Source of the DNA: a virus
IMG/VR virus record: IMGVR_UViG_3300006754_000009
Location: 25,264-89,263 of that record
Strand: one strand, 5' to 3'
DNA length: 64,000 bases
Shown here piece after piece: positions 1-64,000 of this stretch. The position numbers and the translations under genes are program-made. A model generated the notes under the pieces. The model did not search any database, was not told where the DNA came from, and saw only the letters and a list, made by a program, of their open reading frames with translations. Each line of letters begins with the position of its first letter. Positions within the stretch are counted from its first letter, which is position 1.

Positions 1-276
1 AATGCGGGAACCACAAATATTTCAGCGGTGAAAGAAAAAAGAAAAGTGAAGTTCGCTACCAGAACTAAAATAACAATTATGAAAAATCATGTTAATGGAT
101 TAGGTTATGAAGACGGCAAAATACTTATTACACCACATGGTTTTATAGCTGGTAGAGAAGCTAGTGAAGAAAAGAAATCAATAGATAATTATAAACAAGA
201 AAACGCTACATTTTGGTCTGAGCAATTAGGCGTAGGTGGTGATTTCGACTTAAAAATAGAAAAAGAAAATGACTAA
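1..276 (+). CDS. C-terminal part of an unidentified protein (5' end outside window)
   Basis: The frame is open from base 1 with no stop upstream, so the gene very likely begins outside the window; a GTG at 28 is the only start-like codon near the edge and need not be used. The visible 91 residues start Asn-Ala-Gly-Thr and run through a basic stretch, then a segment with 'GKILITPHGFIAGRE', ending in an acidic tail. I do not recognise a family. The stop overlaps the start of the next gene by 8 bases, so the two are probably co-transcribed and translationally coupled. Confidence 0.6.
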   Translation, partial: NAGTTNISAVKEKRKVKFATRTKITIMKNHVNGLGYEDGKILITPHGFIAGREASEEKKSIDNYKQENATFWSEQLGVGGDFDLKIEKEND

Positions 277-700
277 ATTAAAAACAGGAGATAAAGTAAA
301 AGTACATTATATCGGTAAACTTAAAGACGGCACAGAATTTGATAATTCTAGGACTAGAGAACCAATAGAATTTGCTATAGATGACGGTAACTTACTAAAA
401 GGATTTAACGACTCTGTAAAAGACTTAAGCGAGGGTACTAAAACAACAGTAGATATACCAGCCAAAGAAGCTTACGGTGAATACATTACAGAAGCAGTTA
501 TAGTTGTACAGAAAAATGAATTCCCAGAAGGAATGGACTTTCAACTAAAAGGTTTCGTACAAGGTAAAGACAATCAAGGAAGACCAGTACAAGGACAAAT
601 CATTAAAATAGATGAGGAATCCATAAATTTAGATATGAACCACCCATTAGCTGGAGAAGATTTAAATTTTGAAATAGAGTTAGTAGAAGTAGTAAAGTAA
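269..700 (+). CDS. slyD: FKBP-type peptidyl-prolyl isomerase, SlyD-like
   Basis: Catalyses cis-trans isomerisation of prolyl bonds and probably acts as a folding chaperone in the cytoplasm. The 143 residues show the FKBP start 'KVKVHYIGKLKDGTEFDNS' (about residues 9-27), 'LLKGFNDSVKDLSEG' and 'AYGEY', then an insert-in-flap-like segment (about 70-115) and the SlyD signature 'NHPLAGEDLNFEIELVEV' near the C-terminus. The histidine-rich metal-binding tail of E. coli SlyD is absent, giving a short SlyD form. It overlaps the preceding gene by 8 bp. A second, unrelated isomerase (cyclophilin type) starts at 63929 and a DnaJ lies at 59438. A role in folding large phage structural proteins is inference. 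Confidence 0.9.
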   Translation: MTKLKTGDKVKVHYIGKLKDGTEFDNSRTREPIEFAIDDGNLLKGFNDSVKDLSEGTKTTVDIPAKEAYGEYITEAVIVVQKNEFPEGMDFQLKGFVQGKDNQGRPVQGQIIKIDEESINLDMNHPLAGEDLNFEIELVEVVK

Positions 701-729
701 AAAAATGTTTAACCCAATAAACTCATTCT

Positions 730-1734
730 GTGACAAGAACACTAATAGTAGATGGTAATTCCTTACTAAATACAGGATTTCATGGTATAAAAAATATGTA
801 TAATGGTGAAGACCACATAGGTGGCCTATACCATTTTCTAAATACATTGAGAAAATTAATAGATGAATATCTAATAACTAAGATAGTAGTTTTTTGGGAT
901 GGTGAAAATAATACAGAGCCAAGAAAAAAATTATATCCTGAATATAAATTAAATAGGAAGAAAAAAAGTAGGAGTATAGAAGATATAGAATCCTACTCTA
1001 AACAAAAACTACGAACACAAGAGTACTTAGAGGAATTATATGTTAGACAAGCAACCTTTAAGTTTTGTGAAGCTGATGACTGTATATCCTACTATTGTGA
1101 AAAAGCAATTGAAGAAGAAAAAATAGTACTTACATCCGATAGAGATTTGTTACAATTAATCTCACCAACCACATCATTACATATTATTTCATTAAACCAA
1201 TTATTTAGATTTGAAGATAAAGTACCGTTAGACGGGATTTATATTCCACATCAAAATGTAAGGCTTGTAAAAACAATATGTGGTGATTCTTCGGATAATA
1301 TAAAAGGAATTAAAATGGTTGGTATAAAATCACTTATTAAAATAAAACCTGAAATAAGTGAAAAAAAAGTAGAGTTTGAACAATTAATTAATGAGATAAA
1401 AAATCGAAAAAAAATAAGTGTTAAAGAAAATAATATAATTAATGGAATAACACAACATAATAATATAGACAACCCACTCGAAATTAATTATCAGATAATA
1501 AAAACAGGAAAAAAATTCCTCACTAAAGAAGCTATAGAAGGGGTAAGAAGTTTATTAAAAGAATCCTTAGACCCACAAGGAAGGCATTGGAAAAATGCAT
1601 TAGACTTGATGATGTCAGATGGAATTCTTAATATTTTACCGAAAACAAATGATGGTTGGGTAGATTTCGTTAGACCATACCTACGATTAAGTAGAATAGA
1701 AAAAGATTTTTATAAAAAAACAAAAAAAAATTAA
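730..1734 (+). CDS. 5'-3' exonuclease / flap endonuclease (T4 RNase H-like)
   Basis: Probably removes RNA primers and 5' flaps during phage DNA replication. Motifs of the PIN-like FEN family are visible: 'LIVDGNSLL' with metal-binding Asp8, 'KIVVFWDGENN', 'EADDCISYY' (Asp116, Asp117), 'LTSDRDLLQL', and the helix-hairpin-helix-like 'CGDSSDNIKGIKMVGIKS'. The 334 residues are close to the size of T4 RNase H (about 305). The start is GTG at 730: the in-frame stop at 718 limits the choice and no ATG is available before the first motif. A C-terminal extension of about 100 residues is not recognised. It sits just before the helicase gene, as expected for a replication cluster. Confidence 0.85.
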   Translation: MTRTLIVDGNSLLNTGFHGIKNMYNGEDHIGGLYHFLNTLRKLIDEYLITKIVVFWDGENNTEPRKKLYPEYKLNRKKKSRSIEDIESYSKQKLRTQEYLEELYVRQATFKFCEADDCISYYCEKAIEEEKIVLTSDRDLLQLISPTTSLHIISLNQLFRFEDKVPLDGIYIPHQNVRLVKTICGDSSDNIKGIKMVGIKSLIKIKPEISEKKVEFEQLINEIKNRKKISVKENNIINGITQHNNIDNPLEINYQIIKTGKKFLTKEAIEGVRSLLKESLDPQGRHWKNALDLMMSDGILNILPKTNDGWVDFVRPYLRLSRIEKDFYKKTKKN

Positions 1735-1735
1735 T

Positions 1736-2176
1736 ATGAAGACAAAATTAGATAACACACAAAAATGTGAATTCCTATTAAAGTTAGAAGATAATATAGT
1801 ATGCCAAAGATTCTTTAGCGTAAGAAATTTTAATGAATTAACAACACATTCATTAGACCTACATTATTCAGTAACTTATATTGTAGAAGACATAATTCAC
1901 CAACTAAAACTTAAAACTTTATTTTTATTGGACAGTGATTACAAAGAAAATTCAACAGAATTAGAGCAAAAAGAAGAGCATTTCACGATAACAATTAAAA
2001 AAGGTAAGAATGTAATATACGTAAGAAACTTCCGTGCCGACCTCTACCCCCCAAAAGTTAGATATACCGTAGATATTAGACCACAAATATCTTCAATATT
2101 ACGTGAGTTAACTCAAACACTGTCGTCAAAAAAAGTTGCAACCAAATACCAAGATTATAGCTTACTTGTAAGTTAA
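1736..2176 (+). CDS. Hypothetical protein between nuclease and helicase genes
   Basis: A 146-residue soluble-looking protein, one base after the flap nuclease stop, so in the same transcript. It has a mixed alpha/beta composition with 'FFSVRNFNELTTHSLDL' near residue 30 and a C-terminal region 'KVRYTVDIRPQISSIL'. No catalytic motif or membrane segment is visible. The position between two replication genes suggests a replication accessory, possibly a single-strand binding or loader-like protein, but this is only context. I do not recognise the family. Confidence 0.7.
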   Translation: MKTKLDNTQKCEFLLKLEDNIVCQRFFSVRNFNELTTHSLDLHYSVTYIVEDIIHQLKLKTLFLLDSDYKENSTELEQKEEHFTITIKKGKNVIYVRNFRADLYPPKVRYTVDIRPQISSILRELTQTLSSKKVATKYQDYSLLVS

Positions 2177-2181
2177 TAATG

Positions 2182-2188
2182 TATTTAT
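2182..2188 (+). promoter_or_regulatory. TATTTAT element upstream of helicase gene
   Basis: TATTTAT followed by TAATAAAG, ending 18 bases before the ATG at 2207, in a 30-bp gap. One of the series described in the findings. Confidence 0.35.
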
Positions 2189-2206
2189 TAATAAAGAAAT
2201 TTATAT

Positions 2207-3586
2207 ATGAGTGAGAGAAAAAATTTTGGATATTTAGGACATTCCTTCCAGTTAAAATTAATTAATTTAATAATAACAGATAATACCTTTTTTAATACTA
2301 TTATAGACGCAATACAATCAAAGTATTTCGACAACCAGTATTTTAGATTGATTATGCAATTGATTAAAGAATATTATGACAAATACCAAGTAGCACCATC
2401 ATTTGACGCGTTAGACCAACTAACTCGTATTGAAATATCTTCTGAGATGGCTCAAAAATACATTTTTGATATGTTAAAAGATATAAAAGACACTTCATTT
2501 GAAGACCATTTATTCATTAAAGAAAAGTCAGTAAAATTTTGTAAACAACAAGAATTGAAAAAAGCCATAAGAAAAGTAGAGAATATAATGGAAAAGGGTG
2601 ATTTTGAAAGTTATGATAAATGTGAAGAATATATTAGAGACGCTATTAAAATAGGAGATGGGGATACAGGTAGTTTTGAAATCTTTACGGAATTAGAGAA
2701 ATTATTAGAAGAGGATTACAGACACCCAGTACCAACAGGGGTAGACGGACTAGACAATATTTTAAATGGTGGACTAGCAAAGGGTGAGATTGGTGTTGTG
2801 TTAGCTCCTACAGGGGTAGGAAAAACAACAATGTTAACACGTTTTGCAAATACGGCGTTTAATATGGGTTATAATGTATTACAGATATTTTTTGAGGATA
2901 ACCCCAAAATAATACAAAGAAAACATTTTACTTGTTGGACTGGAATACCAAATGACGAACTAAGTAAACATAAAGAAACGGTTTTAGATAAAGCAGATGA
3001 AATGAAAAAAACTGGTGGCAAATTAATTTTAAAGAAATTACCGTCAGATGAAATGACAATGTTACAAATTAAAAACCAAATAAGAAAAATAATATCTGAA
3101 GGTACTAAGATAGATATTGTATTAATAGATTATATTGACTGTATATTATCTGGTCGTCAGTATGACGATGAATGGAAGGGGGAAGGTTCAGTAATGAGAA
3201 AATTTGAATCGATGTGTCACGAATTAAATCTAGCTGGTTGGACCGCGACACAAGGTAATAGGAGTTCAATATCCTCAGATGTGGTAACCACGGACCAAAT
3301 GGGTGGTTCCATCAAAAAAGCACAAGTGGGTCATGTAATTATATCAGTAGCTAAAACATTACAACAAAAAGAAATGGGACTAGCTACTATAGCGATAGTA
3401 AAATCTCGATTAGGTAAAGACGGAGTCATTTTTGAAAATTGTAAATTTGATAATGGGACCCTAGAGATAGATACAGAAACAACACAAACATTCTTAGGTT
3501 TCGAAGAAGAAAAAACTAATAGAAACAGAGAAAGAGTTGCCAGAGCTCTACACAGGAGACAACAAGTAATAAATAAAAATAATTAA
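2207..3586 (+). CDS. dnaB: Replicative DNA helicase, DnaB/T4 gp41-like
   Basis: Hexameric 5'-3' helicase expected to unwind the replication fork together with the primase at 41795. The N-terminal 170 residues are a DnaB-N-like helical domain ('DNQYFRLIMQLIKEYYDKYQ'). The RecA-like motor follows: 'PTGVDGLDNILNGGLAKGE', Walker A 'APTGVGKTT' (about residues 200-208), 'VLQIFFEDNP', Walker B 'DIVLIDYIDCI', then 'GWTATQGNRSS' and 'MGGSIKKAQVGHVIISV', ending with the 'IVKSRLGKDG' region typical of DnaB motif H4. At 459 residues it is the normal family length. Primase and helicase genes are about 39 kb apart, unlike compact T4-like clusters. Confidence 0.93.
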   Translation: MSERKNFGYLGHSFQLKLINLIITDNTFFNTIIDAIQSKYFDNQYFRLIMQLIKEYYDKYQVAPSFDALDQLTRIEISSEMAQKYIFDMLKDIKDTSFEDHLFIKEKSVKFCKQQELKKAIRKVENIMEKGDFESYDKCEEYIRDAIKIGDGDTGSFEIFTELEKLLEEDYRHPVPTGVDGLDNILNGGLAKGEIGVVLAPTGVGKTTMLTRFANTAFNMGYNVLQIFFEDNPKIIQRKHFTCWTGIPNDELSKHKETVLDKADEMKKTGGKLILKKLPSDEMTMLQIKNQIRKIISEGTKIDIVLIDYIDCILSGRQYDDEWKGEGSVMRKFESMCHELNLAGWTATQGNRSSISSDVVTTDQMGGSIKKAQVGHVIISVAKTLQQKEMGLATIAIVKSRLGKDGVIFENCKFDNGTLEIDTETTQTFLGFEEEKTNRNRERVARALHRRQQVINKNN

Positions 3587-3599
3587 TAAAAAATAAAAT

Positions 3600-5525
3600 A
3601 TGGAAGTATCAAATAAGATTCTATCGGATATTACTGTCTACATGAAGTACGCAAAATATATTCCACAATTCAATAGAAGAGAGACATGGGAAGAACTAGT
3701 AACAAGGAATAAAAACATGCATATAAAAAAGTATCCCACACTAAAAGAAGAAATAGAAGAGAAATACCAATTTGTTTATGAGAAGAAAGTATTACCATCA
3801 ATGAGAAGTACGCAGTTCGGAGGTAAACCAATTGAAATTTCACCCAATAGAATTTATAATTGTGCGTACCTACCTATAGACCACATTGACTCCTTTAGTG
3901 AAACCATGTTCTTATTATTAGGTGGAACCGGTGTCGGCTATTCAGTTCAAAAACATCATGTAGAGAAATTACCAGCAATACAACACCCATACCCAAAAAG
4001 AAAGAAAAGATTTTTAATTGGAGACTCGATTGAAGGTTGGGCGGACTCCATTAAAGTTTTAATGAAATCATATATGAATGGTGGTGGAAGCAGAGTAGAG
4101 TTTGATTATTCAGATATTAGACCAAAAGGAGCAAGACTAATTACTTCAGGAGGAAAAGCACCAGGACCACGACCATTAAAAGAATGTTTAGTTAAAATTG
4201 AAGGAATATTATCTGAGAAAGAAAATGGAGACCATCTAACAACTTTAGAAGTGCACGATATTATCTGTTATATTGCAGATGCAGTTCTAGCGGGAGGCAT
4301 TAGAAGAGCGGCTCTAATTAGTTTATTTAGTGCAGATGACAATGAAATGATTGGTTGTAAATCTGGTAAGTGGTACGAGAAAAACCCACAAAGAGGTAGA
4401 GCAAATAATTCTGCTTGCCTTATGAGACATAAAATTACTAAAGACTTTTTTATGGATATATGGAAAAGAGTTGAGCTATCTGGTGCTGGTGAACCCGGAA
4501 TTTATCTAAATAATGATAAAGATTGGGGAACAAATCCTTGTTGTGAAATAGCTTTAAGACCCTATCAATTCTGTAACCTTTGTGAGGTAAATGTAAGTAA
4601 TATAGACTCACAAGACGACTTAAATGAAAGAGTAAAAGCAGCAGCGTTTATTGGGACACTTCAAGCGGGGTACACCTCCTTCCATTATCTTAGAGAAATA
4701 TGGCAAGAAACTACGGAAAAAGACGCGTTAATAGGTGTATCAATGACAGGTATTGGTTCTGGTAAAGTATTAAAATATGATATGAAAAAAGCCGCAAGTT
4801 TAGTTAAACGTGAAAATACCAGAGTATCTAAATTATTAGAAATAAATCAAGCAGCAAGATGTACTACAGTTAAGCCTGCAGGAACTACATCATTAACATT
4901 AGGAACATCATCAGGTATTCATGCATGGCATAACGATTATTATATTAGAAGAATTAGAGTGGGTAAGAATGAAGCAATATATCACTATCTCATGACTAAT
5001 CATCCGGAATTACTAGAAGACGATTACTTTAGACCACATGATACAGCGGTAATTAGTATACCCCAAAAAGCACCAAAAGGTTCTATCATGAGAACGGAAT
5101 CCCCATTTCAACTACTAGAAAGAGTTAAAAAGGTTGCGAGTGAATGGGTTAGAAGTGGACACAGAAAAGGTTCAAACTCACACAACGTTTCAGCTACAAT
5201 TAGTTTAAAAGAAGATGAATGGGATAAAGCTGGAGAATGGATGTGGGAAAATAGAAAACATTATAATGGACTTTCAGTATTACCTTATGACGGTGGTACA
5301 TATACACAAGCCCCATTTGAGGACTCCACTAAAGAGGTTTACAATGAGATGATGAAAACTTTAAGTGAGATAGACTTGTCTAAGGTGGTGGAATTAGAAG
5401 ATAACACAGATTTATCCGGTGAATTAGCATGTGCGGGTGGTGTATGTGAAATTGATGTTGACTTAAAAACCCTAAACGGTAATGGAGTTACTAAAGAAAA
5501 AGAAGTAAGTGAAACACAAATTTAG
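3600..5525 (+). CDS. nrdJ: Class II (adenosylcobalamin-dependent) ribonucleotide reductase
   Basis: Makes deoxyribonucleotides for phage DNA synthesis. It matches the monomeric Lactobacillus leichmannii type. The active-site layout is complete: N-terminal redox Cys88 in 'IYNCAYLPI', thiyl-radical Cys314 and Glu316 in 'NPCCEIALRP', second redox Cys325 in 'QFCNLCEVN' (11 residues after the radical Cys, the family spacing), 'TTVKPAGTTSLTLGTSSG', and a C-terminal shuttle pair Cys611/Cys616 in 'CAGGVC'. The 641 residues are about 100 shorter than the L. leichmannii enzyme (739). As a class II enzyme it needs vitamin B12 cofactor from the host but no oxygen and no NrdB partner, and none is seen. 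A glutaredoxin at 49729 could reduce it. Confidence 0.93.
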   Translation: MEVSNKILSDITVYMKYAKYIPQFNRRETWEELVTRNKNMHIKKYPTLKEEIEEKYQFVYEKKVLPSMRSTQFGGKPIEISPNRIYNCAYLPIDHIDSFSETMFLLLGGTGVGYSVQKHHVEKLPAIQHPYPKRKKRFLIGDSIEGWADSIKVLMKSYMNGGGSRVEFDYSDIRPKGARLITSGGKAPGPRPLKECLVKIEGILSEKENGDHLTTLEVHDIICYIADAVLAGGIRRAALISLFSADDNEMIGCKSGKWYEKNPQRGRANNSACLMRHKITKDFFMDIWKRVELSGAGEPGIYLNNDKDWGTNPCCEIALRPYQFCNLCEVNVSNIDSQDDLNERVKAAAFIGTLQAGYTSFHYLREIWQETTEKDALIGVSMTGIGSGKVLKYDMKKAASLVKRENTRVSKLLEINQAARCTTVKPAGTTSLTLGTSSGIHAWHNDYYIRRIRVGKNEAIYHYLMTNHPELLEDDYFRPHDTAVISIPQKAPKGSIMRTESPFQLLERVKKVASEWVRSGHRKGSNSHNVSATISLKEDEWDKAGEWMWENRKHYNGLSVLPYDGGTYTQAPFEDSTKEVYNEMMKTLSEIDLSKVVELEDNTDLSGELACAGGVCEIDVDLKTLNGNGVTKEKEVSETQI

Positions 5526-5703
5526 TCAAGAAGTACTATACCACTTTAATTGTGGTAATTGTAAGAAATGGTGGTCAGTTGCTGACTACCATTTGTTTTC
5601 TAATAATGTACCAAAAAGTGAACAAATGGTACCTAAGTTAATAATATGTCCTCATTGTGGACATAAAGAGGAATCAATAGAAGTAAAAAATGAAAAAAAA
5701 TAA
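5509..5703 (+). CDS. Small zinc-ribbon protein
   Basis: A 64-residue protein with two Cys pairs, 'NCGNCKKWW' and 'ICPHCGHKEE', about 30 residues apart, the pattern of a single zinc ribbon. It starts at GTG 5509, inside the last 17 bases of the ribonucleotide reductase gene, so it should be translationally coupled to it; the only in-frame ATG lies after the first Cys pair. It could bind nucleic acid or help the reductase, but nothing in the sequence decides this. The family is unknown to me. Confidence 0.7.
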   Translation: MKHKFSQEVLYHFNCGNCKKWWSVADYHLFSNNVPKSEQMVPKLIICPHCGHKEESIEVKNEKK

Positions 5704-5842
5704 AGATTGGATTGAAGAACTATTTCTTAAAGAATTTATTTTAAAGAATAATAAAGAGAAAAGTAAATCCGAAAATAGAAAACAAAGTAATCTTAGAAGT
5801 ATTTATTATAAAAAAGAATGCCCAATCAAAAATACGGTATAA
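5690..5842 (+). CDS. Possible 50-residue basic peptide bridging zinc ribbon and gp25 genes
   Basis: ATG at 5690 opens a frame that overlaps the zinc-ribbon gene by 14 bases and runs 25 bases into the gp25 gene before TAA at 5840. The peptide is charged and helix-prone ('DWIEELFLKEFILKNNKEK'). It fills the only sizeable gap here and has the overlap pattern of neighbouring genes, but it is short, Lys/Asn-rich and could be chance coding in AT-rich sequence that mainly serves as a leader for the baseplate genes. Confidence 0.35.
   Translation: MKKNKDWIEELFLKEFILKNNKEKSKSENRKQSNLRSIYYKKECPIKNTV
5800..5806 (+). promoter_or_regulatory. TATTTAT element upstream of gp25 gene
   Basis: GTATTTATTATAAA, ending 11 bases before the ATG at 5818. 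It stands at the switch from replication genes to the virion block and could start late transcription. Confidence 0.35.
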
Positions 5843-6279
5843 CGTTCCCATTTAAAGATAGTCCAGAAGGATTTTTCTTAAAATTAAGTAATACTACTGA
5901 CGAAGAAGTAAGGTCGAGCTTAATCCACTTAATACTTACAGTCAAAGGGTCACGATATTTCTTACCGGATTTTGGCACAAACTTAATGAAGTTTATATTT
6001 GAACCACTAGATAACACAACTAAATTAAGTATTAATAATGAAATTAGGGATACTGTAGAGAAGTTCATGCCTAATTTAATAATTAATGATATAGAAGTTA
6101 AATCAGCGGAAGATATAAGATTAGAGCAGGAAAGTGACCCAAATTCCGAAGATATAAACAACAATAGTTTTGGTTTTGTGGGTGAAGACGAAAGAGAATA
6201 CGCCTTACGGGTTAGAATTGATTATACCGCAGGGGACGGCTTTTTTGAAACTAAAGATTTTGTTATAATAAATTTATAA
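5818..6279 (+). CDS. gp25: Baseplate wedge protein, T4 gp25 / lysozyme-like fold family
   Basis: Structural component of the baseplate wedge that joins the sheath initiator region in contractile tails. The core motif of the gp25/W family is seen: 'GITFPFKDSPEGFFLKLSNTTDEEVRSSL' (split over residues 7-35), then 'LTVKGSRYFLPDFGTNLMKFIFEPLD' (about 44-69), followed by a helix and 'ADEI'-like strands. The 153 residues are slightly longer than T4 gp25 (132), with an acidic insert around residues 100-120. It is directly followed by gp6 two bases later, the conserved order of T4-like and related injection machines. Confidence 0.9.
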   Translation: MPNQKYGITFPFKDSPEGFFLKLSNTTDEEVRSSLIHLILTVKGSRYFLPDFGTNLMKFIFEPLDNTTKLSINNEIRDTVEKFMPNLIINDIEVKSAEDIRLEQESDPNSEDINNNSFGFVGEDEREYALRVRIDYTAGDGFFETKDFVIINL

Positions 6280-6280
6280 A

Positions 6281-8122
6281 ATGGCAGAAAAAAAGATAGC
6301 ATATACAGAAAGAGATTTTCTAGGTATTAGAAATGAATTATTAAGATTAACTAACACCTACTACCCTGATTTAATTAGAAACGCGAATGACGCATCCATA
6401 TACTCTGTGTTTTTAGATTTAAACGCAGCAGTAGCAGACAACCTAAACTTCCAAATAGACAGAACATTCCAGGAAACAGTATTAGATTTTGCACAAGAAA
6501 GAAGTTCTCTTTATAATTTAGCTAAAACTTATGGTTTAAAAATACCAGGAAACAGACCATCACTAACAATGGTGGATATTTCTATCATAGTTCCAGCATT
6601 AGGAGATAAAGAAGATTTTAAGTACTTAGGTAACCTAAGAAGAGGAGCTCAATTTAGAGGTGGGGGTCAGGTATTTGAAACAGTAAATGATTGTGATTTC
6701 TCAACTCAATATAATAACGAAGGTATTGTTAATAGAACTAAACAACCAAATAGAGATATTAACGGAATAATACAAAACTACACAATGACCAAAAGAGAAG
6801 TGGTAGTTAATGGTGTTACTAAAATCTTTAAGAAAGAAATTACCGACTCATTAGTTAGTCCTTTTTATGAGTTATTTTTACCTGAAAAAAATGTAGTGGG
6901 AGTTACTGGAGTAATCCAAAAACCAGGACTTGGATACCAAACATTACCAACAAACGTAGAATTTTTAGACAGAACAACTGATAAGTGGTATGAAGTACAG
7001 GCGTTAGCACAAGATGAGGTATTTGTAGAAGACCCATCATCACCACCAGATGAAATAGGGATAAAAGTAGGGAAATATATAGAAGTTGACCAAAGATTCA
7101 CAACACAATATACACCACAAGGATATTTTCATTTAACATTTGGGGGTGGAAATCAGACATCACAAGATTTATTAGACGATTTTGCAAAAAAAGGCACACC
7201 ATTAAACATGGCTCAATACATGAATAATATTTCATTAGGAAAAATGGTACAAGGTAATAGTACTATTTTTGTCCAATACAGAATAGGTGGGGGTAAATCC
7301 TCTAATCTAGGAGCTGGAGCTATAAGAAATGTCGGAACCAATAACTTTGTAGTAGCAGGACCCAACTCTCAAGTAAATCAATCTGTTATCGATAGTTTAG
7401 CAGTAACCAACGTTACTGCCGCTATAGGTGGAGCAAACCCAATGTCAGTAGAAGAAATTAGAAATTATATATCTTTTAATTTTGCAGCACAAAACAGAGC
7501 AGTATCTATTAATGATTACGTAGCTAAATTACGAATGATGCCTAGTACATTTGGTGCACCAGCGAAAGTAGGTGTAACAGAAGTAGAAAATAAAGTTAGA
7601 TTAAATATATTGTCTTATACACCAGAAGGTAAATTAACCTCAGAAATAACATCTACACTAAAAAATAATATAGCGACTTATTTGTCTAATTATAGAATGA
7701 TGAACGATTATATAGTCGTAGGTCCAGCTAAAGTAATAGATATTTCTTTTATGTTAGATTTAACAATAGAGAGTTCATATAATTCAGGAGCTATAGTTAG
7801 TAATGTCATAGAAAAAGTAAGCGATTATTTTAGTATAAATAAAATAGAAATGGGCCAAGACCTATCATTAGGTGAATTAAGAAGTCAGATAATGAATCAA
7901 CCAGGAGTTGTAAATATAGTTGATGTAAAAGTTTACAATAAGGTAGGGGATACCTATTCCCAGTCAGTTACATCACAACCTTATGTAAGCCAAGGAACCA
8001 GAGAGATAGGGTTAATTAATGACACTATATATGCACAACCAGACGAAATTTTGCAAGTAAGATATCCTGAAAAAGATATAGCTATAAGAATACGCAAACC
8101 TCACAAACCAAACTTCACCTAA
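6281..8122 (+). CDS. gp6: Baseplate wedge protein, T4 gp6 / baseplate J family
   Basis: Forms the inner ring of the baseplate wedge. It begins 'KIAYTERDFLGIRNELLRLT' and continues with 'DANDASIYSVFLDLNAAVADNLNFQID'-type text (residues about 25-60) characteristic of gp6. The baseplate-J-like central part has 'MSVEEIRNYISFNFAAQNRA' and 'NDYVAKLRMMPSTFG', where the family commonly has 'A.t.eDy....+..p'. The C-terminal half contains 'VKVYNK' and 'EKDIAIRIRKP'. The 613 residues compare with 660 in T4. It follows gp25 at once and probably shares its transcript. A 102-bp gap follows. Confidence 0.9.
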   Translation: MAEKKIAYTERDFLGIRNELLRLTNTYYPDLIRNANDASIYSVFLDLNAAVADNLNFQIDRTFQETVLDFAQERSSLYNLAKTYGLKIPGNRPSLTMVDISIIVPALGDKEDFKYLGNLRRGAQFRGGGQVFETVNDCDFSTQYNNEGIVNRTKQPNRDINGIIQNYTMTKREVVVNGVTKIFKKEITDSLVSPFYELFLPEKNVVGVTGVIQKPGLGYQTLPTNVEFLDRTTDKWYEVQALAQDEVFVEDPSSPPDEIGIKVGKYIEVDQRFTTQYTPQGYFHLTFGGGNQTSQDLLDDFAKKGTPLNMAQYMNNISLGKMVQGNSTIFVQYRIGGGKSSNLGAGAIRNVGTNNFVVAGPNSQVNQSVIDSLAVTNVTAAIGGANPMSVEEIRNYISFNFAAQNRAVSINDYVAKLRMMPSTFGAPAKVGVTEVENKVRLNILSYTPEGKLTSEITSTLKNNIATYLSNYRMMNDYIVVGPAKVIDISFMLDLTIESSYNSGAIVSNVIEKVSDYFSINKIEMGQDLSLGELRSQIMNQPGVVNIVDVKVYNKVGDTYSQSVTSQPYVSQGTREIGLINDTIYAQPDEILQVRYPEKDIAIRIRKPHKPNFT

Positions 8123-8170
8123 ACTTTACTATAATCCTTAACTAATTACTTTTACTTTTAAGGGGGGAAC

Positions 8171-8177
8171 TATTTAT
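8171..8177 (+). promoter_or_regulatory. TATTTAT element in the gap before the 1197-aa gene
   Basis: TATTTAT lies 47 bases before the ATG at 8225, farther than most of the series. The 102-bp gap (8123-8224) also has a run of six G (8162-8167), unusual in this AT-rich sequence, immediately upstream. No hairpin with a T-tract is evident. Confidence 0.25.
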
Positions 8178-8224
8178 TTTTATAAGTACTATAAACCTTT
8201 TTAAATAAAATTTTTTAATCATAT

Positions 8225-11200
8225 ATGGCAAAATCTTTTAGAGTAAGAACAGAAGTAGGGAGGGATAAAAATGTAACTTTTGAATTAAATCAAGATTTTG
8301 ATTTATTAGAAATATTAAGTTTATCTCTTACACAACAAGAAATCTACACACGTATGTGTTCTGATTTTGGTGTGGTATGCGGTAGAGTTGTAGCTAATAA
8401 TGGTTTTGGTATTCCAAACGCTAAAGTATCCATATTCATCCCACTAGAGACCGAAGACGAAAAAAATGAGGTTGTAAGGTTTTTATACCCATATAAAGAA
8501 CCGTATGAAAAAAATGAAGACGGAAAAAGATACAACCTATTAAGTACGGAACCAAATTTTGATTGTCATGTTGCGGTAGGGACATTCCCCACACTTAAGT
8601 CGGTACTAACTCAACAAGAAGTTAAATACGTCTACGAAAAATATTATAAATTCACAGCTAAATCAAACGAGTCTGGAGACTTTATGATTTACGGGGTACC
8701 AACAGGTCCCCAACAAATAGTAATGGACGTAGATTTAAGTGATATCGGATGTTTTTCGATGCTTCCAGAAGACTTCAAACAAAAAGGAGCTCCACCATCT
8801 CAATTTGACGGACCTCGATTTAAAGATGACCCTGAGTTAGATTCTTTACCCCAAATTATAAATCAAACCAAAGTAGTTGATATAAGACCATTTTGGGGTG
8901 ATGAGGAGACATGTAGAGCTGCAATAACTAGAATAGATTTTGACCTAGGTAATTCTGGATTTAAATTAGAACCTACATCTGTGTTTATGGGTAGTACCGC
9001 TCAAGATACTGACAAAGATTCAGTAAACAAACAATGTAGACCTAAAAAACATATGGGTGAACTATGTAGTCTAATAACCACACCTGGGATTATAGATTGT
9101 ATCCGATATACACCATTTTTAAAAGATGACGACACAGCTTTTCCTACTTATAATGGTGTTACGTATAGTGGGCCACCACTTGGGGGTAAAGTTCCTGTAC
9201 TACAAAGACTTTATTTAGATAATGGTGGTAGGGTAATAGATGAAACTGGTTCATTTTTAGTACATATACCTATGAATTTAGACCATGTTACCACAGATGA
9301 ATTTGGTAAAATGATTTTATCTAACGACCCATCTAAGGGGGTTCCTACACGAGCCAGATGTAGATTTAGGGTTAGACCTGAACAAAGTAGAGGTACTGCA
9401 CGACAAAGACGGTCAGCAGCCTATCTAGTACCTAATCTAAGAGAATATACCACTCAAAACAATGACGACGGTGATTGGCCAGGAATTGACCCTAGAAGTT
9501 ATTGTTTCTCAACAGAATATAGTGATTATCATGGTTATGCACAAAGACATTTAATGCCTGGTGCTGAAGATGAATTTTATGATATGACCTTTAATAGAGT
9601 ATATACATGTGCTCAATTCCATGACCATGTTAAACACGCAGGAAGAAGGCAGTTTATCGGGATAAAAGAAATTTTACCAGAAATGGACCAACAATGTTCA
9701 ACATCCGCAATGTTTTTCCCCGTTAATAGTGCTGTGAGAAATGCAAAATTTATGATTTTCTTCATGAATTTTATATATGATTTTTTAGGTTTAATCTACA
9801 TGGTTATAAATTTAATTATTAGTTTATTAGCCGCTATATTAGGTTTAGTATTAGGGATTGTTTTATTTATAATTTGGGCCGTATGCATGTTGTGGTGTGC
9901 AATTTATGGTATTGTAATACAATTTTCTTTAGGATGGCCTTTTAATACTACATGGGTTTTATTTAGGATGTCATGGTTTCTTTCCTCACCACCCAACATA
10001 TGTGGACAAATAAATTTAACTGGATTTGGGTGCGGTATACAGTGTGAATATTTTGGTTTAACTATTGGGTTTGTTTTATTTCAGTTACGACAAACCAAAT
10101 ATCCAGATTGTGAAAAGTGTAGTTGTAGACCTTCAGCGAGTGATGAATTCATAGCCCTAGCTGACATTGCACCGTGTCCAGACGCGGTTCCAGAGGAACC
10201 AGAACCAGGGCAAAATTCTCCATGTCCTGTAGGTAACGCAACATTTAATAACTCAATGGGTATAGAAATGAAATGGAGTCATGACTGTTGTGGAACAGGA
10301 GACTATCTAACCTCACCTGAGACTGTCCAAGATACTGATACTATTTGTTGTCATAATTCTTATGGTTATAATTCTGAACTATATTCTCCTAGCCATGAGT
10401 CTGACGGTTTTGCTGCTGGAGGATGTTATGTAAAAATAGTGTGCTTTAACATTGCGTGTATTGGGTATAATTTAGATATGACAGTTCTATACGAATGGAT
10501 GAAAAGAGAGAAAGTAGCCAGTGCTTTATGTAATGGTATATTAAACTATTTCTGGGAAAATAGTTGGGTAAGTGGATTCTTATATCAGTTCCAGTTCAGA
10601 GCAAAATTGCAATTGACTGTTAATGGGTATACGGATTGGAGAGGAGAGACCCACGACACCTATATTACCGACTCAGATTTTTGTAGAAAAGTGGTGTACT
10701 TACATCCAGTAGATAATACATTTTATTATAGGTCAACACCATTCCAAGTCCAAAGTGCAGCAAAGGACGGACAATTCATCGGTGATACAGACGGAGTAAT
10801 GTCATTATGGTTTGCAGGAGGAAATCAAAGTGATGACTTACATGCATCCGGAGACATGGACCGACACATATATTTCCCAACAACCATGACGGATATGGGT
10901 TCTAGAAATCAGTGTATACAACAAATATGTTTAGACCCAAATTTTGCTGAAGAATGTTCAGTAACAGACCAAATAGGGAGTACTACATTCCAAGACATTA
11001 CAGATTTAGTTTCTGACACTTATAATCTTAAGTTATATGCTTTTAATTATACTTTATCTAGTATATTTGCTAGACCAGAAAAAGAAATTGGGGGTGATGT
11101 AGCACAAGCACTTATGCAAAATTGTATGTTAGGGGTATTTGGGTATGAATCCAATATGAGTAGTACGATTTGTGACTGTACTGACCCAACACAAAATACA

Positions 11201-11818
11201 TCATTGCCTATACCAGGTCTAGAATATCCACCCCCAGCAGTTCCTGATACACCATACGTTGAAAACGCATTAAATATAGCACCTGGACAACTTAATAGTG
11301 GAGGTCCTTTGCAGTGGACACCATTATTATTTACGGCATCAACACCAACTATTATGAGTGGACAAGAGTTAATAAATTGTGTTACTCTTGATTTGTCCGC
11401 AACCACTCAACAAGTTCCTTTTTATCCATGGAGAGTTAGAGGTGGTGGAGGGTTTGGTGGTTTATATAATGATTGGCAAAATACGACTGGAGATTACCAA
11501 ATTAAAATGTCAGTGCCTTTAGGGCCAATGTCAATTTGGCCAGCAATTGGAGTAACTCTCCCTACATGTTATTACGGTCCTTCTTGTCCAGGAAACCCTT
11601 CAATTGCCTCTGGGGAGTTTCAACATTATATGGGCCATGCGGGAGGTAGTGGGTACCAACTACCAAACAATTATCCGTTAATGACAGACCAATCTGACAA
11701 CAGTATGTGTTTTTCACAACCATTATTTTATTACTTCGGATTAAGACCAGGACAAACATCCTATAATACCTTCATTAGGTTATATGTTGATGAAGAATTA
11801 GCAGACGCAGTAATATAA
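8225..11818 (+). CDS. Large baseplate-region virion protein with internal hydrophobic segment
   Basis: A 1197-residue protein in the position of T4 gp7, right after gp6. The N-terminus (about residues 45-170) resembles a carboxypeptidase-regulatory or transthyretin-like sandwich: 'VCGRVVANNGFGIPNAKVSI' and later 'SGDFMIYGVPTGPQQIVMDV'. Residues about 509-568 are strongly hydrophobic and long enough for two or three membrane helices, which is unusual for a baseplate protein. The following part (about 570-760) is rich in Cys ('CEKCSCRPS', 'WSHDCCGTG', 'DTICCHNSYG'). The C-terminal third is Gly/Pro/aromatic, with fibre-like composition. Structural role by context; a channel or membrane-contact role is inference. 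Confidence 0.7.
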   Translation: MAKSFRVRTEVGRDKNVTFELNQDFDLLEILSLSLTQQEIYTRMCSDFGVVCGRVVANNGFGIPNAKVSIFIPLETEDEKNEVVRFLYPYKEPYEKNEDGKRYNLLSTEPNFDCHVAVGTFPTLKSVLTQQEVKYVYEKYYKFTAKSNESGDFMIYGVPTGPQQIVMDVDLSDIGCFSMLPEDFKQKGAPPSQFDGPRFKDDPELDSLPQIINQTKVVDIRPFWGDEETCRAAITRIDFDLGNSGFKLEPTSVFMGSTAQDTDKDSVNKQCRPKKHMGELCSLITTPGIIDCIRYTPFLKDDDTAFPTYNGVTYSGPPLGGKVPVLQRLYLDNGGRVIDETGSFLVHIPMNLDHVTTDEFGKMILSNDPSKGVPTRARCRFRVRPEQSRGTARQRRSAAYLVPNLREYTTQNNDDGDWPGIDPRSYCFSTEYSDYHGYAQRHLMPGAEDEFYDMTFNRVYTCAQFHDHVKHAGRRQFIGIKEILPEMDQQCSTSAMFFPVNSAVRNAKFMIFFMNFIYDFLGLIYMVINLIISLLAAILGLVLGIVLFIIWAVCMLWCAIYGIVIQFSLGWPFNTTWVLFRMSWFLSSPPNICGQINLTGFGCGIQCEYFGLTIGFVLFQLRQTKYPDCEKCSCRPSASDEFIALADIAPCPDAVPEEPEPGQNSPCPVGNATFNNSMGIEMKWSHDCCGTGDYLTSPETVQDTDTICCHNSYGYNSELYSPSHESDGFAAGGCYVKIVCFNIACIGYNLDMTVLYEWMKREKVASALCNGILNYFWENSWVSGFLYQFQFRAKLQLTVNGYTDWRGETHDTYITDSDFCRKVVYLHPVDNTFYYRSTPFQVQSAAKDGQFIGDTDGVMSLWFAGGNQSDDLHASGDMDRHIYFPTTMTDMGSRNQCIQQICLDPNFAEECSVTDQIGSTTFQDITDLVSDTYNLKLYAFNYTLSSIFARPEKEIGGDVAQALMQNCMLGVFGYESNMSSTICDCTDPTQNTSLPIPGLEYPPPAVPDTPYVENALNIAPGQLNSGGPLQWTPLLFTASTPTIMSGQELINCVTLDLSATTQQVPFYPWRVRGGGGFGGLYNDWQNTTGDYQIKMSVPLGPMSIWPAIGVTLPTCYYGPSCPGNPSIASGEFQHYMGHAGGSGYQLPNNYPLMTDQSDNSMCFSQPLFYYFGLRPGQTSYNTFIRLYVDEELADAVI

Positions 11819-13614
11819 TGAGTAATCAAAAAAACATAAGAATAGTAAAAGGTAGTTCTAAGTATAAAGGAGGACAAGATTTTGATGTATCTCTACAACC
11901 TTTATTAGCTGCGGAAAGAAGAACTCTAATACAAGGAGATAGAAATTTAGTATTAAATGTCGTAGACCAATTTAATTTTGAAAGAGATTACTCTAGCACA
12001 TATAGAATGTACGGAAAGATAGATGTTTTATATCAGAATATAATAACAGGTTCTACACAAGACCCAGACATGTTATCTAGTATGTACTTTGTGCCAGACT
12101 TTCAGGGATGCACTTCAATACCATGTATTGGACTACCACCAGCAAAAACATTTGATTTTGTACCATTAGAACACTACGGACCAACAACCATGACCTCAAT
12201 ATACAGTGATTTATTATCGTATCAAGATAATTGGGTATTATATATATCATACGTTTATTCATCCGACACAACCCAACCAATGCAATTTACTATAAGTCCA
12301 GGCCAAGGGGTAAAGTTTATATCTGGAGACGGTATACCGTTTAAGAGTGAATTAGCAGAAATTAACGGAAAGGAAGTTTTTAGAATTATAACAGCAGCAC
12401 CTCACGGAATATCTCCAGGTGAATATATGGAACTACAACCAGAAGTAATACCTCAAACTACATCATTTGGTGGTATAGATTTTATTAGTAGCATTGATTT
12501 AAATCTAAATATAGATGGTGTAGCACACTCCAGCACACAAACATTATTTGAAGTAGATTCTTTAGGTAATGGGTATGAAAATTCAGAAGAATATGTGATA
12601 AATATAAATACTAGAGGATTAATTGGGACTACTATTAATGGTGGAGCCACACCATTCCCAAATACAGGTGTTGGTGTGATTAAAAGATTTGCTAATAGAG
12701 AGAATCCAGAGACTAAATCACAATATTACACTCATATACACAAACTTATAACCAATCCAACAGACTATACTTTAGGTAGAACGGGCTTTGAAAATGGAAT
12801 ATATAATAGAAAAGGTAGAGTATATAAGTCACGTAAAACTCCACCCACATACCCCGCTAAAACAGTAATAAGGGAAGAATTTAAATCTTATTTATGGAAT
12901 GTTAATGATGATATAGACCGGGAAAGTTATTTTGATAATCTCAATAGACCTGTTATAGACTTATATCTAACTATTTTTCCAACTAATAAAAATCTAATGT
13001 GGGAGTACGCGAGTAGTAATTCACCTTGTGGGTATGGCTGGGGATGGAACTTCAAAAAAGATGGAACTATAGACCCTTTTATAGATAACGCCACCAATCC
13101 AACCTATATCATACAGACAAATAATAATGGGGTTGACCCATTACCAGCGAGTGGTACGACTTATAGAGGAGCTTTTGTGGAATACAACCCGTACGAGTTA
13201 AAAGAAAGAATAATATCAAAAATAGGGCATTCATTAAAATTTAATCCTACAGCATTAAATTCGGGAGATTACATGTACCCCCAAATACAATCTAGATACA
13301 AATATAACCCCCATCATAGAATACCTATAAGAAAATTATCTAACGGTATAAATTATAATGACACACTATTTACATCTCCACAGTACGCTACCTATTCTTC
13401 CATAGAAGGAACATTTAGATGGAGACCTATGTTACCTGTGGGTTATTTTGAGGAAGAAAAGAATGGTGTAGTTTATCCCTACTTAAATGACTCACATTAC
13501 CCACATCATACACTAGAATTTATGATTGAGGCAGTAGGACCAATATTAACATTAAAAGAGCACTCAGCGAGTACGATAAACATATTAAATGCATACATGG
13601 ATGGCTGCCAATAG
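11818..13614 (+). CDS. Virion structural protein (baseplate/tail), unknown family
   Basis: A 598-residue protein whose ATG overlaps the previous stop (TAATG), so translation is coupled. It starts 'NIRIVKGSSKYKGGQDFDVS' and has 'RTLIQGDRNLVLNVVDQFNFERD', followed by a beta-rich body full of Gly, Asn, Tyr and Thr, with 'KRFANRENPETKSQYYTHIHK' near residue 300. Low charge and repeated short strands fit a tail or baseplate protein. No enzyme motif is visible. It is placed in the virion block by its neighbours only. Confidence 0.65.
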   Translation: MSNQKNIRIVKGSSKYKGGQDFDVSLQPLLAAERRTLIQGDRNLVLNVVDQFNFERDYSSTYRMYGKIDVLYQNIITGSTQDPDMLSSMYFVPDFQGCTSIPCIGLPPAKTFDFVPLEHYGPTTMTSIYSDLLSYQDNWVLYISYVYSSDTTQPMQFTISPGQGVKFISGDGIPFKSELAEINGKEVFRIITAAPHGISPGEYMELQPEVIPQTTSFGGIDFISSIDLNLNIDGVAHSSTQTLFEVDSLGNGYENSEEYVININTRGLIGTTINGGATPFPNTGVGVIKRFANRENPETKSQYYTHIHKLITNPTDYTLGRTGFENGIYNRKGRVYKSRKTPPTYPAKTVIREEFKSYLWNVNDDIDRESYFDNLNRPVIDLYLTIFPTNKNLMWEYASSNSPCGYGWGWNFKKDGTIDPFIDNATNPTYIIQTNNNGVDPLPASGTTYRGAFVEYNPYELKERIISKIGHSLKFNPTALNSGDYMYPQIQSRYKYNPHHRIPIRKLSNGINYNDTLFTSPQYATYSSIEGTFRWRPMLPVGYFEEEKNGVVYPYLNDSHYPHHTLEFMIEAVGPILTLKEHSASTINILNAYMDGCQ

Positions 13615-14485
13615 AATACAAATAAAAGCATCAGACACCAACAAAAAAATCACAATCCCGTTAGGTGATACATTTGATGAAGTAGGTAGAGAACAATTAA
13701 TCAATATTTACGAAGAAGTAGAATTACAAGATAATATTAATGTAATACAAGATTTTGAAACAACAAAATACGCTTTTAATAATTCTGTTAGTGGTGACTC
13801 AGTATACTATCAATTTGAATTCCTAGATGGTACAGGAACTTATCAGAATAGTTTTTTAGATGTTGGGTTTACCCCCTTTGAGTTAGCAACAGAGGCAAAA
13901 GCCGTTACAAAAAGCTTCTTTAAATTTAATTTTTACGATTCTCCCGACAGAAAACAACAGAAGATGGTATTCTCCAATATCATGCCTCTTAATAATTGTT
14001 TAAAAGGTGGTTCAGTACTAGTTGATGTAAACACAGACCCCTTAGAATACTACAATCAAATTGCGAAGGACATAGTTCCACCAGTATGGAACTATTTTGA
14101 ACCAAGAGTGAGACTTAGACCTAGACCTGGTGTTAATGAAAATTATTATATTCATTGGTTTAAAAAAAGAGACCTATACGAAGGAAATGTATTTTATATG
14201 TCATGTCAATTTTTTAACGCTAAAACAGGAAAGATAATGAGAATGATAAACGAAAGCCCTCCGATGCCTGTACCAACAGTATATAATTACATAGACTATT
14301 ATTATTATGAAGTGATTCTTAAAATAGAACCAAACACCACATATAATCCAAGGTTTAATTATAAAGTACGTAAATATAACGCATTAAATTATAATGCCGG
14401 TCAAGTAGGTATGGGTAGTGAAGTAGGAACTGGTTTTCCTCCGGGCCAACAACCAATAAAGTTTTATGAATATGTTAATCCTTAA
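13601..14485 (+). CDS. Virion structural protein, unknown family
   Basis: About 294 residues from the ATG at 13601, which I prefer to the one at 13589 because it overlaps the upstream gene less and gives the common MA start ('MAANRIQIKASDTNKK'). The sequence has a 'TIPLGDTFDEVGREQL' segment, then beta-rich text with 'DYYYYEVILKIEPNTTYNPR' near the C-terminus. It overlaps the previous gene by 14 bases and is four bases from the giant Cys-rich gene. Probably a tail or baseplate connector; no family is recognised. Confidence 0.65.
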   Translation: MAANRIQIKASDTNKKITIPLGDTFDEVGREQLINIYEEVELQDNINVIQDFETTKYAFNNSVSGDSVYYQFEFLDGTGTYQNSFLDVGFTPFELATEAKAVTKSFFKFNFYDSPDRKQQKMVFSNIMPLNNCLKGGSVLVDVNTDPLEYYNQIAKDIVPPVWNYFEPRVRLRPRPGVNENYYIHWFKKRDLYEGNVFYMSCQFFNAKTGKIMRMINESPPMPVPTVYNYIDYYYYEVILKIEPNTTYNPRFNYKVRKYNALNYNAGQVGMGSEVGTGFPPGQQPIKFYEYVNP

Positions 14486-14488
14486 TTT

Positions 14489-17400
14489 ATGGAAAGATTA
14501 AATTTTAGAGTAAAAAGAACAAACCCAGATATGTATTCTTCACTACCTTGTAGTGGTGGAACCAACTACTGGCCTATAAATTATAGTATAGACTGTTCTG
14601 GAATGAGTATGTATAACGCGACAGCTTCACAATTAATGAATGCATTAAATGGTGATATAACTACTTTCCCTGAGGACTTACGACAATGCTCCTTAACTAA
14701 CCCTTGTGTAATACTATGGGATTTAAATTATTCGGTTAGTACTGGTCATTGTACTAATATTGGAAATTACGCTTATAAAGCGTTTTATGGGTTTAATGTT
14801 CATGATAGTGCACCTACACAAGTAGTTACTGGTGAAACCTATGATTATGTAATAACACTTTTCGAGTCATTATACGTAGATTTTAGTAAACCAATTAATA
14901 CCACTTCTGACTATACCCTATCTTATATTATAGGGCCATGTCACTGTGACCCTGGATTAGAAGAAAATCTAAATAACCTAACTTTATTGTTATCCCAAGA
15001 CTTTAATGATATTGGACATTATAGTATATGGGACGGTAATATATTTCAGAAAGAAACATTTTCTAATTTTGTATTTACAGCGAGTACATTTGTTGTGGTA
15101 CCTGGAGATACAATCCAAATATGGAACACTACTGATTTTAGTTACTATAAAGAGGTACAAGAATTGCCATATACTATTGATTGGGGTGATGGGAATAGTA
15201 CAACACTTAATTTTTCTGTTGGTGGGGCTATAACAGCAGAAAACACCTATCCACCAGGCCCACCTATGGAGTATAGAATTACTATAACACAAGATAGCCC
15301 ATGGGGACCAACTAGTGTGTCCCAAGTTATTACAGCACCAAATTATAGTTATCCACAATTAGTTGCTACGAACCAGATACCCGCAAACAGTGCGTTAACT
15401 ATAAATCCGTCTGGTGTAACGGTGGGTACAGGATATACTTCAGGTCCATCTGGTGTTTTTGGTCAAAGTAATTATATCCCATGGGATACAGGAACACACA
15501 TAGATGAATATAGTGGAATGACTCAATTCCCAAACTGTTTTGAAGTAACAGGTGTTACTACTAGTATGTTAGGGATATTCCAAACTTATACCACCTTAAA
15601 TTCCCCAAATTTACCCCCCGGATATGTAATAGGTACTATAGTACCAATTGGAGGTGATATTATAAATCCTATAACAAATAATATAGAAACCGGTATGTAT
15701 GGGCAGATTAATTGGGCAGACCCAATTTATACAGGTTACACCATTTCCTCAGCGAATAATGCTACCCCTATTCATTTTTATGATTTCCCTAATGGTATTA
15801 CACTTTATGTAGCAGAAAGTTGTGGATTAGATGCTCTTGCTTTTGGTGCGTATGACTGTTTTAAATGTACCGTTGAGGATTGTGAGTATTGTGAAACTAA
15901 AGATGAGTATATAGATAGAATTACAGGGATTTGGACCCCCATCACATTTAATACACAACGAGGAGTATGGTCACCATATACCGATTATATGGTAGGAGAT
16001 ATAGTTTTTGATACTACATATAATACATGTTGTTGTTTTATGGCTGTAGCCGACATATTTCAAACAGGACTAACTCAGTCATTATGGTCAGGCACACCAC
16101 CATCCGAAACTTTACAAGGTGTGTGGTACCAAAATAGTCTCCCTATAGCACATATTTGGGAAGCGTGTTCTCCTGAATGTGTAAATTGTCCTCCAGGAAC
16201 CACTCTACCATGTGACGATACAACCTTCCCACATGTTAACTCACCTGTTGCACCATCCCCTAATGTTGGTAAAGCAGGTCTATTTCAAAATGGTTATTCT
16301 TACAGTGTTGGTGATTTCGTATTTGGTCAAGAAGGTAATTGTTACCAAGCATTATCTGCTACTAGTGGTAATTACCCACCGACCGCATTTACCTCCACAA
16401 CATATTGGGAATATGTGGGATGTTCTACTTGGATTTGTCCACAAGATTTAAATAACATACCAGTATTAAGTTGTGAATTAGTTCCTGGTACTGGAATAAC
16501 AACCTCCACAAATGTAATTCAAGGACACCAATATTATGGTGGTTGTTTAGATGATTTTGATGATGGAGAGTGTTATGCGGATAGATGGTTATGTCCAGGA
16601 CAATATGGGTGTACTGGATGTACACAAATTGACTCTACCCATTCTCTATATACTAGTTATGACCCAATGAACCCATTAGCGGGACCAGTATTTGCTAACT
16701 CCATAGATTGTGAAGGATGGTGTAACCCACCTGCATATTCATGTACAACCCAACAATCCGCTAACCCTAATGCTTGTTGTACATTATTTTCATGTGCAGA
16801 AGATGATGCTAATATGACTCCAGGAGTATACACTTCTCTTGTTACAACCGTAGTAGCTTTAGTTCCACCCGTCCTACCTAATGGTTTAAATATGAATGAA
16901 TGGTTAGCTATAAATGAAAGCTTTTATTTTACCGGACCCCCAACAAATTTCAACTTACCAAATGTTTGTAATAGTGGAACAAATGGGGTAACACCTACTT
17001 CCTACGCATGGTCTACGTCAGCTTGTTGTAATTATGAGGGTTTTGATTATGAATGTTGTACTGGGTGTGTACCAGTTACTTTTGGTGGAGCTTATAACGA
17101 TTTAGCGGCGTGTCAAACCGACCCAAATAATAATGGAGGGGCAACCCAACCATGTGGTTGGACGTGTGAAACCATAAACCAACCCTGTATACCATGTTAT
17201 GATTGTTTCTGTGGTTACGCGGGATATGGATTTACACAAGCTGGTTATTCAGCGTGTACAGCAGATTGTCAAGTAATAGAGTCAGCTTGGATATGTGATT
17301 GTACCAATAGTATGACCCCATGTACCTATGTAACTCCCGCTCCAGGACCGGTAGATAATGTAGTTATATTTAGCGGAAATGTTGCTGGTAGTATTTTATG

Positions 17401-20400
17401 TAATCAACTATGTCCATGTGATGCCGGTTGGGACTGTTTTATAGATGTCACCACCGGTCAGCCCACATATTGCCAAGATGGGGTTAGTGGCTATTATATG
17501 GCACAAAATGACCTAGGATTCTCAAATCCTAACCCAAACTTTACGGGATATAGTGATTTTACAGCATGTTGTGAAGCAACGGATTGTTGTTTTGCTGATT
17601 GTGATATTACCGCTGCACCAGGAACAGAACCAGGTAATCAAGTAGCCTTTCCTGGTGGAAACTGGCCTTGTTATTATATTCCTCAATTTCAACCACCTCA
17701 ACCAGGACTGAACTGTGACCCCACTGGTCCACCTAACTGGGGACTTCCATATTGTAATATGTTAGAGTGTACAAGTGCGTTAGCCTTAAACCCATTACCT
17801 CCTCCCGCACCAGCATATATATGTGATGTGCCTACAGTAGACGATTGTTACTGTGCATGTGATGATTATATGACCAATATTGGACAAGGAGGTACTGTAC
17901 TTACATCACAAGGGCAATATGTAATTATGGGTAATTATACATTACATGATATTGTATATCATTGGGACGCAGATTCACCATTATGTTGTTATGTGTGTAT
18001 GTGTCCGTCATTAATGGGAAGCGCGGACTGTATAACTACTTTTGATTGTAGTTGTTTTATTCCAGATGATGGTCCATCAACTGGTGGAGTCCCAAATTGC
18101 TGGGAACCATGTGGTGCAACTCCAGGGACAGCACCAACAGGTTGTGACCCCTGTGGAATCGTACAAAGCAATACTTGGGAATGTACAACTAGTGGATGTT
18201 CAATGTCATCATGTATACACAACCCAGGTCTTACTCAAGAATCACAAAACTGTTATACTGGGAATACATGTGAAGGACACTGTAGAGCAAGTTGTTATTG
18301 TGAAAATGCAACAACTGATACAACCAATTGTGTAGTTTTACAAGATTGGATGAACAATACTAATACAGGTATATTTTTTGGTGGTTACCCAACGTGGCCC
18401 CCAGTACCACCAGGAGCTACCCACCCAGTTTATCCAATGGCATCTTTAGATAATTGTCTTGCTATGTTATCTGTAATGGATTGTTGTCCAGGAGGGTCAG
18501 CGGATACGTGGTATTGTGATTGGACCTCTAATTGTGAGACCGTAGCTGGTAATGCAGGACTAGGATGTGTGATAATTCCCGCGGGAACCCCTGGTTATCC
18601 AGGACCATTTACCAGTCTTGATGATTGTGAAGATTGGTGTACTTGGGAATGTGGTTGCCCACCAAATGGATTAGGAACATGTGTATTTAACGCGTTATCG
18701 ACCGCTGCAGTCACAGCAGGTTCAGCTTATGATTGTTGGTTGATGAATGGAGGTGATTGTGATTGTTGTGCCCCACCAGACGAATGGTGGTGTGACACCT
18801 ATGGAGCTGCAAATGGGGATTATACAACAGCAGTACCTGCATCTGCCTGTAGACCCGGTAGTTATTATGGTGGAGCGAGTGTCCTACACCAACAAGGAGC
18901 AATCGGTCAATTAGCAGGAGGACCGTCCGACCCAGCTAATACTTATTTTGACGCACAAGTAACTAATAATTTTACAGGTATTGGATTTCCAGACCAATTA
19001 AGTTGTGAACAACAATGTAGATTCTGTTGTGATTGTCCTTCCCCACCAGGCACCGCTCATTGTAATGATGTAGACTGGGGAATTGCCACATGTACTTGTA
19101 CACAGATACCAAGTGAATTAACACCGTTTTTCTGTGAACAACAAACCACATTAACACCTCTTGGTTTTCCTTGTGTACCTTCAGCTACCACTGAATGGTG
19201 GTGTATAGATATTGTAGGATGCCAACCATACCTTTCATCATCTCCACCATCATCATTTATTTCAGGACCACATATCGATTTAATAACTTGTCAGTCAGTA
19301 TGTAGTTGGGCATGTGGAGATTGCATCAATGACTGTTTCTGCACCTTCCAAGCTTCACAATACTGTGTTCCCAATTATACAACTGAAGCCTTGTGTCAAA
19401 CCGCAGTAGCCTCAGTAATAGTCTACGCGGGTGCAAATAGTTGTTGTGAGTGTTATGAATGTTTTTCCACTGGAAGTATAAGCTATACATATTTTGATGA
19501 CACACTAAATTCATGGCAAATTGGAAGTGTTACTGTTAGTCCATTCACTGGACCTGCTCCTATGTGGAATATGGGTACAAATTATTCTATAGGTGATGTG
19601 GTAATGTTTATATATGACGGAACACCATGTTGCTATGTAGCTGTAGATGATGACCCCTCAAATTTCTGGACTATAGACCCATATACTTATTACACTTACT
19701 ACCAAAATGATTTAAATACAACAAATCCGGTATGGCCAGGACCAGCAGGACCTGGAACTAACGCAAATAATTCAGGTACTTTAGTATGGATTACATGTAA
19801 CCCTAATTGTGTGACCGTACCTTCTATAACTTATGACTGTATCCCAGGAGTAACAACACCTTCCCCTGGTGATTGCTCCAACATGACCTTGATACCTGGT
19901 GGTCTGATTGGTGCATTTTCAGCAATATTTTGGTTATGTGACCCCGTAAACGGAGTACCACCAGCAACACCATTCTCAGATTATTATTATGAAAATTTGA
20001 GTTGGACTGGACTTGGTAGTCCTTGTTTAGACAGTAACGGTCACGCACTAGCGTATCCGATAACTATGACTTTCCCAGTCTGTATTAATGACTCAGTTTT
20101 TGAGGCCGCATACATGCCTATGGTTTCCCACTCCAAACAAGAGTGGGTTGACCACCTAGTTAATGCTGGGTTAGCAGCAAATGTTGGAATGGACTGGTGG
20201 GCATTAAGAGCATTACTTACAGCTGTATGTGGTCAGTCAAACATGATTGTAAGTAGTGACCACTGTGAATGCCCAACTACCTCATGTACTTGTGTTCCAG
20301 TAACAGGACCAGGAGGACAATACCCTGATAGTCCGTCATGTAATCAAGCTTTATTAAGTGACCCTTGTTGTGGTTACTGGGAATGTATTCCAGGTGCCAT

Positions 20401-22399
20401 GTGTAGTTGTGTGTTTAACAATACGCTAACAACATATTTAGGACCACCATTCAATTACTTAACTCAAACTGCATGTGAAAGTGACCTTACCACGTGTTGT
20501 TCAGGTACTACATCCATGAACTATCTGTGTAGAGATTTCGATTGTCAATGTGTACAGGACCCTCTTGGGACTTTCCCAAGTTTAATAGATTGTTTAAATG
20601 ACCAATCAGAATGTTGTTGGACAGGTACTACTACCACTTACGATTGTATACAAGGTAATAATCAACAGTGTCACTGTGTTACAGTAACATCACCTGCGGT
20701 AGGTCAATACCCGACAATAGGTGACTGTTTAAGTGACCAAACAGAATGTTGTTACACAGGAATGTCAGGGACTGTTATGTATGACTGTGACCAAACATTA
20801 GGAGCATGTAACTGTGTAGCCGTCATGCCTCCAGGAACATGGGGACCTTTCCCGACCATGCATGACTGTCAAACGAGTCATACATGTTGTTATACCGGAA
20901 ATACTGGTACTACTGGATTTCTGTGTAGACAGAGTATAGTAACTCATGGTGGACCTGGCGGTGTAATAACCCACTCTCTTCAATGCATATGTGAACCAAC
21001 TAATACCAGTCCTGTTTACGCAACTCTGGGAGATTGTCTGAATGACCCCACGGATTGTTGTTGGACAGGTACTACCGCAGGACTGTGCATAGATTGTCAG
21101 GATACCTATATGCTTGAATTCCAACCCTTGGATGGTACATATTCTCCATATGGTCAATATATGTCATCAGCAATTGGTACTTTTGATAATACAGCTACAG
21201 GACAAGGAAATGCTTCACCAGAAGTGTGGGGTTTAAATCTATTATGGGGTAGTAATCAAATTGTCTTAAGTCCAATTGACCAATGTTGTTATATCTTTGT
21301 AGGTGATTCGGACCCTACTCACGCTTATTACGCTTTTGACCCAGCAGTCTGTTATCAGAATTGGTTACTTGGATTAGCGTGTGATGGAAGTAGTTCAGCA
21401 AACCCTACACAAGTTTGGACTCACCAACAACCATCACAGATTTGGGTACCATGTGACCCTCACTGTTCAGCCCACAACATGCCAACCTACGACTGTAACC
21501 AATTTTTCCAGTGTGTATCCCCAATAGGTGGTGGTGGTTTTTATACCGGACCTACAGCATATAATGATTGTTTATTGGGTTGTAACCCACCAGGATGTGA
21601 TGATTGTAGTTCAGTATTAAATAGTTTTATGGTCCCAGGAGCACCAGTTTCATTTTTAGGTACGTGGCAACCAACTGTTGTATATACTGATAATGAATGT
21701 GTGGTAGACCCAGACGATTTATGTTGTTATTGTTGTGTAGTAATAGACGACAGCATATGGAGTCCTGGAGACGCACTGAGTTGTAAAGATTTCCACCAAC
21801 CATCAGCGTATATAAATGTTGCCATGGCTGGGGGTGGTGGATGGATGAGCTGTGGATACACCCAAATTGGTGACCCGTGTTATGGTACAGGGGATTGTGA
21901 TGGGTGTTATACTACTTTAGCAAGTGCATTAGGCACAACACCTATAACCTTTACTCCGTGGCCTGGTAATAGTGGTAGTTTTAATTATTTGTTTGGTGGT
22001 TGTGTTACAGACCCAGTTGATGGTTGTTGTTATTGTTGTGTTGATGACAACGCGATAGCACCACCACCGGCAAACGCAAGAATGGCAACGCCAATGTCAT
22101 CTTCCTTCCCTTGTGCCATTATAAATGGTACTTTCACACCTGGATTTAATGGACATTGGGAGTCCTGTTTAGTAGACCAAAGTGGTAATATGTGTACCCC
22201 AGCAATTGTTTATGGTTGTACGGATTGTGGTACTATATGGGAAAACGACCCCATACTGAATCCTGGTGGTCTTATGTGTTGGGAAATTACACAGGGTAGT
22301 GTACTCAACCCTTTGAATTTTCCTAACCCAACCGTGATTGCTGGAGCAACTAACTTCTATGTTGGTGCAAATGCTGATAATGGTGGTTGTACTTATTAA
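14489..22399 (+). CDS. Giant cysteine-rich virion protein, probable adhesin
   Basis: A 2636-residue single frame with about 215 cysteines by manual count, many in CC pairs. The first 480 residues are less Cys-rich and hold a PKD-like strand pair ('YTIDWGDGNSTT', near residue 226). From about residue 485 there are modules resembling carbohydrate-binding family 5/12: 'WSPYTDYMVGDIVFD...CCCFMA' and 'NGYSYSVGDFVFGQEGNCYQA', with degenerate copies near 1690-1770, 2230-2330 and 2380-2560. Between them run loose Cys repeats of type 'WxCxxxxC...PG.YxSLxDCxxxC', tightest at residues 1926-2199. There is no signal peptide or membrane segment. It sits among tail genes, so a host-surface-binding fibre or spike is the likely role; this is inference. 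Confidence 0.75.
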   Translation: MERLNFRVKRTNPDMYSSLPCSGGTNYWPINYSIDCSGMSMYNATASQLMNALNGDITTFPEDLRQCSLTNPCVILWDLNYSVSTGHCTNIGNYAYKAFYGFNVHDSAPTQVVTGETYDYVITLFESLYVDFSKPINTTSDYTLSYIIGPCHCDPGLEENLNNLTLLLSQDFNDIGHYSIWDGNIFQKETFSNFVFTASTFVVVPGDTIQIWNTTDFSYYKEVQELPYTIDWGDGNSTTLNFSVGGAITAENTYPPGPPMEYRITITQDSPWGPTSVSQVITAPNYSYPQLVATNQIPANSALTINPSGVTVGTGYTSGPSGVFGQSNYIPWDTGTHIDEYSGMTQFPNCFEVTGVTTSMLGIFQTYTTLNSPNLPPGYVIGTIVPIGGDIINPITNNIETGMYGQINWADPIYTGYTISSANNATPIHFYDFPNGITLYVAESCGLDALAFGAYDCFKCTVEDCEYCETKDEYIDRITGIWTPITFNTQRGVWSPYTDYMVGDIVFDTTYNTCCCFMAVADIFQTGLTQSLWSGTPPSETLQGVWYQNSLPIAHIWEACSPECVNCPPGTTLPCDDTTFPHVNSPVAPSPNVGKAGLFQNGYSYSVGDFVFGQEGNCYQALSATSGNYPPTAFTSTTYWEYVGCSTWICPQDLNNIPVLSCELVPGTGITTSTNVIQGHQYYGGCLDDFDDGECYADRWLCPGQYGCTGCTQIDSTHSLYTSYDPMNPLAGPVFANSIDCEGWCNPPAYSCTTQQSANPNACCTLFSCAEDDANMTPGVYTSLVTTVVALVPPVLPNGLNMNEWLAINESFYFTGPPTNFNLPNVCNSGTNGVTPTSYAWSTSACCNYEGFDYECCTGCVPVTFGGAYNDLAACQTDPNNNGGATQPCGWTCETINQPCIPCYDCFCGYAGYGFTQAGYSACTADCQVIESAWICDCTNSMTPCTYVTPAPGPVDNVVIFSGNVAGSILCNQLCPCDAGWDCFIDVTTGQPTYCQDGVSGYYMAQNDLGFSNPNPNFTGYSDFTACCEATDCCFADCDITAAPGTEPGNQVAFPGGNWPCYYIPQFQPPQPGLNCDPTGPPNWGLPYCNMLECTSALALNPLPPPAPAYICDVPTVDDCYCACDDYMTNIGQGGTVLTSQGQYVIMGNYTLHDIVYHWDADSPLCCYVCMCPSLMGSADCITTFDCSCFIPDDGPSTGGVPNCWEPCGATPGTAPTGCDPCGIVQSNTWECTTSGCSMSSCIHNPGLTQESQNCYTGNTCEGHCRASCYCENATTDTTNCVVLQDWMNNTNTGIFFGGYPTWPPVPPGATHPVYPMASLDNCLAMLSVMDCCPGGSADTWYCDWTSNCETVAGNAGLGCVIIPAGTPGYPGPFTSLDDCEDWCTWECGCPPNGLGTCVFNALSTAAVTAGSAYDCWLMNGGDCDCCAPPDEWWCDTYGAANGDYTTAVPASACRPGSYYGGASVLHQQGAIGQLAGGPSDPANTYFDAQVTNNFTGIGFPDQLSCEQQCRFCCDCPSPPGTAHCNDVDWGIATCTCTQIPSELTPFFCEQQTTLTPLGFPCVPSATTEWWCIDIVGCQPYLSSSPPSSFISGPHIDLITCQSVCSWACGDCINDCFCTFQASQYCVPNYTTEALCQTAVASVIVYAGANSCCECYECFSTGSISYTYFDDTLNSWQIGSVTVSPFTGPAPMWNMGTNYSIGDVVMFIYDGTPCCYVAVDDDPSNFWTIDPYTYYTYYQNDLNTTNPVWPGPAGPGTNANNSGTLVWITCNPNCVTVPSITYDCIPGVTTPSPGDCSNMTLIPGGLIGAFSAIFWLCDPVNGVPPATPFSDYYYENLSWTGLGSPCLDSNGHALAYPITMTFPVCINDSVFEAAYMPMVSHSKQEWVDHLVNAGLAANVGMDWWALRALLTAVCGQSNMIVSSDHCECPTTSCTCVPVTGPGGQYPDSPSCNQALLSDPCCGYWECIPGAMCSCVFNNTLTTYLGPPFNYLTQTACESDLTTCCSGTTSMNYLCRDFDCQCVQDPLGTFPSLIDCLNDQSECCWTGTTTTYDCIQGNNQQCHCVTVTSPAVGQYPTIGDCLSDQTECCYTGMSGTVMYDCDQTLGACNCVAVMPPGTWGPFPTMHDCQTSHTCCYTGNTGTTGFLCRQSIVTHGGPGGVITHSLQCICEPTNTSPVYATLGDCLNDPTDCCWTGTTAGLCIDCQDTYMLEFQPLDGTYSPYGQYMSSAIGTFDNTATGQGNASPEVWGLNLLWGSNQIVLSPIDQCCYIFVGDSDPTHAYYAFDPAVCYQNWLLGLACDGSSSANPTQVWTHQQPSQIWVPCDPHCSAHNMPTYDCNQFFQCVSPIGGGGFYTGPTAYNDCLLGCNPPGCDDCSSVLNSFMVPGAPVSFLGTWQPTVVYTDNECVVDPDDLCCYCCVVIDDSIWSPGDALSCKDFHQPSAYINVAMAGGGGWMSCGYTQIGDPCYGTGDCDGCYTTLASALGTTPITFTPWPGNSGSFNYLFGGCVTDPVDGCCYCCVDDNAIAPPPANARMATPMSSSFPCAIINGTFTPGFNGHWESCLVDQSGNMCTPAIVYGCTDCGTIWENDPILNPGGLMCWEITQGSVLNPLNFPNPTVIAGATNFYVGANADNGGCTY
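20266..21085 (+). repeat. Tandem Cys-rich protein repeats within the giant virion protein
   Basis: Six consecutive units of roughly 40-50 codons (residues about 1926-2199). Each has the order CxCV, a Pro/Gly stretch, 'G.YPT..DCL.D..ECC.TG', then 'YDC' or 'YLC'. Clear examples are 'QYPTIGDCLSDQTECCYTG', 'TFPSLIDCLNDQSECCWTG' and 'YATLGDCLNDPTDCCWTG'. Repeats are diverged at DNA level, so they are old or under diversifying pressure rather than a fresh duplication. Confidence 0.8.
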
Positions 22400-22450
22400 T
22401 GCTACACTATGAGTAATAACAATTTAAATAAATATAAATTAGTAGTTAGA

Positions 22451-22457
22451 TATTTAT
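22451..22457 (+). promoter_or_regulatory. TATTTAT element downstream of the giant gene
   Basis: GATATTTATAATAAAA, ending 12 bases before the ATG at 22470, in a 70-bp gap. Nearly the same text occurs before 55977. Confidence 0.4.
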
Positions 22458-22469
22458 AATAAAATAAAG

Positions 22470-22691
22470 ATGAGTTTAGGTATAGTAAAATATAGTGGGT
22501 GTATCCCACCTCTAACAAAAGAAGAGGTATTAATGAATGTATGTGAAAGACCAGAAACTAGGTCAAATATATTTATTGAGAGAGGGAAAATATCAGTTTT
22601 TGAAAGACCCCAAAGACTAGATTTAACACCCAATATGGGAGAATTAGTTACACATGGTTATGGGTTCTATAAAATAGCAAAAGAATATTAA
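22470..22691 (+). CDS. Small virion-region protein, unknown
   Basis: A 73-residue protein beginning 'SLGIVKYSGCIPPLTKEEVL' and containing 'NIFIERGKISVFERPQRL'. It has two Cys and balanced charge, and lacks membrane segments. It lies three bases before the next structural gene and follows a TATTTAT element, so it appears to be the first gene of a transcript covering the distal tail genes. It may be a small connector or chaperone; I do not recognise it. Confidence 0.65.
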   Translation: MSLGIVKYSGCIPPLTKEEVLMNVCERPETRSNIFIERGKISVFERPQRLDLTPNMGELVTHGYGFYKIAKEY

Positions 22692-22694
22692 TAA

Positions 22695-23612
22695 ATGGCA
22701 TTAGGAGCATACGGAATAAAAAGACCAGCAGATGTACGTCCGGAAGACGCACAAGTTATAGTACATTTTCAACCAGATAGAAGTGCAGCTAGCAATTATG
22801 TTATCACTCAGCTACCATCCAGTCAAGTATTAGCTCCACATGTTCACAATACTAGTACCGGTGGTAACCCTAACGAAGTACTAGGGGGGTTATATGATTT
22901 AAAACTACCTTCAGCTGTATTTAGTCAAAAAGGTATATATACAGTATATATTAGACCAATTGAAATAAGAACTAATATTATAGATTGTGGTATTTTATCA
23001 TCGTTACCTAACGTAAAAGGTTTAGTATTCGATTTAAATTCAGTGCCACTACAATTTAGAGACAGGTTTAGACCTTCTGAATTAGTAGGATATAGAATAG
23101 AATATTTAGAATTAGATGGGTCAAAAAAGAGTAATTTCTTTAGGCTTGTAACATCTAATTTTTATTGTCAACCTGTAGCAGCAAAATTAACCAACCCAAA
23201 TCAAGTATCACCACGATATGTGTATACCAACAATAAAACTAATTTAGTTTTTTGTACACTAACACCAACAAGTGCACCATCAAATAATCCAAACGCTATT
23301 CCATTCATTGGTCAAGCAGGACAACAAGTAATAATAACTAACACCTTCTTTAACCCAATGGTGTTAGATGTCGAGATGGTAGACCACGACTTTGACACGT
23401 TAGCAATTGCATTATACGGTAATCAAGCAAAATCTATAGATACTGGTATATACACCTTATATGATTTAAGTGGGTTAAATAACATATATCAACAATATGA
23501 CTTATATGAAGTAAGAGACGCATTTAATGACCAATTATTTGAGGTTAGACAAAATAGAGGTAACAATATCGATTTTAGTCAATCATTTAATAATATAATA
23601 ACTAACCAATAA
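22695..23612 (+). CDS. Virion structural protein, unknown family
   Basis: A 305-residue protein starting 'ALGAYGIKRPADVRPEDAQV'. The body is beta-rich, with 'HFQPDRSAASNYVITQLPSS', 'YTVYIRPIEIRTNIIDCG', a region on switching of strand and loop around 'DGSKKSNFFRLVTSNFYCQP', and a C-terminal 'DLYEVRDAFNDQLFEVRQNR'. Composition and context (between tail genes, 3-4 bp gaps) support a baseplate or tail component. No catalytic motif. Confidence 0.65.
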   Translation: MALGAYGIKRPADVRPEDAQVIVHFQPDRSAASNYVITQLPSSQVLAPHVHNTSTGGNPNEVLGGLYDLKLPSAVFSQKGIYTVYIRPIEIRTNIIDCGILSSLPNVKGLVFDLNSVPLQFRDRFRPSELVGYRIEYLELDGSKKSNFFRLVTSNFYCQPVAAKLTNPNQVSPRYVYTNNKTNLVFCTLTPTSAPSNNPNAIPFIGQAGQQVIITNTFFNPMVLDVEMVDHDFDTLAIALYGNQAKSIDTGIYTLYDLSGLNNIYQQYDLYEVRDAFNDQLFEVRQNRGNNIDFSQSFNNIITNQ

Positions 23613-23616
23613 TACA

Positions 23617-26600
23617 ATGCCTAGTAATAGATTTAGATATCCTCCATCCCCACCCAATGGTTTGGGAACGTTCAGTGATAACTTAGTAGGCAATCAGATT
23701 ACTGATGGGTCATCACAAATGACTTTAGGTAATTTTTCTACCCCACAAAATTATTCTAGACAAAGTAGTAGTGTTTACAATCTAGATAGTTTTTCCGCTC
23801 CTATAACTTTAGAATCTTTAAATATAACGGACCTTGAATTAGCTCAATCATTAAGTAGTAATCAACTACAAGTATATATTAATAATGATACTACTGAGTT
23901 AACTAATTTTGTATTATACGGCTCCTTAAACAAAAGATTAAAAGTAGCTACTCAGAATATAATAAATTTTTTTCCAGGAGCACTTTTTATAGATGGAATA
24001 GACCCAAACTACAACACAGGAAATACTACCGCTTATAATATTGTTTATGATAGTGGTAGAAATCAGACCACTTTTAAGGTTAATGTAAACTATATATCGA
24101 ACCCATTTAGTATAGAGTTTACAACTAATGGTGACATTATAACCACCAATTTAAATAAAGAACAAATAATAAATAATTTAGAGTCATTTGGTTATAGTAG
24201 TGATACTATAGTAAATGTAGCTGATGGTACCGTATCCCAGTTAAGAAATTTTACTAAAGAATATAATAACTATTGTTTAACTTTTAGTGGGAGTATTACT
24301 GACAAAGAATATAAAGTTTTAAAATTTAAACCACAAACTACAACCATTAATTATATAGAATTAACGGTCAAAGGAGCTCCATTCGGAACCGGTAGCACTA
24401 CCACAACACAGTACTACTTAAAACCCAACAAACAGGAATCAGAAAAAGTATTTAAAAAATTTGATAATATAGAATCATTTTTAGTAAATAGAGACTGTAC
24501 TCCTATCTATACAGCACACTTTAAACTAATAAAAGAGACAGACCAAGGAGTAACATATTTTAATAACGAATATATTACATGGATACGTCAAGATGCAGTA
24601 AATATAGATATTACCACTAGTAATTACACTAACTATTTAACTAAATTAGCTTCTATAGGGGACGAACTAGACCAACAAAAAACCAATCTAATTTCTCGAT
24701 TTTTAACAGCTCCAATACTAAAAGAATTCGATACTACGGACCAAAAAGTAGAAAAAACATTACAAATTTACGGAAGAAGCTTTGATGATGTAAAAACATT
24801 TGTAGACGGCATAGCTTATATGACTAACGTTACCTATGACGGTAAAAACAACATACCCAATAAATTAATTAAGAATTTTGCTCAGACATTAGGGTGGACA
24901 ACACCAACAACCTTAGATAACACCACATTTTTGGATAGCGTATTAGGAGTATCCAACCCCACCTACTCAGGAACTAGTGTAGGTAAAACACCAGCAGAGT
25001 TAGATGTAGAATTATATAGAAGAATTTTAATGAATACGGCTTACCTATTTAAATCTAAGGGTACCAGAAAATCTATAGAGTTTTTATTGTCCTTAATAGG
25101 AGCTCCTCCAGCATTAGTAGAATTTAACGAATATATTGTACTAGCTGACTCTAAACTTAGATTACAACAACCCCTACAATATAGATATGGGGGGCCCGAA
25201 GAATGGAGTGCCTCCACAGGTACCACTAATTGGAATAATATTGGAAACCACACAGGTACGGGATGGGTGTCACCAAATTACTATAGACCACCCAATAGAT
25301 TTGAAAATAGATGGTCTCAAATATCCGGAGGGACATACGACACCACCACCATAAAATTTAGTCATATATTATTTAATTTAGGTGTACAACCAGCATTTTA
25401 TTTGTCTACTGGTACTACATCACACCCATTTATTAGGTACACACCCCAAAATACACAAGGAGACTACCCAGTAGATAAAGACGGATACCCAACCAAACCA
25501 AGAGTAACTAATAATTATTTTTTCCAGAGAGGTGCTGGGTGGTTCGAAAGAAATGAAGAACATAAATCTGAACTAATAATAGATGAAAAAACTTCTGTTC
25601 TCTCCGGATGTACCCCCCAGATAAATAATATATTTGGGCCGTTCACATGGGGTGGTTTCTGGACTATGGGACAATACTCTAATGACTTAAAATGTCCTTA
25701 TCTAGATAGATTTAGAAGATTTCCTCATATGCCTTTTGGTTTTGGATTAACCAGAATAATTGATGATAAAAAATCATGGCCTTATTTAGAACCAGGAAGA
25801 CATCTAAGGGATTTTACTTTTAAAAATAGAGACGCGTACTACCATACATATAATGAAAAATTAGTTCTAAACGTAAAAAATATAGAGTTAAATTTAAATA
25901 TAGGACAAGGATTGAGTTATGATATATGGAGACAATCTGCTGAAAGTAATTGTTTCTTTAGTGGAGGTTCATTACCCTCACCTTACCCTAATTCAGGAGG
26001 AACTTGGGACTCCACAAACCCGCAATGGAACGCAAAAATACATGACTTTAAAACCTTCCATAGATATTTCTGGAGAAATTTTATAGATGTAAAAAATAGA
26101 ATGACCATAAGTGACGGAAAAACAGGAGGATACCCAACACTACAACAGATGTATCTAGATTATTTAAGAAATACATGTGGGGATAGTAATAAATACACAT
26201 ATACTAAAATGTTAGACTACGCTCAGTCAATGGGCGATTATTGGGTACGTATAATAGAACAAATGATGCCCGCTACAACTTTATGGACTAGTGGTGTAAA
26301 AATACAAAATTCAGTATTCCATAGAGATAAGTTTGTGTACAGGTGTTATAATATGACAGGAACTACCATAGTTAGTGCATTAACAGGCACATTTACTGTT
26401 AATCCAACAGGATATACTTCATATCCAGCCCCACAATTTCAGATGAGAATGCAAAATGTTTCACCACCGATAACCCCAACTACCGGTACAACATACTATC
26501 ATAATATAATAAACGGGTCCACCCCAACCCCTATTTCTACCTATTCGACATCTTACAATATAGATAACCGAGGAGACAGATTTGGCAGTGAGATAGTAAG

Positions 26601-26904
26601 TGAAGTAACTAATATATTAGCTAATAAATTTCTCACTAATAAACGAGAATATAGAGAGAAGGCAATATTTACAAAACAAGGTAGTGTAAATAATCTTTTA
26701 TGTGTGTACGGATTAAAAGAATTTGGTGATGATGATATAAATTGGATAAAAAATTATGATTTAAATATTGAGGGTGACAACCCAATAACACCTACCGGTG
26801 GAGTTACAACACCAACAGTCCCTAATACACCAACTAGAGGAAGGGGTACATTAGGTGTGAGAGCAAGAACACCGATAACAAGTAGTAGAGGAATGTCGTA
26901 TTAA
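23617..26904 (+). CDS. Large tail/baseplate protein with P2 gpI-like region
   Basis: A 1095-residue protein. Residues about 338-500 are helical and resemble the tail-protein-I/wedge family: 'LISRFLTAPILKEFDTTDQ', 'IKNFAQTLGWTTPTTLD', 'RRILMNTAYLFKSKGTRKS' followed by 'IEFLLSLIGAPPALVEF'. In P2 gpI and T4-like wedge proteins such a helix marks the part that joins the wedge core. The flanking N- and C-terminal parts are beta-rich and Tyr/Asn/Thr-rich with no known motif. The C-terminus is Pro/Thr/Arg-rich ('TPTRGRGTLGVRARTP'), possibly flexible. A role linking baseplate and fibres is inference. Confidence 0.65.
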   Translation: MPSNRFRYPPSPPNGLGTFSDNLVGNQITDGSSQMTLGNFSTPQNYSRQSSSVYNLDSFSAPITLESLNITDLELAQSLSSNQLQVYINNDTTELTNFVLYGSLNKRLKVATQNIINFFPGALFIDGIDPNYNTGNTTAYNIVYDSGRNQTTFKVNVNYISNPFSIEFTTNGDIITTNLNKEQIINNLESFGYSSDTIVNVADGTVSQLRNFTKEYNNYCLTFSGSITDKEYKVLKFKPQTTTINYIELTVKGAPFGTGSTTTTQYYLKPNKQESEKVFKKFDNIESFLVNRDCTPIYTAHFKLIKETDQGVTYFNNEYITWIRQDAVNIDITTSNYTNYLTKLASIGDELDQQKTNLISRFLTAPILKEFDTTDQKVEKTLQIYGRSFDDVKTFVDGIAYMTNVTYDGKNNIPNKLIKNFAQTLGWTTPTTLDNTTFLDSVLGVSNPTYSGTSVGKTPAELDVELYRRILMNTAYLFKSKGTRKSIEFLLSLIGAPPALVEFNEYIVLADSKLRLQQPLQYRYGGPEEWSASTGTTNWNNIGNHTGTGWVSPNYYRPPNRFENRWSQISGGTYDTTTIKFSHILFNLGVQPAFYLSTGTTSHPFIRYTPQNTQGDYPVDKDGYPTKPRVTNNYFFQRGAGWFERNEEHKSELIIDEKTSVLSGCTPQINNIFGPFTWGGFWTMGQYSNDLKCPYLDRFRRFPHMPFGFGLTRIIDDKKSWPYLEPGRHLRDFTFKNRDAYYHTYNEKLVLNVKNIELNLNIGQGLSYDIWRQSAESNCFFSGGSLPSPYPNSGGTWDSTNPQWNAKIHDFKTFHRYFWRNFIDVKNRMTISDGKTGGYPTLQQMYLDYLRNTCGDSNKYTYTKMLDYAQSMGDYWVRIIEQMMPATTLWTSGVKIQNSVFHRDKFVYRCYNMTGTTIVSALTGTFTVNPTGYTSYPAPQFQMRMQNVSPPITPTTGTTYYHNIINGSTPTPISTYSTSYNIDNRGDRFGSEIVSEVTNILANKFLTNKREYREKAIFTKQGSVNNLLCVYGLKEFGDDDINWIKNYDLNIEGDNPITPTGGVTTPTVPNTPTRGRGTLGVRARTPITSSRGMSY

Positions 26905-26913
26905 TTAAGTATT

Positions 26914-29900
26914 ATGCCATATAAAATATATAAGAGTAGAATAGATTTAAGAGTTTTATCAGATAAGATAAAATTTGTATTTTATGTTTCAGGTGATGAA
27001 AATATACCACATAAGCGCAACAAGTCTTATAATAAGACTAAAGCATTTACTTTCATTTATGATACAAATAGAGCGGTAGAGGTAGTAACTTATAGTGATA
27101 ATACAGCTGAAAGAGTTTTTCTTAAATTTCCAGCAAGCAATATAGACATAAAAAATAATAGTGATATGGTTAGTTTTACCACAACCAACCTAGTACTAGA
27201 GGTTTTTAGAAATAAACAAGGTGTATTTGGGTTTGAGGAAGTTAAAGGTGGTGGTTGGGGTGCTTTTCTATCCCACCAAAACTATTTCGACGTAAGTACT
27301 GGTTATGGTACTAAAACAGGAAGTGGAGCCCTAAGAAATCTAGGAAGAGGTAACGGGGGCAAATCCCACACAATACAAATGCTAATACCAGGTATCAGAG
27401 TGAATAAAAAAATAATGAATAATATATCTTTTGACTTAGATATTCTTATAGAATCACAAAATCAATATATAAATACATTAGGGTTTAAATTAACAAAAGA
27501 TAATACTATTACTATTGAAAATGGTTTATTGGATATAAAATCTCCTCGACAAGTAATAAACCAAACAAAGGAATTAGAATTAGATACCACCTACCTGTCA
27601 TTATCACCAAAAGACTTAGCGTCAAGAAAAGTTTTACATGATTATAAGAAACAACTTATTAAATATAATGCAGATGTAGAAGGGTTACATTTAATTTCTA
27701 GTAAGGTTTACGCGGTAGAAAATAATATAGTTCCCGATGTTAACTTAGATAATGTAAATTTAACACCTTTGAATACAATACAGATACCCTATAATGTTTC
27801 CAGGGTAGTGTTTGACAATAATATTTCCGCAACTAGAAAATATTTTAAAGAAGGAAAAGAAATATATCAGTTAGATTGGGCACAAGAACTATTTAACAAT
27901 AACTTAGTAACTAAAGCAAATAAATGTTACTCCCTCAAGTTCTCAACGGAAGAACAATTAGTAGCCTTTGCAGAAAAATTAAAAAATCAGCAGATAGGTA
28001 ATATAGAAACCTATCCAGTAGTAAACCCAAATGGAACTGTTACAAATGTTATAAGACCATATAGTGATATATCACAATGGGTAGAAAGAACCGTACTAGA
28101 CCAATTTAATGACATATCTTTTAGTTATAAGAGTAACGGACTTATTAGAAGTATATTAGTTTGTCCTAGAAAAAAGACACTGATTAATGATATAGAAGGT
28201 AAACAAAACAACCTATATACTAGTGGTGGTGAATTTACATATAGAGACGGAAAAAATTATATTGGTTCATATCATATACACCCTGAACATGGAATAATGG
28301 AAGGAGCGTATCATACAGAGGAATCTCACCAGAAGTTAATTAGATTATTTAACTACGCACCAATAAGTGGTGATAGTAAAACCGATTTTTTATTTACTAC
28401 TTATTCTAATACCACTAAAAGTTTATATTCCGGATTTACCACTACAACTACCGACAAATTCAAGAGTAATGACACCTACGATTTATTTCTAACAGGTTCA
28501 ACTTATTCAGGAAGCACCATAATACCCATAACTAATATAGAAACCAACCAAAAGTTACCATTAATAGATGATATAACCAAGGAATACAGACCATATATTT
28601 TTAATAAAGGGTATAGTCAGAACGGTGGAAATATTGTGTTAAATGAATCAAACCCAGATAACTACTTGACATATAGTGTTTCGGGTAACGGTATTTATAG
28701 GTTCACCTATAAAGCATATCTAGACATTAAATATACAGATACTAAATGGTGTAACTATCTTTCCCGTGCTTACCCTTCCTCGACTACAGGAACCTACCCA
28801 AGCACTAATTATGATATAAAAAGACTAATAAATACCTCCATAATTCAAGCGGGGGAAGGTGAGAGTGAGACTGCCATACTGGATACAAACTATAAATTCC
28901 ACCCGGGGTATAAATTTAAGTCCGCGGAGGAAAAAAGAGTAGACAACATACCCGATAATAGTGGGATATTAAATTTTAATTTTACTGTGAGGTTGAATAA
29001 ATTTAATTCAGGAAGTACAGCTTCTACTGTTATTAAAGAATTTAAAGTTTTAAGAAGTAAACTATATGGGACGGCAAACGACTACTTAACGTTACCCGTA
29101 ACTCAATTAGACAAAGCATCTAGTGGGAGTAATGTGTGTGTTTTAAGTGGGGTTTCATCATCGACGATATTCCACAAACAAATCCCCATCACTATAGATA
29201 CTGGGTTTATAAATTTAGTTAGTGGACAATCTCTAACCTTAACTTATGACACTAATTGGAGTGCGGACTCTAAAAGCAATTATTTTAGTGAATCTGGAAC
29301 AACCAATTTAAAAGTTAATTTAGGACACCAATTAGACGTAAGTGGTAACACTAAAAATGCACCATGGTTTAGGGGGGTTAAAGTAGGAAATGAATTCATA
29401 TATAAAAAATTATTTTTTGACGCGACACAGAAATCCAAAGCATTTACAATGGTTTCTTCAGGAGAAGAGAGAAAAGTAAAAACTGATGGTACCCTATACC
29501 TAACCGATAAAGAATGTGGAAACATAACCAGACCAGTAGTAAATAAAGAAACATTTAATAGATTAAGATTTTTAGACACCACCGGACCAAAGGATATGTT
29601 AATATGGGACCAAAGTGTTACCACACCCACTAATAATTGGCAAAAATTAATAGAAAATAATACCATCAAAGATTATATATTACCTAAATGTGAGGATACT
29701 TTCTGCCATCTTAGTGAAATGCATGAAGATGGAGTATTCTGCTTCAACCTACCAACGTATAATGATGAATATGGTGGGAAATGTGATTTTACTTTCCCAC
29801 AAATTAAACAATCCTATGTTATTCAAAACGTGTTTAAAAATATGTTTGGAAACCAGTTAACTCACTATATAGTTGTAACACCAGAATGTAATTTCTATAA

Positions 29901-30843
29901 ACCATGTTCACCATCTAAAGTGAATACAGCATATGATATTTTACATAAAAATATCCCACAGAATTGGAAATTAGTTAATGTAAACAAAAAATTAAAAATT
30001 AATGGTAAAGAAATTAAAATTATTTCTAGTTATTCACACTATAATCCCGGACCAACAACTATGGCGGGTGATTTTAGATGTCAATATTATTGTAAATGTG
30101 GACAAACTATGGCAGAAGAACTCGGAATAGACCCAATCTATGGTGTGAGTGATGTTTATACTAATTTAGAGTTATTAAATTGTGATGAATGTTATCAAGA
30201 AGCAAAAAAACATTGTGATAAGTTATATAATACATGTAAACCAATTCTAGTAGGGAGTTGTGATGACGCTGATTTTGTACTAGAACCAACAGGAAATATA
30301 GTTAAAAAATCTCCAGCCCTCATATCTACAACATCATTAACAACACTAGATGCTGGTGGGGGAACCGCCCCACCCAAACCATCAGGACCATGGAATCCAC
30401 CAGGAGGGCCTCGAGGACCTAGAGAGCCTATAAAAACCAATGAAGAACGACCAGATAATACTAGGTACATTTGTGATGATGGGGTGTGTATTCCATATGT
30501 AGCAGAAACAGGTGGGATTAAGGGTATGGGGGATACATCAAGAACTAGCACCCAAACACTAACTACTACTAGTAGTATAATATACGCGAGTTTAACTACT
30601 TGTATGGCAGATTGTGTTGTCACAAGTAGTGGTAAACCTACAACGCCTTCTGAAGAAGAAGAACAAACACAAGATAACAGTGATTATGGTGGGGGTAGTC
30701 ATGATGAGGAAGTAGATGACGGTAGTAAAGAGTCCGATAAAGATACTGATAAAGAAGGTGTATGTCCCCATAGCTATTATTGGTGTGAGGCTATGGGTGA
30801 TTGTATAAGCAATGATGTACCTTGTGAAGAGATGTTAAAATAA
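26914..30843 (+). CDS. Large virion protein with Cys-repeat C-terminus
   Basis: A 1309-residue beta-rich protein. The N-terminal two-thirds has no recognised domain. Around residue 1045-1110 a Cys cluster appears ('FRCQYYCKCGQTMAEELG', 'NCDECYQEAKKHC'). A Pro/Gly hinge follows ('PPKPSGPWNPPGGPRGP', about 1152-1168), then a unit 'YICDDGVCIPYV ... YASLTTCMADC' from about residue 1186 that matches the Cys repeat of the giant protein at 14489. An acidic linker rich in Asp/Glu/Ser (about 1245-1285) leads to a final 'CPHSYYWCEAMGDC' knot. This layout of body, hinge, acidic linker and Cys knot fits a fibre or adhesin. Function by context only. Confidence 0.65.
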   Translation: MPYKIYKSRIDLRVLSDKIKFVFYVSGDENIPHKRNKSYNKTKAFTFIYDTNRAVEVVTYSDNTAERVFLKFPASNIDIKNNSDMVSFTTTNLVLEVFRNKQGVFGFEEVKGGGWGAFLSHQNYFDVSTGYGTKTGSGALRNLGRGNGGKSHTIQMLIPGIRVNKKIMNNISFDLDILIESQNQYINTLGFKLTKDNTITIENGLLDIKSPRQVINQTKELELDTTYLSLSPKDLASRKVLHDYKKQLIKYNADVEGLHLISSKVYAVENNIVPDVNLDNVNLTPLNTIQIPYNVSRVVFDNNISATRKYFKEGKEIYQLDWAQELFNNNLVTKANKCYSLKFSTEEQLVAFAEKLKNQQIGNIETYPVVNPNGTVTNVIRPYSDISQWVERTVLDQFNDISFSYKSNGLIRSILVCPRKKTLINDIEGKQNNLYTSGGEFTYRDGKNYIGSYHIHPEHGIMEGAYHTEESHQKLIRLFNYAPISGDSKTDFLFTTYSNTTKSLYSGFTTTTTDKFKSNDTYDLFLTGSTYSGSTIIPITNIETNQKLPLIDDITKEYRPYIFNKGYSQNGGNIVLNESNPDNYLTYSVSGNGIYRFTYKAYLDIKYTDTKWCNYLSRAYPSSTTGTYPSTNYDIKRLINTSIIQAGEGESETAILDTNYKFHPGYKFKSAEEKRVDNIPDNSGILNFNFTVRLNKFNSGSTASTVIKEFKVLRSKLYGTANDYLTLPVTQLDKASSGSNVCVLSGVSSSTIFHKQIPITIDTGFINLVSGQSLTLTYDTNWSADSKSNYFSESGTTNLKVNLGHQLDVSGNTKNAPWFRGVKVGNEFIYKKLFFDATQKSKAFTMVSSGEERKVKTDGTLYLTDKECGNITRPVVNKETFNRLRFLDTTGPKDMLIWDQSVTTPTNNWQKLIENNTIKDYILPKCEDTFCHLSEMHEDGVFCFNLPTYNDEYGGKCDFTFPQIKQSYVIQNVFKNMFGNQLTHYIVVTPECNFYKPCSPSKVNTAYDILHKNIPQNWKLVNVNKKLKINGKEIKIISSYSHYNPGPTTMAGDFRCQYYCKCGQTMAEELGIDPIYGVSDVYTNLELLNCDECYQEAKKHCDKLYNTCKPILVGSCDDADFVLEPTGNIVKKSPALISTTSLTTLDAGGGTAPPKPSGPWNPPGGPRGPREPIKTNEERPDNTRYICDDGVCIPYVAETGGIKGMGDTSRTSTQTLTTTSSIIYASLTTCMADCVVTSSGKPTTPSEEEEQTQDNSDYGGGSHDEEVDDGSKESDKDTDKEGVCPHSYYWCEAMGDCISNDVPCEEMLK

Positions 30844-30850
30844 ATAAAAT

Positions 30851-33800
30851 ATGGGAAGTATAATAGGAAATAACGGTAATATAAATTTAGTGGGTGTTAC
30901 TATGCAAGACACTGTTAGTGGGCAATGTGGAGGAGCTATATATAACCCCCAAGTCTCCGGAACTAGTACCACTTCACCATATAGTGTTGTCTGGTCCGGC
31001 ATAAGTAATTATAGTGCCACAACATTTAATATATTTAGTTTATGTGAGGGGGAATACCAAGCTGTAATAACGGATGCAACCGGAGGTACCGGAACCACAA
31101 ATATATTAATAAGTGGATATACAAACCCAACCATTTCAGCTAGATTAACTAACGATGACTGTATACTAGACCCCAACAAAAAAGGAACCATAACAATAGA
31201 TAGTTCAACTACCACCACTTCAACCTACACCTATGAACTTTCTAAAGATAGTGTTTTAAAAGACAGTTATTATGGTTCTACAGCCGACACTTCATATACC
31301 TTTAGTGATATCGAAAACGGCGTTTATACTGTAAGTGTTATTGAAGAAAAAGCAACCCAATTCAGTGAAAGACCAGATAAAACGGGATGTACCTATACGG
31401 ATTATAATGATGGTGGAGAATATAGTGGATGGACCATAGCAAATTTATTTGCTAAATGGGAATCGTGGTTACCACGTGCATACCACACTGTTACTTTTGG
31501 GGCAGGTGTAGGACCTGCGATTGGTGGTGGTAGTGGGGGTAATTTTGATTCTGGGTTAGGTAGTAATGGAAGAATATATAGTAATAATCCATATGTTTGG
31601 TTTTATACAGGAAGTTCAGCAACTAGAAAATCTGATACCACAAAAAATTGGTATTTAGGAAGTAGTGCATATACTATAGACGAAGGTGATAACATAGGAC
31701 CTTCCGGACCAACAGCTACCGCAGCAGATGTAGGTTATTTTTATTATAATACAGTAATAAATAAATTTTTAATTTGGTGGAACGGTTTACCAGGGACAAC
31801 TTATGGTTGGTTAACCTGGGACCCTAGAGTAGACTACGGAATTTACGGAAACCCCGTCGCTTGTAGAGCTCTTACAGGTTCAACCAACGGTATTAGTAAT
31901 ATTGATGTGGACGGTAATGATTATACTGTAGATTCATCAGGTAATGTTGCGTTAGCAAGTACCGTAGTTAATGCGGCACCAAGTGCTTTACGTAAATTTG
32001 CAACACCTACAACAGGAAATTGGAATCAAATCATTGGAAGAACCAGTCTATGTTCCTATATGAATTATACCTGGGCCACTTCATTTAATTCTACAGATAG
32101 TGATGATGATACAATAGGTTTAATTCTTGCGTCATTTAGAGATGAATATGGAACTTATGGGCCTACTGGTGTTACCCATACTCTTTCATTAAACTTTAGA
32201 GGTTCTACGGGAGCTATATCGATTCTTGATAATACCACAAATACTGCTTATTCTAATTTTTATTATTCAGGAAATCAATTTAGAGACTGTAGATTAAGTG
32301 CTAATTGTACTACTAATCCTTATATCAGTACTAAAATCTTAGAGAATGATGGGGGAACTACACCATTATCAGGAGCAAATTGGGATGTCATGGGTTCATT
32401 AAGAACTAAAATTACGAGGTCGGGAGAAATGGGAGAACATTTTAAAATCCAACTTACCCATACTATGGGTCCTGCTGGGGTTGTACCTGCAGGAGGAGCG
32501 AGTGGATATATTGACGCGTATGAAATAAATCTTAATCTTTTAGATAGACTTACATGGACAGGAAATACAATTTCCGCAGAACCATGGATAGATGACTATG
32601 CATTCTGTAAATATTTAGGTTCACGAAGAATAGGCTTTTATGCTAGTTCACAAGAAGCTGTAAGTTGGTATCATATGCAATTTAGTGGAAGCCCAATACA
32701 AAAATATTTAAGTGTACCTAATTGTAACAAACAAAGAGGTCCCATAACTTCAGTAATAATTACAGCAACTACAGCCACCACCTTAAATATAAGTGAAACA
32801 AAATCACAAGTACCTTATACCACCAACGAACCAGGGGTCCCACAAATAAGACCTAAGATGAATGTTTCTTTACAAACAATGCCTAACCCATCAGTTACTA
32901 TTAATGGAATAAATAGACCTTACGTGACATCAACCGATACAATAGGTGGGGTACCAGATTTGAATATATATAATTTAAGTAATAGTGGTAGTTGTGAAGT
33001 ACAATTTTATTTTGGTGGTGAGAATGACGAATTAATTTTTGGGGACGCTTATCCTAAGTTTAGAATCTACCCTTATTTATCTGAAACAGATGAAATAGCT
33101 ACCATACCTGACTATGAAGCTATATTTGACACATTACCTTCTTATTTTGACCAGACATTACAAAATACAATTGTTAGTGCGAGCACCACGATTCCATTAT
33201 CTAGTTTAACACAAAGTTCATGGCAATTTATTGTTAAACCAACTTATTTATTTAAAGACAAAAACTCGGTAGCGGATTATTGGATAGATACCGCCACCTA
33301 CCCACCTAGTAGTAAAATTGACATTAAAAGAGATTTCTATTTAGTTGTAGTTAAAAATCCAGCTACCCCTGACTTATACTTAGGTGATTTTAAGTATCCA
33401 GCTAATACAGTACCATCTCTTTATACACAAACATTTACAATCGATGGTATGCCTGACGCACCAGGTTATGTTGGACCTAGTGTAGTTAAAAAAGCACCCG
33501 GACCATATTCCGCGTATACATACACTTACACGTTAAGGAGTGGAATATTTAATAGAACAGGACCTTTAGTTTATGTGAACGGAATATTATTAACGGAAGG
33601 ATTTAGTGGTACCACGACTAAACCACAGACAGGGGACTATAATTGGTTACAACCATCTAGAACTATAAGATTTCATGCAGAAACAGTGAGAAATAAGGAT
33701 GTCGTACAAGTGATTTATGACACTATGGGTAATTCTTACGTTGAATTTGCTACATTACCAGATACAGTACCAACATCCAGTGGAGAAACTATATATGAAG

Positions 33801-34354
33801 CAGATGGGTATTATTATATTAATTTAACTAAACAATCCACGGGGGGTGTTGGATTAGCATTAAACGGTGTAACTCAGACAGTCGACACCGATTTCCAACA
33901 AGTTAGTAACAGAAGGATTCAATTATTACGTAGTACTTCAGATTATGTAAGTGGAGATACTTTTGCCATATTTTATAGAACCATATATCAAACCATATCT
34001 GTCGCAGCAACTAAAAAACCACAAGTCCCAATTAGATATACAAAAAAATATAATTTAGAAGAATTTATTATAATCAAACTGTACAATGCTAATGGTGACC
34101 AAGTAGATGAACAAACTATAGTTGTGAACCCACACGAAATAGGGCCCATAAATAAAATGTGTTATTTAGAACCATCTACTTTTGGAAATTATACGTATGA
34201 AGTATTAATAAAAAGAGCTTACCCATTAATAAATAAAGATACGATTTACACTGTATCACAAAGTGAAAGAATACCATTTGAAATAAGTAAAAGTGTTTTT
34301 TACACAGATAACCCTTTTAAAAGAGAAGCTTTAGGTAGAGTTACACCATATTAA
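30851..34354 (+). CDS. Large virion protein with SprB-like repeats, probable fibre/adhesin
   Basis: 1167 residues. The N-terminal 165 residues hold two units resembling the SprB repeat of Bacteroidota gliding adhesins: Cys, Gly-rich strand, 'SPYSVVWSG', 'FSLCEGEYQAVITDATG' (first unit, about 18-80) and 'YTFSDIENGVYTVSVIEE' (second, about 97-165). Residues about 190-640 contain aromatic-rich text with 'SDDDTIGLILASFRDEYGTYG' and 'THTLSLNFRGSTGAISILDN', suggestive of a lectin-like beta sandwich, not firmly assigned. The C-terminal third has strands such as 'FNRTGPLVYVNGILLTEG'. Surface-binding role is inference from these domains and position. Confidence 0.65.
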   Translation: MGSIIGNNGNINLVGVTMQDTVSGQCGGAIYNPQVSGTSTTSPYSVVWSGISNYSATTFNIFSLCEGEYQAVITDATGGTGTTNILISGYTNPTISARLTNDDCILDPNKKGTITIDSSTTTTSTYTYELSKDSVLKDSYYGSTADTSYTFSDIENGVYTVSVIEEKATQFSERPDKTGCTYTDYNDGGEYSGWTIANLFAKWESWLPRAYHTVTFGAGVGPAIGGGSGGNFDSGLGSNGRIYSNNPYVWFYTGSSATRKSDTTKNWYLGSSAYTIDEGDNIGPSGPTATAADVGYFYYNTVINKFLIWWNGLPGTTYGWLTWDPRVDYGIYGNPVACRALTGSTNGISNIDVDGNDYTVDSSGNVALASTVVNAAPSALRKFATPTTGNWNQIIGRTSLCSYMNYTWATSFNSTDSDDDTIGLILASFRDEYGTYGPTGVTHTLSLNFRGSTGAISILDNTTNTAYSNFYYSGNQFRDCRLSANCTTNPYISTKILENDGGTTPLSGANWDVMGSLRTKITRSGEMGEHFKIQLTHTMGPAGVVPAGGASGYIDAYEINLNLLDRLTWTGNTISAEPWIDDYAFCKYLGSRRIGFYASSQEAVSWYHMQFSGSPIQKYLSVPNCNKQRGPITSVIITATTATTLNISETKSQVPYTTNEPGVPQIRPKMNVSLQTMPNPSVTINGINRPYVTSTDTIGGVPDLNIYNLSNSGSCEVQFYFGGENDELIFGDAYPKFRIYPYLSETDEIATIPDYEAIFDTLPSYFDQTLQNTIVSASTTIPLSSLTQSSWQFIVKPTYLFKDKNSVADYWIDTATYPPSSKIDIKRDFYLVVVKNPATPDLYLGDFKYPANTVPSLYTQTFTIDGMPDAPGYVGPSVVKKAPGPYSAYTYTYTLRSGIFNRTGPLVYVNGILLTEGFSGTTTKPQTGDYNWLQPSRTIRFHAETVRNKDVVQVIYDTMGNSYVEFATLPDTVPTSSGETIYEADGYYYINLTKQSTGGVGLALNGVTQTVDTDFQQVSNRRIQLLRSTSDYVSGDTFAIFYRTIYQTISVAATKKPQVPIRYTKKYNLEEFIIIKLYNANGDQVDEQTIVVNPHEIGPINKMCYLEPSTFGNYTYEVLIKRAYPLINKDTIYTVSQSERIPFEISKSVFYTDNPFKREALGRVTPY

Positions 34355-34377
34355 GATGAGTAAAACAAAATAAAATG

Positions 34378-34384
34378 TATTTAT
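34378..34384 (+). promoter_or_regulatory. TATTTAT element before the 809-aa fibre gene
   Basis: TGTATTTATGATTAAAGG, ending 17 bases before the ATG at 34402 in a 47-bp gap. The AAAGGA nearer the start is one of few purine-rich, SD-like stretches in the window. Confidence 0.35.
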
Positions 34385-34401
34385 GATTAAAGGAAAAAAT
34401 T

Positions 34402-36831
34402 ATGAGTTATATAATTAAAAACAACACACAAGGAGCAATTGTTGCCAGACTAACTGATGCTGGTAGAAAAAAATTATCAGAAGGTAAATTAAATATAGGA
34501 CTATTTCAATTAGGAGATAGTGAAATGTGTTATAATTGTTATAATACAAGTCTTCCTGCACAATATACCGGATTAAATATTTTACAAGCTGAACACAACG
34601 CCCAAAATCTATTACCTTTACCGGAAAAGAATAAGGGTCATGTAAAATACCCTATAAGTGGAGGTATCACTAGCGGTGATACTTTTGGACCTACAATTCC
34701 ACAACATCTCTATGAAGAAGTATATAACACTGCAACAGCAAGAGGTTTCTTTACAGTACCCGAAACTAACACACCTGGGGTATACACCTACTTCTCAGCT
34801 CAAACAAACGCAGCCTATACACTATCTTCAAATTGGTTGTTCTGCGCATCCGCGATGACGGGTACAAGTAGTATGCAAATTACTAGTGCGGACTGTAGCA
34901 CACAAAGCTATACACCAATAAATGGAGACTTAATTTCCGTTACCTATGAATTTTCGGGTAATGCGTGTTCACAGTTAAATTATAGTGCAGCATCACAAAC
35001 TTTATTCTATCAAGTCCAAGCAGGAAATACCAACTCAGCACAAACAGCAATCGAATTAAATATTACGGTAGACAGGGATTTGCCGGATTATACTCTAGAA
35101 CAATATTCGGGTATTACTGGTAGTTGTGCACATGTAAGAGTGTACCCTCCTTTTTCTGCAAACCCAATGACTACCGCGAGTATATATAGTACCGCAGCTA
35201 CAGCTACCTATTGGTGTAATGACACATTATCCTTTAATAATTGTGCAAGCTTGAATACTACCGACACTAAAATATGGAATATGAATATAAATTGGACCCA
35301 TACTTTAGCTGGTGTAGATACATCTGCCTATGAAGGAGATACATATTATGGTTCTAGTGGATATTGTGGCTCGAGAGAGTATTTTGGATTACAAAGTAAT
35401 AATGGGCAATCATTTACTGACCAGTTTATTGATTTTTACCACCAAAATATTATTGGAGGTACCTATTATTATGATTCTTTTGATAATATAAGAGTTGTAT
35501 TACCATCGGAACAGAAAGCCGCTGGTTTCCTACATTACACAAATAACACAACTACCGATTTTTATGGGGAAAAATTTGCTTTAAAACAAGCAGGTTTTTG
35601 TGGTAATCAAACTTGTGTAGGAGAAGCTAGAAACTTTAAATTACATTTACCTTGGTTAATGTGGCATAAGAAAAATGCAATTGGTTCAGGTACAGGAAGT
35701 GGTGTTGGAAATGAAACTATATTAGGTCAAACTTTTTATGTGGACCCACCTGGTTATCCCGGAGCGTTCCCAGCAGACGGAAATCCACACCTAATGTTAT
35801 CCACACCAAACACTAATATGAATGACCAAGGACTAAGGTATTATCATTTATGGGATGACAACGCGGGTAGTGGAGCTACACCTAATAGAGTAGGTAAAGT
35901 ATTTCCCGATTATAAAATGATGGTTATAGATGATGAAGAATTATTAACCGCAATGTCATATAAATCTAATAGAAGTTTTACCTTACCAGCCCCTAAAACA
36001 GAAAAGGTATTAGCCGGTACCTCATGTACATCAGGGTCTTGTGGTAATGGTGTCGTACAAGCATACACCGACTCAATTTACCTAACTTATATGTTTTATA
36101 ATAGTGCAGGTACACCAACAGGACTACATTGTAATTACTATTCTTACGAAACCCTAGCATTAGGAGAAGAATTATTTGATTTAGCGGTCACATTTGGAAG
36201 TGAATTTCCTTATTTAAGGGATTTAGGAAATCTTAATGGTGGAGGTAATTCCTTAAGTGGTACTGGATTTGAAGCAGACCGATTATATTTGTTAAGTCAA
36301 ATAGTTAGTAGTGGAGCGGAACCAGACCCAGCATTATGGAAATATAAAGATGTTACAGCTCAAATTCCTAACCATACAGTAGGAAATAAGATACTGGCCA
36401 CCAATCTGATAGGACATACGTTTTATCTAACCGATTGTGATACAGACGCAAGTTGTATACAATGCTATACCGCTATGACAGCATATGAGTTACAGAATTA
36501 TATAACCATACCAACTACATCACAACCAGAAGACTTACAATTTGGTGACGAGTATTTCTTTTATGGGACTCTTGAGACGGATATAATGGCAACTATCTAT
36601 GAAATGAGACATGTAGTACAATTAGGACAAACACAATACTTAACATCAACCAACCCAACCTGGTTAGATTATATGGCGGTACCCACTAATTCAGCGGTTA
36701 CACCAAAGATTACTGAAATCGGTTTATTTGATAACGAAAACGGGTTCCCAGATTTAATGGCTATTGCTAAATTGCAGTCACCAGTAGACAGAACGGGGAC
36801 CCAGCAATTTACAATATCTATTGATTTTTAA
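34402..36831 (+). CDS. Tail fibre-like virion protein with shared N- and C-terminal modules
   Basis: 809 residues. The N-terminus 'VARLTDAGRKKLSEGKL' followed by 'FQLGDSEMCYNCY' matches, in layout, the starts of the proteins at 36831 and 37662. The C-terminus 'ITEIGLFDNENGFPDLMAIAK' plus 'QFTISIDF' matches the C-terminus of the 39987 protein; this ending is widespread in phage fibre-type proteins. The middle is beta-rich with Gly, Thr, Asn and scattered Cys pairs. Shared ends on different bodies suggest a common docking site on the tail. Its last base is the first base of the next start (TAATG). Confidence 0.7.
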   Translation: MSYIIKNNTQGAIVARLTDAGRKKLSEGKLNIGLFQLGDSEMCYNCYNTSLPAQYTGLNILQAEHNAQNLLPLPEKNKGHVKYPISGGITSGDTFGPTIPQHLYEEVYNTATARGFFTVPETNTPGVYTYFSAQTNAAYTLSSNWLFCASAMTGTSSMQITSADCSTQSYTPINGDLISVTYEFSGNACSQLNYSAASQTLFYQVQAGNTNSAQTAIELNITVDRDLPDYTLEQYSGITGSCAHVRVYPPFSANPMTTASIYSTAATATYWCNDTLSFNNCASLNTTDTKIWNMNINWTHTLAGVDTSAYEGDTYYGSSGYCGSREYFGLQSNNGQSFTDQFIDFYHQNIIGGTYYYDSFDNIRVVLPSEQKAAGFLHYTNNTTTDFYGEKFALKQAGFCGNQTCVGEARNFKLHLPWLMWHKKNAIGSGTGSGVGNETILGQTFYVDPPGYPGAFPADGNPHLMLSTPNTNMNDQGLRYYHLWDDNAGSGATPNRVGKVFPDYKMMVIDDEELLTAMSYKSNRSFTLPAPKTEKVLAGTSCTSGSCGNGVVQAYTDSIYLTYMFYNSAGTPTGLHCNYYSYETLALGEELFDLAVTFGSEFPYLRDLGNLNGGGNSLSGTGFEADRLYLLSQIVSSGAEPDPALWKYKDVTAQIPNHTVGNKILATNLIGHTFYLTDCDTDASCIQCYTAMTAYELQNYITIPTTSQPEDLQFGDEYFFYGTLETDIMATIYEMRHVVQLGQTQYLTSTNPTWLDYMAVPTNSAVTPKITEIGLFDNENGFPDLMAIAKLQSPVDRTGTQQFTISIDF

Positions 36832-37610
36832 TGGCCTATTTAAATATACATAATAATTCTGTATCGGGAAACACATTTAGATTGTACCTATCTGATTATG
36901 GGAAATTACAATTAGCTGGTAATGGTAGTTTTTATTCTATGATAGAGAAATTTGGATTAGGTGATAAAGACATGGATTATCGTAGATTTGCATCAGGAAA
37001 CACGTGTCAAAGTGAAGGTGGGTTAAGTGCTTTAAGTAGTTCGTGTTTCTATGATTTACCCGACTCACGAGGAGGGGAATTAACAACTATATCTGGTGGT
37101 TATACAACATACGCAAGTGTAATGGTAGGACCTAAGTATAGTATAGAAAGTAACGTAATAAAATTAAGTAATACGTCAGTTGGGGTAAACCCACAACCAT
37201 CAACCATATGGTTAAAATATAACGAACCTATTAAATCTACAGAATTAGAAGAACCAGATAGTGGCATGTTTAGTAGTTGTTGGACATTAGGAAAATCGGT
37301 TACTACTTTTTTTCCGTCATATTGTTGGGCATGTTCGGATTTTAATGGGGATGGCAAAATTGATATTGATGATTTAAAAATATTTTTAAATTTAATGGAG
37401 GGTGAAGAAAATGGAACCCGTGAACTAATAGGAGATTACAATGGTGATGGTAAAGTAGATATGACCGATTTTAATATATTTTTAAACTGTATGACATATG
37501 ATGGAAGTAATATCTTAGATTTTTGTAAAGACAAAGAAGTTTTTTGTTTACTTTGTGAACATCTAGGTGAAGCTTCACCATGTAACGGAGATTGTTTGGA
37601 ATGTATTTAA
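36831..37610 (+). CDS. Fibre-like virion protein with dockerin-like domain
   Basis: 259 residues. The N-terminus has the module seen in its neighbours ('LYLSDYGKLQLAG', 'EKFGLGDKDMDYRRFA'). Residues about 168-225 hold two EF-hand-like calcium loops, 'DFNGDGKIDIDDLKIFLNLM' (from Asp170) and 'DYNGDGKVDMTDFNIFLNCM' (from Asp202), about 32 residues apart: the arrangement of a type I dockerin domain. A Cys-rich tail follows ('CLLCEHLGEASPCNGDCLEC'). Dockerins bind cohesin modules in cellulosomes and occur in other secreted proteins. In a phage tail protein the loops may give calcium-dependent folding or docking; no cohesin is recognised in this window. Confidence 0.75.
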   Translation: MAYLNIHNNSVSGNTFRLYLSDYGKLQLAGNGSFYSMIEKFGLGDKDMDYRRFASGNTCQSEGGLSALSSSCFYDLPDSRGGELTTISGGYTTYASVMVGPKYSIESNVIKLSNTSVGVNPQPSTIWLKYNEPIKSTELEEPDSGMFSSCWTLGKSVTTFFPSYCWACSDFNGDGKIDIDDLKIFLNLMEGEENGTRELIGDYNGDGKVDMTDFNIFLNCMTYDGSNILDFCKDKEVFCLLCEHLGEASPCNGDCLECI

Positions 37611-37661
37611 TGATAAAATAAATTGGATAACTAGATAATTATATAATAAGAGAATAATAAT

Positions 37662-39548
37662 ATGGGATATATAGATAGTGCAAGCACAACCACAATTAAA
37701 ATACAATTAACAGAAGACGCTAGAAGTCGAATGTTAACTGCTAGTAATTTTATGGGTTTATTTGATAAATTTGGGATTTCAGATAGTGATATTGATTACA
37801 GAAACACCCAAAACCATGCGGATACCACGAATACTAGTAATAATTCTGCACAATTAGGGTTCTTACCAGACGTTACTGGGAATGACACTACATTTAGAAA
37901 CGCGGTAAGTAGTGGATACAAACAAAAAGATATGGTACATACCACACCACAAAGTAGTAATGTATTATCGAGTCCTAAGAAATACGTAGCGTTAGGGTTT
38001 TTAAATAACAACAATCAAGTAGAGTATTATAGAGATACGGTAGAGATAGATGTGTATTTACACGACTATTTTGTTTTATGTAAATTATTAACTTCTAGAT
38101 ATATAGACGACCACAAAAACGTATTATCCACAAACTCGTCTGGAATAACCGCCTTATTTACCACCTATTTTAAAGATACACTAGATGTTGAAAATACGAC
38201 AGACTACTTAAAATTATTAAATACATTATCAGAATACGGAATAACCCAATATATGAATTTCTGGGAATCTATTAAGGTGTATGACGGAACAACCTTAAGA
38301 ACTAGTACCGTAAAATTAGTAGCGGATAAAGATTACTCCTATTACAATGCGTTAGCATTAGCAGGAGGAGCATATATGGGGAGAGGTGAACACACAGGTA
38401 TAGATTTTGCGGGAACCAATCTAAAAGGGGTAAAACTCGCTTCACCATTCTCTATGGTGTTTTCCCCTGGTCTAAATGATAATTCTTCACGCTTTCTTAA
38501 AGGGTGTGGTGGAGCTGGAATTGGATTTGGAGCGTATGATATTGGGTATTTAAATGCTGGAGGATTAAGTGCTTGGGATAGTAACACTAACCCTTATCCT
38601 ATGTTCACGATGAATAGCACATTAAACGGGTGGGCAACACAAGACTATAATATTAAATCAGTATTTATTGGGTTCGTCACTACAATTGACATGGAAAGTA
38701 GTGTTCCGTTAAGTAAAGATGGTTTTGGTAATGAAGGTTATGAGAGCATATCAACCACAATTCCATCTGCTAGATTAGTATTAAATGTAGCAACTAGTGA
38801 CCTGAGTCCTACGTATTACCCTATTAAATTAGAAAGACTCACAAATCAAGTCGGTGCCTACGTAAACATAAGTGGAAGAAATCAGAAAGGAATTAATATA
38901 ACAGAAACAACACACCCAACCGACACTTTTGGTTTACTGGTCGGTTCTTTAGAATATTCTTCTAGTTGGAATCGTGCAGAACAAGGATTAAAATCTTCAG
39001 CCCCATACTTTAATTTATACCCATCAAAAGACAACTCTAATGTGGCTGTAGCCGCTAGAGTAAAAGCGGAACAACAACCCTACTATACCTTAGGAACAAG
39101 AATGATGAAAATGGCAGACAATATATTTGTAGGTGTAGCAGGACAAAACAATAATTACTGGTTAACTGATACATGGTCAGGTGGGTTTAAAAGTGGATTA
39201 AGTGGTACCGGTGTTAGTTCATATAATATTTCTATACCAGTTACATGGACTATATATTCCCAAGACGATGCAACTGCCGCACCATGTAAAGTAACAGTAA
39301 GGTTTAAATTTAATAAAGATGCACTTACGGAGTCTATTTCATACAATAATGTAGACGCACAAAATTATTATAGAACTTATGATAACGCTACTTTAAAGTG
39401 GTATGGTGAAGCAGGTGTAGATTTATCTTCATATTCCGATGACCCAAGAGGACATGGATACACCACTGGTAATACTTATGCTTGGCAAACGGAAGGAGGA
39501 AAAGCATTGTACAGAAAATTAATAAGCGGTCAATTAATACAAATATAA
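37662..39548 (+). CDS. Fibre-like virion protein sharing the N-terminal module
   Basis: 628 residues starting 'IKIQLTEDARSRMLTASN', then 'GLFDKFGISDSDIDYRNTQ', parallel to the starts of the two preceding proteins. The body is beta-rich, with 'GFVTTIDMESSVPLSKDGFG' and 'YINISGRNQKGINITET'-like text; no enzyme motif. It lacks the 'ITEIGLYD' ending. A 51-bp gap precedes it, AT-rich and without a TATTTAT element. Probably a tail fibre or baseplate appendage. Confidence 0.65.
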   Translation: MGYIDSASTTTIKIQLTEDARSRMLTASNFMGLFDKFGISDSDIDYRNTQNHADTTNTSNNSAQLGFLPDVTGNDTTFRNAVSSGYKQKDMVHTTPQSSNVLSSPKKYVALGFLNNNNQVEYYRDTVEIDVYLHDYFVLCKLLTSRYIDDHKNVLSTNSSGITALFTTYFKDTLDVENTTDYLKLLNTLSEYGITQYMNFWESIKVYDGTTLRTSTVKLVADKDYSYYNALALAGGAYMGRGEHTGIDFAGTNLKGVKLASPFSMVFSPGLNDNSSRFLKGCGGAGIGFGAYDIGYLNAGGLSAWDSNTNPYPMFTMNSTLNGWATQDYNIKSVFIGFVTTIDMESSVPLSKDGFGNEGYESISTTIPSARLVLNVATSDLSPTYYPIKLERLTNQVGAYVNISGRNQKGINITETTHPTDTFGLLVGSLEYSSSWNRAEQGLKSSAPYFNLYPSKDNSNVAVAARVKAEQQPYYTLGTRMMKMADNIFVGVAGQNNNYWLTDTWSGGFKSGLSGTGVSSYNISIPVTWTIYSQDDATAAPCKVTVRFKFNKDALTESISYNNVDAQNYYRTYDNATLKWYGEAGVDLSSYSDDPRGHGYTTGNTYAWQTEGGKALYRKLISGQLIQI

Positions 39549-39553
39549 TAATT

Positions 39554-39985
39554 ATGGATATAAAGGCATTAGAATTTTATAGAAGAAATAGTAATTTTAC
39601 AGAAAATAGTTTAAAAGCGGGTACCCAACAATTACTTTATTTTGATACACAATCAATTCCAGGTGGTAGAAATAGATTTGTCGACTCTATAGCAGCACGG
39701 AGCGGATTAAAATTTTACGGAACACCAGGAGAATACAGTGCAAACTATAAAGCATCAAAATATATCTCCGCTTTAACACCACCTAATAGAGGTAAAGTTA
39801 TGTTTACAAACTATGAGAATAGCAATACATTAACTAAACAGACTGTATTTCCAGGTATACAAGAAAATGACAATGGTAGAAGTGCTGGGAGCCCTTTTCA
39901 CATGGTTATGCTTTACTTTCCTGGTAAATCTTCTTTAATTTTGGATACAAACCCTAAATCAAACAACTATAAAAATTGGATATAA
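39554..39985 (+). CDS. Small virion-region protein, unknown
   Basis: 143 residues from the ATG at 39554, chosen because the upstream in-frame ATG at 39482 would overlap the previous gene by 67 bases. It begins 'MDIKALEFYRRNSNFTENS' and has 'TQSIPGGRNRFVDSIAARSG' and, near the end, 'FHMVMLYFPGKSSLILDT'. No motif is recognised. It lies in the fibre gene cluster with a one-base gap to the next gene, so it may be a small fibre or fibre-assembly protein. Confidence 0.6.
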   Translation: MDIKALEFYRRNSNFTENSLKAGTQQLLYFDTQSIPGGRNRFVDSIAARSGLKFYGTPGEYSANYKASKYISALTPPNRGKVMFTNYENSNTLTKQTVFPGIQENDNGRSAGSPFHMVMLYFPGKSSLILDTNPKSNNYKNWI

Positions 39986-39986
39986 A

Positions 39987-41153
39987 ATGGGAAAACTTAA
40001 AAAAATAGAAAACAAACAAAAAAGTATAAAAACGGTAGTGGTACCTTATAGTGGTGATGGATGGACTTCAATAAGTGGAAGTACGTTAAAATTTACAGCA
40101 GCACAAAGAGACCCATCAAACGGAAGAGCTTTCTCAAACCTATATTCTTCTTTTTCTTTACCAGCTACCTCAGGGTCTGTAACTGACTATGAATCAACAT
40201 GGGCAAGAAATGGTATGAGTGCTTTAAGTCAAGATAATATAATAGTAGTAGACATACCAAGTACTGAATACGGAACACTAATTGACGGAAGAACAGTTAA
40301 ACTTACCTTTGCTAATACTACCGCTGGTACATACACCTTATATAGTTCTTATTATGAACCATTACCAACATCATCGGATAACTCTGATGAAGCAGAATAC
40401 TTCGGTAACCCTATCATCCCCGGTAATATAAATGGTTCACCAGGTATGGCTAGTTCTAATGTAGCTTTTTTATTTTGTGACGATATAAAACCACCAACCC
40501 TAGCGAGTTCAATTACCGCTATAAATAATTGGTCAGATGGATGGCAAAATAATGTAGTTCCTAATGGATATCCTGGAGGAGGGACAGACAACTTTAGATT
40601 TACAGATGTTGTTTCATCATCTAATACCCCTAAAGCATATGCCCAAACCAATGACACACCAGTAGGAATAATGTATTTAGATAAAGGTTTTGCGGTAATT
40701 ACGGACCCTATCTTAAGACAGTACTTTGATTTTTCAGGAGCGTCTTCTGCAGCGACGGAATTATATGACGGAGATGTATCAGGATTTACTCAAATATGGT
40801 ACACAGCAAGTACATCAGCGTTATGTACTTATTATTCTTTTGAAAAACAAATACAAATACAATTAGATTTGGTAGCTGGTTCTGACGAATTTTATATTAC
40901 CGAAAATCAAACCGCAGCTAGTTCGGACGCACCTTATTATGGAGCAGGTGGAAAAGACACAGGAATACAATTTAAAACACCATTTGGAGATATAGAAAAG
41001 ATTTGGGACTTATCAGATGTGACCTCAACATACATAACTGAAATTGGACTCTACGACGCACAAAATAAATTATTAGCAATAGCCAAACCAGACAGGCCTA
41101 TAGAAAAAAAGAAGAACACACCAACCACTTTACAATTGATTCTTACGTTCTAA
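39987..41153 (+). CDS. Fibre-like virion protein with 'ITEIGLYD' C-terminus
   Basis: 388 residues. A basic N-terminus precedes a Ser/Thr/Gly/Tyr-rich beta body. The C-terminus 'TYITEIGLYDAQNKLLAIAK' and 'TTLQLILTF' is the same ending as in the 34402 protein, typical of a family of phage tail-fibre-like proteins. It is the last gene of the virion block; the next gene (resolvase) follows after nine bases, so late structural and recombination genes may be read through. Confidence 0.7.
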   Translation: MGKLKKIENKQKSIKTVVVPYSGDGWTSISGSTLKFTAAQRDPSNGRAFSNLYSSFSLPATSGSVTDYESTWARNGMSALSQDNIIVVDIPSTEYGTLIDGRTVKLTFANTTAGTYTLYSSYYEPLPTSSDNSDEAEYFGNPIIPGNINGSPGMASSNVAFLFCDDIKPPTLASSITAINNWSDGWQNNVVPNGYPGGGTDNFRFTDVVSSSNTPKAYAQTNDTPVGIMYLDKGFAVITDPILRQYFDFSGASSAATELYDGDVSGFTQIWYTASTSALCTYYSFEKQIQIQLDLVAGSDEFYITENQTAASSDAPYYGAGGKDTGIQFKTPFGDIEKIWDLSDVTSTYITEIGLYDAQNKLLAIAKPDRPIEKKKNTPTTLQLILTF

Positions 41154-41162
41154 ATTTACAGT

Positions 41163-41759
41163 ATGGAAAAACTAGGAAAAAGCCCAAAAGTATTAGGGTT
41201 GGATATATCAACAAAAACTATAGGGTGGGCATTATTTGACACACAGACTAAAAACTTATTAGAACTAACTCATTTCTCACCAAAAATTAAACCTGTACCT
41301 GAGAGTAAAATAGAAGAAATGTTGTTAAAAGCTGAACAATTTAAATCCAAAATTTTAGACTATAGGAATGTAGGTATAACTAAAGTTATAATAGAAGAAC
41401 CTCTTTTAAATTCTAACAATATACGTACAGTCTCTACTCTAATGAGGTATAACGCATTTATTACTCGTATTATTTACGAAACTTTAGGTATAGTTCCCGA
41501 CTTCATCTCCACATATAATTCTAGAAAATTTGCTTTCCCGTCTCTTTTTACGGAAAACAATAAAGGCAAAAAAGTATTATTTGGTAAATACGAGGTTGGT
41601 TGTGATAAAAAATATATTATTTGGCAAAAAGTTTCAGAAAAAGAACCACACCTAACATGGACCTATACTAGAAACAACACACTTAAAAAAGAAAATTTTG
41701 ATATGTGTGACGCTTATACCTGTGTCCTAGGATATCTACAACAAAAAACCATTTGGTAA
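41163..41759 (+). CDS. RuvC-like Holliday junction resolvase (RNase H fold)
   Basis: 198 residues. 'VLGLDISTKTIGWALFD' carries the first catalytic Asp (Asp14), 'VIIEEPLL' a second acid (Glu78/Glu79), and 'FDMCDAYTCVLGYL' near the C-terminus the last acidic pair, the layout of RuvC-type nucleases. A region with 'FITRIIYETLG' fits the dimerisation helix. Expected to cut branched DNA from recombination-dependent replication before packaging. The primase gene follows. An alternative is a related transposase-like or Cas-like nuclease, less likely in this context. Confidence 0.8.
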   Translation: MEKLGKSPKVLGLDISTKTIGWALFDTQTKNLLELTHFSPKIKPVPESKIEEMLLKAEQFKSKILDYRNVGITKVIIEEPLLNSNNIRTVSTLMRYNAFITRIIYETLGIVPDFISTYNSRKFAFPSLFTENNKGKKVLFGKYEVGCDKKYIIWQKVSEKEPHLTWTYTRNNTLKKENFDMCDAYTCVLGYLQQKTIW

Positions 41760-41790
41760 TTGATTAACCTTAAAATATTCCATATATTTC
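41760..41790 (+). promoter_or_regulatory. Possible Bacteroidota-type promoter before primase gene
   Basis: TTG (41760-41762), 20-base spacer, TATATTTC (41783-41790), one mismatch from TAnnTTTG. The ATG at 41795 is only four bases beyond, so the transcript would be leaderless or nearly so, which weakens the call. Confidence 0.3.
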
Positions 41791-41794
41791 TAAC

Positions 41795-42709
41795 ATGGAT
41801 GAATCACCACTATTAATAGAGTTATTACAAGAAGTTTTAGGAGAAATAAATCTCCACTACCCAAACAAAGGACAAATATCATTTGACTGTCCTGTATGTT
41901 CTTATGACATTAAAGGATTAGACAAAGGAGATGGAAAGGGAAATTTTGAAGTTAACTACCATCAAGGGGTATATAAATGTTGGGCATGTTCGGAAACTTA
42001 CGGAACCCACGGTTCATTAAATAAACTATTTTTTAAATGGGGTAACAATAGAATAAAATCCACTTGGAAATTGATAGGTGGGGACTTCATTAAAAAAACA
42101 GAAAGGAAATATGAAGACATTAAATTACCTAAAGAATATATATCATTTACAAAAGGGAATAAATTAACCATCCCATATAAGGAAGCGTATAATTATTTAA
42201 GAAAAAGAAATATAAGTGATGAGGTAATTTCTAAGTATTCTATAGGTTATACCACAGAAGGAAAGTATAGAGGTAGAATAATTGTTCCTTCATTTGATGA
42301 GAATGAAGAAATAAATTATTTTGTTTCACGCTCCTATGTGGGACATAAAAATAAATATAAAAATCCTGAAGCAGAAAAAGACAAGATAATATTCAACGAA
42401 CACATGATAAATTGGGACGAGGATGTATATCTAGTAGAAGGGGTATTCGATATGTTTTTTGTCAACAACTCAATTCCGGTATTAGGTAAAAATTTAAGCG
42501 ATAGACTATGGAAAACTCTATATGATAAATGCACCAGTAACATTATTGTATGTTTAGATGGTGATGCGTGGGAAGACGCTCAACAACTTTATAGAAAATT
42601 AGAAGGCGGTAAATTGACAAATAGAATAAGATTAATAAAATTACCTAAGGATAAAGATATTGGTGATTTAGGCGGAGTAGACAATTTAAAAAGAATCAAA
42701 TTATTATGA
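41795..42709 (+). CDS. DNA primase, DnaG/T4 gp61-like
   Basis: Makes RNA primers for lagging-strand synthesis with the helicase at 2207. The N-terminus has a CHC2-like zinc site: 'FDCPVCSYDI' (Cys32, Cys35) and 'YKCWACSETYGTHGS' (about Cys59, Cys62). The catalytic Toprim core follows: 'IVPSFDENEEINYFVSR', 'YLVEGVFDMFF' with the Toprim Glu, and 'IIVCLDGDAWEDAQ' with the DxD acids. The 304 residues are shorter than bacterial DnaG and close to phage primases, lacking the helicase-binding C-terminal domain. The next gene overlaps by four bases (ATGA). Confidence 0.9.
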   Translation: MDESPLLIELLQEVLGEINLHYPNKGQISFDCPVCSYDIKGLDKGDGKGNFEVNYHQGVYKCWACSETYGTHGSLNKLFFKWGNNRIKSTWKLIGGDFIKKTERKYEDIKLPKEYISFTKGNKLTIPYKEAYNYLRKRNISDEVISKYSIGYTTEGKYRGRIIVPSFDENEEINYFVSRSYVGHKNKYKNPEAEKDKIIFNEHMINWDEDVYLVEGVFDMFFVNNSIPVLGKNLSDRLWKTLYDKCTSNIIVCLDGDAWEDAQQLYRKLEGGKLTNRIRLIKLPKDKDIGDLGGVDNLKRIKLL

Positions 42710-43473
42710 AAATAACTAAAGAATTAGCTAAATTTAATAACATTAAGTTTCATGACAAGGAACATATATATTATTTAGACAATGTAAGGACTAAGTCAGT
42801 AACCTCTATTATAGGAAAATACAAACATCCATTTGATAAAGAGTATTGGTCACAAAAAAAAGCCGACGAGAGAGGAATAACAAAGGAAGAAATTTTAAAA
42901 GAATGGAAATATAAAGCAGATTTTTCTTGTGAAAAAGGTTCTGCTTTCCATGAATATGTAGAAAATTTTTTAACAAATAAACTTTTTCCATTTCCCGAAC
43001 ATCATATTACTGAAGCATTAGGGAGTGTAGAAAATATGTTGGAGTGCAAAGAATCCGTAAAAGCATTGATGAAAATGTTTGACGACTTTTACGAAAAATC
43101 CTTTGGTAAATTAATTCCAGTTCGTGCGGAAATTGTGGTTGGTGACAAAGATTGGGGGGTTACAGGTATGATTGACCAACTCTTTTATAATGAAAAATCT
43201 AAAAAGTTAGAAATATGGGATTGGAAAACTAATAAAGCTATAAATAAAGAAAATAAATGGCAACAATTTAAGGAACCTCTGTCACATTTAGATGTTTGTG
43301 AGTTAAATACCTATTCTTTGCAGTTATCTTTTTATAAATTAATAGTAGAAAGAAATACTACTCTTGAACTTGGAGACTGTTATATTGTTTGGTTTAACGA
43401 AAATAACGAAACCTATAAAATTATAAAATGTTATGATTTTAGAGATGAAATACTTAAAATAATGAAAAAATGA
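42706..43473 (+). CDS. PD-(D/E)XK nuclease, RecB/Cas4-like
   Basis: 255 residues, starting within the primase stop (ATGA). Motifs of the RecB-like nuclease superfamily are present: 'GSAFHEYVENFL' (motif I-like His/Glu), 'RAEIVVGDKDWGVTGMIDQL' with the Asp metal ligand, and 'LEIWDWKTNKA' with the D-x-K catalytic pair, followed by a 'YSLQLSFYKLIVER' helix resembling motif QxxxY. It probably processes DNA ends in phage replication or recombination. No iron-sulphur Cys cluster of Cas4 is seen. Confidence 0.85.
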   Translation: MKITKELAKFNNIKFHDKEHIYYLDNVRTKSVTSIIGKYKHPFDKEYWSQKKADERGITKEEILKEWKYKADFSCEKGSAFHEYVENFLTNKLFPFPEHHITEALGSVENMLECKESVKALMKMFDDFYEKSFGKLIPVRAEIVVGDKDWGVTGMIDQLFYNEKSKKLEIWDWKTNKAINKENKWQQFKEPLSHLDVCELNTYSLQLSFYKLIVERNTTLELGDCYIVWFNENNETYKIIKCYDFRDEILKIMKK

Positions 43474-44408
43474 AAGTAGAAAATACAGATAAAATGAAAA
43501 AAATATACATCCACGGAAAAAGCTGGGAGAAGGAAGTGGAGGGGCCAGAGGGGCTACTAGAAGTTAAAATAAGTGAATTAATACCTTTTAGTAGATATAC
43601 AGGTGCGGTTACCATAGATAAGGAGGACAACATAATTCAGACTAAAGACGAAAAACTATGGCGTAAAAGAAAAATGAGAGGATTTAAATCACTCTTAAAA
43701 AGGGTATTTAGGAGTGTTTATTTTAAAGGCCCCTCAAGTACACTGTACCCATGGAATGTCCTCAAAGAAAGTATTGAAAAAGAGGGTTACGACCCAGCAA
43801 AATATGGGTATATAATAGTCCGAGCCAGAAAAAATAGTGAAGGAGAGAGAAGATTTCAGATAATCAATGGAAATCATAGATTGGAGGTTTTATCTGCATT
43901 ATATGGGCCTGACTACAAATTAAAAGTTAGAGTAACAAATTCAGCATCAGTTAAAGGCATATTAAAGATAATCCCGGATGGATTAAGGAATGTACCCATA
44001 ACTCTTTTTCCATCTTTTATATTTTTCTGTTGGTACCTTTTCCTACCAATACTCATAACATCAGTACTTGTATATTTAACACTTAGTTGGATTAAGGATA
44101 TTAGAGATTTATCAAAAACCGAAACCCACCCTAAAAAACATCTAACTTCTATATATAACAAAACCCCTAAACTATATAGATTACTAATGAATATTCACTA
44201 TAACCTAACATATATCATTTCAAGTATCATCATTCTATTATTTACCATTTATGCATTTTATCATTATTGGCTAGAATTTTTCATTATGATGGGAATTACA
44301 TTTATATTAGGAACTATAATACAGTATGTGTTGTATAAAACAAAGAATACTATAAAAACCGTAAATAATTTAACACTAAACGACATAATAGAAACATATA
44401 AAAAATAA
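43470..44408 (+). CDS. ParB/Srx-like domain fused to a membrane domain
   Basis: 312 residues. The N-terminal half has 'LEVKISELIPFSRYTGAV' and 'RFQIINGNHRLEVLSALYG' (about residues 128-146), like the ParB/sulfiredoxin superfamily Arg/His-containing nucleotide-binding motif. The C-terminal half contains three or four hydrophobic helices ('LFPSFIFFCWYLFLPILIT', 'IISSIIILLFTIYAFYHYW', 'FFIMMGITFILGTIIQY'). It overlaps the nuclease gene by four bases and abuts the SbcD gene with one base shared. A soluble ParB-like part anchored to the membrane is unusual; it might tether or sense DNA or nucleotide at the membrane, which is speculation. Confidence 0.65.
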   Translation: MKVENTDKMKKIYIHGKSWEKEVEGPEGLLEVKISELIPFSRYTGAVTIDKEDNIIQTKDEKLWRKRKMRGFKSLLKRVFRSVYFKGPSSTLYPWNVLKESIEKEGYDPAKYGYIIVRARKNSEGERRFQIINGNHRLEVLSALYGPDYKLKVRVTNSASVKGILKIIPDGLRNVPITLFPSFIFFCWYLFLPILITSVLVYLTLSWIKDIRDLSKTETHPKKHLTSIYNKTPKLYRLLMNIHYNLTYIISSIIILLFTIYAFYHYWLEFFIMMGITFILGTIIQYVLYKTKNTIKTVNNLTLNDIIETYKK

Positions 44409-45190
44409 TGATAGAAAAAATAATCCATTATTCCGACCTTCATCTAAAACTCTATAAACAACATAAAAGAGATAAGAAAGTTTTGGAAAAAGCCTTAGAA
44501 AAATGGAAAAAAGAAAAACCAGATAGAATTGTTTTTACTGGTGATTTTGTACATTCTAAGAATCAGATGACCCCTGAACTCATAAACCTAATGTCCTGGG
44601 TGATGACTGAAACAGCTAAAATTTGTAAATGTATATACCTAATAGGTAATCATGACTTTTTAGAAAACAACATGGACAGAATGGACGCTCTATCACCAGT
44701 AATAGATAGTTTAAATAACCCAAATATAGTATATTATAAGGACACAGGATGTTATGAAGATGATAATGTATTATGGTGTGTATACTCTCTTAGAGAACAT
44801 AATATTAGCCCTAGTATACCACTAGACACTGACAAATATAAAATAGGTCTATTTCATGGTGTTATAGAAGGGTCATCAAATGACTTTGGGTTTGTATTTG
44901 ACGCTGGGTACAGTGTAGATAGATTTGAGGGGTGTGACGTGGTATTAGCAGGTGATATCCATAAAAGACAAACATTCAAGATACCCGGTAATAAGAAAGC
45001 ATATATGGTAGGGTCGACCATAATTCAAAATTTTGGTGAAAGTATAAAGAATCATGGATATGGTGTATATAATACAAGAACAGAAAAATATAGATTTTTT
45101 AACCTTGATAATCCCCAACCATATCTTAACTTTAGAATAAGAGATATAGAGGATATAGAGAATAATAAAGAAATTTTAATAAATGGTTGA
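44408..45190 (+). CDS. sbcD: SbcD/Mre11-like nuclease (T4 gp47-like)
   Basis: Nuclease subunit that works with the SbcC/Rad50 ATPase at 46801 in DNA end processing. Calcineurin-like phosphoesterase motifs occur in order: 'IIHYSDLHLKL' (Asp10, His12), 'DRIVFTGDFVHSKNQ', 'CIYLIGNHDFLEN', 'KIGLFHGVIEG', 'VVLAGDIHKRQTF'. The 260 residues are near-minimal for the family (T4 gp47 about 339), lacking most of the C-terminal capping part. Three genes separate it from its partner, whereas in T4-like phages they are normally close. Confidence 0.9.
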   Translation: MIEKIIHYSDLHLKLYKQHKRDKKVLEKALEKWKKEKPDRIVFTGDFVHSKNQMTPELINLMSWVMTETAKICKCIYLIGNHDFLENNMDRMDALSPVIDSLNNPNIVYYKDTGCYEDDNVLWCVYSLREHNISPSIPLDTDKYKIGLFHGVIEGSSNDFGFVFDAGYSVDRFEGCDVVLAGDIHKRQTFKIPGNKKAYMVGSTIIQNFGESIKNHGYGVYNTRTEKYRFFNLDNPQPYLNFRIRDIEDIENNKEILING

Positions 45191-45629
45191 CATAAATAAA
45201 GATTTACAAAAAGAATTCACAATGTATTGTGAATTAAATGAAATAACAGAGGTAGACAATTTTATAGTTAAATGTGCTAAAGACGGTTTAACATTAGATA
45301 AGTATGGTGTCGCACCATTCCTACCCAAATCACAAATTCAAGAAGTACCAGTAGAAAAAGAGATAGTGAAAGAAGTGATTAAAGAGATACCAATTGAAAA
45401 AGAAGTTATTATAGAAAAAATTATAACGAAAGAAGTAAAAGATACTCAGTTAATTGAAGAATTGGAAAAATTAAGAAGAGAATTAACTGAAGCAAGTCAA
45501 TTAATAGACGAACAAAAAAATAAAATAAAAGAACAAGATGACGTACTTGAACACTTTAAGAACGTAACGGTAAACAGAAGAGCAAAGTATATGAAATCAT
45601 CAAACTTAAACGACACCTATTTAGATTAA
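45183..45629 (+). CDS. Coiled-coil protein with Val-Glu-Lys repeats
   Basis: 148 residues, overlapping SbcD by eight bases. A short N-terminal domain ('LQKEFTMYCELNEITEVDNF') with two Cys is followed by a Val/Glu/Lys/Ile stretch with period near seven to ten ('EVPVEKEIVKEVIKEIPIEK', about residues 58-90) and a long coiled coil to residue 135. Such proteins often act as spacers or oligomerising accessory factors. Given its position it might assist the SbcCD pair, but no function can be assigned. Confidence 0.7.
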   Translation: MVDINKDLQKEFTMYCELNEITEVDNFIVKCAKDGLTLDKYGVAPFLPKSQIQEVPVEKEIVKEVIKEIPIEKEVIIEKIITKEVKDTQLIEELEKLRRELTEASQLIDEQKNKIKEQDDVLEHFKNVTVNRRAKYMKSSNLNDTYLD

Positions 45630-45633
45630 TATT

Positions 45634-45984
45634 ATGGAAACACTTATATGGATTTTAGCAGCTTACGGAATGTCCCAGATACTAGTATTTGGTAGCATAT
45701 TTGACACCACGAGAGAATGGATAACTAAGAAATCAACATTTTTGGGAGATTTATTAGGATGTATGATGTGTACATCTACTTGGGTGGGGTTCTTTTTTTC
45801 CCTAACGTTTTACTCACCTACACTATCAATGATTACAATACCTTATAGTAATATATTTTTTGATGGCATGTTAGCAAGTGGGTCTGTATGGGGAATAAAT
45901 GCAATTATAGAATGGTTTGAAGAAAATAAACCACCTAAAGATGATGATTCACATAATGATTATTCAGGACCTGGAGTATTATAG
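45634..45984 (+). CDS. Small membrane protein, DUF1360-like
   Basis: 116 residues with three probable membrane segments and the motif 'LGCMMCTSTWVGFFFSL', matching the 'L.C..C.sfWvG' signature that I associate with DUF1360. A charged C-terminal tail ('NKPPKDDDSHNDY') probably faces the cytoplasm. It is convergent with the minus-strand M23 gene, with only two bases between stops, so there is no room for a terminator. Role unknown; a host envelope effect or holin-like role is possible. Confidence 0.7.
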   Translation: METLIWILAAYGMSQILVFGSIFDTTREWITKKSTFLGDLLGCMMCTSTWVGFFFSLTFYSPTLSMITIPYSNIFFDGMLASGSVWGINAIIEWFEENKPPKDDDSHNDYSGPGVL

Positions 45985-45986
45985 AG

Positions 45987-46760
45987 TTACTCACAACAAC
46001 ATTCAGGGCGGCTACTAGAACATCTACATGCCGGCATTTTTACCGGTTCATCACCACTACCTTGAGCAAATTCTAATGATTTAGTAAACGGTAAATAATA
46101 AGGATTCCACGAATAACCATCCTTCCAAATTGCGTAATGTAAATGAGCACCACTACTACCACCTTCTTTATTATGGTCAGGGTTGTCACCACCCGTAACA
46201 CCTATAGGAAAACCTTGAGGTACACTTAAACCTACTATAACCTCTGCTGGAAAAACAAAATCCATATGACAATACTGTACAGTATAATCATTATTACATT
46301 GTAATTTAATCATGCCCCCACAATTACCAACTCCATATTCACTAGCAGTTATAGTTCCATTACATGCAGCAACAGCAGGTTGATTCTTAGCAATATCCTG
46401 TGTATCTAAGTCCACACCATTATGTTGACGTTCAGGATTACCAAATCTACCACATTTATACCAATTACTTCCATTTACTGTACCCAACTTCATACCATCT
46501 TGAGTCATTAAAGGATTAATATTAGGAGTGTCACTACCATCATTACCAACGAAGGTTTTATAAGCAGCAATTATTAAAACCATATCCGCTCTATCTATTT
46601 TAGCTGCGACTTTTTCATCTAACACATCCCAGTCTATGTCTTTAATGTAAGTTTGTACATCAAAATATCTATCTCTCAGTACCTTGATAAGTTGTTCATC
46701 TAAGTTACTAGCATGTCCAACCAAAGTACCGTACTGAGTTTCTGTTATTCGTATTTTCAT
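45987..46760 (-). CDS. M23-family metallopeptidase (LytM-like endopeptidase)
   Basis: 257 residues on the minus strand. It has the M23 zinc and catalytic motifs 'RQHNGVDLD' (His, Asp) and 'SSGAHLHYAIW' (HxH) with an intervening 'VQYCHMDFVFPAE'. It should cut peptidoglycan cross-links, in lysis or in genome entry. No signal peptide is seen. The N-terminus 'MKIRITETQYGTLVGH' resembles the 'KKIKLTExxL' start of the 53980 and 54312 proteins. The C-terminus is Cys-rich ('ACRCSSSRPECCCE'). It lies in the opposite direction inside the SbcD-SbcC interval. Confidence 0.88.
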   Translation of the reverse strand: MKIRITETQYGTLVGHASNLDEQLIKVLRDRYFDVQTYIKDIDWDVLDEKVAAKIDRADMVLIIAAYKTFVGNDGSDTPNINPLMTQDGMKLGTVNGSNWYKCGRFGNPERQHNGVDLDTQDIAKNQPAVAACNGTITASEYGVGNCGGMIKLQCNNDYTVQYCHMDFVFPAEVIVGLSVPQGFPIGVTGGDNPDHNKEGGSSGAHLHYAIWKDGYSWNPYYLPFTKSLEFAQGSGDEPVKMPACRCSSSRPECCCE

Positions 46761-46778
46761 TTATGTTGATTTATATTA

Positions 46779-46785
46779 ATAAATA
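46779..46785 (-). promoter_or_regulatory. TATTTAT element for the minus-strand M23 gene
   Basis: Read on the minus strand, TATATTTATTAATA ends 18 bases before the ATG at 46760. Its presence in gene orientation here supports a promoter-like role. Confidence 0.4.
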
Positions 46786-46790
46786 TACGA

Positions 46791-46797
46791 TATTTAC
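46791..46797 (+). promoter_or_regulatory. Variant TATTTAC element for SbcC gene
   Basis: GATATTTACCATATGG: a one-base variant, three bases before the ATG at 46801, back to back with the minus-strand copy in the 40-bp divergent gap. Confidence 0.25.
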
Positions 46798-46800
46798 CAT

Positions 46801-49158
46801 ATGGAAATAAACAAACTAGAGAACCCATTTATAAAAGTAACTAGGGAAGATATACCAGAGAATTTCACTCAAGAAAGAATAAAAAGAGCAAGAACATATT
46901 TTCAAAATAAATACAAATCTAAAAATGTTACCGTAATAACTAAAGCTATAGATAAGAGTTCTGGAGATGAACTAGAAATAGATTTAGAACAAAATGTTAT
47001 GGACACCAACTATCAACGAAATCTTATGTCACAGTTTGTTATGGCAAATGATATAGGGGTAGATATAGAGTTATTAAAACGTTTAGATGATAAGGTAAAT
47101 ATAAAAATTGCAGATGAGCTTGAGGTAGACACCAAGTACAAAAGGGTATATATTAAAAATATAAAATTTTCTAATTTCTTATCTTTCGGGGATAATAATT
47201 TATTGAATGTAGAGAAATTAGGAGGAATTACCGTGATTGACTCCAACCCACCTAACTTTGGTGGAAAGTCAGTCTTAGCGGTGGACTTAATTCTCTTTTT
47301 GTTTTTTAACACCACCACAAAAACCACCAAAGCCCTGGACATATTTAACAGATTTAGAAAAAACAATGAAGTGATAGTTCAAGGAGAAGTAGAAATAGAT
47401 GGTAATGATTATATCATAGTAAGAAAAGTTAAAAGAAGAAAAACTAAAAAGGGTGAATGGTCAGTTAGTACTAGTTTAGAATTTTTAGAAAGAAAAAAAG
47501 ACGGTACACTACAAAATTTTACGGGAGAACAAAGAAGAGAAACAGAGAAGTTTATAAAAGAATCGATTGGAACCATGAACGATTTTCTTTTGACTGTATT
47601 ATCTACAGCAGGTAATTTAGAGTCACTAATTGAGTCCAAACCAACTGAGAGAGGTAATATATTAAGTAGATTTATAGGGTTAGAAGTTTTAAAAGATAAA
47701 GAAAATAAATGTAAAGAAATGTATTCCGAATGGTCTAAAAAACTCATTTCTAATGTTTATAATGTAGAAGAACTAAAGCAACAAATAAAAAATGAAACTA
47801 CTAAGAAAGAAATTTTAATAGAATCTAATAACGTAAACAATAAAAACCTACAAGATTCTATTAATAAATTAAAAATAAAAAACATAGAAAGAGATAGGTT
47901 AATAACCCAGAAAATAACCGATATTGACTTAGAAATACAGAATGTAAATCCTAGATTATTAGAAGAAAAAAAAGAAGAAGAAGATAATTTAATATCCATT
48001 TTAAAGAAAAAATTAGAGAATTATGGTGAAAATGATACACCAGAACAAATTAGTTTAGAAAAGTTAAAAAATAAAAAAATTAATCTTAAAAATTTAATTT
48101 TAGAAATAACTAAAGAAAAAGTAGAATTAAGAAATATAGATAAGAACTGGAAACATTTAGAAGAAGCGGAGATTTGTCCATTATGTAAAAGAAGTTTAGA
48201 AGATGTTGACCATAGTGAAGAAATTAAAACATTAAAACTCACTTCACACACATTAAATGAAAAAATTGAAACTACATCATCAGATATAACCATCTTAGAA
48301 AAAGAAGTAGAAACACTAGAAGTTAAAAAAACTATATTTGATGAGTATGAAAAAGAATTACTAAAAAAAGAAAGATTAGTATTAGAGATAGGTCAAAAAG
48401 AACTGGAGGTTGATAAGGTAAACACCCAACTGAATAAATGGAAACAAAACAAAGACAGAGTAGAACAGAATAAACTTATAGAACAGAAGATTTTATCCAC
48501 GAATTCAGAGATAGATATCCTAACCAACACCAAAGACACTACTCTCAGAGAAATAGAAACTAATTTGGGTGATATAAAAGCTATAGATACTCTAGTAGTG
48601 GAATCTAAAATTAAAATAGATAAAATTAAAAAAGAAAATGAAGTTAATAAGATTTTTAGAGCTTATTTAACGGTATTTGGAAAAAATGGGATTATAAAAA
48701 CTATAGTTAAAAGTGTTGTACCAAAATTAAATAATGAATTAATGAGGTTATTATCTGATGTAACTAATTTTATGGTAGAAATTAAAGTAAATGACAAAAA
48801 TGAAGTTGAATTTTGGATGGTAGACAACGAAAGTGGTGTTGAAAAACTACTTTCTGCTGGAAGTGGATTTGAAAAAACATTAGCTTCATTATCTATTAGG
48901 ACTGTCTTAACTAAAGTATCATGTCTTCCTAGACCTAATATTACAGTATTTGATGAAGTATTAGGTAAGGTAAGTAATGAGAATTTAGAACAAGTAGGTG
49001 TTTTCTTTAGAAGAATAAAAGATTATTTCGAAAATGTATTTTTAATCACCCATAATCCATTAGTAAGAGAATGGGCGGACAACAGTATAACAATAACAAA
49101 AGAAAAAAACATTTCTACCTTTAATTCCGGTAATGAAACGAATACCAAATATTTATAA
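46801..49158 (+). CDS. sbcC: SbcC/Rad50-like ATPase (T4 gp46-like)
   Basis: 785 residues. After an unrecognised extension of about 115 residues, the ABC-type head starts at 'IKFSNFLSFGDNNLL'. The P-loop region reads 'SNPPNFGGKSVLAVD' (Lys156), a degenerate Walker A missing two glycines of GPNGxGK(S/T). A long coiled coil follows with a zinc hook 'CPLCKR' at Cys459/Cys462. The second head half has the signature-like 'LSAGSGFEKTLASLSIRTVL' and Walker B 'ITVFDEVLGKV' (Asp718, Glu719). The pair with SbcD resects DNA ends in phage recombination. The N-terminal extension is unusual; the TAA overlaps a TATTTAT element before the next gene. Confidence 0.92.
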   Translation: MEINKLENPFIKVTREDIPENFTQERIKRARTYFQNKYKSKNVTVITKAIDKSSGDELEIDLEQNVMDTNYQRNLMSQFVMANDIGVDIELLKRLDDKVNIKIADELEVDTKYKRVYIKNIKFSNFLSFGDNNLLNVEKLGGITVIDSNPPNFGGKSVLAVDLILFLFFNTTTKTTKALDIFNRFRKNNEVIVQGEVEIDGNDYIIVRKVKRRKTKKGEWSVSTSLEFLERKKDGTLQNFTGEQRRETEKFIKESIGTMNDFLLTVLSTAGNLESLIESKPTERGNILSRFIGLEVLKDKENKCKEMYSEWSKKLISNVYNVEELKQQIKNETTKKEILIESNNVNNKNLQDSINKLKIKNIERDRLITQKITDIDLEIQNVNPRLLEEKKEEEDNLISILKKKLENYGENDTPEQISLEKLKNKKINLKNLILEITKEKVELRNIDKNWKHLEEAEICPLCKRSLEDVDHSEEIKTLKLTSHTLNEKIETTSSDITILEKEVETLEVKKTIFDEYEKELLKKERLVLEIGQKELEVDKVNTQLNKWKQNKDRVEQNKLIEQKILSTNSEIDILTNTKDTTLREIETNLGDIKAIDTLVVESKIKIDKIKKENEVNKIFRAYLTVFGKNGIIKTIVKSVVPKLNNELMRLLSDVTNFMVEIKVNDKNEVEFWMVDNESGVEKLLSAGSGFEKTLASLSIRTVLTKVSCLPRPNITVFDEVLGKVSNENLEQVGVFFRRIKDYFENVFLITHNPLVREWADNSITITKEKNISTFNSGNETNTKYL
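49150..49156 (+). promoter_or_regulatory. TATTTAT element overlapping end of SbcC gene
   Basis: AATATTTATAAGTATGG; its final bases are part of the SbcC stop codon, and it lies four bases before the ATG at 49161. Too close to the start for a conventional leader. Confidence 0.3.
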
Positions 49159-49160
49159 GT

Positions 49161-49718
49161 ATGGAACCAAGAGTTAGAAAATACTTATTATTCATGTTTG
49201 GTAATTGGAATACCATTGAAAAGAACTCTAAAATTATGGGGAACATTAAAGATGTTATGGACACCATAGTAAGTCATCATGAGTTTAGTTTCGTTACTGG
49301 AGATAGAGTGATAATTATGTGTATAAAATCACGAATGACCTTTGAAGAAATAGAAGATATATTAAAAGAATTTTTAACTACGGAGGTTACCTCTTTCTTT
49401 TTAATGCCTAAACCAAGAAAATTATCCTATAGGTTAGATAAAAATTTAGAAGACCATCTCTTTAACGGAGGCAATCCGAAGAGACAAACTAATATAAAAC
49501 CAGAAGTCGCGAAACTACTTCAACAACAACTTAAGAATATTGTAGATAATAAATTTAAAAATTTGATAACCGACCTTGACAAACCAGTAAGAAGTCGTAC
49601 AATTAAAAAGAACCTAAGACCCATGACTATAGATAATTTATTAGATAAAATAATAGATGAAGGGTTAGAAAGTCTCACTAAAGCAGAAATGGAATTTTTA
49701 AATAAATACAATAGATAA
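49161..49718 (+). CDS. Unknown protein with DUF6576-like C-terminal motif
   Basis: 185 residues. The N-terminal half has strand-helix text ('KYLLFMFGNWNTIEKNSKI', 'FEEIEDILKEFLTT'). The C-terminus 'NLLDKIIDEGLESLTKAEM' and 'EFLNKYN' resembles the short 'ILDKI...G..SLT.eE+.FL' motif found at the ends of many Bacteroidota proteins, for example after rhomboid domains (DUF6576). This motif is a useful clue to host lineage. Function unknown; it lies between SbcC and glutaredoxin genes. Confidence 0.7.
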   Translation: MEPRVRKYLLFMFGNWNTIEKNSKIMGNIKDVMDTIVSHHEFSFVTGDRVIIMCIKSRMTFEEIEDILKEFLTTEVTSFFLMPKPRKLSYRLDKNLEDHLFNGGNPKRQTNIKPEVAKLLQQQLKNIVDNKFKNLITDLDKPVRSRTIKKNLRPMTIDNLLDKIIDEGLESLTKAEMEFLNKYNR

Positions 49719-49728
49719 AACCATATTA

Positions 49729-50079
49729 ATGAAACTAAATACCAAAAAATATAAAGTATCAATCTTTACAGAAACAAGTTGTGACTATTGTACAGAAACG
49801 AAAAAAATTTTAAAAGAGAATAACATCCCTTTTAACGACAAATGTATTACGGTTACATCCCCAGAATTAAAAAAAGAAAACGGGGACACACGTTGGGAGT
49901 ATATTGATGCAGAACGTGAACACCATATGGCGTGGTACACCCCAGTTTTAATTATAGAAGACCTTGACAATAACACCACCTACATACCTACAGTTCAAGA
50001 CAAAAGTAGACATTTAGCGGGCCAAGCAATGGACGGACCTGAAGACCTTATTGGAGTACTCAAACCTTACCTTATTTAA
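49729..50079 (+). CDS. Glutaredoxin-like thiol redox protein
   Basis: 116 residues with the thioredoxin-fold start 'KVSIFTETSCDYCTETKKIL' (Cys18, Cys21: CDYC) and the cis-proline loop 'WYTPVLIIED'. It likely reduces disulfides, and the obvious partner in this phage is the class II ribonucleotide reductase, whose C-terminal Cys pair needs re-reduction. It carries an insert with charged residues between the first helix and the cis-Pro strand ('NGDTRWEYIDAEREHH'). A thiol role in maturing the Cys-rich virion proteins is another possibility, purely speculative. Confidence 0.85.
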   Translation: MKLNTKKYKVSIFTETSCDYCTETKKILKENNIPFNDKCITVTSPELKKENGDTRWEYIDAEREHHMAWYTPVLIIEDLDNNTTYIPTVQDKSRHLAGQAMDGPEDLIGVLKPYLI

Positions 50080-50092
50080 AAACCCAAAAATA

Positions 50093-50124
50093 TTTGGTTA
50101 ATACAAATTTATTTTTTATTTTTG
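50093..50124 (+). promoter_or_regulatory. Bacteroidota-type promoter upstream of sigma factor gene
   Basis: TTTG (50093-50096), a 20-base spacer and TATTTTTG (50117-50124), matching the -33 TTTG / -7 TAnnTTTG consensus of Bacteroidota housekeeping promoters. It lies in the longest gap of the window (135 bp) and would start transcription near 50130, about 85 bases before the ATG. Confidence 0.6.
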
Positions 50125-50177
50125 TACCACACAATATAATAAACATGACAAAACGTCAGTTTATATAGTATGGTACA
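50123..50177 (+). promoter_or_regulatory. Nested inverted repeat (possible operator or hairpin leader)
   Basis: Outer arms TGTACCA (50123-50129) and TGGTACA (50171-50177), inner arms ATAATAAAC / GTTTATAT, and a core TGAC-AAAAC-GTCA, giving a nearly continuous 55-nt imperfect hairpin. It begins at the last bases of the -7 box, so it covers the expected transcription start. Confidence 0.55.
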
Positions 50178-50214
50178 CTTATTGTAGTATTAATATAATA
50201 AAATAAATAAATAA

Positions 50215-51012
50215 ATGGCAAAGAACACATTCATCAATCAAGCAGAAATCTCTCATTATTTAAAAGATGTGAGAAAAAGAAAAGTATTAACCCCAGCACG
50301 AGAAAAGGAATTAGCAAAAATTATGTTAACCGAAGGTACATCACCTGAAGTTATAGAACAAATTCATTTAGAACTTTTGGAAGGTAATTTACGCTTTGTA
50401 ATAAGTGTAGCAAAAGATTACCAAAATCAAGGAATATCACTATCCGACTTAATCGCCGAAGGTAATTACGGGCTATTAAAAGCAATAAAAAACTTTGACT
50501 GGAACAAAGGTTTTAGGTTTATTTCCTACGCGGTATGGTGGGTAAAACAATCTATATTACAATGTCTAAATGAAAATGCAAGAACTATAAGACTCCCAGT
50601 TAATATAATACAAGAACTACATCGACAAAAAAAACAAGTAGGGCAAGAAATCGAGGAACTAAACACCAAACTCGCTCTTCTACCAACTACGATTAACTAC
50701 GATAGACCAATAAATGAAGAAGGTGATACTTTAATTGACATGATAGTTAATGAAAATGCTGACGACCCAGAAGACTCTTTTAAAGACGAATTTAATTTAA
50801 AAACAGAATTAGTTAAACTAATGTCAGGTCTAGATGATAGAGAAAAAAATATAATTATAGACTATTATGGGTTAAGTGGGACACCTATGACCCTACAAGA
50901 AATTGGGGACGAATTATCCCTAACTAAAGAAAGAGTTAGACAAATTAAAGAAAAAGCCTTAAGAAAATTAAGAAATGATAGCTATCAATTGTTAGAATAC
51001 CTGACTGATTAA
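50215..51012 (+). CDS. Sigma-70 family RNA polymerase sigma factor
   Basis: 265 residues with regions 1.2 to 4 of a housekeeping-type sigma: 'ISHYLKDVRKRKVLTPAREK', region 2 'LLEGNLRFVISVAKDYQNQG', 'DLIAEGNYGLLKAIKNFDW', 'FRFISYAVWWVKQSILQ', region 3 'RTIRLPVNIIQELH', and region 4 helix-turn-helix 'TLQEIGDELSLTKERVRQI'. It should redirect host RNA polymerase to phage promoters. The size and motifs are close to Bacteroidota primary sigma factors, suggesting capture from a host. It has its own host-type promoter and a structured leader. It may recognise the TATTTAT elements; this is inference. Confidence 0.93.
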   Translation: MAKNTFINQAEISHYLKDVRKRKVLTPAREKELAKIMLTEGTSPEVIEQIHLELLEGNLRFVISVAKDYQNQGISLSDLIAEGNYGLLKAIKNFDWNKGFRFISYAVWWVKQSILQCLNENARTIRLPVNIIQELHRQKKQVGQEIEELNTKLALLPTTINYDRPINEEGDTLIDMIVNENADDPEDSFKDEFNLKTELVKLMSGLDDREKNIIIDYYGLSGTPMTLQEIGDELSLTKERVRQIKEKALRKLRNDSYQLLEYLTD

Positions 51013-51019
51013 TATTTAT
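51013..51019 (+). promoter_or_regulatory. TATTTAT element after the sigma gene
   Basis: AATATTTATCAATAAAAGG, ending 14 bases before the ATG at 51034 in a 21-bp gap. Confidence 0.35.
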
Positions 51020-51033
51020 CAATAAAAGGATAA

Positions 51034-52614
51034 ATGAAAAAAAGACTATTTCCATTACTCATCGCGTTAGCAGCATTAGCGGTATCTGGGTCAGCAGCCT
51101 TCTATTCTGTCTTCGGATTAAGTAAATTATTCGCGGGTGCTTCCACACAAGTAATAATAATGGCTGGTTCACTTGAATTCGCCAAATTAGTGGTAGCATC
51201 ACTACTATATCAATATTGGGGTACCATAAATAAGGTATTAAAGAGCTATCTTATGATAGCATGTTTTGTTCTAATGGTAATCACTAGTGGTGGTATTTAC
51301 GGATTCTTATCTGGAGCATATCAATCGACAGCAACTCAATCAGAACTACTTGACAAATCACTTTTAATTCTTGAACAGAAACAAGTTAGGTTTGAAGAAA
51401 CAAAAGAAGACTTAACAATTGAGAAGACTCAAATAAATAAATCAATTTCAGATTTAAGAGTATCATTATCTAATCCACAGCAAGTATCATGGTTTGATAA
51501 AAATTCTCAAACAGTAATTACATCAACATCTAGCTCGGCAAGAAGAGCATTACAGGCAGAATTAAAAACTTCAATTACAGATAGAGATAATATAAATCTA
51601 AAGTTAGAAGCTGTATTAGATTCTATAGGTAAAACAGATATGGCTTTATTAGAAAAAGAAATATCTAATGAAGACCAAAGAGAATTAGGTCCTCTTAAAT
51701 ATCTAGCCAACACAACAGGATGGCCAATGGATAAGGTTGTTAATTATTTTTTACTTTTAATTATATTTGTATTTGACCCATTAGCAATTGCACTCGTGGT
51801 AGCTGCGAATATGGCATTTGCACAAATAAAGAAAAAAGACCCCGAAGTTATGATGTCAGTCCCAGAAGGAATGGAATTTAATACCCCCTACCCCATTGAA
51901 ACAGAAGAAGTAGAAGATACAGATGAAATGATTATTGAACAAGAAATAATCGACGATGACTACTTTAATGATTTAGAAGCATATATAAAACACACCCAAG
52001 AAGAAGACATAGAAATAGTAACTTACCCTACATTTGTAGAAAAACATTATCCAAGAGAAGAAACTGAAGATATAGTTTCTCCTATAGAGGAGAAAGAAGA
52101 AATGGAAGAATCTAGAGTAATTAAAACAGAGGATGATTTGGATGAAAAAGAACTAGAAGAGTTGAGTACACAAGTGGGAATTCTGGAAAAAGAAATTGAT
52201 GAAGAAGAGAAAGATAAAATAAACCCTACCGAAAAAGACCTTGAAAAATTAGCCGAAGCTCTTAAGATTGTTAATAAGAGTGTAGAACTAGACGAAGAAG
52301 TTCTAGAAGATAAATTAGATTTGGAAGAATTTTCTTTAAAAGAAAATGACAGTGAACAACGAAAACAATTATATGATTTATTGGTGGCAAATGGGTACGA
52401 TAAAGCTTTTCTTAGAAAAAGTGACAGCACCTACCAACCAAACGACACCGAAATAAAGAATAACGAAACCATAGAAGAGGACGAAAGATACAGTGAAGAT
52501 AATGTAGAAGAATATAGATTAACCGACACAACACAAACCTTAATAACTAAAATCACTAATAAAGACATAGCCGATGAGACAAAAACACACCTTAAATACC
52601 GAGGAAGAAAATAA
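51034..52614 (+). CDS. Multi-pass membrane protein with coiled coil and acidic tail
   Basis: 526 residues. Three membrane helices lie in the first 95 residues ('LFPLLIALAALAVSGSAAFY', 'VIIMAGSLEFAKLVVASLLY', 'IACFVLMVITSGGIYGFL'), then a coiled-coil domain (about 105-225), a fourth helix ('YFLLLIIFVFDPLAIALVV', about 240-260), and a long acidic cytoplasmic tail. Near the end, 'RKQLYDLLVANGYDKAFLRK' is shared with the minus-strand protein at 58802. The topology recalls DUF4407-like membrane proteins. It begins the probable lysis or membrane region. Function unknown. Confidence 0.7.
   Translation: MKKRLFPLLIALAALAVSGSAAFYSVFGLSKLFAGASTQVIIMAGSLEFAKLVVASLLYQYWGTINKVLKSYLMIACFVLMVITSGGIYGFLSGAYQSTATQSELLDKSLLILEQKQVRFEETKEDLTIEKTQINKSISDLRVSLSNPQQVSWFDKNSQTVITSTSSSARRALQAELKTSITDRDNINLKLEAVLDSIGKTDMALLEKEISNEDQRELGPLKYLANTTGWPMDKVVNYFLLLIIFVFDPLAIALVVAANMAFAQIKKKDPEVMMSVPEGMEFNTPYPIETEEVEDTDEMIIEQEIIDDDYFNDLEAYIKHTQEEDIEIVTYPTFVEKHYPREETEDIVSPIEEKEEMEESRVIKTEDDLDEKELEELSTQVGILEKEIDEEEKDKINPTEKDLEKLAEALKIVNKSVELDEEVLEDKLDLEEFSLKENDSEQRKQLYDLLVANGYDKAFLRKSDSTYQPNDTEIKNNETIEEDERYSEDNVEEYRLTDTTQTLITKITNKDIADETKTHLKYRGRK
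52357..52419 (+). repeat. 63-bp coding repeat, copy 1 (inverted copy at 58817-58879)
   Basis: 50 of 63 bases identical to the copy at 58817-58879 on the other strand, counted by hand. Most differences fall at third codon positions. Encodes the shared 'RKQLYDLLV' tag. Confidence 0.85.
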
Positions 52615-53128
52615 CCAAATCCTTTTATGTAATACTCATAGACCAGCAAAAGATTTTTTAAGAGGGCTCAAATTAAGAAATAATGGTAAACATAAAAAAA
52701 TACCTAATTATTTTATAGAAAAAGACGGTAATGTACACCATTTGAATAAAAATGACATCACCCCACAATACTTATCTGGTTATTGTGATTCCGGTGTTAC
52801 AGTGATTGCACTAGAAAATTTAGGGTGGCTTAAAAGAAGAAGTAATGACGGTAAGTTTATTGACTGGTTAGGTAATATTTATATTAATAAGGCACACGAG
52901 AAGAAATGGAGAGGTAAATTATTTTGGGACGAATATACAGATAAACAAACTGAATCAACTTCAGAACTTATTAAAAATATCTGTAAAAGAAAGAACATAC
53001 CTAATGAGTTTATAGGCCATAATGTATTAGTTGAAGGTGTTGAAAATTTTAGAGGGATAGTCTCTAGAAGTAACTATAATGAATATTGGACAGATTTAAA
53101 TCCGTCATTTAATTTTGAATTACTATGA
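52574..53128 (+). CDS. Possible N-acetylmuramoyl-L-alanine amidase-like protein
   Basis: 184 residues, beginning inside the last 41 bases of the membrane-protein gene; no other ATG is available. The order of segments resembles the zinc amidase (Amidase_2 / T7 lysozyme) fold: 'ILLCNTHRPAKDFLRG' (first His), 'IPNYFIEKDGNVHHL', 'GVTVIALENLGWLKRR', then 'EFIGHNVLVEGVENFRGIV' (second His) and a late Asp in 'YWTDLNPSFNFEL'. If so it cleaves peptidoglycan during lysis. It has no signal peptide. The match is by pattern only and the third zinc ligand is uncertain. Confidence 0.55.
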   Translation: MRQKHTLNTEEENNQILLCNTHRPAKDFLRGLKLRNNGKHKKIPNYFIEKDGNVHHLNKNDITPQYLSGYCDSGVTVIALENLGWLKRRSNDGKFIDWLGNIYINKAHEKKWRGKLFWDEYTDKQTESTSELIKNICKRKNIPNEFIGHNVLVEGVENFRGIVSRSNYNEYWTDLNPSFNFELL

Positions 53129-53658
53129 AAAGAATAAATAAAATAAAAAATGTGGTTGATTATAATAATCGACAATACGATGAGATGAAATCATTACTAG
53201 ATAAGTCTAGAGTGATATTTGAACAAAGAAAAGAAACAGACACTTTAGATAGAGACATAGAAAAGGTAGAAGAATATGAAGTTTCTAGTGGAAAAATTGT
53301 GGTACATGGATACACTACTCCAGACGTGACACTAACTGACGAAGAAAAAAATACCTACCAAGAAACTATGGACGATTTTATTGAACAAGTTTCAGATTTA
53401 GTAGATTATAACGCATTAAACATATATGAAAATAATGTTGAATGGTCTGGTATGTTAGTTAAATTTGACACAGAATTTTATTACACTGTGGGTGAAAGAA
53501 ATGGTGTTTATTTGAGCGGGACTATGATGAAAGTCGATGAAGAAGCCTTAGAAATGTTAAATAACTTAAAAGATTACTATCAAATATTTTCAGCAAAATG
53601 GGCAAAAGTATTAGCAGAGAGAAAATCTACCAATAAAATGGAAGAAGAAAACGAATAA
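53125..53658 (+). CDS. Hypothetical protein in lysis-region cluster
   Basis: 177 residues, ATGA overlap with the amidase-like gene. An N-terminal charged helix ('NNRQYDEMKSLLDKSRVIFE') precedes a beta-containing part with 'VEWSGMLVKFDTEFYYTVGE' and 'NGVYLSGTMMKVDEEALEML'. No membrane segment, no known motif. Translational coupling suggests it works with the amidase-like protein, for example as a chaperone or inhibitor, but this is only context. Confidence 0.65.
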   Translation: MKRINKIKNVVDYNNRQYDEMKSLLDKSRVIFEQRKETDTLDRDIEKVEEYEVSSGKIVVHGYTTPDVTLTDEEKNTYQETMDDFIEQVSDLVDYNALNIYENNVEWSGMLVKFDTEFYYTVGERNGVYLSGTMMKVDEEALEMLNNLKDYYQIFSAKWAKVLAERKSTNKMEEENE

Positions 53659-53659
53659 T

Positions 53660-53977
53660 ATGGAATTTTTAAAAAAGTCATGGAAATGGATAGTGGGGGC
53701 AATAGGATTTTTTATTGGTCTTGTATGGTTTATGAACACAAACTCAAGTAAAAAAGTTAAGAAGATTAAAAAGAATATAAAGAAAAACGAAAAGAAAACA
53801 AAAGAAGTTGATAAGAAAATAGAAAACGTAAAAAAGAAAAAGAAAGTAACAAAGAAAAAAATTGCTGACACAAATGAAGAATTAAAAAAGATTAAAAAGA
53901 AAAAACCTAAAGTAAAAAAGAAATCCGGAAAACAAGCAACTAACGCTCTAAAAAATAGACTTAAAAAAAGAAATTAA
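53660..53977 (+). CDS. Small membrane-anchored Lys-rich coiled-coil protein (possible inner spanin)
   Basis: 105 residues: one N-terminal membrane helix ('WIVGAIGFFIGLVWFM', about 10-25) followed by an extremely Lys-rich helix through the rest ('KIKKNIKKNEKKTKE', 'NVKKKKKVTKKK'). The layout of single anchor plus long helix is that of inner-membrane spanins, but Lys content is unusually high and DNA or membrane-lipid binding is equally possible. It starts one base after the previous stop. Confidence 0.6.
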   Translation: MEFLKKSWKWIVGAIGFFIGLVWFMNTNSSKKVKKIKKNIKKNEKKTKEVDKKIENVKKKKKVTKKKIADTNEELKKIKKKKPKVKKKSGKQATNALKNRLKKRN

Positions 53978-53979
53978 TC

Positions 53980-54288
53980 ATGAAAAAAATAAAATTAACC
54001 GAAAAAGATTTAACCGAAATAATACAAAAAGTTGTTAAAGAACAAAGAGACCCAGATGCTGATAGAAATAAATTTCTAGACGCTTATCGTGAAATGAGTT
54101 CTCACATCTTTAATATGTTTTATCATGATAAACAGGATATACGCTCACATGATGGAAGTAAGATAATTTTAGGGTTTAATGAATTACAAAAAGAAATAGA
54201 TAGAGAGATGATGGGAGCTTGTAAAAAATATGAAGAAGCAAAAAGATATTTTAGAGCGTTTAGTGATAAGTGGATTTATAAGGAATAA
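53980..54288 (+). CDS. Small protein with 'KKIKLTE' N-terminal tag (copy A)
   Basis: 102 residues. The N-terminus 'KKIKLTEKDLTEIIQKVVKE' is nearly the same as that of the next protein, while the rest differs ('KFLDAYREMSSHIFNMFYHD'; helical, charged). Proteins with this kind of start are common in marine phages in my recollection; the start may be a sorting or assembly signal. No catalytic motif. Gap of two bases to the upstream gene. Confidence 0.65.
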   Translation: MKKIKLTEKDLTEIIQKVVKEQRDPDADRNKFLDAYREMSSHIFNMFYHDKQDIRSHDGSKIILGFNELQKEIDREMMGACKKYEEAKRYFRAFSDKWIYKE

Positions 54289-54311
54289 TTATACATATAA
54301 TTTAAATATAT

Positions 54312-54632
54312 ATGAAAAAGATTAAATTAACAGAAGACGAATTAACCAAAATAATCAGTAAGGTTATTAAAGAACAAGATGAAAAATGTCCGGGGATGAG
54401 GACGTGGAAAAGTTATGGTTATAAACAAGGTATGGGGAGGTCTTTACAAAAAGCCATAACACCAGCTATAACATTTTATATTACACCTGAACCTACTACA
54501 GCATCCAGGTACTGTAATTATACTCTTTTCTGGCAAGACGGAATGGACCCAATTGATTTAGGTCAAGCAGATTTTTGTTTTAAGATAGCTAAAGCTTATG
54601 AAGATGCATTTAAAATGAAAAGAGCTAAGTAA
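54312..54632 (+). CDS. Small protein with 'KKIKLTE' N-terminal tag (copy B)
   Basis: 106 residues. After 'KKIKLTEDELTKIISKVIKE' comes an unrelated body with 'KCPGMRTWKSYGYKQGMG' and 'TASRYCNYTLFWQDGMDP', with three Cys and beta-strand character. Its last base is the first of the next start. The shared tag with a different body argues for a modular targeting peptide rather than simple gene duplication. Function unknown. Confidence 0.65.
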   Translation: MKKIKLTEDELTKIISKVIKEQDEKCPGMRTWKSYGYKQGMGRSLQKAITPAITFYITPEPTTASRYCNYTLFWQDGMDPIDLGQADFCFKIAKAYEDAFKMKRAK

Positions 54633-55006
54633 TGAAAAAATTAATACTAATATTATTATTGCTTACCCCAGTATGGGCCTTTACTCAAACACACACTTTT
54701 ACTGAAAAAGAAGTGGTTGAAATGGACTCACTATTTCAAGTATATGAACAAACTGATAGTCTGCAGAAAATAGAAATTAAGTTATTAAACACACAAATCA
54801 CCAACTACGAAACACTACACATACAAGATAGTCTTCATATAGCTTTCATGGGGGAGAAAACAGACCTACTAAATCAGAGAATAGATTTATATATGGATTT
54901 AACAAAAGAACTTAGACCAAAATGGTACAATAAACCAGTTATACACTTCTTTTTAGGGGCAGCAACAATTGTTACAGCTTCTTGGGTCGTATCTAATGTT
55001 AACTAA
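54632..55006 (+). CDS. Exported coiled-coil membrane protein (possible spanin)
   Basis: 124 residues: a clear N-terminal signal peptide ('MKKLILILLLLTPVWAFTQT', cleavage likely near Ala16), a central heptad-rich helix ('DSLQKIEIKLLNTQITNYE', 'LLNQRIDLYMDLTKEL'), and a C-terminal hydrophobic segment ('VIHFFLGAATIVTASWVV'). The signal peptide has no lipobox Cys. Periplasmic coiled coil plus membrane anchor fits a spanin-like or Rz-like lysis protein. It overlaps the previous gene by one base. Confidence 0.7.
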   Translation: MKKLILILLLLTPVWAFTQTHTFTEKEVVEMDSLFQVYEQTDSLQKIEIKLLNTQITNYETLHIQDSLHIAFMGEKTDLLNQRIDLYMDLTKELRPKWYNKPVIHFFLGAATIVTASWVVSNVN

Positions 55007-55013
55007 TATTTAT
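55007..55013 (+). promoter_or_regulatory. TATTTAT element before the 80-aa gene
   Basis: AATATTTATAGGTAATGG, ending five bases before the ATG at 55019; 12-bp gap. Confidence 0.3.
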
Positions 55014-55018
55014 AGGTA

Positions 55019-55261
55019 ATGGCATTAACAAAAACAGATAAAGACGAAATAGCAAGAATAGCTAGAAAAGAGATTAAAGACTTTATGACCAAACCCCAAT
55101 TCAAAAAAGAAGTAGAAAAAGTAATTGCTACTGAAATTAAGAAAGGAAGAAATACAAGAGCAGAGATTGTAGATATTGTTAGTAAAGTAATGTTAGAGTT
55201 ATATAAAACTTTCTGGTTTAGACGTAGTATGTGGCAATCAGAAATAAAAAGAGTGAGATAA
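55019..55261 (+). CDS. Small conserved-looking helical protein
   Basis: 80 residues, highly charged: 'KTDKDEIARIARKEIKDFM', 'KKEVEKVIATEIKKG', then 'EIVDIVSKVMLELYKTFWF' and an aromatic/basic end ('RRSMWQSEIKRVR'). It resembles small proteins I recall from other myophages, without a known role. It overlaps the next gene by one base (TAATG), so the two are probably coupled. Confidence 0.65.
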   Translation: MALTKTDKDEIARIARKEIKDFMTKPQFKKEVEKVIATEIKKGRNTRAEIVDIVSKVMLELYKTFWFRRSMWQSEIKRVR

Positions 55262-55950
55262 TGGGACAATTAGAAAACAATTTTAAAAGAGCATTAAGCA
55301 AAGCTATAGAAGGTCCAGACAAACTTATGTATAAAAATTTACTTAAAAACTCATCTTTAGACGAAAGTAACAAGAACCATGATTGTGAAAAAGTTCATGG
55401 AGGAAAATCACACAAAGAATGGGAAGAATCACAAAAAGTAGAAGGTGAGGTGGAAGAAGCTACTACTAGTGCAAGTGCAGGTGCTTTTTCCGCACCGTTA
55501 GGGTACGACCCTAGATTTAGAAAAAAGAAGAAAGAAGAGATGGAAGAAGAGACCACAGCGTCTAGTGCGGGTGCTTATGAGACACCACAAATGTGGGCAA
55601 AAAATGAGAAGAACTGGAGAGGAAAAGCAAAAACACAATGGCCAGGAGGAAAATTTGTTAAGGTAAAAGACAGATGTAAAAAATTCCCTTACTGTAATCA
55701 AGGAGATATAAATGCATTAGACCTTACCGAAAATAGTAAAATTAAAAAAGCGATTAATGAAGTTTGTAAAAAAACAGGAACAAGTAAAAAACATGTTAGA
55801 GAACTAGTAAAAAACGAAATAGAAGAGATTATAAGAAGAAGTATATATAAGTCCCCAATCACCTCTATATTAGGTCCTACAACTAAAATGGATAAACCAA
55901 TAGGTAAAATATATACTATGGGCTCTAATGTTGGTGGAAAATACGAATAA
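55261..55950 (+). CDS. Unknown protein with two 'TTxSxSAGA' repeats
   Basis: 229 residues from the ATG at 55261, preferred over 55231 because it gives a one-base overlap with the previous stop. Two similar motifs occur about 32 residues apart: 'EATTSASAGAFSAPLG' and 'EETTASSAGAYETPQM'. The second half has basic text with 'KDRCKKFPYCNQGDINAL' and 'VRELVKNEIEEIIRRSIYKS'. Such Ala/Ser/Gly motifs recall head-protein processing sites in other phages, but I cannot confirm it. Likely virion-associated; function unknown. Confidence 0.65.
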   Translation: MGQLENNFKRALSKAIEGPDKLMYKNLLKNSSLDESNKNHDCEKVHGGKSHKEWEESQKVEGEVEEATTSASAGAFSAPLGYDPRFRKKKKEEMEEETTASSAGAYETPQMWAKNEKNWRGKAKTQWPGGKFVKVKDRCKKFPYCNQGDINALDLTENSKIKKAINEVCKKTGTSKKHVRELVKNEIEEIIRRSIYKSPITSILGPTTKMDKPIGKIYTMGSNVGGKYE

Positions 55951-55955
55951 ATAGA

Positions 55956-55962
55956 TATTTAT
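55956..55962 (+). promoter_or_regulatory. TATTTAT element before the 308-aa gene
   Basis: GATATTTATAATAAAAAG, ending 14 bases before the ATG at 55977; closely matches the site at 22451. Confidence 0.4.
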
Positions 55963-55976
55963 AATAAAAAGAAATT

Positions 55977-56903
55977 ATGTCAATATTAGCACAAAGTCCA
56001 GATTTAACAAAAATTATAAAAAAAGCAGTGGATAGAATTGGTGAGAACCATTCTCTATCAAGAGATAACAAAGGTGTAACTATGAGAGCTACAGAGATTG
56101 AAAAAGACAGAAAAGAGTTTAGAAAGACAAAAGTTATTGAAGAGTCTTTAAAAGCTGCGGCAGACGAGATGGCAGAAAAACTAGTATTAGAAAATACAAT
56201 TGATGGGATGATTAAAGATGTTATCCAAGAACAGACTCAGGAGTATCCAAAGAATAAGGAAGAAGAAATAGCCTTAAGTGAATCTACGACTAATGTCATT
56301 AAAAAATTGGTAAACAAAAAATTAAAAAATAAACTTAATGAAGCACAGAAGTCACACCCAGGATATGACACATATGAAAAGGCTGTTAAAAAATCTAAAA
56401 CTGAAAACAATAAAGCGATGAAAGCAACAGCAACAAAGTTTAAGGACTATGGTGACTTTAAAGGTAATACCCACCCAGAATACCCACACCAAGAAGATTC
56501 TAAAACTGACCCAGATAATATAGGATACCAATATTATAGAAATAATGATGATGACCAAGAATTCATTGATGATTTTGCTCATCCAGGACTACTAGATTTT
56601 GATATTAATAATTTAAATATGGAACGACTAACTGATTACTTAGAAGGTTCTTCAGAAACAGGAAATGCTCAAGAAGATGAAGACGGAGAAGCTTTAGGAA
56701 ATGTAGGAAAAAGTGAGTTAGGAAATAAAATGAAAAAGTCAGCTGAACGTAGAAAAGAAAAGATAGCCGCAAATAAAGCTTCTATGAGTAATTTAAGAGG
56801 GTACACACCAGATGTACAAAAAGTTAAACAAGTAAAAGAAGAAGTTAACGTAGATATGGTGAATATGAAAAAATTGTGGAACTATAACAAAAATACACAA
56901 TAA
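55977..56903 (+). CDS. Charged helical protein, unknown
   Basis: 308 residues, rich in Lys, Glu, Asn and Asp. The N-terminal third is helical ('LKAAADEMAEKLVLEN', 'MIKDVIQEQTQEYPKNKEEE'), with 'LSESTTNVIKKLVNKKLKN' resembling the tag-like helix of the 'KLTE' proteins. A middle segment is His/Pro/Tyr-containing ('GNTHPEYPHQEDSKTDPDN'), followed by an acidic stretch and a basic C-terminus. The composition would fit a scaffold or internal virion protein; this is inference. No motif recognised. Confidence 0.6.
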   Translation: MSILAQSPDLTKIIKKAVDRIGENHSLSRDNKGVTMRATEIEKDRKEFRKTKVIEESLKAAADEMAEKLVLENTIDGMIKDVIQEQTQEYPKNKEEEIALSESTTNVIKKLVNKKLKNKLNEAQKSHPGYDTYEKAVKKSKTENNKAMKATATKFKDYGDFKGNTHPEYPHQEDSKTDPDNIGYQYYRNNDDDQEFIDDFAHPGLLDFDINNLNMERLTDYLEGSSETGNAQEDEDGEALGNVGKSELGNKMKKSAERRKEKIAANKASMSNLRGYTPDVQKVKQVKEEVNVDMVNMKKLWNYNKNTQ

Positions 56904-56934
56904 ATCCCTTTACCTATACCCCTACTACTGACTA

Positions 56935-56941
56935 TATTTAT
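56935..56941 (+). promoter_or_regulatory. TATTTAT element before the 157-aa gene
   Basis: TATATTTATAAAATAAAAG, ending 12 bases before the ATG at 56954; 50-bp gap with a C/T-rich first half. Confidence 0.35.
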
Positions 56942-56953
56942 AAAATAAAAGAT

Positions 56954-57427
56954 ATGGAAAGAAGAGGACTATTACCCGAACAATTTTTTAAATATGTAAC
57001 CGCACCCGTAAATCAGGACGACTTGAATATATGGGTTAAAGCTAATAATATTAATACAGAGAAGTTAGAACTTTTTTTCGATTATCTTAATGGACTTTAT
57101 TCTACAGTTATAGAAACCTATTTAGGTGATGATGTAATTAAGGAGGATAAAGAAAGAAAAGAGCATTTTGATTGGTGTTGGAAGAATCTAGTTAAGAATT
57201 TTGAAGAAGAGAATATACGATTTAAGTATTATGGCCACCACTATGAGTATTTTTGGAACTTTTTTTACGAATCTTTTTATATTAATAAAAAAGAGGAAAA
57301 TAAAGAAAAGATAAGTGAATTTCTATTCAAGTTATTTAGTTTACATCTACACAAGACTAAGTCTGAACTTGATATGTTGAGTGAGATTTATTTTATTTTA
57401 GAAGACAACTTGACAGTAGATAAATAA
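56954..57427 (+). CDS. Hypothetical acidic protein
   Basis: 157 residues, rich in aromatic residues and Glu ('FFDYLNGLYSTVIETYLG', 'YYGHHYEYFWNFFYESFYI'), predicted mainly helical. No signal peptide, no Cys pair apart from one Cys. The family is not recognised. It opens a run of small genes (56954-58812) that looks like accessory DNA. Confidence 0.65.
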   Translation: MERRGLLPEQFFKYVTAPVNQDDLNIWVKANNINTEKLELFFDYLNGLYSTVIETYLGDDVIKEDKERKEHFDWCWKNLVKNFEEENIRFKYYGHHYEYFWNFFYESFYINKKEENKEKISEFLFKLFSLHLHKTKSELDMLSEIYFILEDNLTVDK

Positions 57428-57443
57428 TTTATTAACTTTAACC

Positions 57444-57650
57444 ATGAGAATTATTAATATAATAAACAACGAACTTATAATTCGTAAACAAAAATTAGAA
57501 AATGAACTAGAAAGAGTTTTAAACTCTACCACTATTTCTACAAACGACCAACTACAGAAGTCCGTAGAATTAGTCAATAAATTAAGTGAGGCAAACTCAA
57601 GTTTAGTTACTTGGGAATCTTACATTAGTAAAACACAAACAACAGAATAG
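57444..57650 (+). CDS. Small coiled-coil protein
   Basis: 68 residues forming one long amphipathic helix ('LIIRKQKLENELERVLNST', 'QLQKSVELVNKLSEANSSL'). No other feature. It lies one base upstream of the Hc1-like histone gene and may be co-translated with it. Role unknown. Confidence 0.6.
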   Translation: MRIINIINNELIIRKQKLENELERVLNSTTISTNDQLQKSVELVNKLSEANSSLVTWESYISKTQTTE

Positions 57651-57651
57651 A

Positions 57652-57825
57652 ATGGAAACATTAATGCAAATAGAAAATTTAGTAACTGCTATAAAAGTAG
57701 ACACAGAAAAGTTTTTTGAAAAACACAATAAGAGTGCTGGTATTAGAGCTAGAAAATCATCGCAAGAATTAAAATCAATACTACAACAATTACGAAAAGA
57801 AATATTAGAAGAAAGTAAAAAATAA
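57652..57825 (+). CDS. Hc1-like histone H1 (Bacteroidota type)
   Basis: 57 residues. 'DTEKFFEKHNKSAGIRARKS' followed by 'SQELKSILQQLRKEI' matches the short Hc1-type histone family that is common in Bacteroidota chromosomes, including the 'NKSAG.RARK..QELK' core. Known members bind DNA and compact it. In a phage it could bind phage or host DNA, silence host genes or accompany packaged DNA; these are inferences. The length is the normal family length. It starts one base after the previous stop and abuts the next start. Confidence 0.82.
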   Translation: METLMQIENLVTAIKVDTEKFFEKHNKSAGIRARKSSQELKSILQQLRKEILEESKK

Positions 57826-58005
57826 ATGGATAACTGGATGTACATATGTGTATTTATTTTTACTATATTAGTTATTACAAGGAACGTATTCTTATTGGTA
57901 ACAAGTTTGTTGTCCGCAGAACCCACCAAATATACATTAAACTATAAAGAATTACTATTATTAGGATTTTCTATTTCCTATTTCCTAACCTACTTGATTA
58001 CATAA
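57826..58005 (+). CDS. Small two-helix membrane protein (holin-like topology)
   Basis: 59 residues with two hydrophobic segments ('YICVFIFTILVITRNVFLLV' and 'LLLLGFSISYFLTYLI') joined by a short polar loop. Its ATG follows the Hc1-like stop at once and its stop abuts the next ATG, so it fits exactly between genes, which supports it being real. Size and topology suit a small holin or other membrane effector, without further support. Confidence 0.65.
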   Translation: MDNWMYICVFIFTILVITRNVFLLVTSLLSAEPTKYTLNYKELLLLGFSISYFLTYLIT

Positions 58006-58455
58006 ATGACACTATACGAAGAAATATTACAATTTGATGAATTTTTTACTAGCATTAGAAGACATGATGACTTTCTAGTGTTTGACTTAAAGTTACCATT
58101 AAACTGGGAAGATAAAAAGATTCTCACTAGCCGAGGAGATAAAATTCAGATGAAAATAGGAACTCAGAACCAAACACATAAAATAGTTTCATTTTTCACG
58201 TTATTTAACGAGGAAAGTACTTCTTTACTCATAGCCGAGATACAAGCTATTATAAAATGGAATAAAGATATAGAAGAAAAAAGTACCTTATTAAATATGA
58301 AGATGATGGAATTAAAGAAAATGTTTTCAGAGAACAATGTAGATTCTTTACGAGAATTAGAATTTAATTTCACCCCAAAAATGACATTCAATGAAAAAGG
58401 AGAAAAAGCAGAAGAAGGAAGCCTGGTTGCGACAAGAGATATTAAAGGACAATAA
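58006..58455 (+). CDS. Hypothetical protein
   Basis: 149 residues, starting 'TLYEEILQFDEFFTSIRRHD' and containing 'DLKLPLNWEDKKILTSRGD' (strand-rich) and a helical segment 'IIKWNKDIEEKSTLLNMKM'. No motif known to me. It overlaps the next small gene by 65 bases in another frame. Confidence 0.6.
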   Translation: MTLYEEILQFDEFFTSIRRHDDFLVFDLKLPLNWEDKKILTSRGDKIQMKIGTQNQTHKIVSFFTLFNEESTSLLIAEIQAIIKWNKDIEEKSTLLNMKMMELKKMFSENNVDSLRELEFNFTPKMTFNEKGEKAEEGSLVATRDIKGQ

Positions 58456-58606
58456 GGACATCCTAGAACATAAGAAAAAAACAATAGAAGAGATTAAAAA
58501 AGTAGGGTTGGACACTTTTTTAAACAATAAAAAACTAATACCTAAGGACTCTACAAAGAAGAAAGAAGGATTATGGAAGAAAATCAAAAACAGTTTAAAA
58601 TTTTAA
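58391..58606 (+). CDS. Small Lys-rich protein overlapping its neighbours
   Basis: 71 residues, very basic and helical ('KKEKKQKKEAWLRQEILK', 'KKKEGLWKKIKNSLKF'). It overlaps the previous gene by 65 bases and the next by 34, more than usual here, so a later non-ATG start is possible. Composition suggests nucleic-acid binding, but AT-rich sequence alone biases toward Lys. Confidence 0.5.
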   Translation: MKKEKKQKKEAWLRQEILKDNKDILEHKKKTIEEIKKVGLDTFLNNKKLIPKDSTKKKEGLWKKIKNSLKF

Positions 58607-58812
58607 GTGATTGTGCACAGATTGCAGAACTGTTAAAGAATAACCCTAATATCAGTAGTTCCCAAATCAACCTTCACATTCCCCACAATACATTCATAGA
58701 GGTTTTACATGAGATAGAAGAATTTGTAAAGGTAAGAGTAGACCTATCACAACCTACCGTATCATTAAAGATGAATGAGATTGAGTTCATCTTTCACAAA
58801 TCTAATAAGTAA
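58573..58812 (+). CDS. Hypothetical protein, convergent with the tagged minus-strand gene
   Basis: 79 residues ('KILSDCAQIAELLKNNPNIS', 'VLHEIEEFVKVRVDLSQ'). Looks like a compact helical/strand domain. Its 3' end overlaps the minus-strand gene at 58802 by 11 bases, tail to tail. No family recognised. Confidence 0.6.
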   Translation: MEENQKQFKILSDCAQIAELLKNNPNISSSQINLHIPHNTFIEVLHEIEEFVKVRVDLSQPTVSLKMNEIEFIFHKSNK

Positions 58813-59437
58813 ATTGTTTTCTTAAAAATGCACGGTCATAACCATTAGACACCAATAAATCATACAATTGTTTGCGTTGGACCGTATCGTTATCCCTAAC
58901 AAATAAACAATCATAACGACCATTATTTAAAAACTCCAATTCGATAAGACCTAATAACCTTAAAGCGTCGGAAACCGTCTTTAAACTAAAAAGATTAAAA
59001 ATTTCATCTTTTTGAACAATAACCTTATTATTAAGACTAAACACCTGTTTAAATTCAGTATCTGATAGGTAAGAAGATATAAAGTCACCAAAACTTATTT
59101 TAGACTTAGTATTGTGGTCGTATATACGTTCTTCTTTCCAGTATGGAAGTAATTTAATTATGTGGTAACTAGAGTCACCCAACGATATTTTTTTAGTACG
59201 GCCTAAAGAATCTTTTACAAAAATTGTTTTATCTGATTGTTCAGTAGTGATTATTGCAAGCTCAAACATTGTTTTTTTACGTGAAATATATTCTGTAATG
59301 AATTTAGGCTTTTTTTCTTCAATAAGTTTATTATATTTCTTTAAAATACTTTTTTTACTGTTGGAAGAAAAAAATACTTTATTTCTTTCACCATTTTTAA
59401 ATAAAACGATTTTATATTTATTTCTATTATAAGTCAT
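58802..59437 (-). CDS. Unknown phage protein with shared C-terminal tag
   Basis: 211 residues. The N-terminal 45 residues ('NKYKIVLFKNGERNKVFFSS' then 'KKSILKKYNKLIEEKKP') resemble a domain I recall in marine Bacteroidota phage proteins. The middle is basic and strand-rich ('SLGRTKKISLGDSSYHIIKL'). A winged-helix-like stretch may occur at 'KDEIFNLFSLKTVSDALRLL'. The C-terminus carries 'RKQLYDLLVSNGYDRAFLRK', also found in the membrane protein at 51034. Its ATG is directly back to back with the DnaJ ATG (CATATG). Function unknown. Confidence 0.65.
   Translation of the reverse strand: MTYNRNKYKIVLFKNGERNKVFFSSNSKKSILKKYNKLIEEKKPKFITEYISRKKTMFELAIITTEQSDKTIFVKDSLGRTKKISLGDSSYHIIKLLPYWKEERIYDHNTKSKISFGDFISSYLSDTEFKQVFSLNNKVIVQKDEIFNLFSLKTVSDALRLLGLIELEFLNNGRYDCLFVRDNDTVQRKQLYDLLVSNGYDRAFLRKQFTY
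58817..58879 (-). repeat. 63-bp coding repeat, copy 2 (inverted copy of 52357-52419)
   Basis: Read on the minus strand, 50 of 63 bases match the copy at 52357-52419 and encode the same tag in frame, about 6.4 kb away. Confidence 0.85.
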
Positions 59438-60442
59438 ATGAATAAAGATTACTACAAAACTCTAAATATCAATAGAAACGCGTCGCAGGCTGAAGTAAAA
59501 AAGGCTTTTAGAACACTTTCTAAACAACATCACCCCGATAAAGGTGGTGACGCTAATACTTTTAAAGAAATGTCGGAAGCGTATGACACCCTAAGTGACG
59601 AGACCAAGAGAAGGGAATATGACACTCGAGGACAAAACCCCTTCAGTCAATTTAATCAACAAAGAGGTCCCAACATGGACGATTTAGTCAATCAATTTTT
59701 TGGTAGACGACAACAACCCCAAAGACCAAATAGAAAAGGTAGAGGACTTAATATCCCATTACAGGTAGAACTAGAAGATGTATTTTTTGGTCGAAATAAA
59801 AAAATTAAATATAAGAGACAGGTTAATTGTGGTGGGTGTAACGCGACAGGCGGAGAACATTATGTATGTCGTACATGCCATGGAAGGGGTACTATACAAC
59901 ATGCAGTAGGTAACGCATTCTTTAGACAGTTACACCAAGCGGAATGTAGTGCATGTAATGGACGTGGAAAAATCATCACCAGACCGTGTAGCACATGTGG
60001 GGGAAGTGCAAGGATTAATAAAGAAAATACGGTAGAGTTTAGTATCCCACAAGACTTAATGACAGGACAAGTCTACACGTTTAGAAATTTGGGTGATGAA
60101 ATAAAAGGTGGAGAAGCGGGAGACCTACAAATACAAGTGGTAATAACTAAACACCAACATTTTAATATACTAAATAAAGATTTGGTCTACGAACCAGTTC
60201 TATCTGTTTTAGATATGATTTTGGGGTGTAAGGTTGAGGTCCCTTATTTTGAAGGTCCTATTATGGCACAGGTACCCGAAGGTAGTGATGTTGAGGAAAG
60301 TTTCATAATACGAGGAAAGGGATTGAGAACTCCTGGAGGACCTGGAAATATAATGATAAAACCCAAAATAGTTACCCCACAACATTTAACTCACGAAGAA
60401 AAAGAAACATTAAAAATTTTGAGAGACAAAAAGAAAAATTAG
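59438..60442 (+). CDS. dnaJ: DnaJ (Hsp40) co-chaperone
   Basis: 334 residues with the full type I DnaJ layout: J domain (1-66) with 'KQHHPDKGG' (His-Pro-Asp at 32-34), a short Gly/Phe/Gln/Arg linker, a zinc domain with four CxxC pairs ('CGGC', 'CRTC', 'CSAC', 'CSTC'; the second to fourth with the CxGxG-type context), and the C-terminal substrate-binding domain ending near 'VTPQHLTHEEKETLKILR'. It should recruit host DnaK to phage substrates. No phage DnaK or GrpE is in the window. Its start codon is fused back to back with a minus-strand gene. Confidence 0.95.
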   Translation: MNKDYYKTLNINRNASQAEVKKAFRTLSKQHHPDKGGDANTFKEMSEAYDTLSDETKRREYDTRGQNPFSQFNQQRGPNMDDLVNQFFGRRQQPQRPNRKGRGLNIPLQVELEDVFFGRNKKIKYKRQVNCGGCNATGGEHYVCRTCHGRGTIQHAVGNAFFRQLHQAECSACNGRGKIITRPCSTCGGSARINKENTVEFSIPQDLMTGQVYTFRNLGDEIKGGEAGDLQIQVVITKHQHFNILNKDLVYEPVLSVLDMILGCKVEVPYFEGPIMAQVPEGSDVEESFIIRGKGLRTPGGPGNIMIKPKIVTPQHLTHEEKETLKILRDKKKN

Positions 60443-60669
60443 AATAGAGAGATAAAAAACTTTACAACGTAAAAATAACCTATTAACAAGGGTACCCAAG
60501 CAAATAATATGACAACAACCTTCTCAAATTTAGTAAGTTTACCCATAGAATCATCCCAGTTCTTATCCAACCATTTTCTTTTTTGGATTTCAGTAGAATC
60601 TTTTAGGTCTTTTAATTTGGTACCATAATAATTATTGAGATTATTTCCCTTACAATTTTTACAAGCCAT
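60439..60669 (-). CDS. Small membrane protein with N-terminal CxxC
   Basis: 76 residues on the minus strand: 'MACKNCKGNNLNNYYG' (one Cys pair), a charged middle, and a C-terminal membrane helix ('VVVILFAWVPLLIGYFYVV'). Tail-anchored topology. It overlaps DnaJ's stop by four bases, tail to tail. A TATTTAT element in minus orientation lies upstream, which supports it as a real gene. Function unknown. Confidence 0.65.
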   Translation of the reverse strand: MACKNCKGNNLNNYYGTKLKDLKDSTEIQKRKWLDKNWDDSMGKLTKFEKVVVILFAWVPLLIGYFYVVKFFISLF

Positions 60670-60685
60670 AGTTTTTTCTTTAAAT

Positions 60686-60692
60686 ATAAATA
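60686..60692 (-). promoter_or_regulatory. TATTTAT element for the minus-strand membrane protein
   Basis: On the minus strand, AATATTTATATTTAAAG ends 16 bases before the ATG at 60669, in an 83-bp divergent gap shared with the DruA-like gene. Confidence 0.4.
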
Positions 60693-60752
60693 TTGAGATT
60701 TAACAAGTAAATAAAACTTGAAATCACTATTAAAATATATTATTATTATAAC

Positions 60753-61928
60753 ATGAACAAACAGACAACATTATTTGATATTATAGAAGAGGAAGAACTC
60801 TTTGATTTCGAAGGCAACAAACAAAACCTTATTGACAATCTGGATATGTTAAAAAAGATGACCGTCCAAGAACAAACACTTTATAAAAAGTGGCAAGAAA
60901 TGAATAAGGGTGGCAAGATGGCCAAGATAAAAAATAAATTGTACGATTACCGAATAAATCTATGGGTACCATCAGATTTAGATGACCTAGAACACACTAT
61001 AAAACAAATTGAAGAGTTAGAACCTTATGTTGAAATGGCAACACCAGGAAAAGGTGTTACCGAATGGGTAAACTATAGAAAACTTATCCATACGATGGAA
61101 TGGGTTGCAAATCCTGGACGAAATATGAAATTCTGGGTTAGGGATAGGAAAACAGAGAAAGTCCTTGGTTTGATTTGTTTAGGGTCTGACGTTACAAGTA
61201 TTAAAGTTAGAGACGCTTATATAGGTTGGGATAAAACTAATAAGTTCGACCAACATAAATTAAACAATACAGCTATAGCAACTACAATATGTTCAACACA
61301 ACCAGGTGGGTATAATATGTTGATGGGTAAGTTAGTTGCAGCTCTTACTACATGTAAAACTATTAGAGATGCGTGGGAAGAAAAATACGGGGACAAATTA
61401 ATCGCGGTAGGAACAACCTCACTATATGGTATAAATTCTATGTATAATGGAATGCCACACTTCAAAACAATGGGGGAAACAGCGGGTCAGGTAAGATTAA
61501 AACCAGATGATGACGTATATTTACCTTGGAATAGTTGGTTAAAAGAAAACCACCCAGAAGAACATAAGAAAGCTATAAACGCTACAGGACCTAAACAGAA
61601 TATCATTAACAAGGTTTTTAAACATTGTAGTATAAAGGGTTCAGATTATGACCACGGGTTCAAGAGAGGGGTCTATCTTGCAATGATGTACGATAATGGA
61701 TGTGAATTCTTGAGGAACGAAATAGGAGAAAAAGACCTAAAATTAAAGAAGAAGTTCCAAGACGATATTCCGTACACTGATAAATGGTGGAAGAAAAAAG
61801 CAATAAGAAGATATAAAAACATGTATAACCAAGACAGGATTAAACCAGAACAATTATTTTATTGGGATGTAATTGATTTATCGTGGGAAGATACACAAAA
61901 TAAATACATAAAAGAAGTAGGGAGATAA
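60753..61928 (+). CDS. DruA-like protein (DUF4338)
   Basis: 391 residues. The central part resembles DUF4338, the family of DruA in the Druantia anti-phage system: 'NMKFWVRDRKTEKVLGLICL' (about residue 120), 'VRDAYIGWDKTNKF' and 'KLNNTAIATTICS', then 'IRDAWEEKYGDKLIAVGTTS' and 'HFKTMGETAGQ', in the family order (RD.YIGW; N; W..Y...L; G.T.G). It lacks the DruE helicase and other Druantia partners in this window. A phage could carry it against rival phages or as a decoy; this is inference. The N-terminal 110 residues are unassigned. Confidence 0.65.
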   Translation: MNKQTTLFDIIEEEELFDFEGNKQNLIDNLDMLKKMTVQEQTLYKKWQEMNKGGKMAKIKNKLYDYRINLWVPSDLDDLEHTIKQIEELEPYVEMATPGKGVTEWVNYRKLIHTMEWVANPGRNMKFWVRDRKTEKVLGLICLGSDVTSIKVRDAYIGWDKTNKFDQHKLNNTAIATTICSTQPGGYNMLMGKLVAALTTCKTIRDAWEEKYGDKLIAVGTTSLYGINSMYNGMPHFKTMGETAGQVRLKPDDDVYLPWNSWLKENHPEEHKKAINATGPKQNIINKVFKHCSIKGSDYDHGFKRGVYLAMMYDNGCEFLRNEIGEKDLKLKKKFQDDIPYTDKWWKKKAIRRYKNMYNQDRIKPEQLFYWDVIDLSWEDTQNKYIKEVGR

Positions 61929-61929
61929 T

Positions 61930-62124
61930 ATGACACAAACCACATTATTAATAGCATTATTCATTTTAGAAGTAGTAGCTTTTGGTTGGTTAATCTGGGA
62001 AGCAAAAATGGGTAGAGAAAAAAGAGAACAAATAATACATTTAGAGAGACAGATATTAAAACTAGAACAGGTAATAATATCAATGGAAAAGACAATAATT
62101 AAAAAATTAGATAAAAAGAAATAA
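61930..62124 (+). CDS. Small membrane-anchored coiled-coil protein
   Basis: 64 residues: an N-terminal membrane helix ('TLLIALFILEVVAFGWLIW') followed by a charged coiled coil ('IIHLERQILKLEQVIISME'). One base after the DruA-like stop. Single-anchor plus helix architecture is like a small spanin or membrane effector; no specific match. Confidence 0.65.
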   Translation: MTQTTLLIALFILEVVAFGWLIWEAKMGREKREQIIHLERQILKLEQVIISMEKTIIKKLDKKK

Positions 62125-62125
62125 A

Positions 62126-62686
62126 ATGGAAGAAACATTAATTTACACACAACACTACCCAAATAGTATAACGGAAGTTTATTTAAGCGAAGACAATAAG
62201 ACCGTAATTCAAAAAAAGTGTCTTTACTCCTCATGTGGTGAGTACAAATATGATATTGATGAATATCTAGACAAAAAAATGGTTGGATACAGACAAATTA
62301 GAAAACAAGTTAATAAAACAAATTACGTTTTAGATATTGATGGGACACTATGTGAGGACATACCCAACGAACAATTTGAAAGAATGGCAACCGCCAAACC
62401 TCATCATAACGCGATAGAAACAATTAACAAGTGGTTTGAAGATGGTAATATTATTACATTTTTTACGTCTAGAAAAGAAGAACATAGAGAAATCACAGAA
62501 CAATGGTTAAGAGATAATGAGGTAAGATGGACTTATTTGATTTTTGGTAAACCCAGAATTGATGGGGATGTGACAGCATATCATTATATAGATAACCACA
62601 AAGTACGAGCAACTCGATATAAAGAAGAGAGTGTTTGGGGGGACTTGGTAAGCACCACAAAAGAAATAAAAGTTTTTCCAAAATAA
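62126..62686 (+). CDS. HAD-superfamily phosphatase-like protein
   Basis: 186 residues. 'YVLDIDGTLCED' (Asp70, Asp72) is the HAD nucleophile motif; 'ITFFTSRKEEHREITEQWL' supplies motif II (Thr/Ser), with Lys nearby at 'FGKPRIDGD' (motif III) and 'YHYIDNHKV' (motif IV Asp). An unassigned N-terminal ~65 residues precedes it. Likely a small-molecule phosphatase or nucleotidase acting in nucleotide metabolism, or a polynucleotide phosphatase; the substrate cannot be told. Confidence 0.8.
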   Translation: MEETLIYTQHYPNSITEVYLSEDNKTVIQKKCLYSSCGEYKYDIDEYLDKKMVGYRQIRKQVNKTNYVLDIDGTLCEDIPNEQFERMATAKPHHNAIETINKWFEDGNIITFFTSRKEEHREITEQWLRDNEVRWTYLIFGKPRIDGDVTAYHYIDNHKVRATRYKEESVWGDLVSTTKEIKVFPK

Positions 62687-62710
62687 CACAATAAAATAAT
62701 AAAAAATTCA

Positions 62711-62718
62711 TATATTTG
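62711..62718 (+). promoter_or_regulatory. TATATTTG, possible -7 element
   Basis: Exact TAnnTTTG match four bases before the ATG at 62723, but no TTTG/TTG at the -33 spacing. The surrounding text closely matches the site before 41795. Confidence 0.25.
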
Positions 62719-62722
62719 TAAT

Positions 62723-62974
62723 ATGGAAACAAAAGAAAATTCAAACTGGGACACATACGACTTCCAAGACTGGGTTGTTAGACATGTTAACCTTATCTTA
62801 GGGGGAAGAGAATTAGATTTATTTATGAGAAATAATTTTGGTTATAACGACCTAAAATTATTTGGTAAAATGGAAGAAGCCGAGAACCTAAAAAGTATGT
62901 ATCAGAACAGTATATTGGATAAAACAATTACCACATATAGTGGTAATTTAAAATGGACGAGTATTAATTTTTAA
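62723..62974 (+). CDS. Hypothetical protein
   Basis: 83 residues, 'DTYDFQDWVVRHVNLILGG' followed by 'YNDLKLFGKMEEAENLKSMY'. Acidic and helical; no motif known. It lies 36 bases after the HAD gene and 12 before the next gene. Confidence 0.6.
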   Translation: METKENSNWDTYDFQDWVVRHVNLILGGRELDLFMRNNFGYNDLKLFGKMEEAENLKSMYQNSILDKTITTYSGNLKWTSINF

Positions 62975-62986
62975 AAAATAAATAAA

Positions 62987-63271
62987 ATGGGAGGAAGTAC
63001 AATGATGGAAAAAAGAGGTCACCACATCTGTAAAATGGTGAACTACCAAGTTAGACAAAAAGTAACACAAGAAACAAGTAGAAAGATTGGTGGTAAGTTA
63101 GTTACTACACCGGGAAGTGTTGAAGTTATGATTTACAAAACTAAAAATAAGATTGAAGGTGGTATGAAGGATATAAAGTTAGCCGCACAAAAAATCTATG
63201 ATATTCTTAAAAAAGAAGGTAAAGAAAGTAATGTAGATAAGAGATTAGTTAAAAAATACAATTTAGTTTAG
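62987..63271 (+). CDS. Hypothetical basic protein
   Basis: 94 residues from ATG 62987 (a second ATG at 63002, 'MMEKRGHHICKMVNYQ', is an alternative start). A basic N-terminal half with a possible beta hairpin ('GGKLVTTPGSVEVMIYKTK') and a helical C-terminus ('IKLAAQKIYDILKKEGKE'). Possibly DNA binding; no family recognised. Confidence 0.6.
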   Translation: MGGSTMMEKRGHHICKMVNYQVRQKVTQETSRKIGGKLVTTPGSVEVMIYKTKNKIEGGMKDIKLAAQKIYDILKKEGKESNVDKRLVKKYNLV

Positions 63272-63278
63272 TATTTAT
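63272..63278 (+). promoter_or_regulatory. TATTTAT element before the 107-aa gene
   Basis: GTATTTATAGGTATGG, four bases before the ATG at 63283; its context nearly matches that of the site at 49150. Confidence 0.3.
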
Positions 63279-63282
63279 AGGT

Positions 63283-63606
63283 ATGGATATAGACATACGT
63301 ATTTACCTGAAGCGACTTAAAGATTTCTTTGATAATGACACTGAAGCACGGTTAGATATGTTTGGTAAGTCAAAAATTGATATGGACGAATTCTACAGAA
63401 TGGTTGAAAAAAAAGCGGCCATTAATACAAAACAAAAAGGTGAACCAATGTTATCTAGTGGTGAAATGTTAGAGATTGTTACGGATTTAGCGTTTAAAGA
63501 CATTCGTGAAGAAATAGAAATAGACCAATTCGTTAAAAGACAAAAAGAATTAGACAAAATATTCGTTCACACAAAAGACGGATTTCCACCTATTTGTCTT
63601 AATTAA
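63283..63606 (+). CDS. Hypothetical protein
   Basis: 107 residues, helical and charged: 'YLKRLKDFFDNDTEARLDM', 'DEFYRMVEKKAAINTKQ', 'MLEIVTDLAFKDIREEIEI'. One Cys near the end. No recognised motif. Precedes the DUF3310 gene by 51 bases. Confidence 0.6.
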   Translation: MDIDIRIYLKRLKDFFDNDTEARLDMFGKSKIDMDEFYRMVEKKAAINTKQKGEPMLSSGEMLEIVTDLAFKDIREEIEIDQFVKRQKELDKIFVHTKDGFPPICLN

Positions 63607-63622
63607 AAACTCAACTCACATA

Positions 63623-63653
63623 TTGACAATATTTTTTAGTTTGGTTAAGTTTA
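63623..63653 (+). promoter_or_regulatory. Possible promoter before the DUF3310 gene
   Basis: TTGACA (63623-63628) and TAAGTTTA (63646-63653), 20 bases from TTG to TAAG. One mismatch from TAnnTTTG, and it ends four bases before the ATG at 63658, so the transcript would have almost no leader. Confidence 0.3.
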
Positions 63654-63657
63654 AACT

Positions 63658-63939
63658 ATGAATAAAAATACCCAACACCCAACCCAAGAAGAAATTATAG
63701 AATTTAATAGAAAAGAAACCATTAACAATGAAATGGTGAATCACCCAAACCATTACGGAGGAGGGGACAACCCATATGAAGCTATTAAAGTAATTGAGGA
63801 TTGGGATTTGGGGTTCAATCTAGGGAATGCAATAAAGTATATCTCTAGGGTTGGTAAAAAAAATAATACGTTAGAAGACTTGGAAAAAGCAAGTTGGTAT
63901 ATAAAGAGAGAAATAAATAAATTAAAAAATGAAAGGTAA
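63658..63939 (+). CDS. DUF3310 protein (T7 gp1.7-related phage family)
   Basis: 93 residues matching DUF3310: 'MVNHPNHYGGGDNPYEAIKV', 'NLGNAIKYISRVGKKNNTLE', 'LEKASWYIKREINKL'. Family members in phages are linked to nucleotide metabolism; T7 gp1.7 is a nucleotide kinase that contains this domain. Here only the domain is present. Its stop overlaps the next start by 11 bases. Confidence 0.85.
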   Translation: MNKNTQHPTQEEIIEFNRKETINNEMVNHPNHYGGGDNPYEAIKVIEDWDLGFNLGNAIKYISRVGKKNNTLEDLEKASWYIKREINKLKNER

Positions 63940-64000
63940 AATTAACACAGACAAAGGAACTATGGTGGTAGAGTTCTATGAAAAAGACGCACCAAACACA
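63929..64000 (+). CDS. Cyclophilin-type peptidyl-prolyl isomerase (N-terminal fragment)
   Basis: Only the first 24 residues lie in the window: 'MKGKINTDKGTMVVEFYEKD' then Ala-Pro-Asn-Thr. This matches the cyclophilin start 'T..G.i.ieL....AP.T'. It is cut by the window end. With the SlyD-like protein and DnaJ it gives the phage at least three folding factors. The match rests on a short stretch. Confidence 0.7.
   Translation, partial: MKGKINTDKGTMVVEFYEKDAPNT

What the first reader, a model, noticed from the sequence alone, without database searches (positions are those of the whole stretch)
60753..61928. DruA-like (DUF4338) gene carried by a phage
Seen: family-ordered motifs ('RDAYIGW', 'DAWEEKYGDKL', 'GETAGQ'). 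Known: DruA is part of Druantia defence systems, usually with other genes such as the DruE helicase. None is near. Inference: superinfection exclusion, a counter-defence decoy, or a DNA-modifying or processing enzyme with a separate phage role.
Basis: partly seen in the sequence, partly recalled or inferred. Interest (0 to 1): 0.68.

Follow-up and report, generated by a model that had tools for sequence, protein, structure and literature searches.

The report
Phage DruA-like enzyme, probably modifies DNA
A marine T4-like phage carries a DruA-family protein that, in related phages, sits inside the DNA-copying gene cluster, takes turns in the same gene slot with known DNA-marking enzymes, and travels with the DNA-marking gene Mom, so it is probably an enzyme that chemically marks phage DNA rather than a borrowed bacterial immune gene.

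Summary
Window 60753-61928 (+) encodes a 391-aa protein of Pfam DruA/DUF4338 (PF14236, E 4.6e-23). It matches true Druantia DruA profile-to-profile over 262 columns (probability 99.7%), and no DruE-type helicase domain is in the 89-kb record. The model is confident (pLDDT 90) and its PDB neighbours are mostly GNAT acyltransferases. The gene is under strong purifying selection (dN/dS 0.05-0.10).

Relatives point away from defence. The family is widespread in T4-like phages, often inside the polymerase/clamp/clamp-loader operon. In cyanophage-like loci the gp44-gp62 slot holds either a DruA-like gene (19) or a Dam-type N6-adenine DNA methyltransferase (35), never both, with at least 12 parsimony switches. 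In another lineage it is gained and lost together with Mom genes; there its slot is otherwise filled by a TET-associated (DNA) glycosyltransferase, an ORF with weak DNA-methyltransferase similarity, or an unknown ORF.

Best explanation: a GNAT-fold enzyme that acylates bases of phage DNA at the replisome. Slot exchange and co-inheritance are shown in relatives; the chemistry is inferred. The window's own lineage lacks the slot context, and its record has no Mom. The phage family was known (Phold paper); I found no paper proposing the modification role, but the library is partial.

The parts
60753..61928 (+). DruA-like (PF14236/DUF4338) gene, 391 aa
   Evidence: 57 viral loci
60753..61022 (+). 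N-terminal helical region, residues 1-90 (residues 1-13 disordered)
   Evidence: AlphaFold2 model; absent or different in cyanophage members
61023..61496 (+). GNAT-like core, residues 91-248 (strands 91-95, 124-131, 137-145, 173-180, 218-223, 238-248)
   Evidence: model; Foldseek PDB neighbours mostly GNATs
61209..61229 (+). RD-x-x-IGW motif, residues 153-159, shared with Druantia DruA
   Evidence: alignment; 177 of 208 phage sequences carry RD..I.W
61299..61334 (+). QPGGYNMLMGKL, residues 183-194: loop and helix after strand 173-180, the position of the GNAT acyl-CoA loop
   Evidence: QPxG and GKL present in 208/208; role inferred
61413..61445 (+). TTSLYG...S-x-Y, residues 221-231, strand 218-223 and following loop; shared with Druantia DruA (TTSS/TSS/TSA...SSxYN)
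   Evidence: 208/208
61509..61925 (+). C-terminal domain, residues 253-391, with basic WWKKKAIRRY helix; homologous to the DruA C-terminus as far as about residue 353
   Evidence: hhalign to DruA; model

Best explanation
The gene encodes a GNAT-fold acyltransferase that adds an acyl-type group to bases of newly made phage DNA. It would act beside the polymerase/clamp machinery and serve as an alternative or partner to Dam methylation, Mom modification and DNA glucosylation, most simply to hide phage DNA from host nucleases. Shown: family membership, GNAT-like fold (Foldseek against PDB), strict conservation of the core, position in the replisome operon of relatives, slot exchange with Dam-type methyltransferase and with a DNA glycosyltransferase, co-inheritance with Mom. 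Inferred: that it is catalytic, that DNA is the substrate, that the donor is an acyl-CoA-like molecule, which base is modified, and that the window's copy does the same job although its own gene context differs.
For: (1) Fold: model pLDDT 90.1, pTM 0.84; PDB neighbours are mostly GNATs; DUF4338 was independently called a GNAT domain in PMC10853773. (2) Conservation: QPxG, GKL, TT[SA]L and SxY[NDQ] in 208/208 distinct phage proteins; dN/dS 0.05-0.10. (3) Context: gp43-gp45-[DruA-like]-gp44-gp62 in the 50-56%-identity lineage; gp44-[DruA-like]-gp62-regA in many cyanophages; near gp46/47 and gp45 in Pelagibacter phages. (4) Slot exchange: of 57 cyanophage-like gp44-gp62 slots, 19 DruA-like, 35 D12 N6-adenine MTase (38/38 long D12 ORFs carry DPPY), 3 neither, 0 both, Fisher p 2.4e-12, not corrected for kinship; at least 12 parsimony switches on the gp44 tree, at least 5 forced by strong branches. 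Eight of nine isolate genomes with the gene have no D12 MTase at all. (5) In gp43-anchored loci, DruA+/Mom+ 27, DruA+/Mom- 1, DruA-/Mom- 22, DruA-/Mom+ 0; the two change together in about 4.7 of 5 independent pairs and never oppositely. All 53 Mom-anchored loci with enough flank carry the DruA-like gene. (6) Its slot otherwise holds a TET-associated glycosyltransferase (PF20691, 3.2e-35), a 543-550-aa ORF with weak DNA-methyltransferase similarity (1.6e-8), or an unknown 496-aa ORF.
Against: No chemistry is shown. Profile comparison with Mom finds nothing (probability 2.4%) and Mom's structure 8bv8 is not among the 50 listed fold neighbours. PDB fold matches are individually weak (best E 0.008, TM-score on the query at most 0.27). 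The acyl-CoA loop reads QPxGYN, not a perfect Q/RxxGxG/A. The strong context evidence comes from relatives at 21-57% identity; in the window's own lineage the gene lies beside DnaJ and a HAD phosphatase, no DruA-less relative was found to test the slot, and Mom is absent from G000 and from four of seven longer relatives. The DruA/Mom pairing rests on only 5 independent events (sign test p 0.0625). The window and its lineage contain no GATC at all, so the enzyme does not replace Dam protection of GATC there.
Confidence: 0.6

Rival explanations
1. A protein acyltransferase: a GNAT that acetylates a replisome or host protein (such as the clamp loader or RNA polymerase), as phage GNATs such as Rac are reported to do.
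For: GNAT-like fold; tight neighbourhood with clamp and clamp-loader genes; a phage GNAT acting on RNA polymerase is described in PMC7824862.
Against: Does not explain exchange with Dam in the same slot, the DNA glycosyltransferase alternative or pairing with Mom.
Confidence: 0.14
2. A non-catalytic DNA-binding or replisome accessory protein that kept the GNAT fold only as a scaffold; Druantia DruA would be the same kind of part.
For: Imperfect GNAT loop and weak PDB matches; basic C-terminal helix; Druantia DruA lacks the Q and G of the phage loop.
Against: Core motifs at the expected acyl-donor site conserved in 208/208 sequences; replaceable by enzymes, so not a fixed replisome part.
Confidence: 0.11
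3. Superinfection exclusion: the phage uses a lone DruA to block competing phages, in the manner of Druantia.
For: Homologous to Druantia type I DruA almost throughout.
Against: No DruE-type helicase domains in the record; core-operon position and Dam/Mom association in relatives; strong purifying selection.
Confidence: 0.07
4. A decoy or inhibitor that disrupts the host's Druantia complex by mimicking DruA.
For: Shared motifs with DruA.
Against: Conserved residues fall in the putative active-site loops, not expected of a decoy; PF14236 in only 1 of 148 genomes of one sampled phylum, which may not be the host's; alternation with Dam is unexplained.
Confidence: 0.05

Closest known systems
Druantia type I DruA (PF14236)
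   Same: Homologous over 262 aligned columns including much of the C-terminal domain; shared RDxxIxW, YN/YSxLLGGKL, TTS/TSS/TSA and SSxYN
   Different: Stand-alone, no DruE domains; loop reads TQPxGYN in phages versus GAxPPYN in Druantia; sits among phage genes instead of a defence operon
DruA-like proteins of Synechococcus phages reported in the Phold paper (PMC12774648) / phrog_19197
   Same: Same family; S-PRM1 is in my alignment
   Different: Reported only as structural look-alikes of DruA; no replisome slot, Dam exchange or Mom pairing in the passages read
Mom DNA modification enzyme (PF25680, PDB 8bv8)
   Same: GNAT superfamily according to the literature; found in the same replication module and co-inherited in one lineage
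   Different: No detectable profile similarity; Mom residues H48, Y49, E98, S114 and D139 have no counterpart that I could align
Dam-type D12 N6-adenine DNA methyltransferase of cyanophages (PF02086)
   Same: Occupies the same gp44-gp62 slot in place of the DruA-like gene
   Different: Unrelated fold and chemistry (SAM-dependent methyl transfer)
GNAT (DUF4338) domain fused to DndF in phosphorothioate restriction systems (PMC10853773)
   Same: Same Pfam family, called a GNAT by those authors
   Different: Fused domain in a bacterial restriction complex, suggested there to act on proteins

Membership tests
DruA / DUF4338 protein family (PF14236) | Profile HMM match above curated cut-off | tested here: met
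   82.3 bits against 27; 17 of 17 phage relatives match
DruA / DUF4338 protein family (PF14236) | Conserved core motifs of Druantia DruA | tested here: met
   RDxxIxW, GKL after a YN/YS turn, TT/TS and SxYN aligned with three Druantia type I DruAs; phage-specific QPxG differs and the window reads MGKL for GGKL
Druantia defence system | DruE helicase (YprA-like, MZB domain) next to it | tested here: not met
   No PF09369 or PF00271 match in the 89-kb record; controls rang
Druantia defence system | DruB, DruC, DruD neighbours | not tested
   No Druantia models were run over the whole record; Pfam scans of 9 flanking ORFs showed DnaJ, HAD and DUF3310 matches or nothing telling
Druantia defence system | Anti-phage activity | not testable with these tools
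   needs plating assays
GNAT acyltransferase superfamily | GNAT fold | tested here: met
   Model pLDDT 90; PDB neighbours mostly GNATs, up to probability 0.97 but best E only 0.008 and low TM-scores
GNAT acyltransferase superfamily | Q/R-x-x-G-x-G/A acyl-CoA loop after strand 4 | tested here: inconclusive
   QPxGYN at the right place, last G/A replaced by N or S
Mom family (PF25680) | Profile match to Mom | tested here: not met
   No Mom hit in Pfam scan; hhalign probability 2.4%
DNA-modifying enzymes | Modified base in DNA that depends on the gene | not testable with these tools
   only indirect: slot exchange with Dam and TAGT, co-inheritance with Mom

The most novel reading that the evidence does not exclude
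Phage DruA-like proteins are a new class of DNA base-acylating enzymes, exchangeable with Dam and working together with Mom, and Druantia type I DruA descends from or shares this chemistry, so that Druantia type I marks or reads modified DNA.
Probability: 0.35. Interest if true: 0.87.

Novelty: new variant of a known kind. Interest (0 to 1): 0.7.

Why it matters
I found no stated function for DruA of Druantia type I in the papers searched. A widespread phage branch of the family that swaps places with Dam and travels with Mom gives a concrete, testable answer (DNA modification), adds a likely new DNA-marking enzyme class in abundant marine phages, and warns that 'DruA' hits in phages should not be annotated as anti-phage defence.

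Tried and rejected
Mom homology by profile (A3 vs A4, A5 vs A4): not detected. Solved-structure sequence search: only chance IFT122 hits, none with the profile. GATC or palindrome avoidance as a reporter of the modified site: cyanophages with Dam and with the DruA-like gene look alike (0.74 and 0.68 of expectation), while in the gp43 lineage GATC is missing or nearly so with or without the gene, so it is uninformative about the target. Testing the slot in the window's own lineage through DnaJ gave only contigs that already carry the gene. A search of 148 genomes of the phylum of G006 gave no further DruA loci to use. Literature searches combining DruA with GNAT, Mom and DNA modification returned no paper that combines them. 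Considered and dropped: prophage-borne defence cargo, since the window is a T4-like lytic-type genome (helicase, baseplate wedge) and the relatives' genes lie in the replication operon.

Full report
OBSERVATION. The ORF at 60753-61928 (+) is 391 aa, and matches Pfam DruA PF14236 with E 4.6e-23, three times its cut-off score, PADLOC DruA1 and phrog_19197. NCBIfam gives nothing. The record that holds the window is an 89,263-bp virus contig; the window is its last 64 kb. Other window genes (DnaB-like helicase, ribonucleotide reductase, baseplate wedge) mark a T4-like phage. No DruE-type domains (MZB, Helicase_C) occur in the record.

RELATIVES. IMG/VR holds 57 loci found with the single sequence and at least 600 stretches matching an alignment-derived pattern. 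Genomes of cultured or binned prokaryotes give only 10, several on short contigs. Isolates are Pelagibacter phages Mosig and HTVC008M and about 25 Synechococcus phage records. Against 12 close relatives dN/dS is 0.05-0.10. Median identity of the protein over 27 relatives is 86%, against about 37-63% for most genes on its left side; this is biased because the loci were fetched by this gene. All 208 distinct full-length phage proteins keep QPxG, GKL, TT[SA]L and SxY[NDQ].

MEMBERSHIP. The profile of 32 family members matches three Druantia type I DruAs (from plasmids; two with a DEAD/DEAH helicase downstream, one with it upstream) with probability 99.7%, E 3.4e-25 over 262 columns, reaching into the C-terminal domain. 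Shared and different residues are listed. The phage proteins carry TQPxGYN where Druantia DruA has GAxPPYN; the window reads MGKL where most members read GGKL. The match to Mom is nil. So it is a DruA-family protein, not part of a Druantia system, and not a Mom.

STRUCTURE. AlphaFold2 with a 32-sequence alignment gives pLDDT 90.1 and pTM 0.84. Foldseek against PDB returns mostly GNAT acyltransferases in the top 50, at marginal E-values (best 0.008) and with low TM-scores on the query, which fits a distant GNAT with added helical domains. An independent paper calls DUF4338 a GNAT domain (PMC10853773). BFVD also shows giant-virus proteins of similar structure (Faunusvirus A0A3G4ZXG3, E 2e-18, 22% identity).

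GENE CONTEXT. In the 50-56% lineage the order is gp43 DNA polymerase, gp45 clamp, DruA-like, gp44 clamp loader, gp62. In many cyanophages it is gp45, gp44, DruA-like, gp62, regA, then gp43. In Pelagibacter phages it lies between gp46/47 and CobS/gp45, and in S-B68 beside gp47 and gp46. In the window's lineage it follows DnaJ and precedes a small ORF and a HAD phosphatase.

SLOT EXCHANGE. To avoid fetching loci by the gene itself, I fetched loci by gp44 of S-SM2. Of 57 gp44-gp62 slots, 19 hold a DruA-like gene, 35 a D12 N6-adenine DNA methyltransferase (Pfam 1e-27 to 2e-28 for three; 38 of 38 long D12 ORFs with DPPY), 3 neither, 0 both. The gp44 tree needs at least 12 switches, 5 of them forced by strongly supported branches. 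In isolate records the same methyltransferase is often annotated dam. Eight of nine isolate genomes with the DruA-like gene have no D12 enzyme; S-SCSM2R has one elsewhere.

MOM PAIRING. Loci fetched by gp43 of L073: of 50 with enough flank, 27 carry both the DruA-like gene and Mom, 1 the DruA-like gene alone, 22 neither, 0 Mom alone. The anchor itself came from a phage with the gene, so this samples its lineage and is not a census. On the gp43 tree the state of the DruA-like gene changes 5 times and Mom goes the same way in about 4.7 of 5 independent pairs, never the other way; five events cannot reach significance alone. Fetched by Mom, 53 of 53 loci with 7 kb downstream have the gene. Without it, the slot between gp45 and gp44 holds a TET-associated glycosyltransferase, an ORF of 543-550 aa with weak DNA-methyltransferase similarity, or an unknown 496-aa ORF, and one subgroup (L245 and its kin) has no gene there. 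Mom is also present, elsewhere in the genome, in three of seven longer relatives of the window's lineage, but not in G000.

INTERPRETATION. A GNAT-like protein that swaps with an adenine DNA methyltransferase in one lineage, with a DNA glycosyltransferase in another, and is inherited with Mom, is most simply a DNA-modifying enzyme acting at the fork. Substrate base, donor and protective role are inferred. Rivals and their weights are given in their field.

PRIOR KNOWLEDGE. The Phold paper (PMC12774648) already reports DruA-like proteins in six Synechococcus phages, so the presence of the family in phages is not new. I found no paper on the slot exchange, the Mom pairing or the modification role; the library searched is partial.

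LIMITS. Context evidence is from relatives, not the window's own lineage. Counts are of contigs, some near-identical; only the tree tests correct for this. Coordinates of the AlphaFold model could not be inspected, so active-site geometry is not tested.

Noticed in passing
window 1-64000; also L001-L034: GATC is completely absent: 0 in the window (114 expected) and 0 in 34 loci of its lineage (749 expected); GCGC is also depleted (0.12). Pelagibacter phages also nearly lack GATC, cyanophages keep it.
   Followed up: partly
L035:142-942 and 8408-9103; L053:5149-5949; L121:4364-5116 and 5124-5924; L102; L133: Mom-family DNA modification genes (PF25680), often two in tandem, inside or beside the T4-like replication operon of uncultivated phages.
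   Followed up: yes
L194:12276-13526: TET-associated glycosyltransferase (PF20691, E 3.2e-35) in the gp45-gp44 slot that holds the DruA-like gene in sister phages.
   Followed up: partly
L204:12919-14406; L073:1580-2695; L073:25-1575: ORFs of 496, 372 and 517 aa with no Pfam match beside gp43/gp45 (the 496-aa one also has no PHROG match); they sit in or next to the modification slots and may be unrecognised modification enzymes.
   Followed up: no
BFVD A0A3G4ZXG3, A0A5K0UAJ3, A0A3G4ZRA1: Giant viruses (Faunusvirus, Yasminevirus, Dasosvirus) encode proteins structurally close to this family, two of them over 1150 aa, suggesting fusions.
   Followed up: no
L162, L164 (Thermoplasmata MAG contigs G003:C182 and C121): Two DruA-family ORFs in tandem (about 430-480 and 370-380 aa) on each of two short contigs.
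   Followed up: no
window 59438-60442: Phage-encoded full-length DnaJ (J domain, zinc finger, C-terminal domain) immediately upstream; best phage-record matches are DnaJ-like genes of huge uncultured phages, Acinetobacter phage and others at 32-35%.
   Followed up: partly
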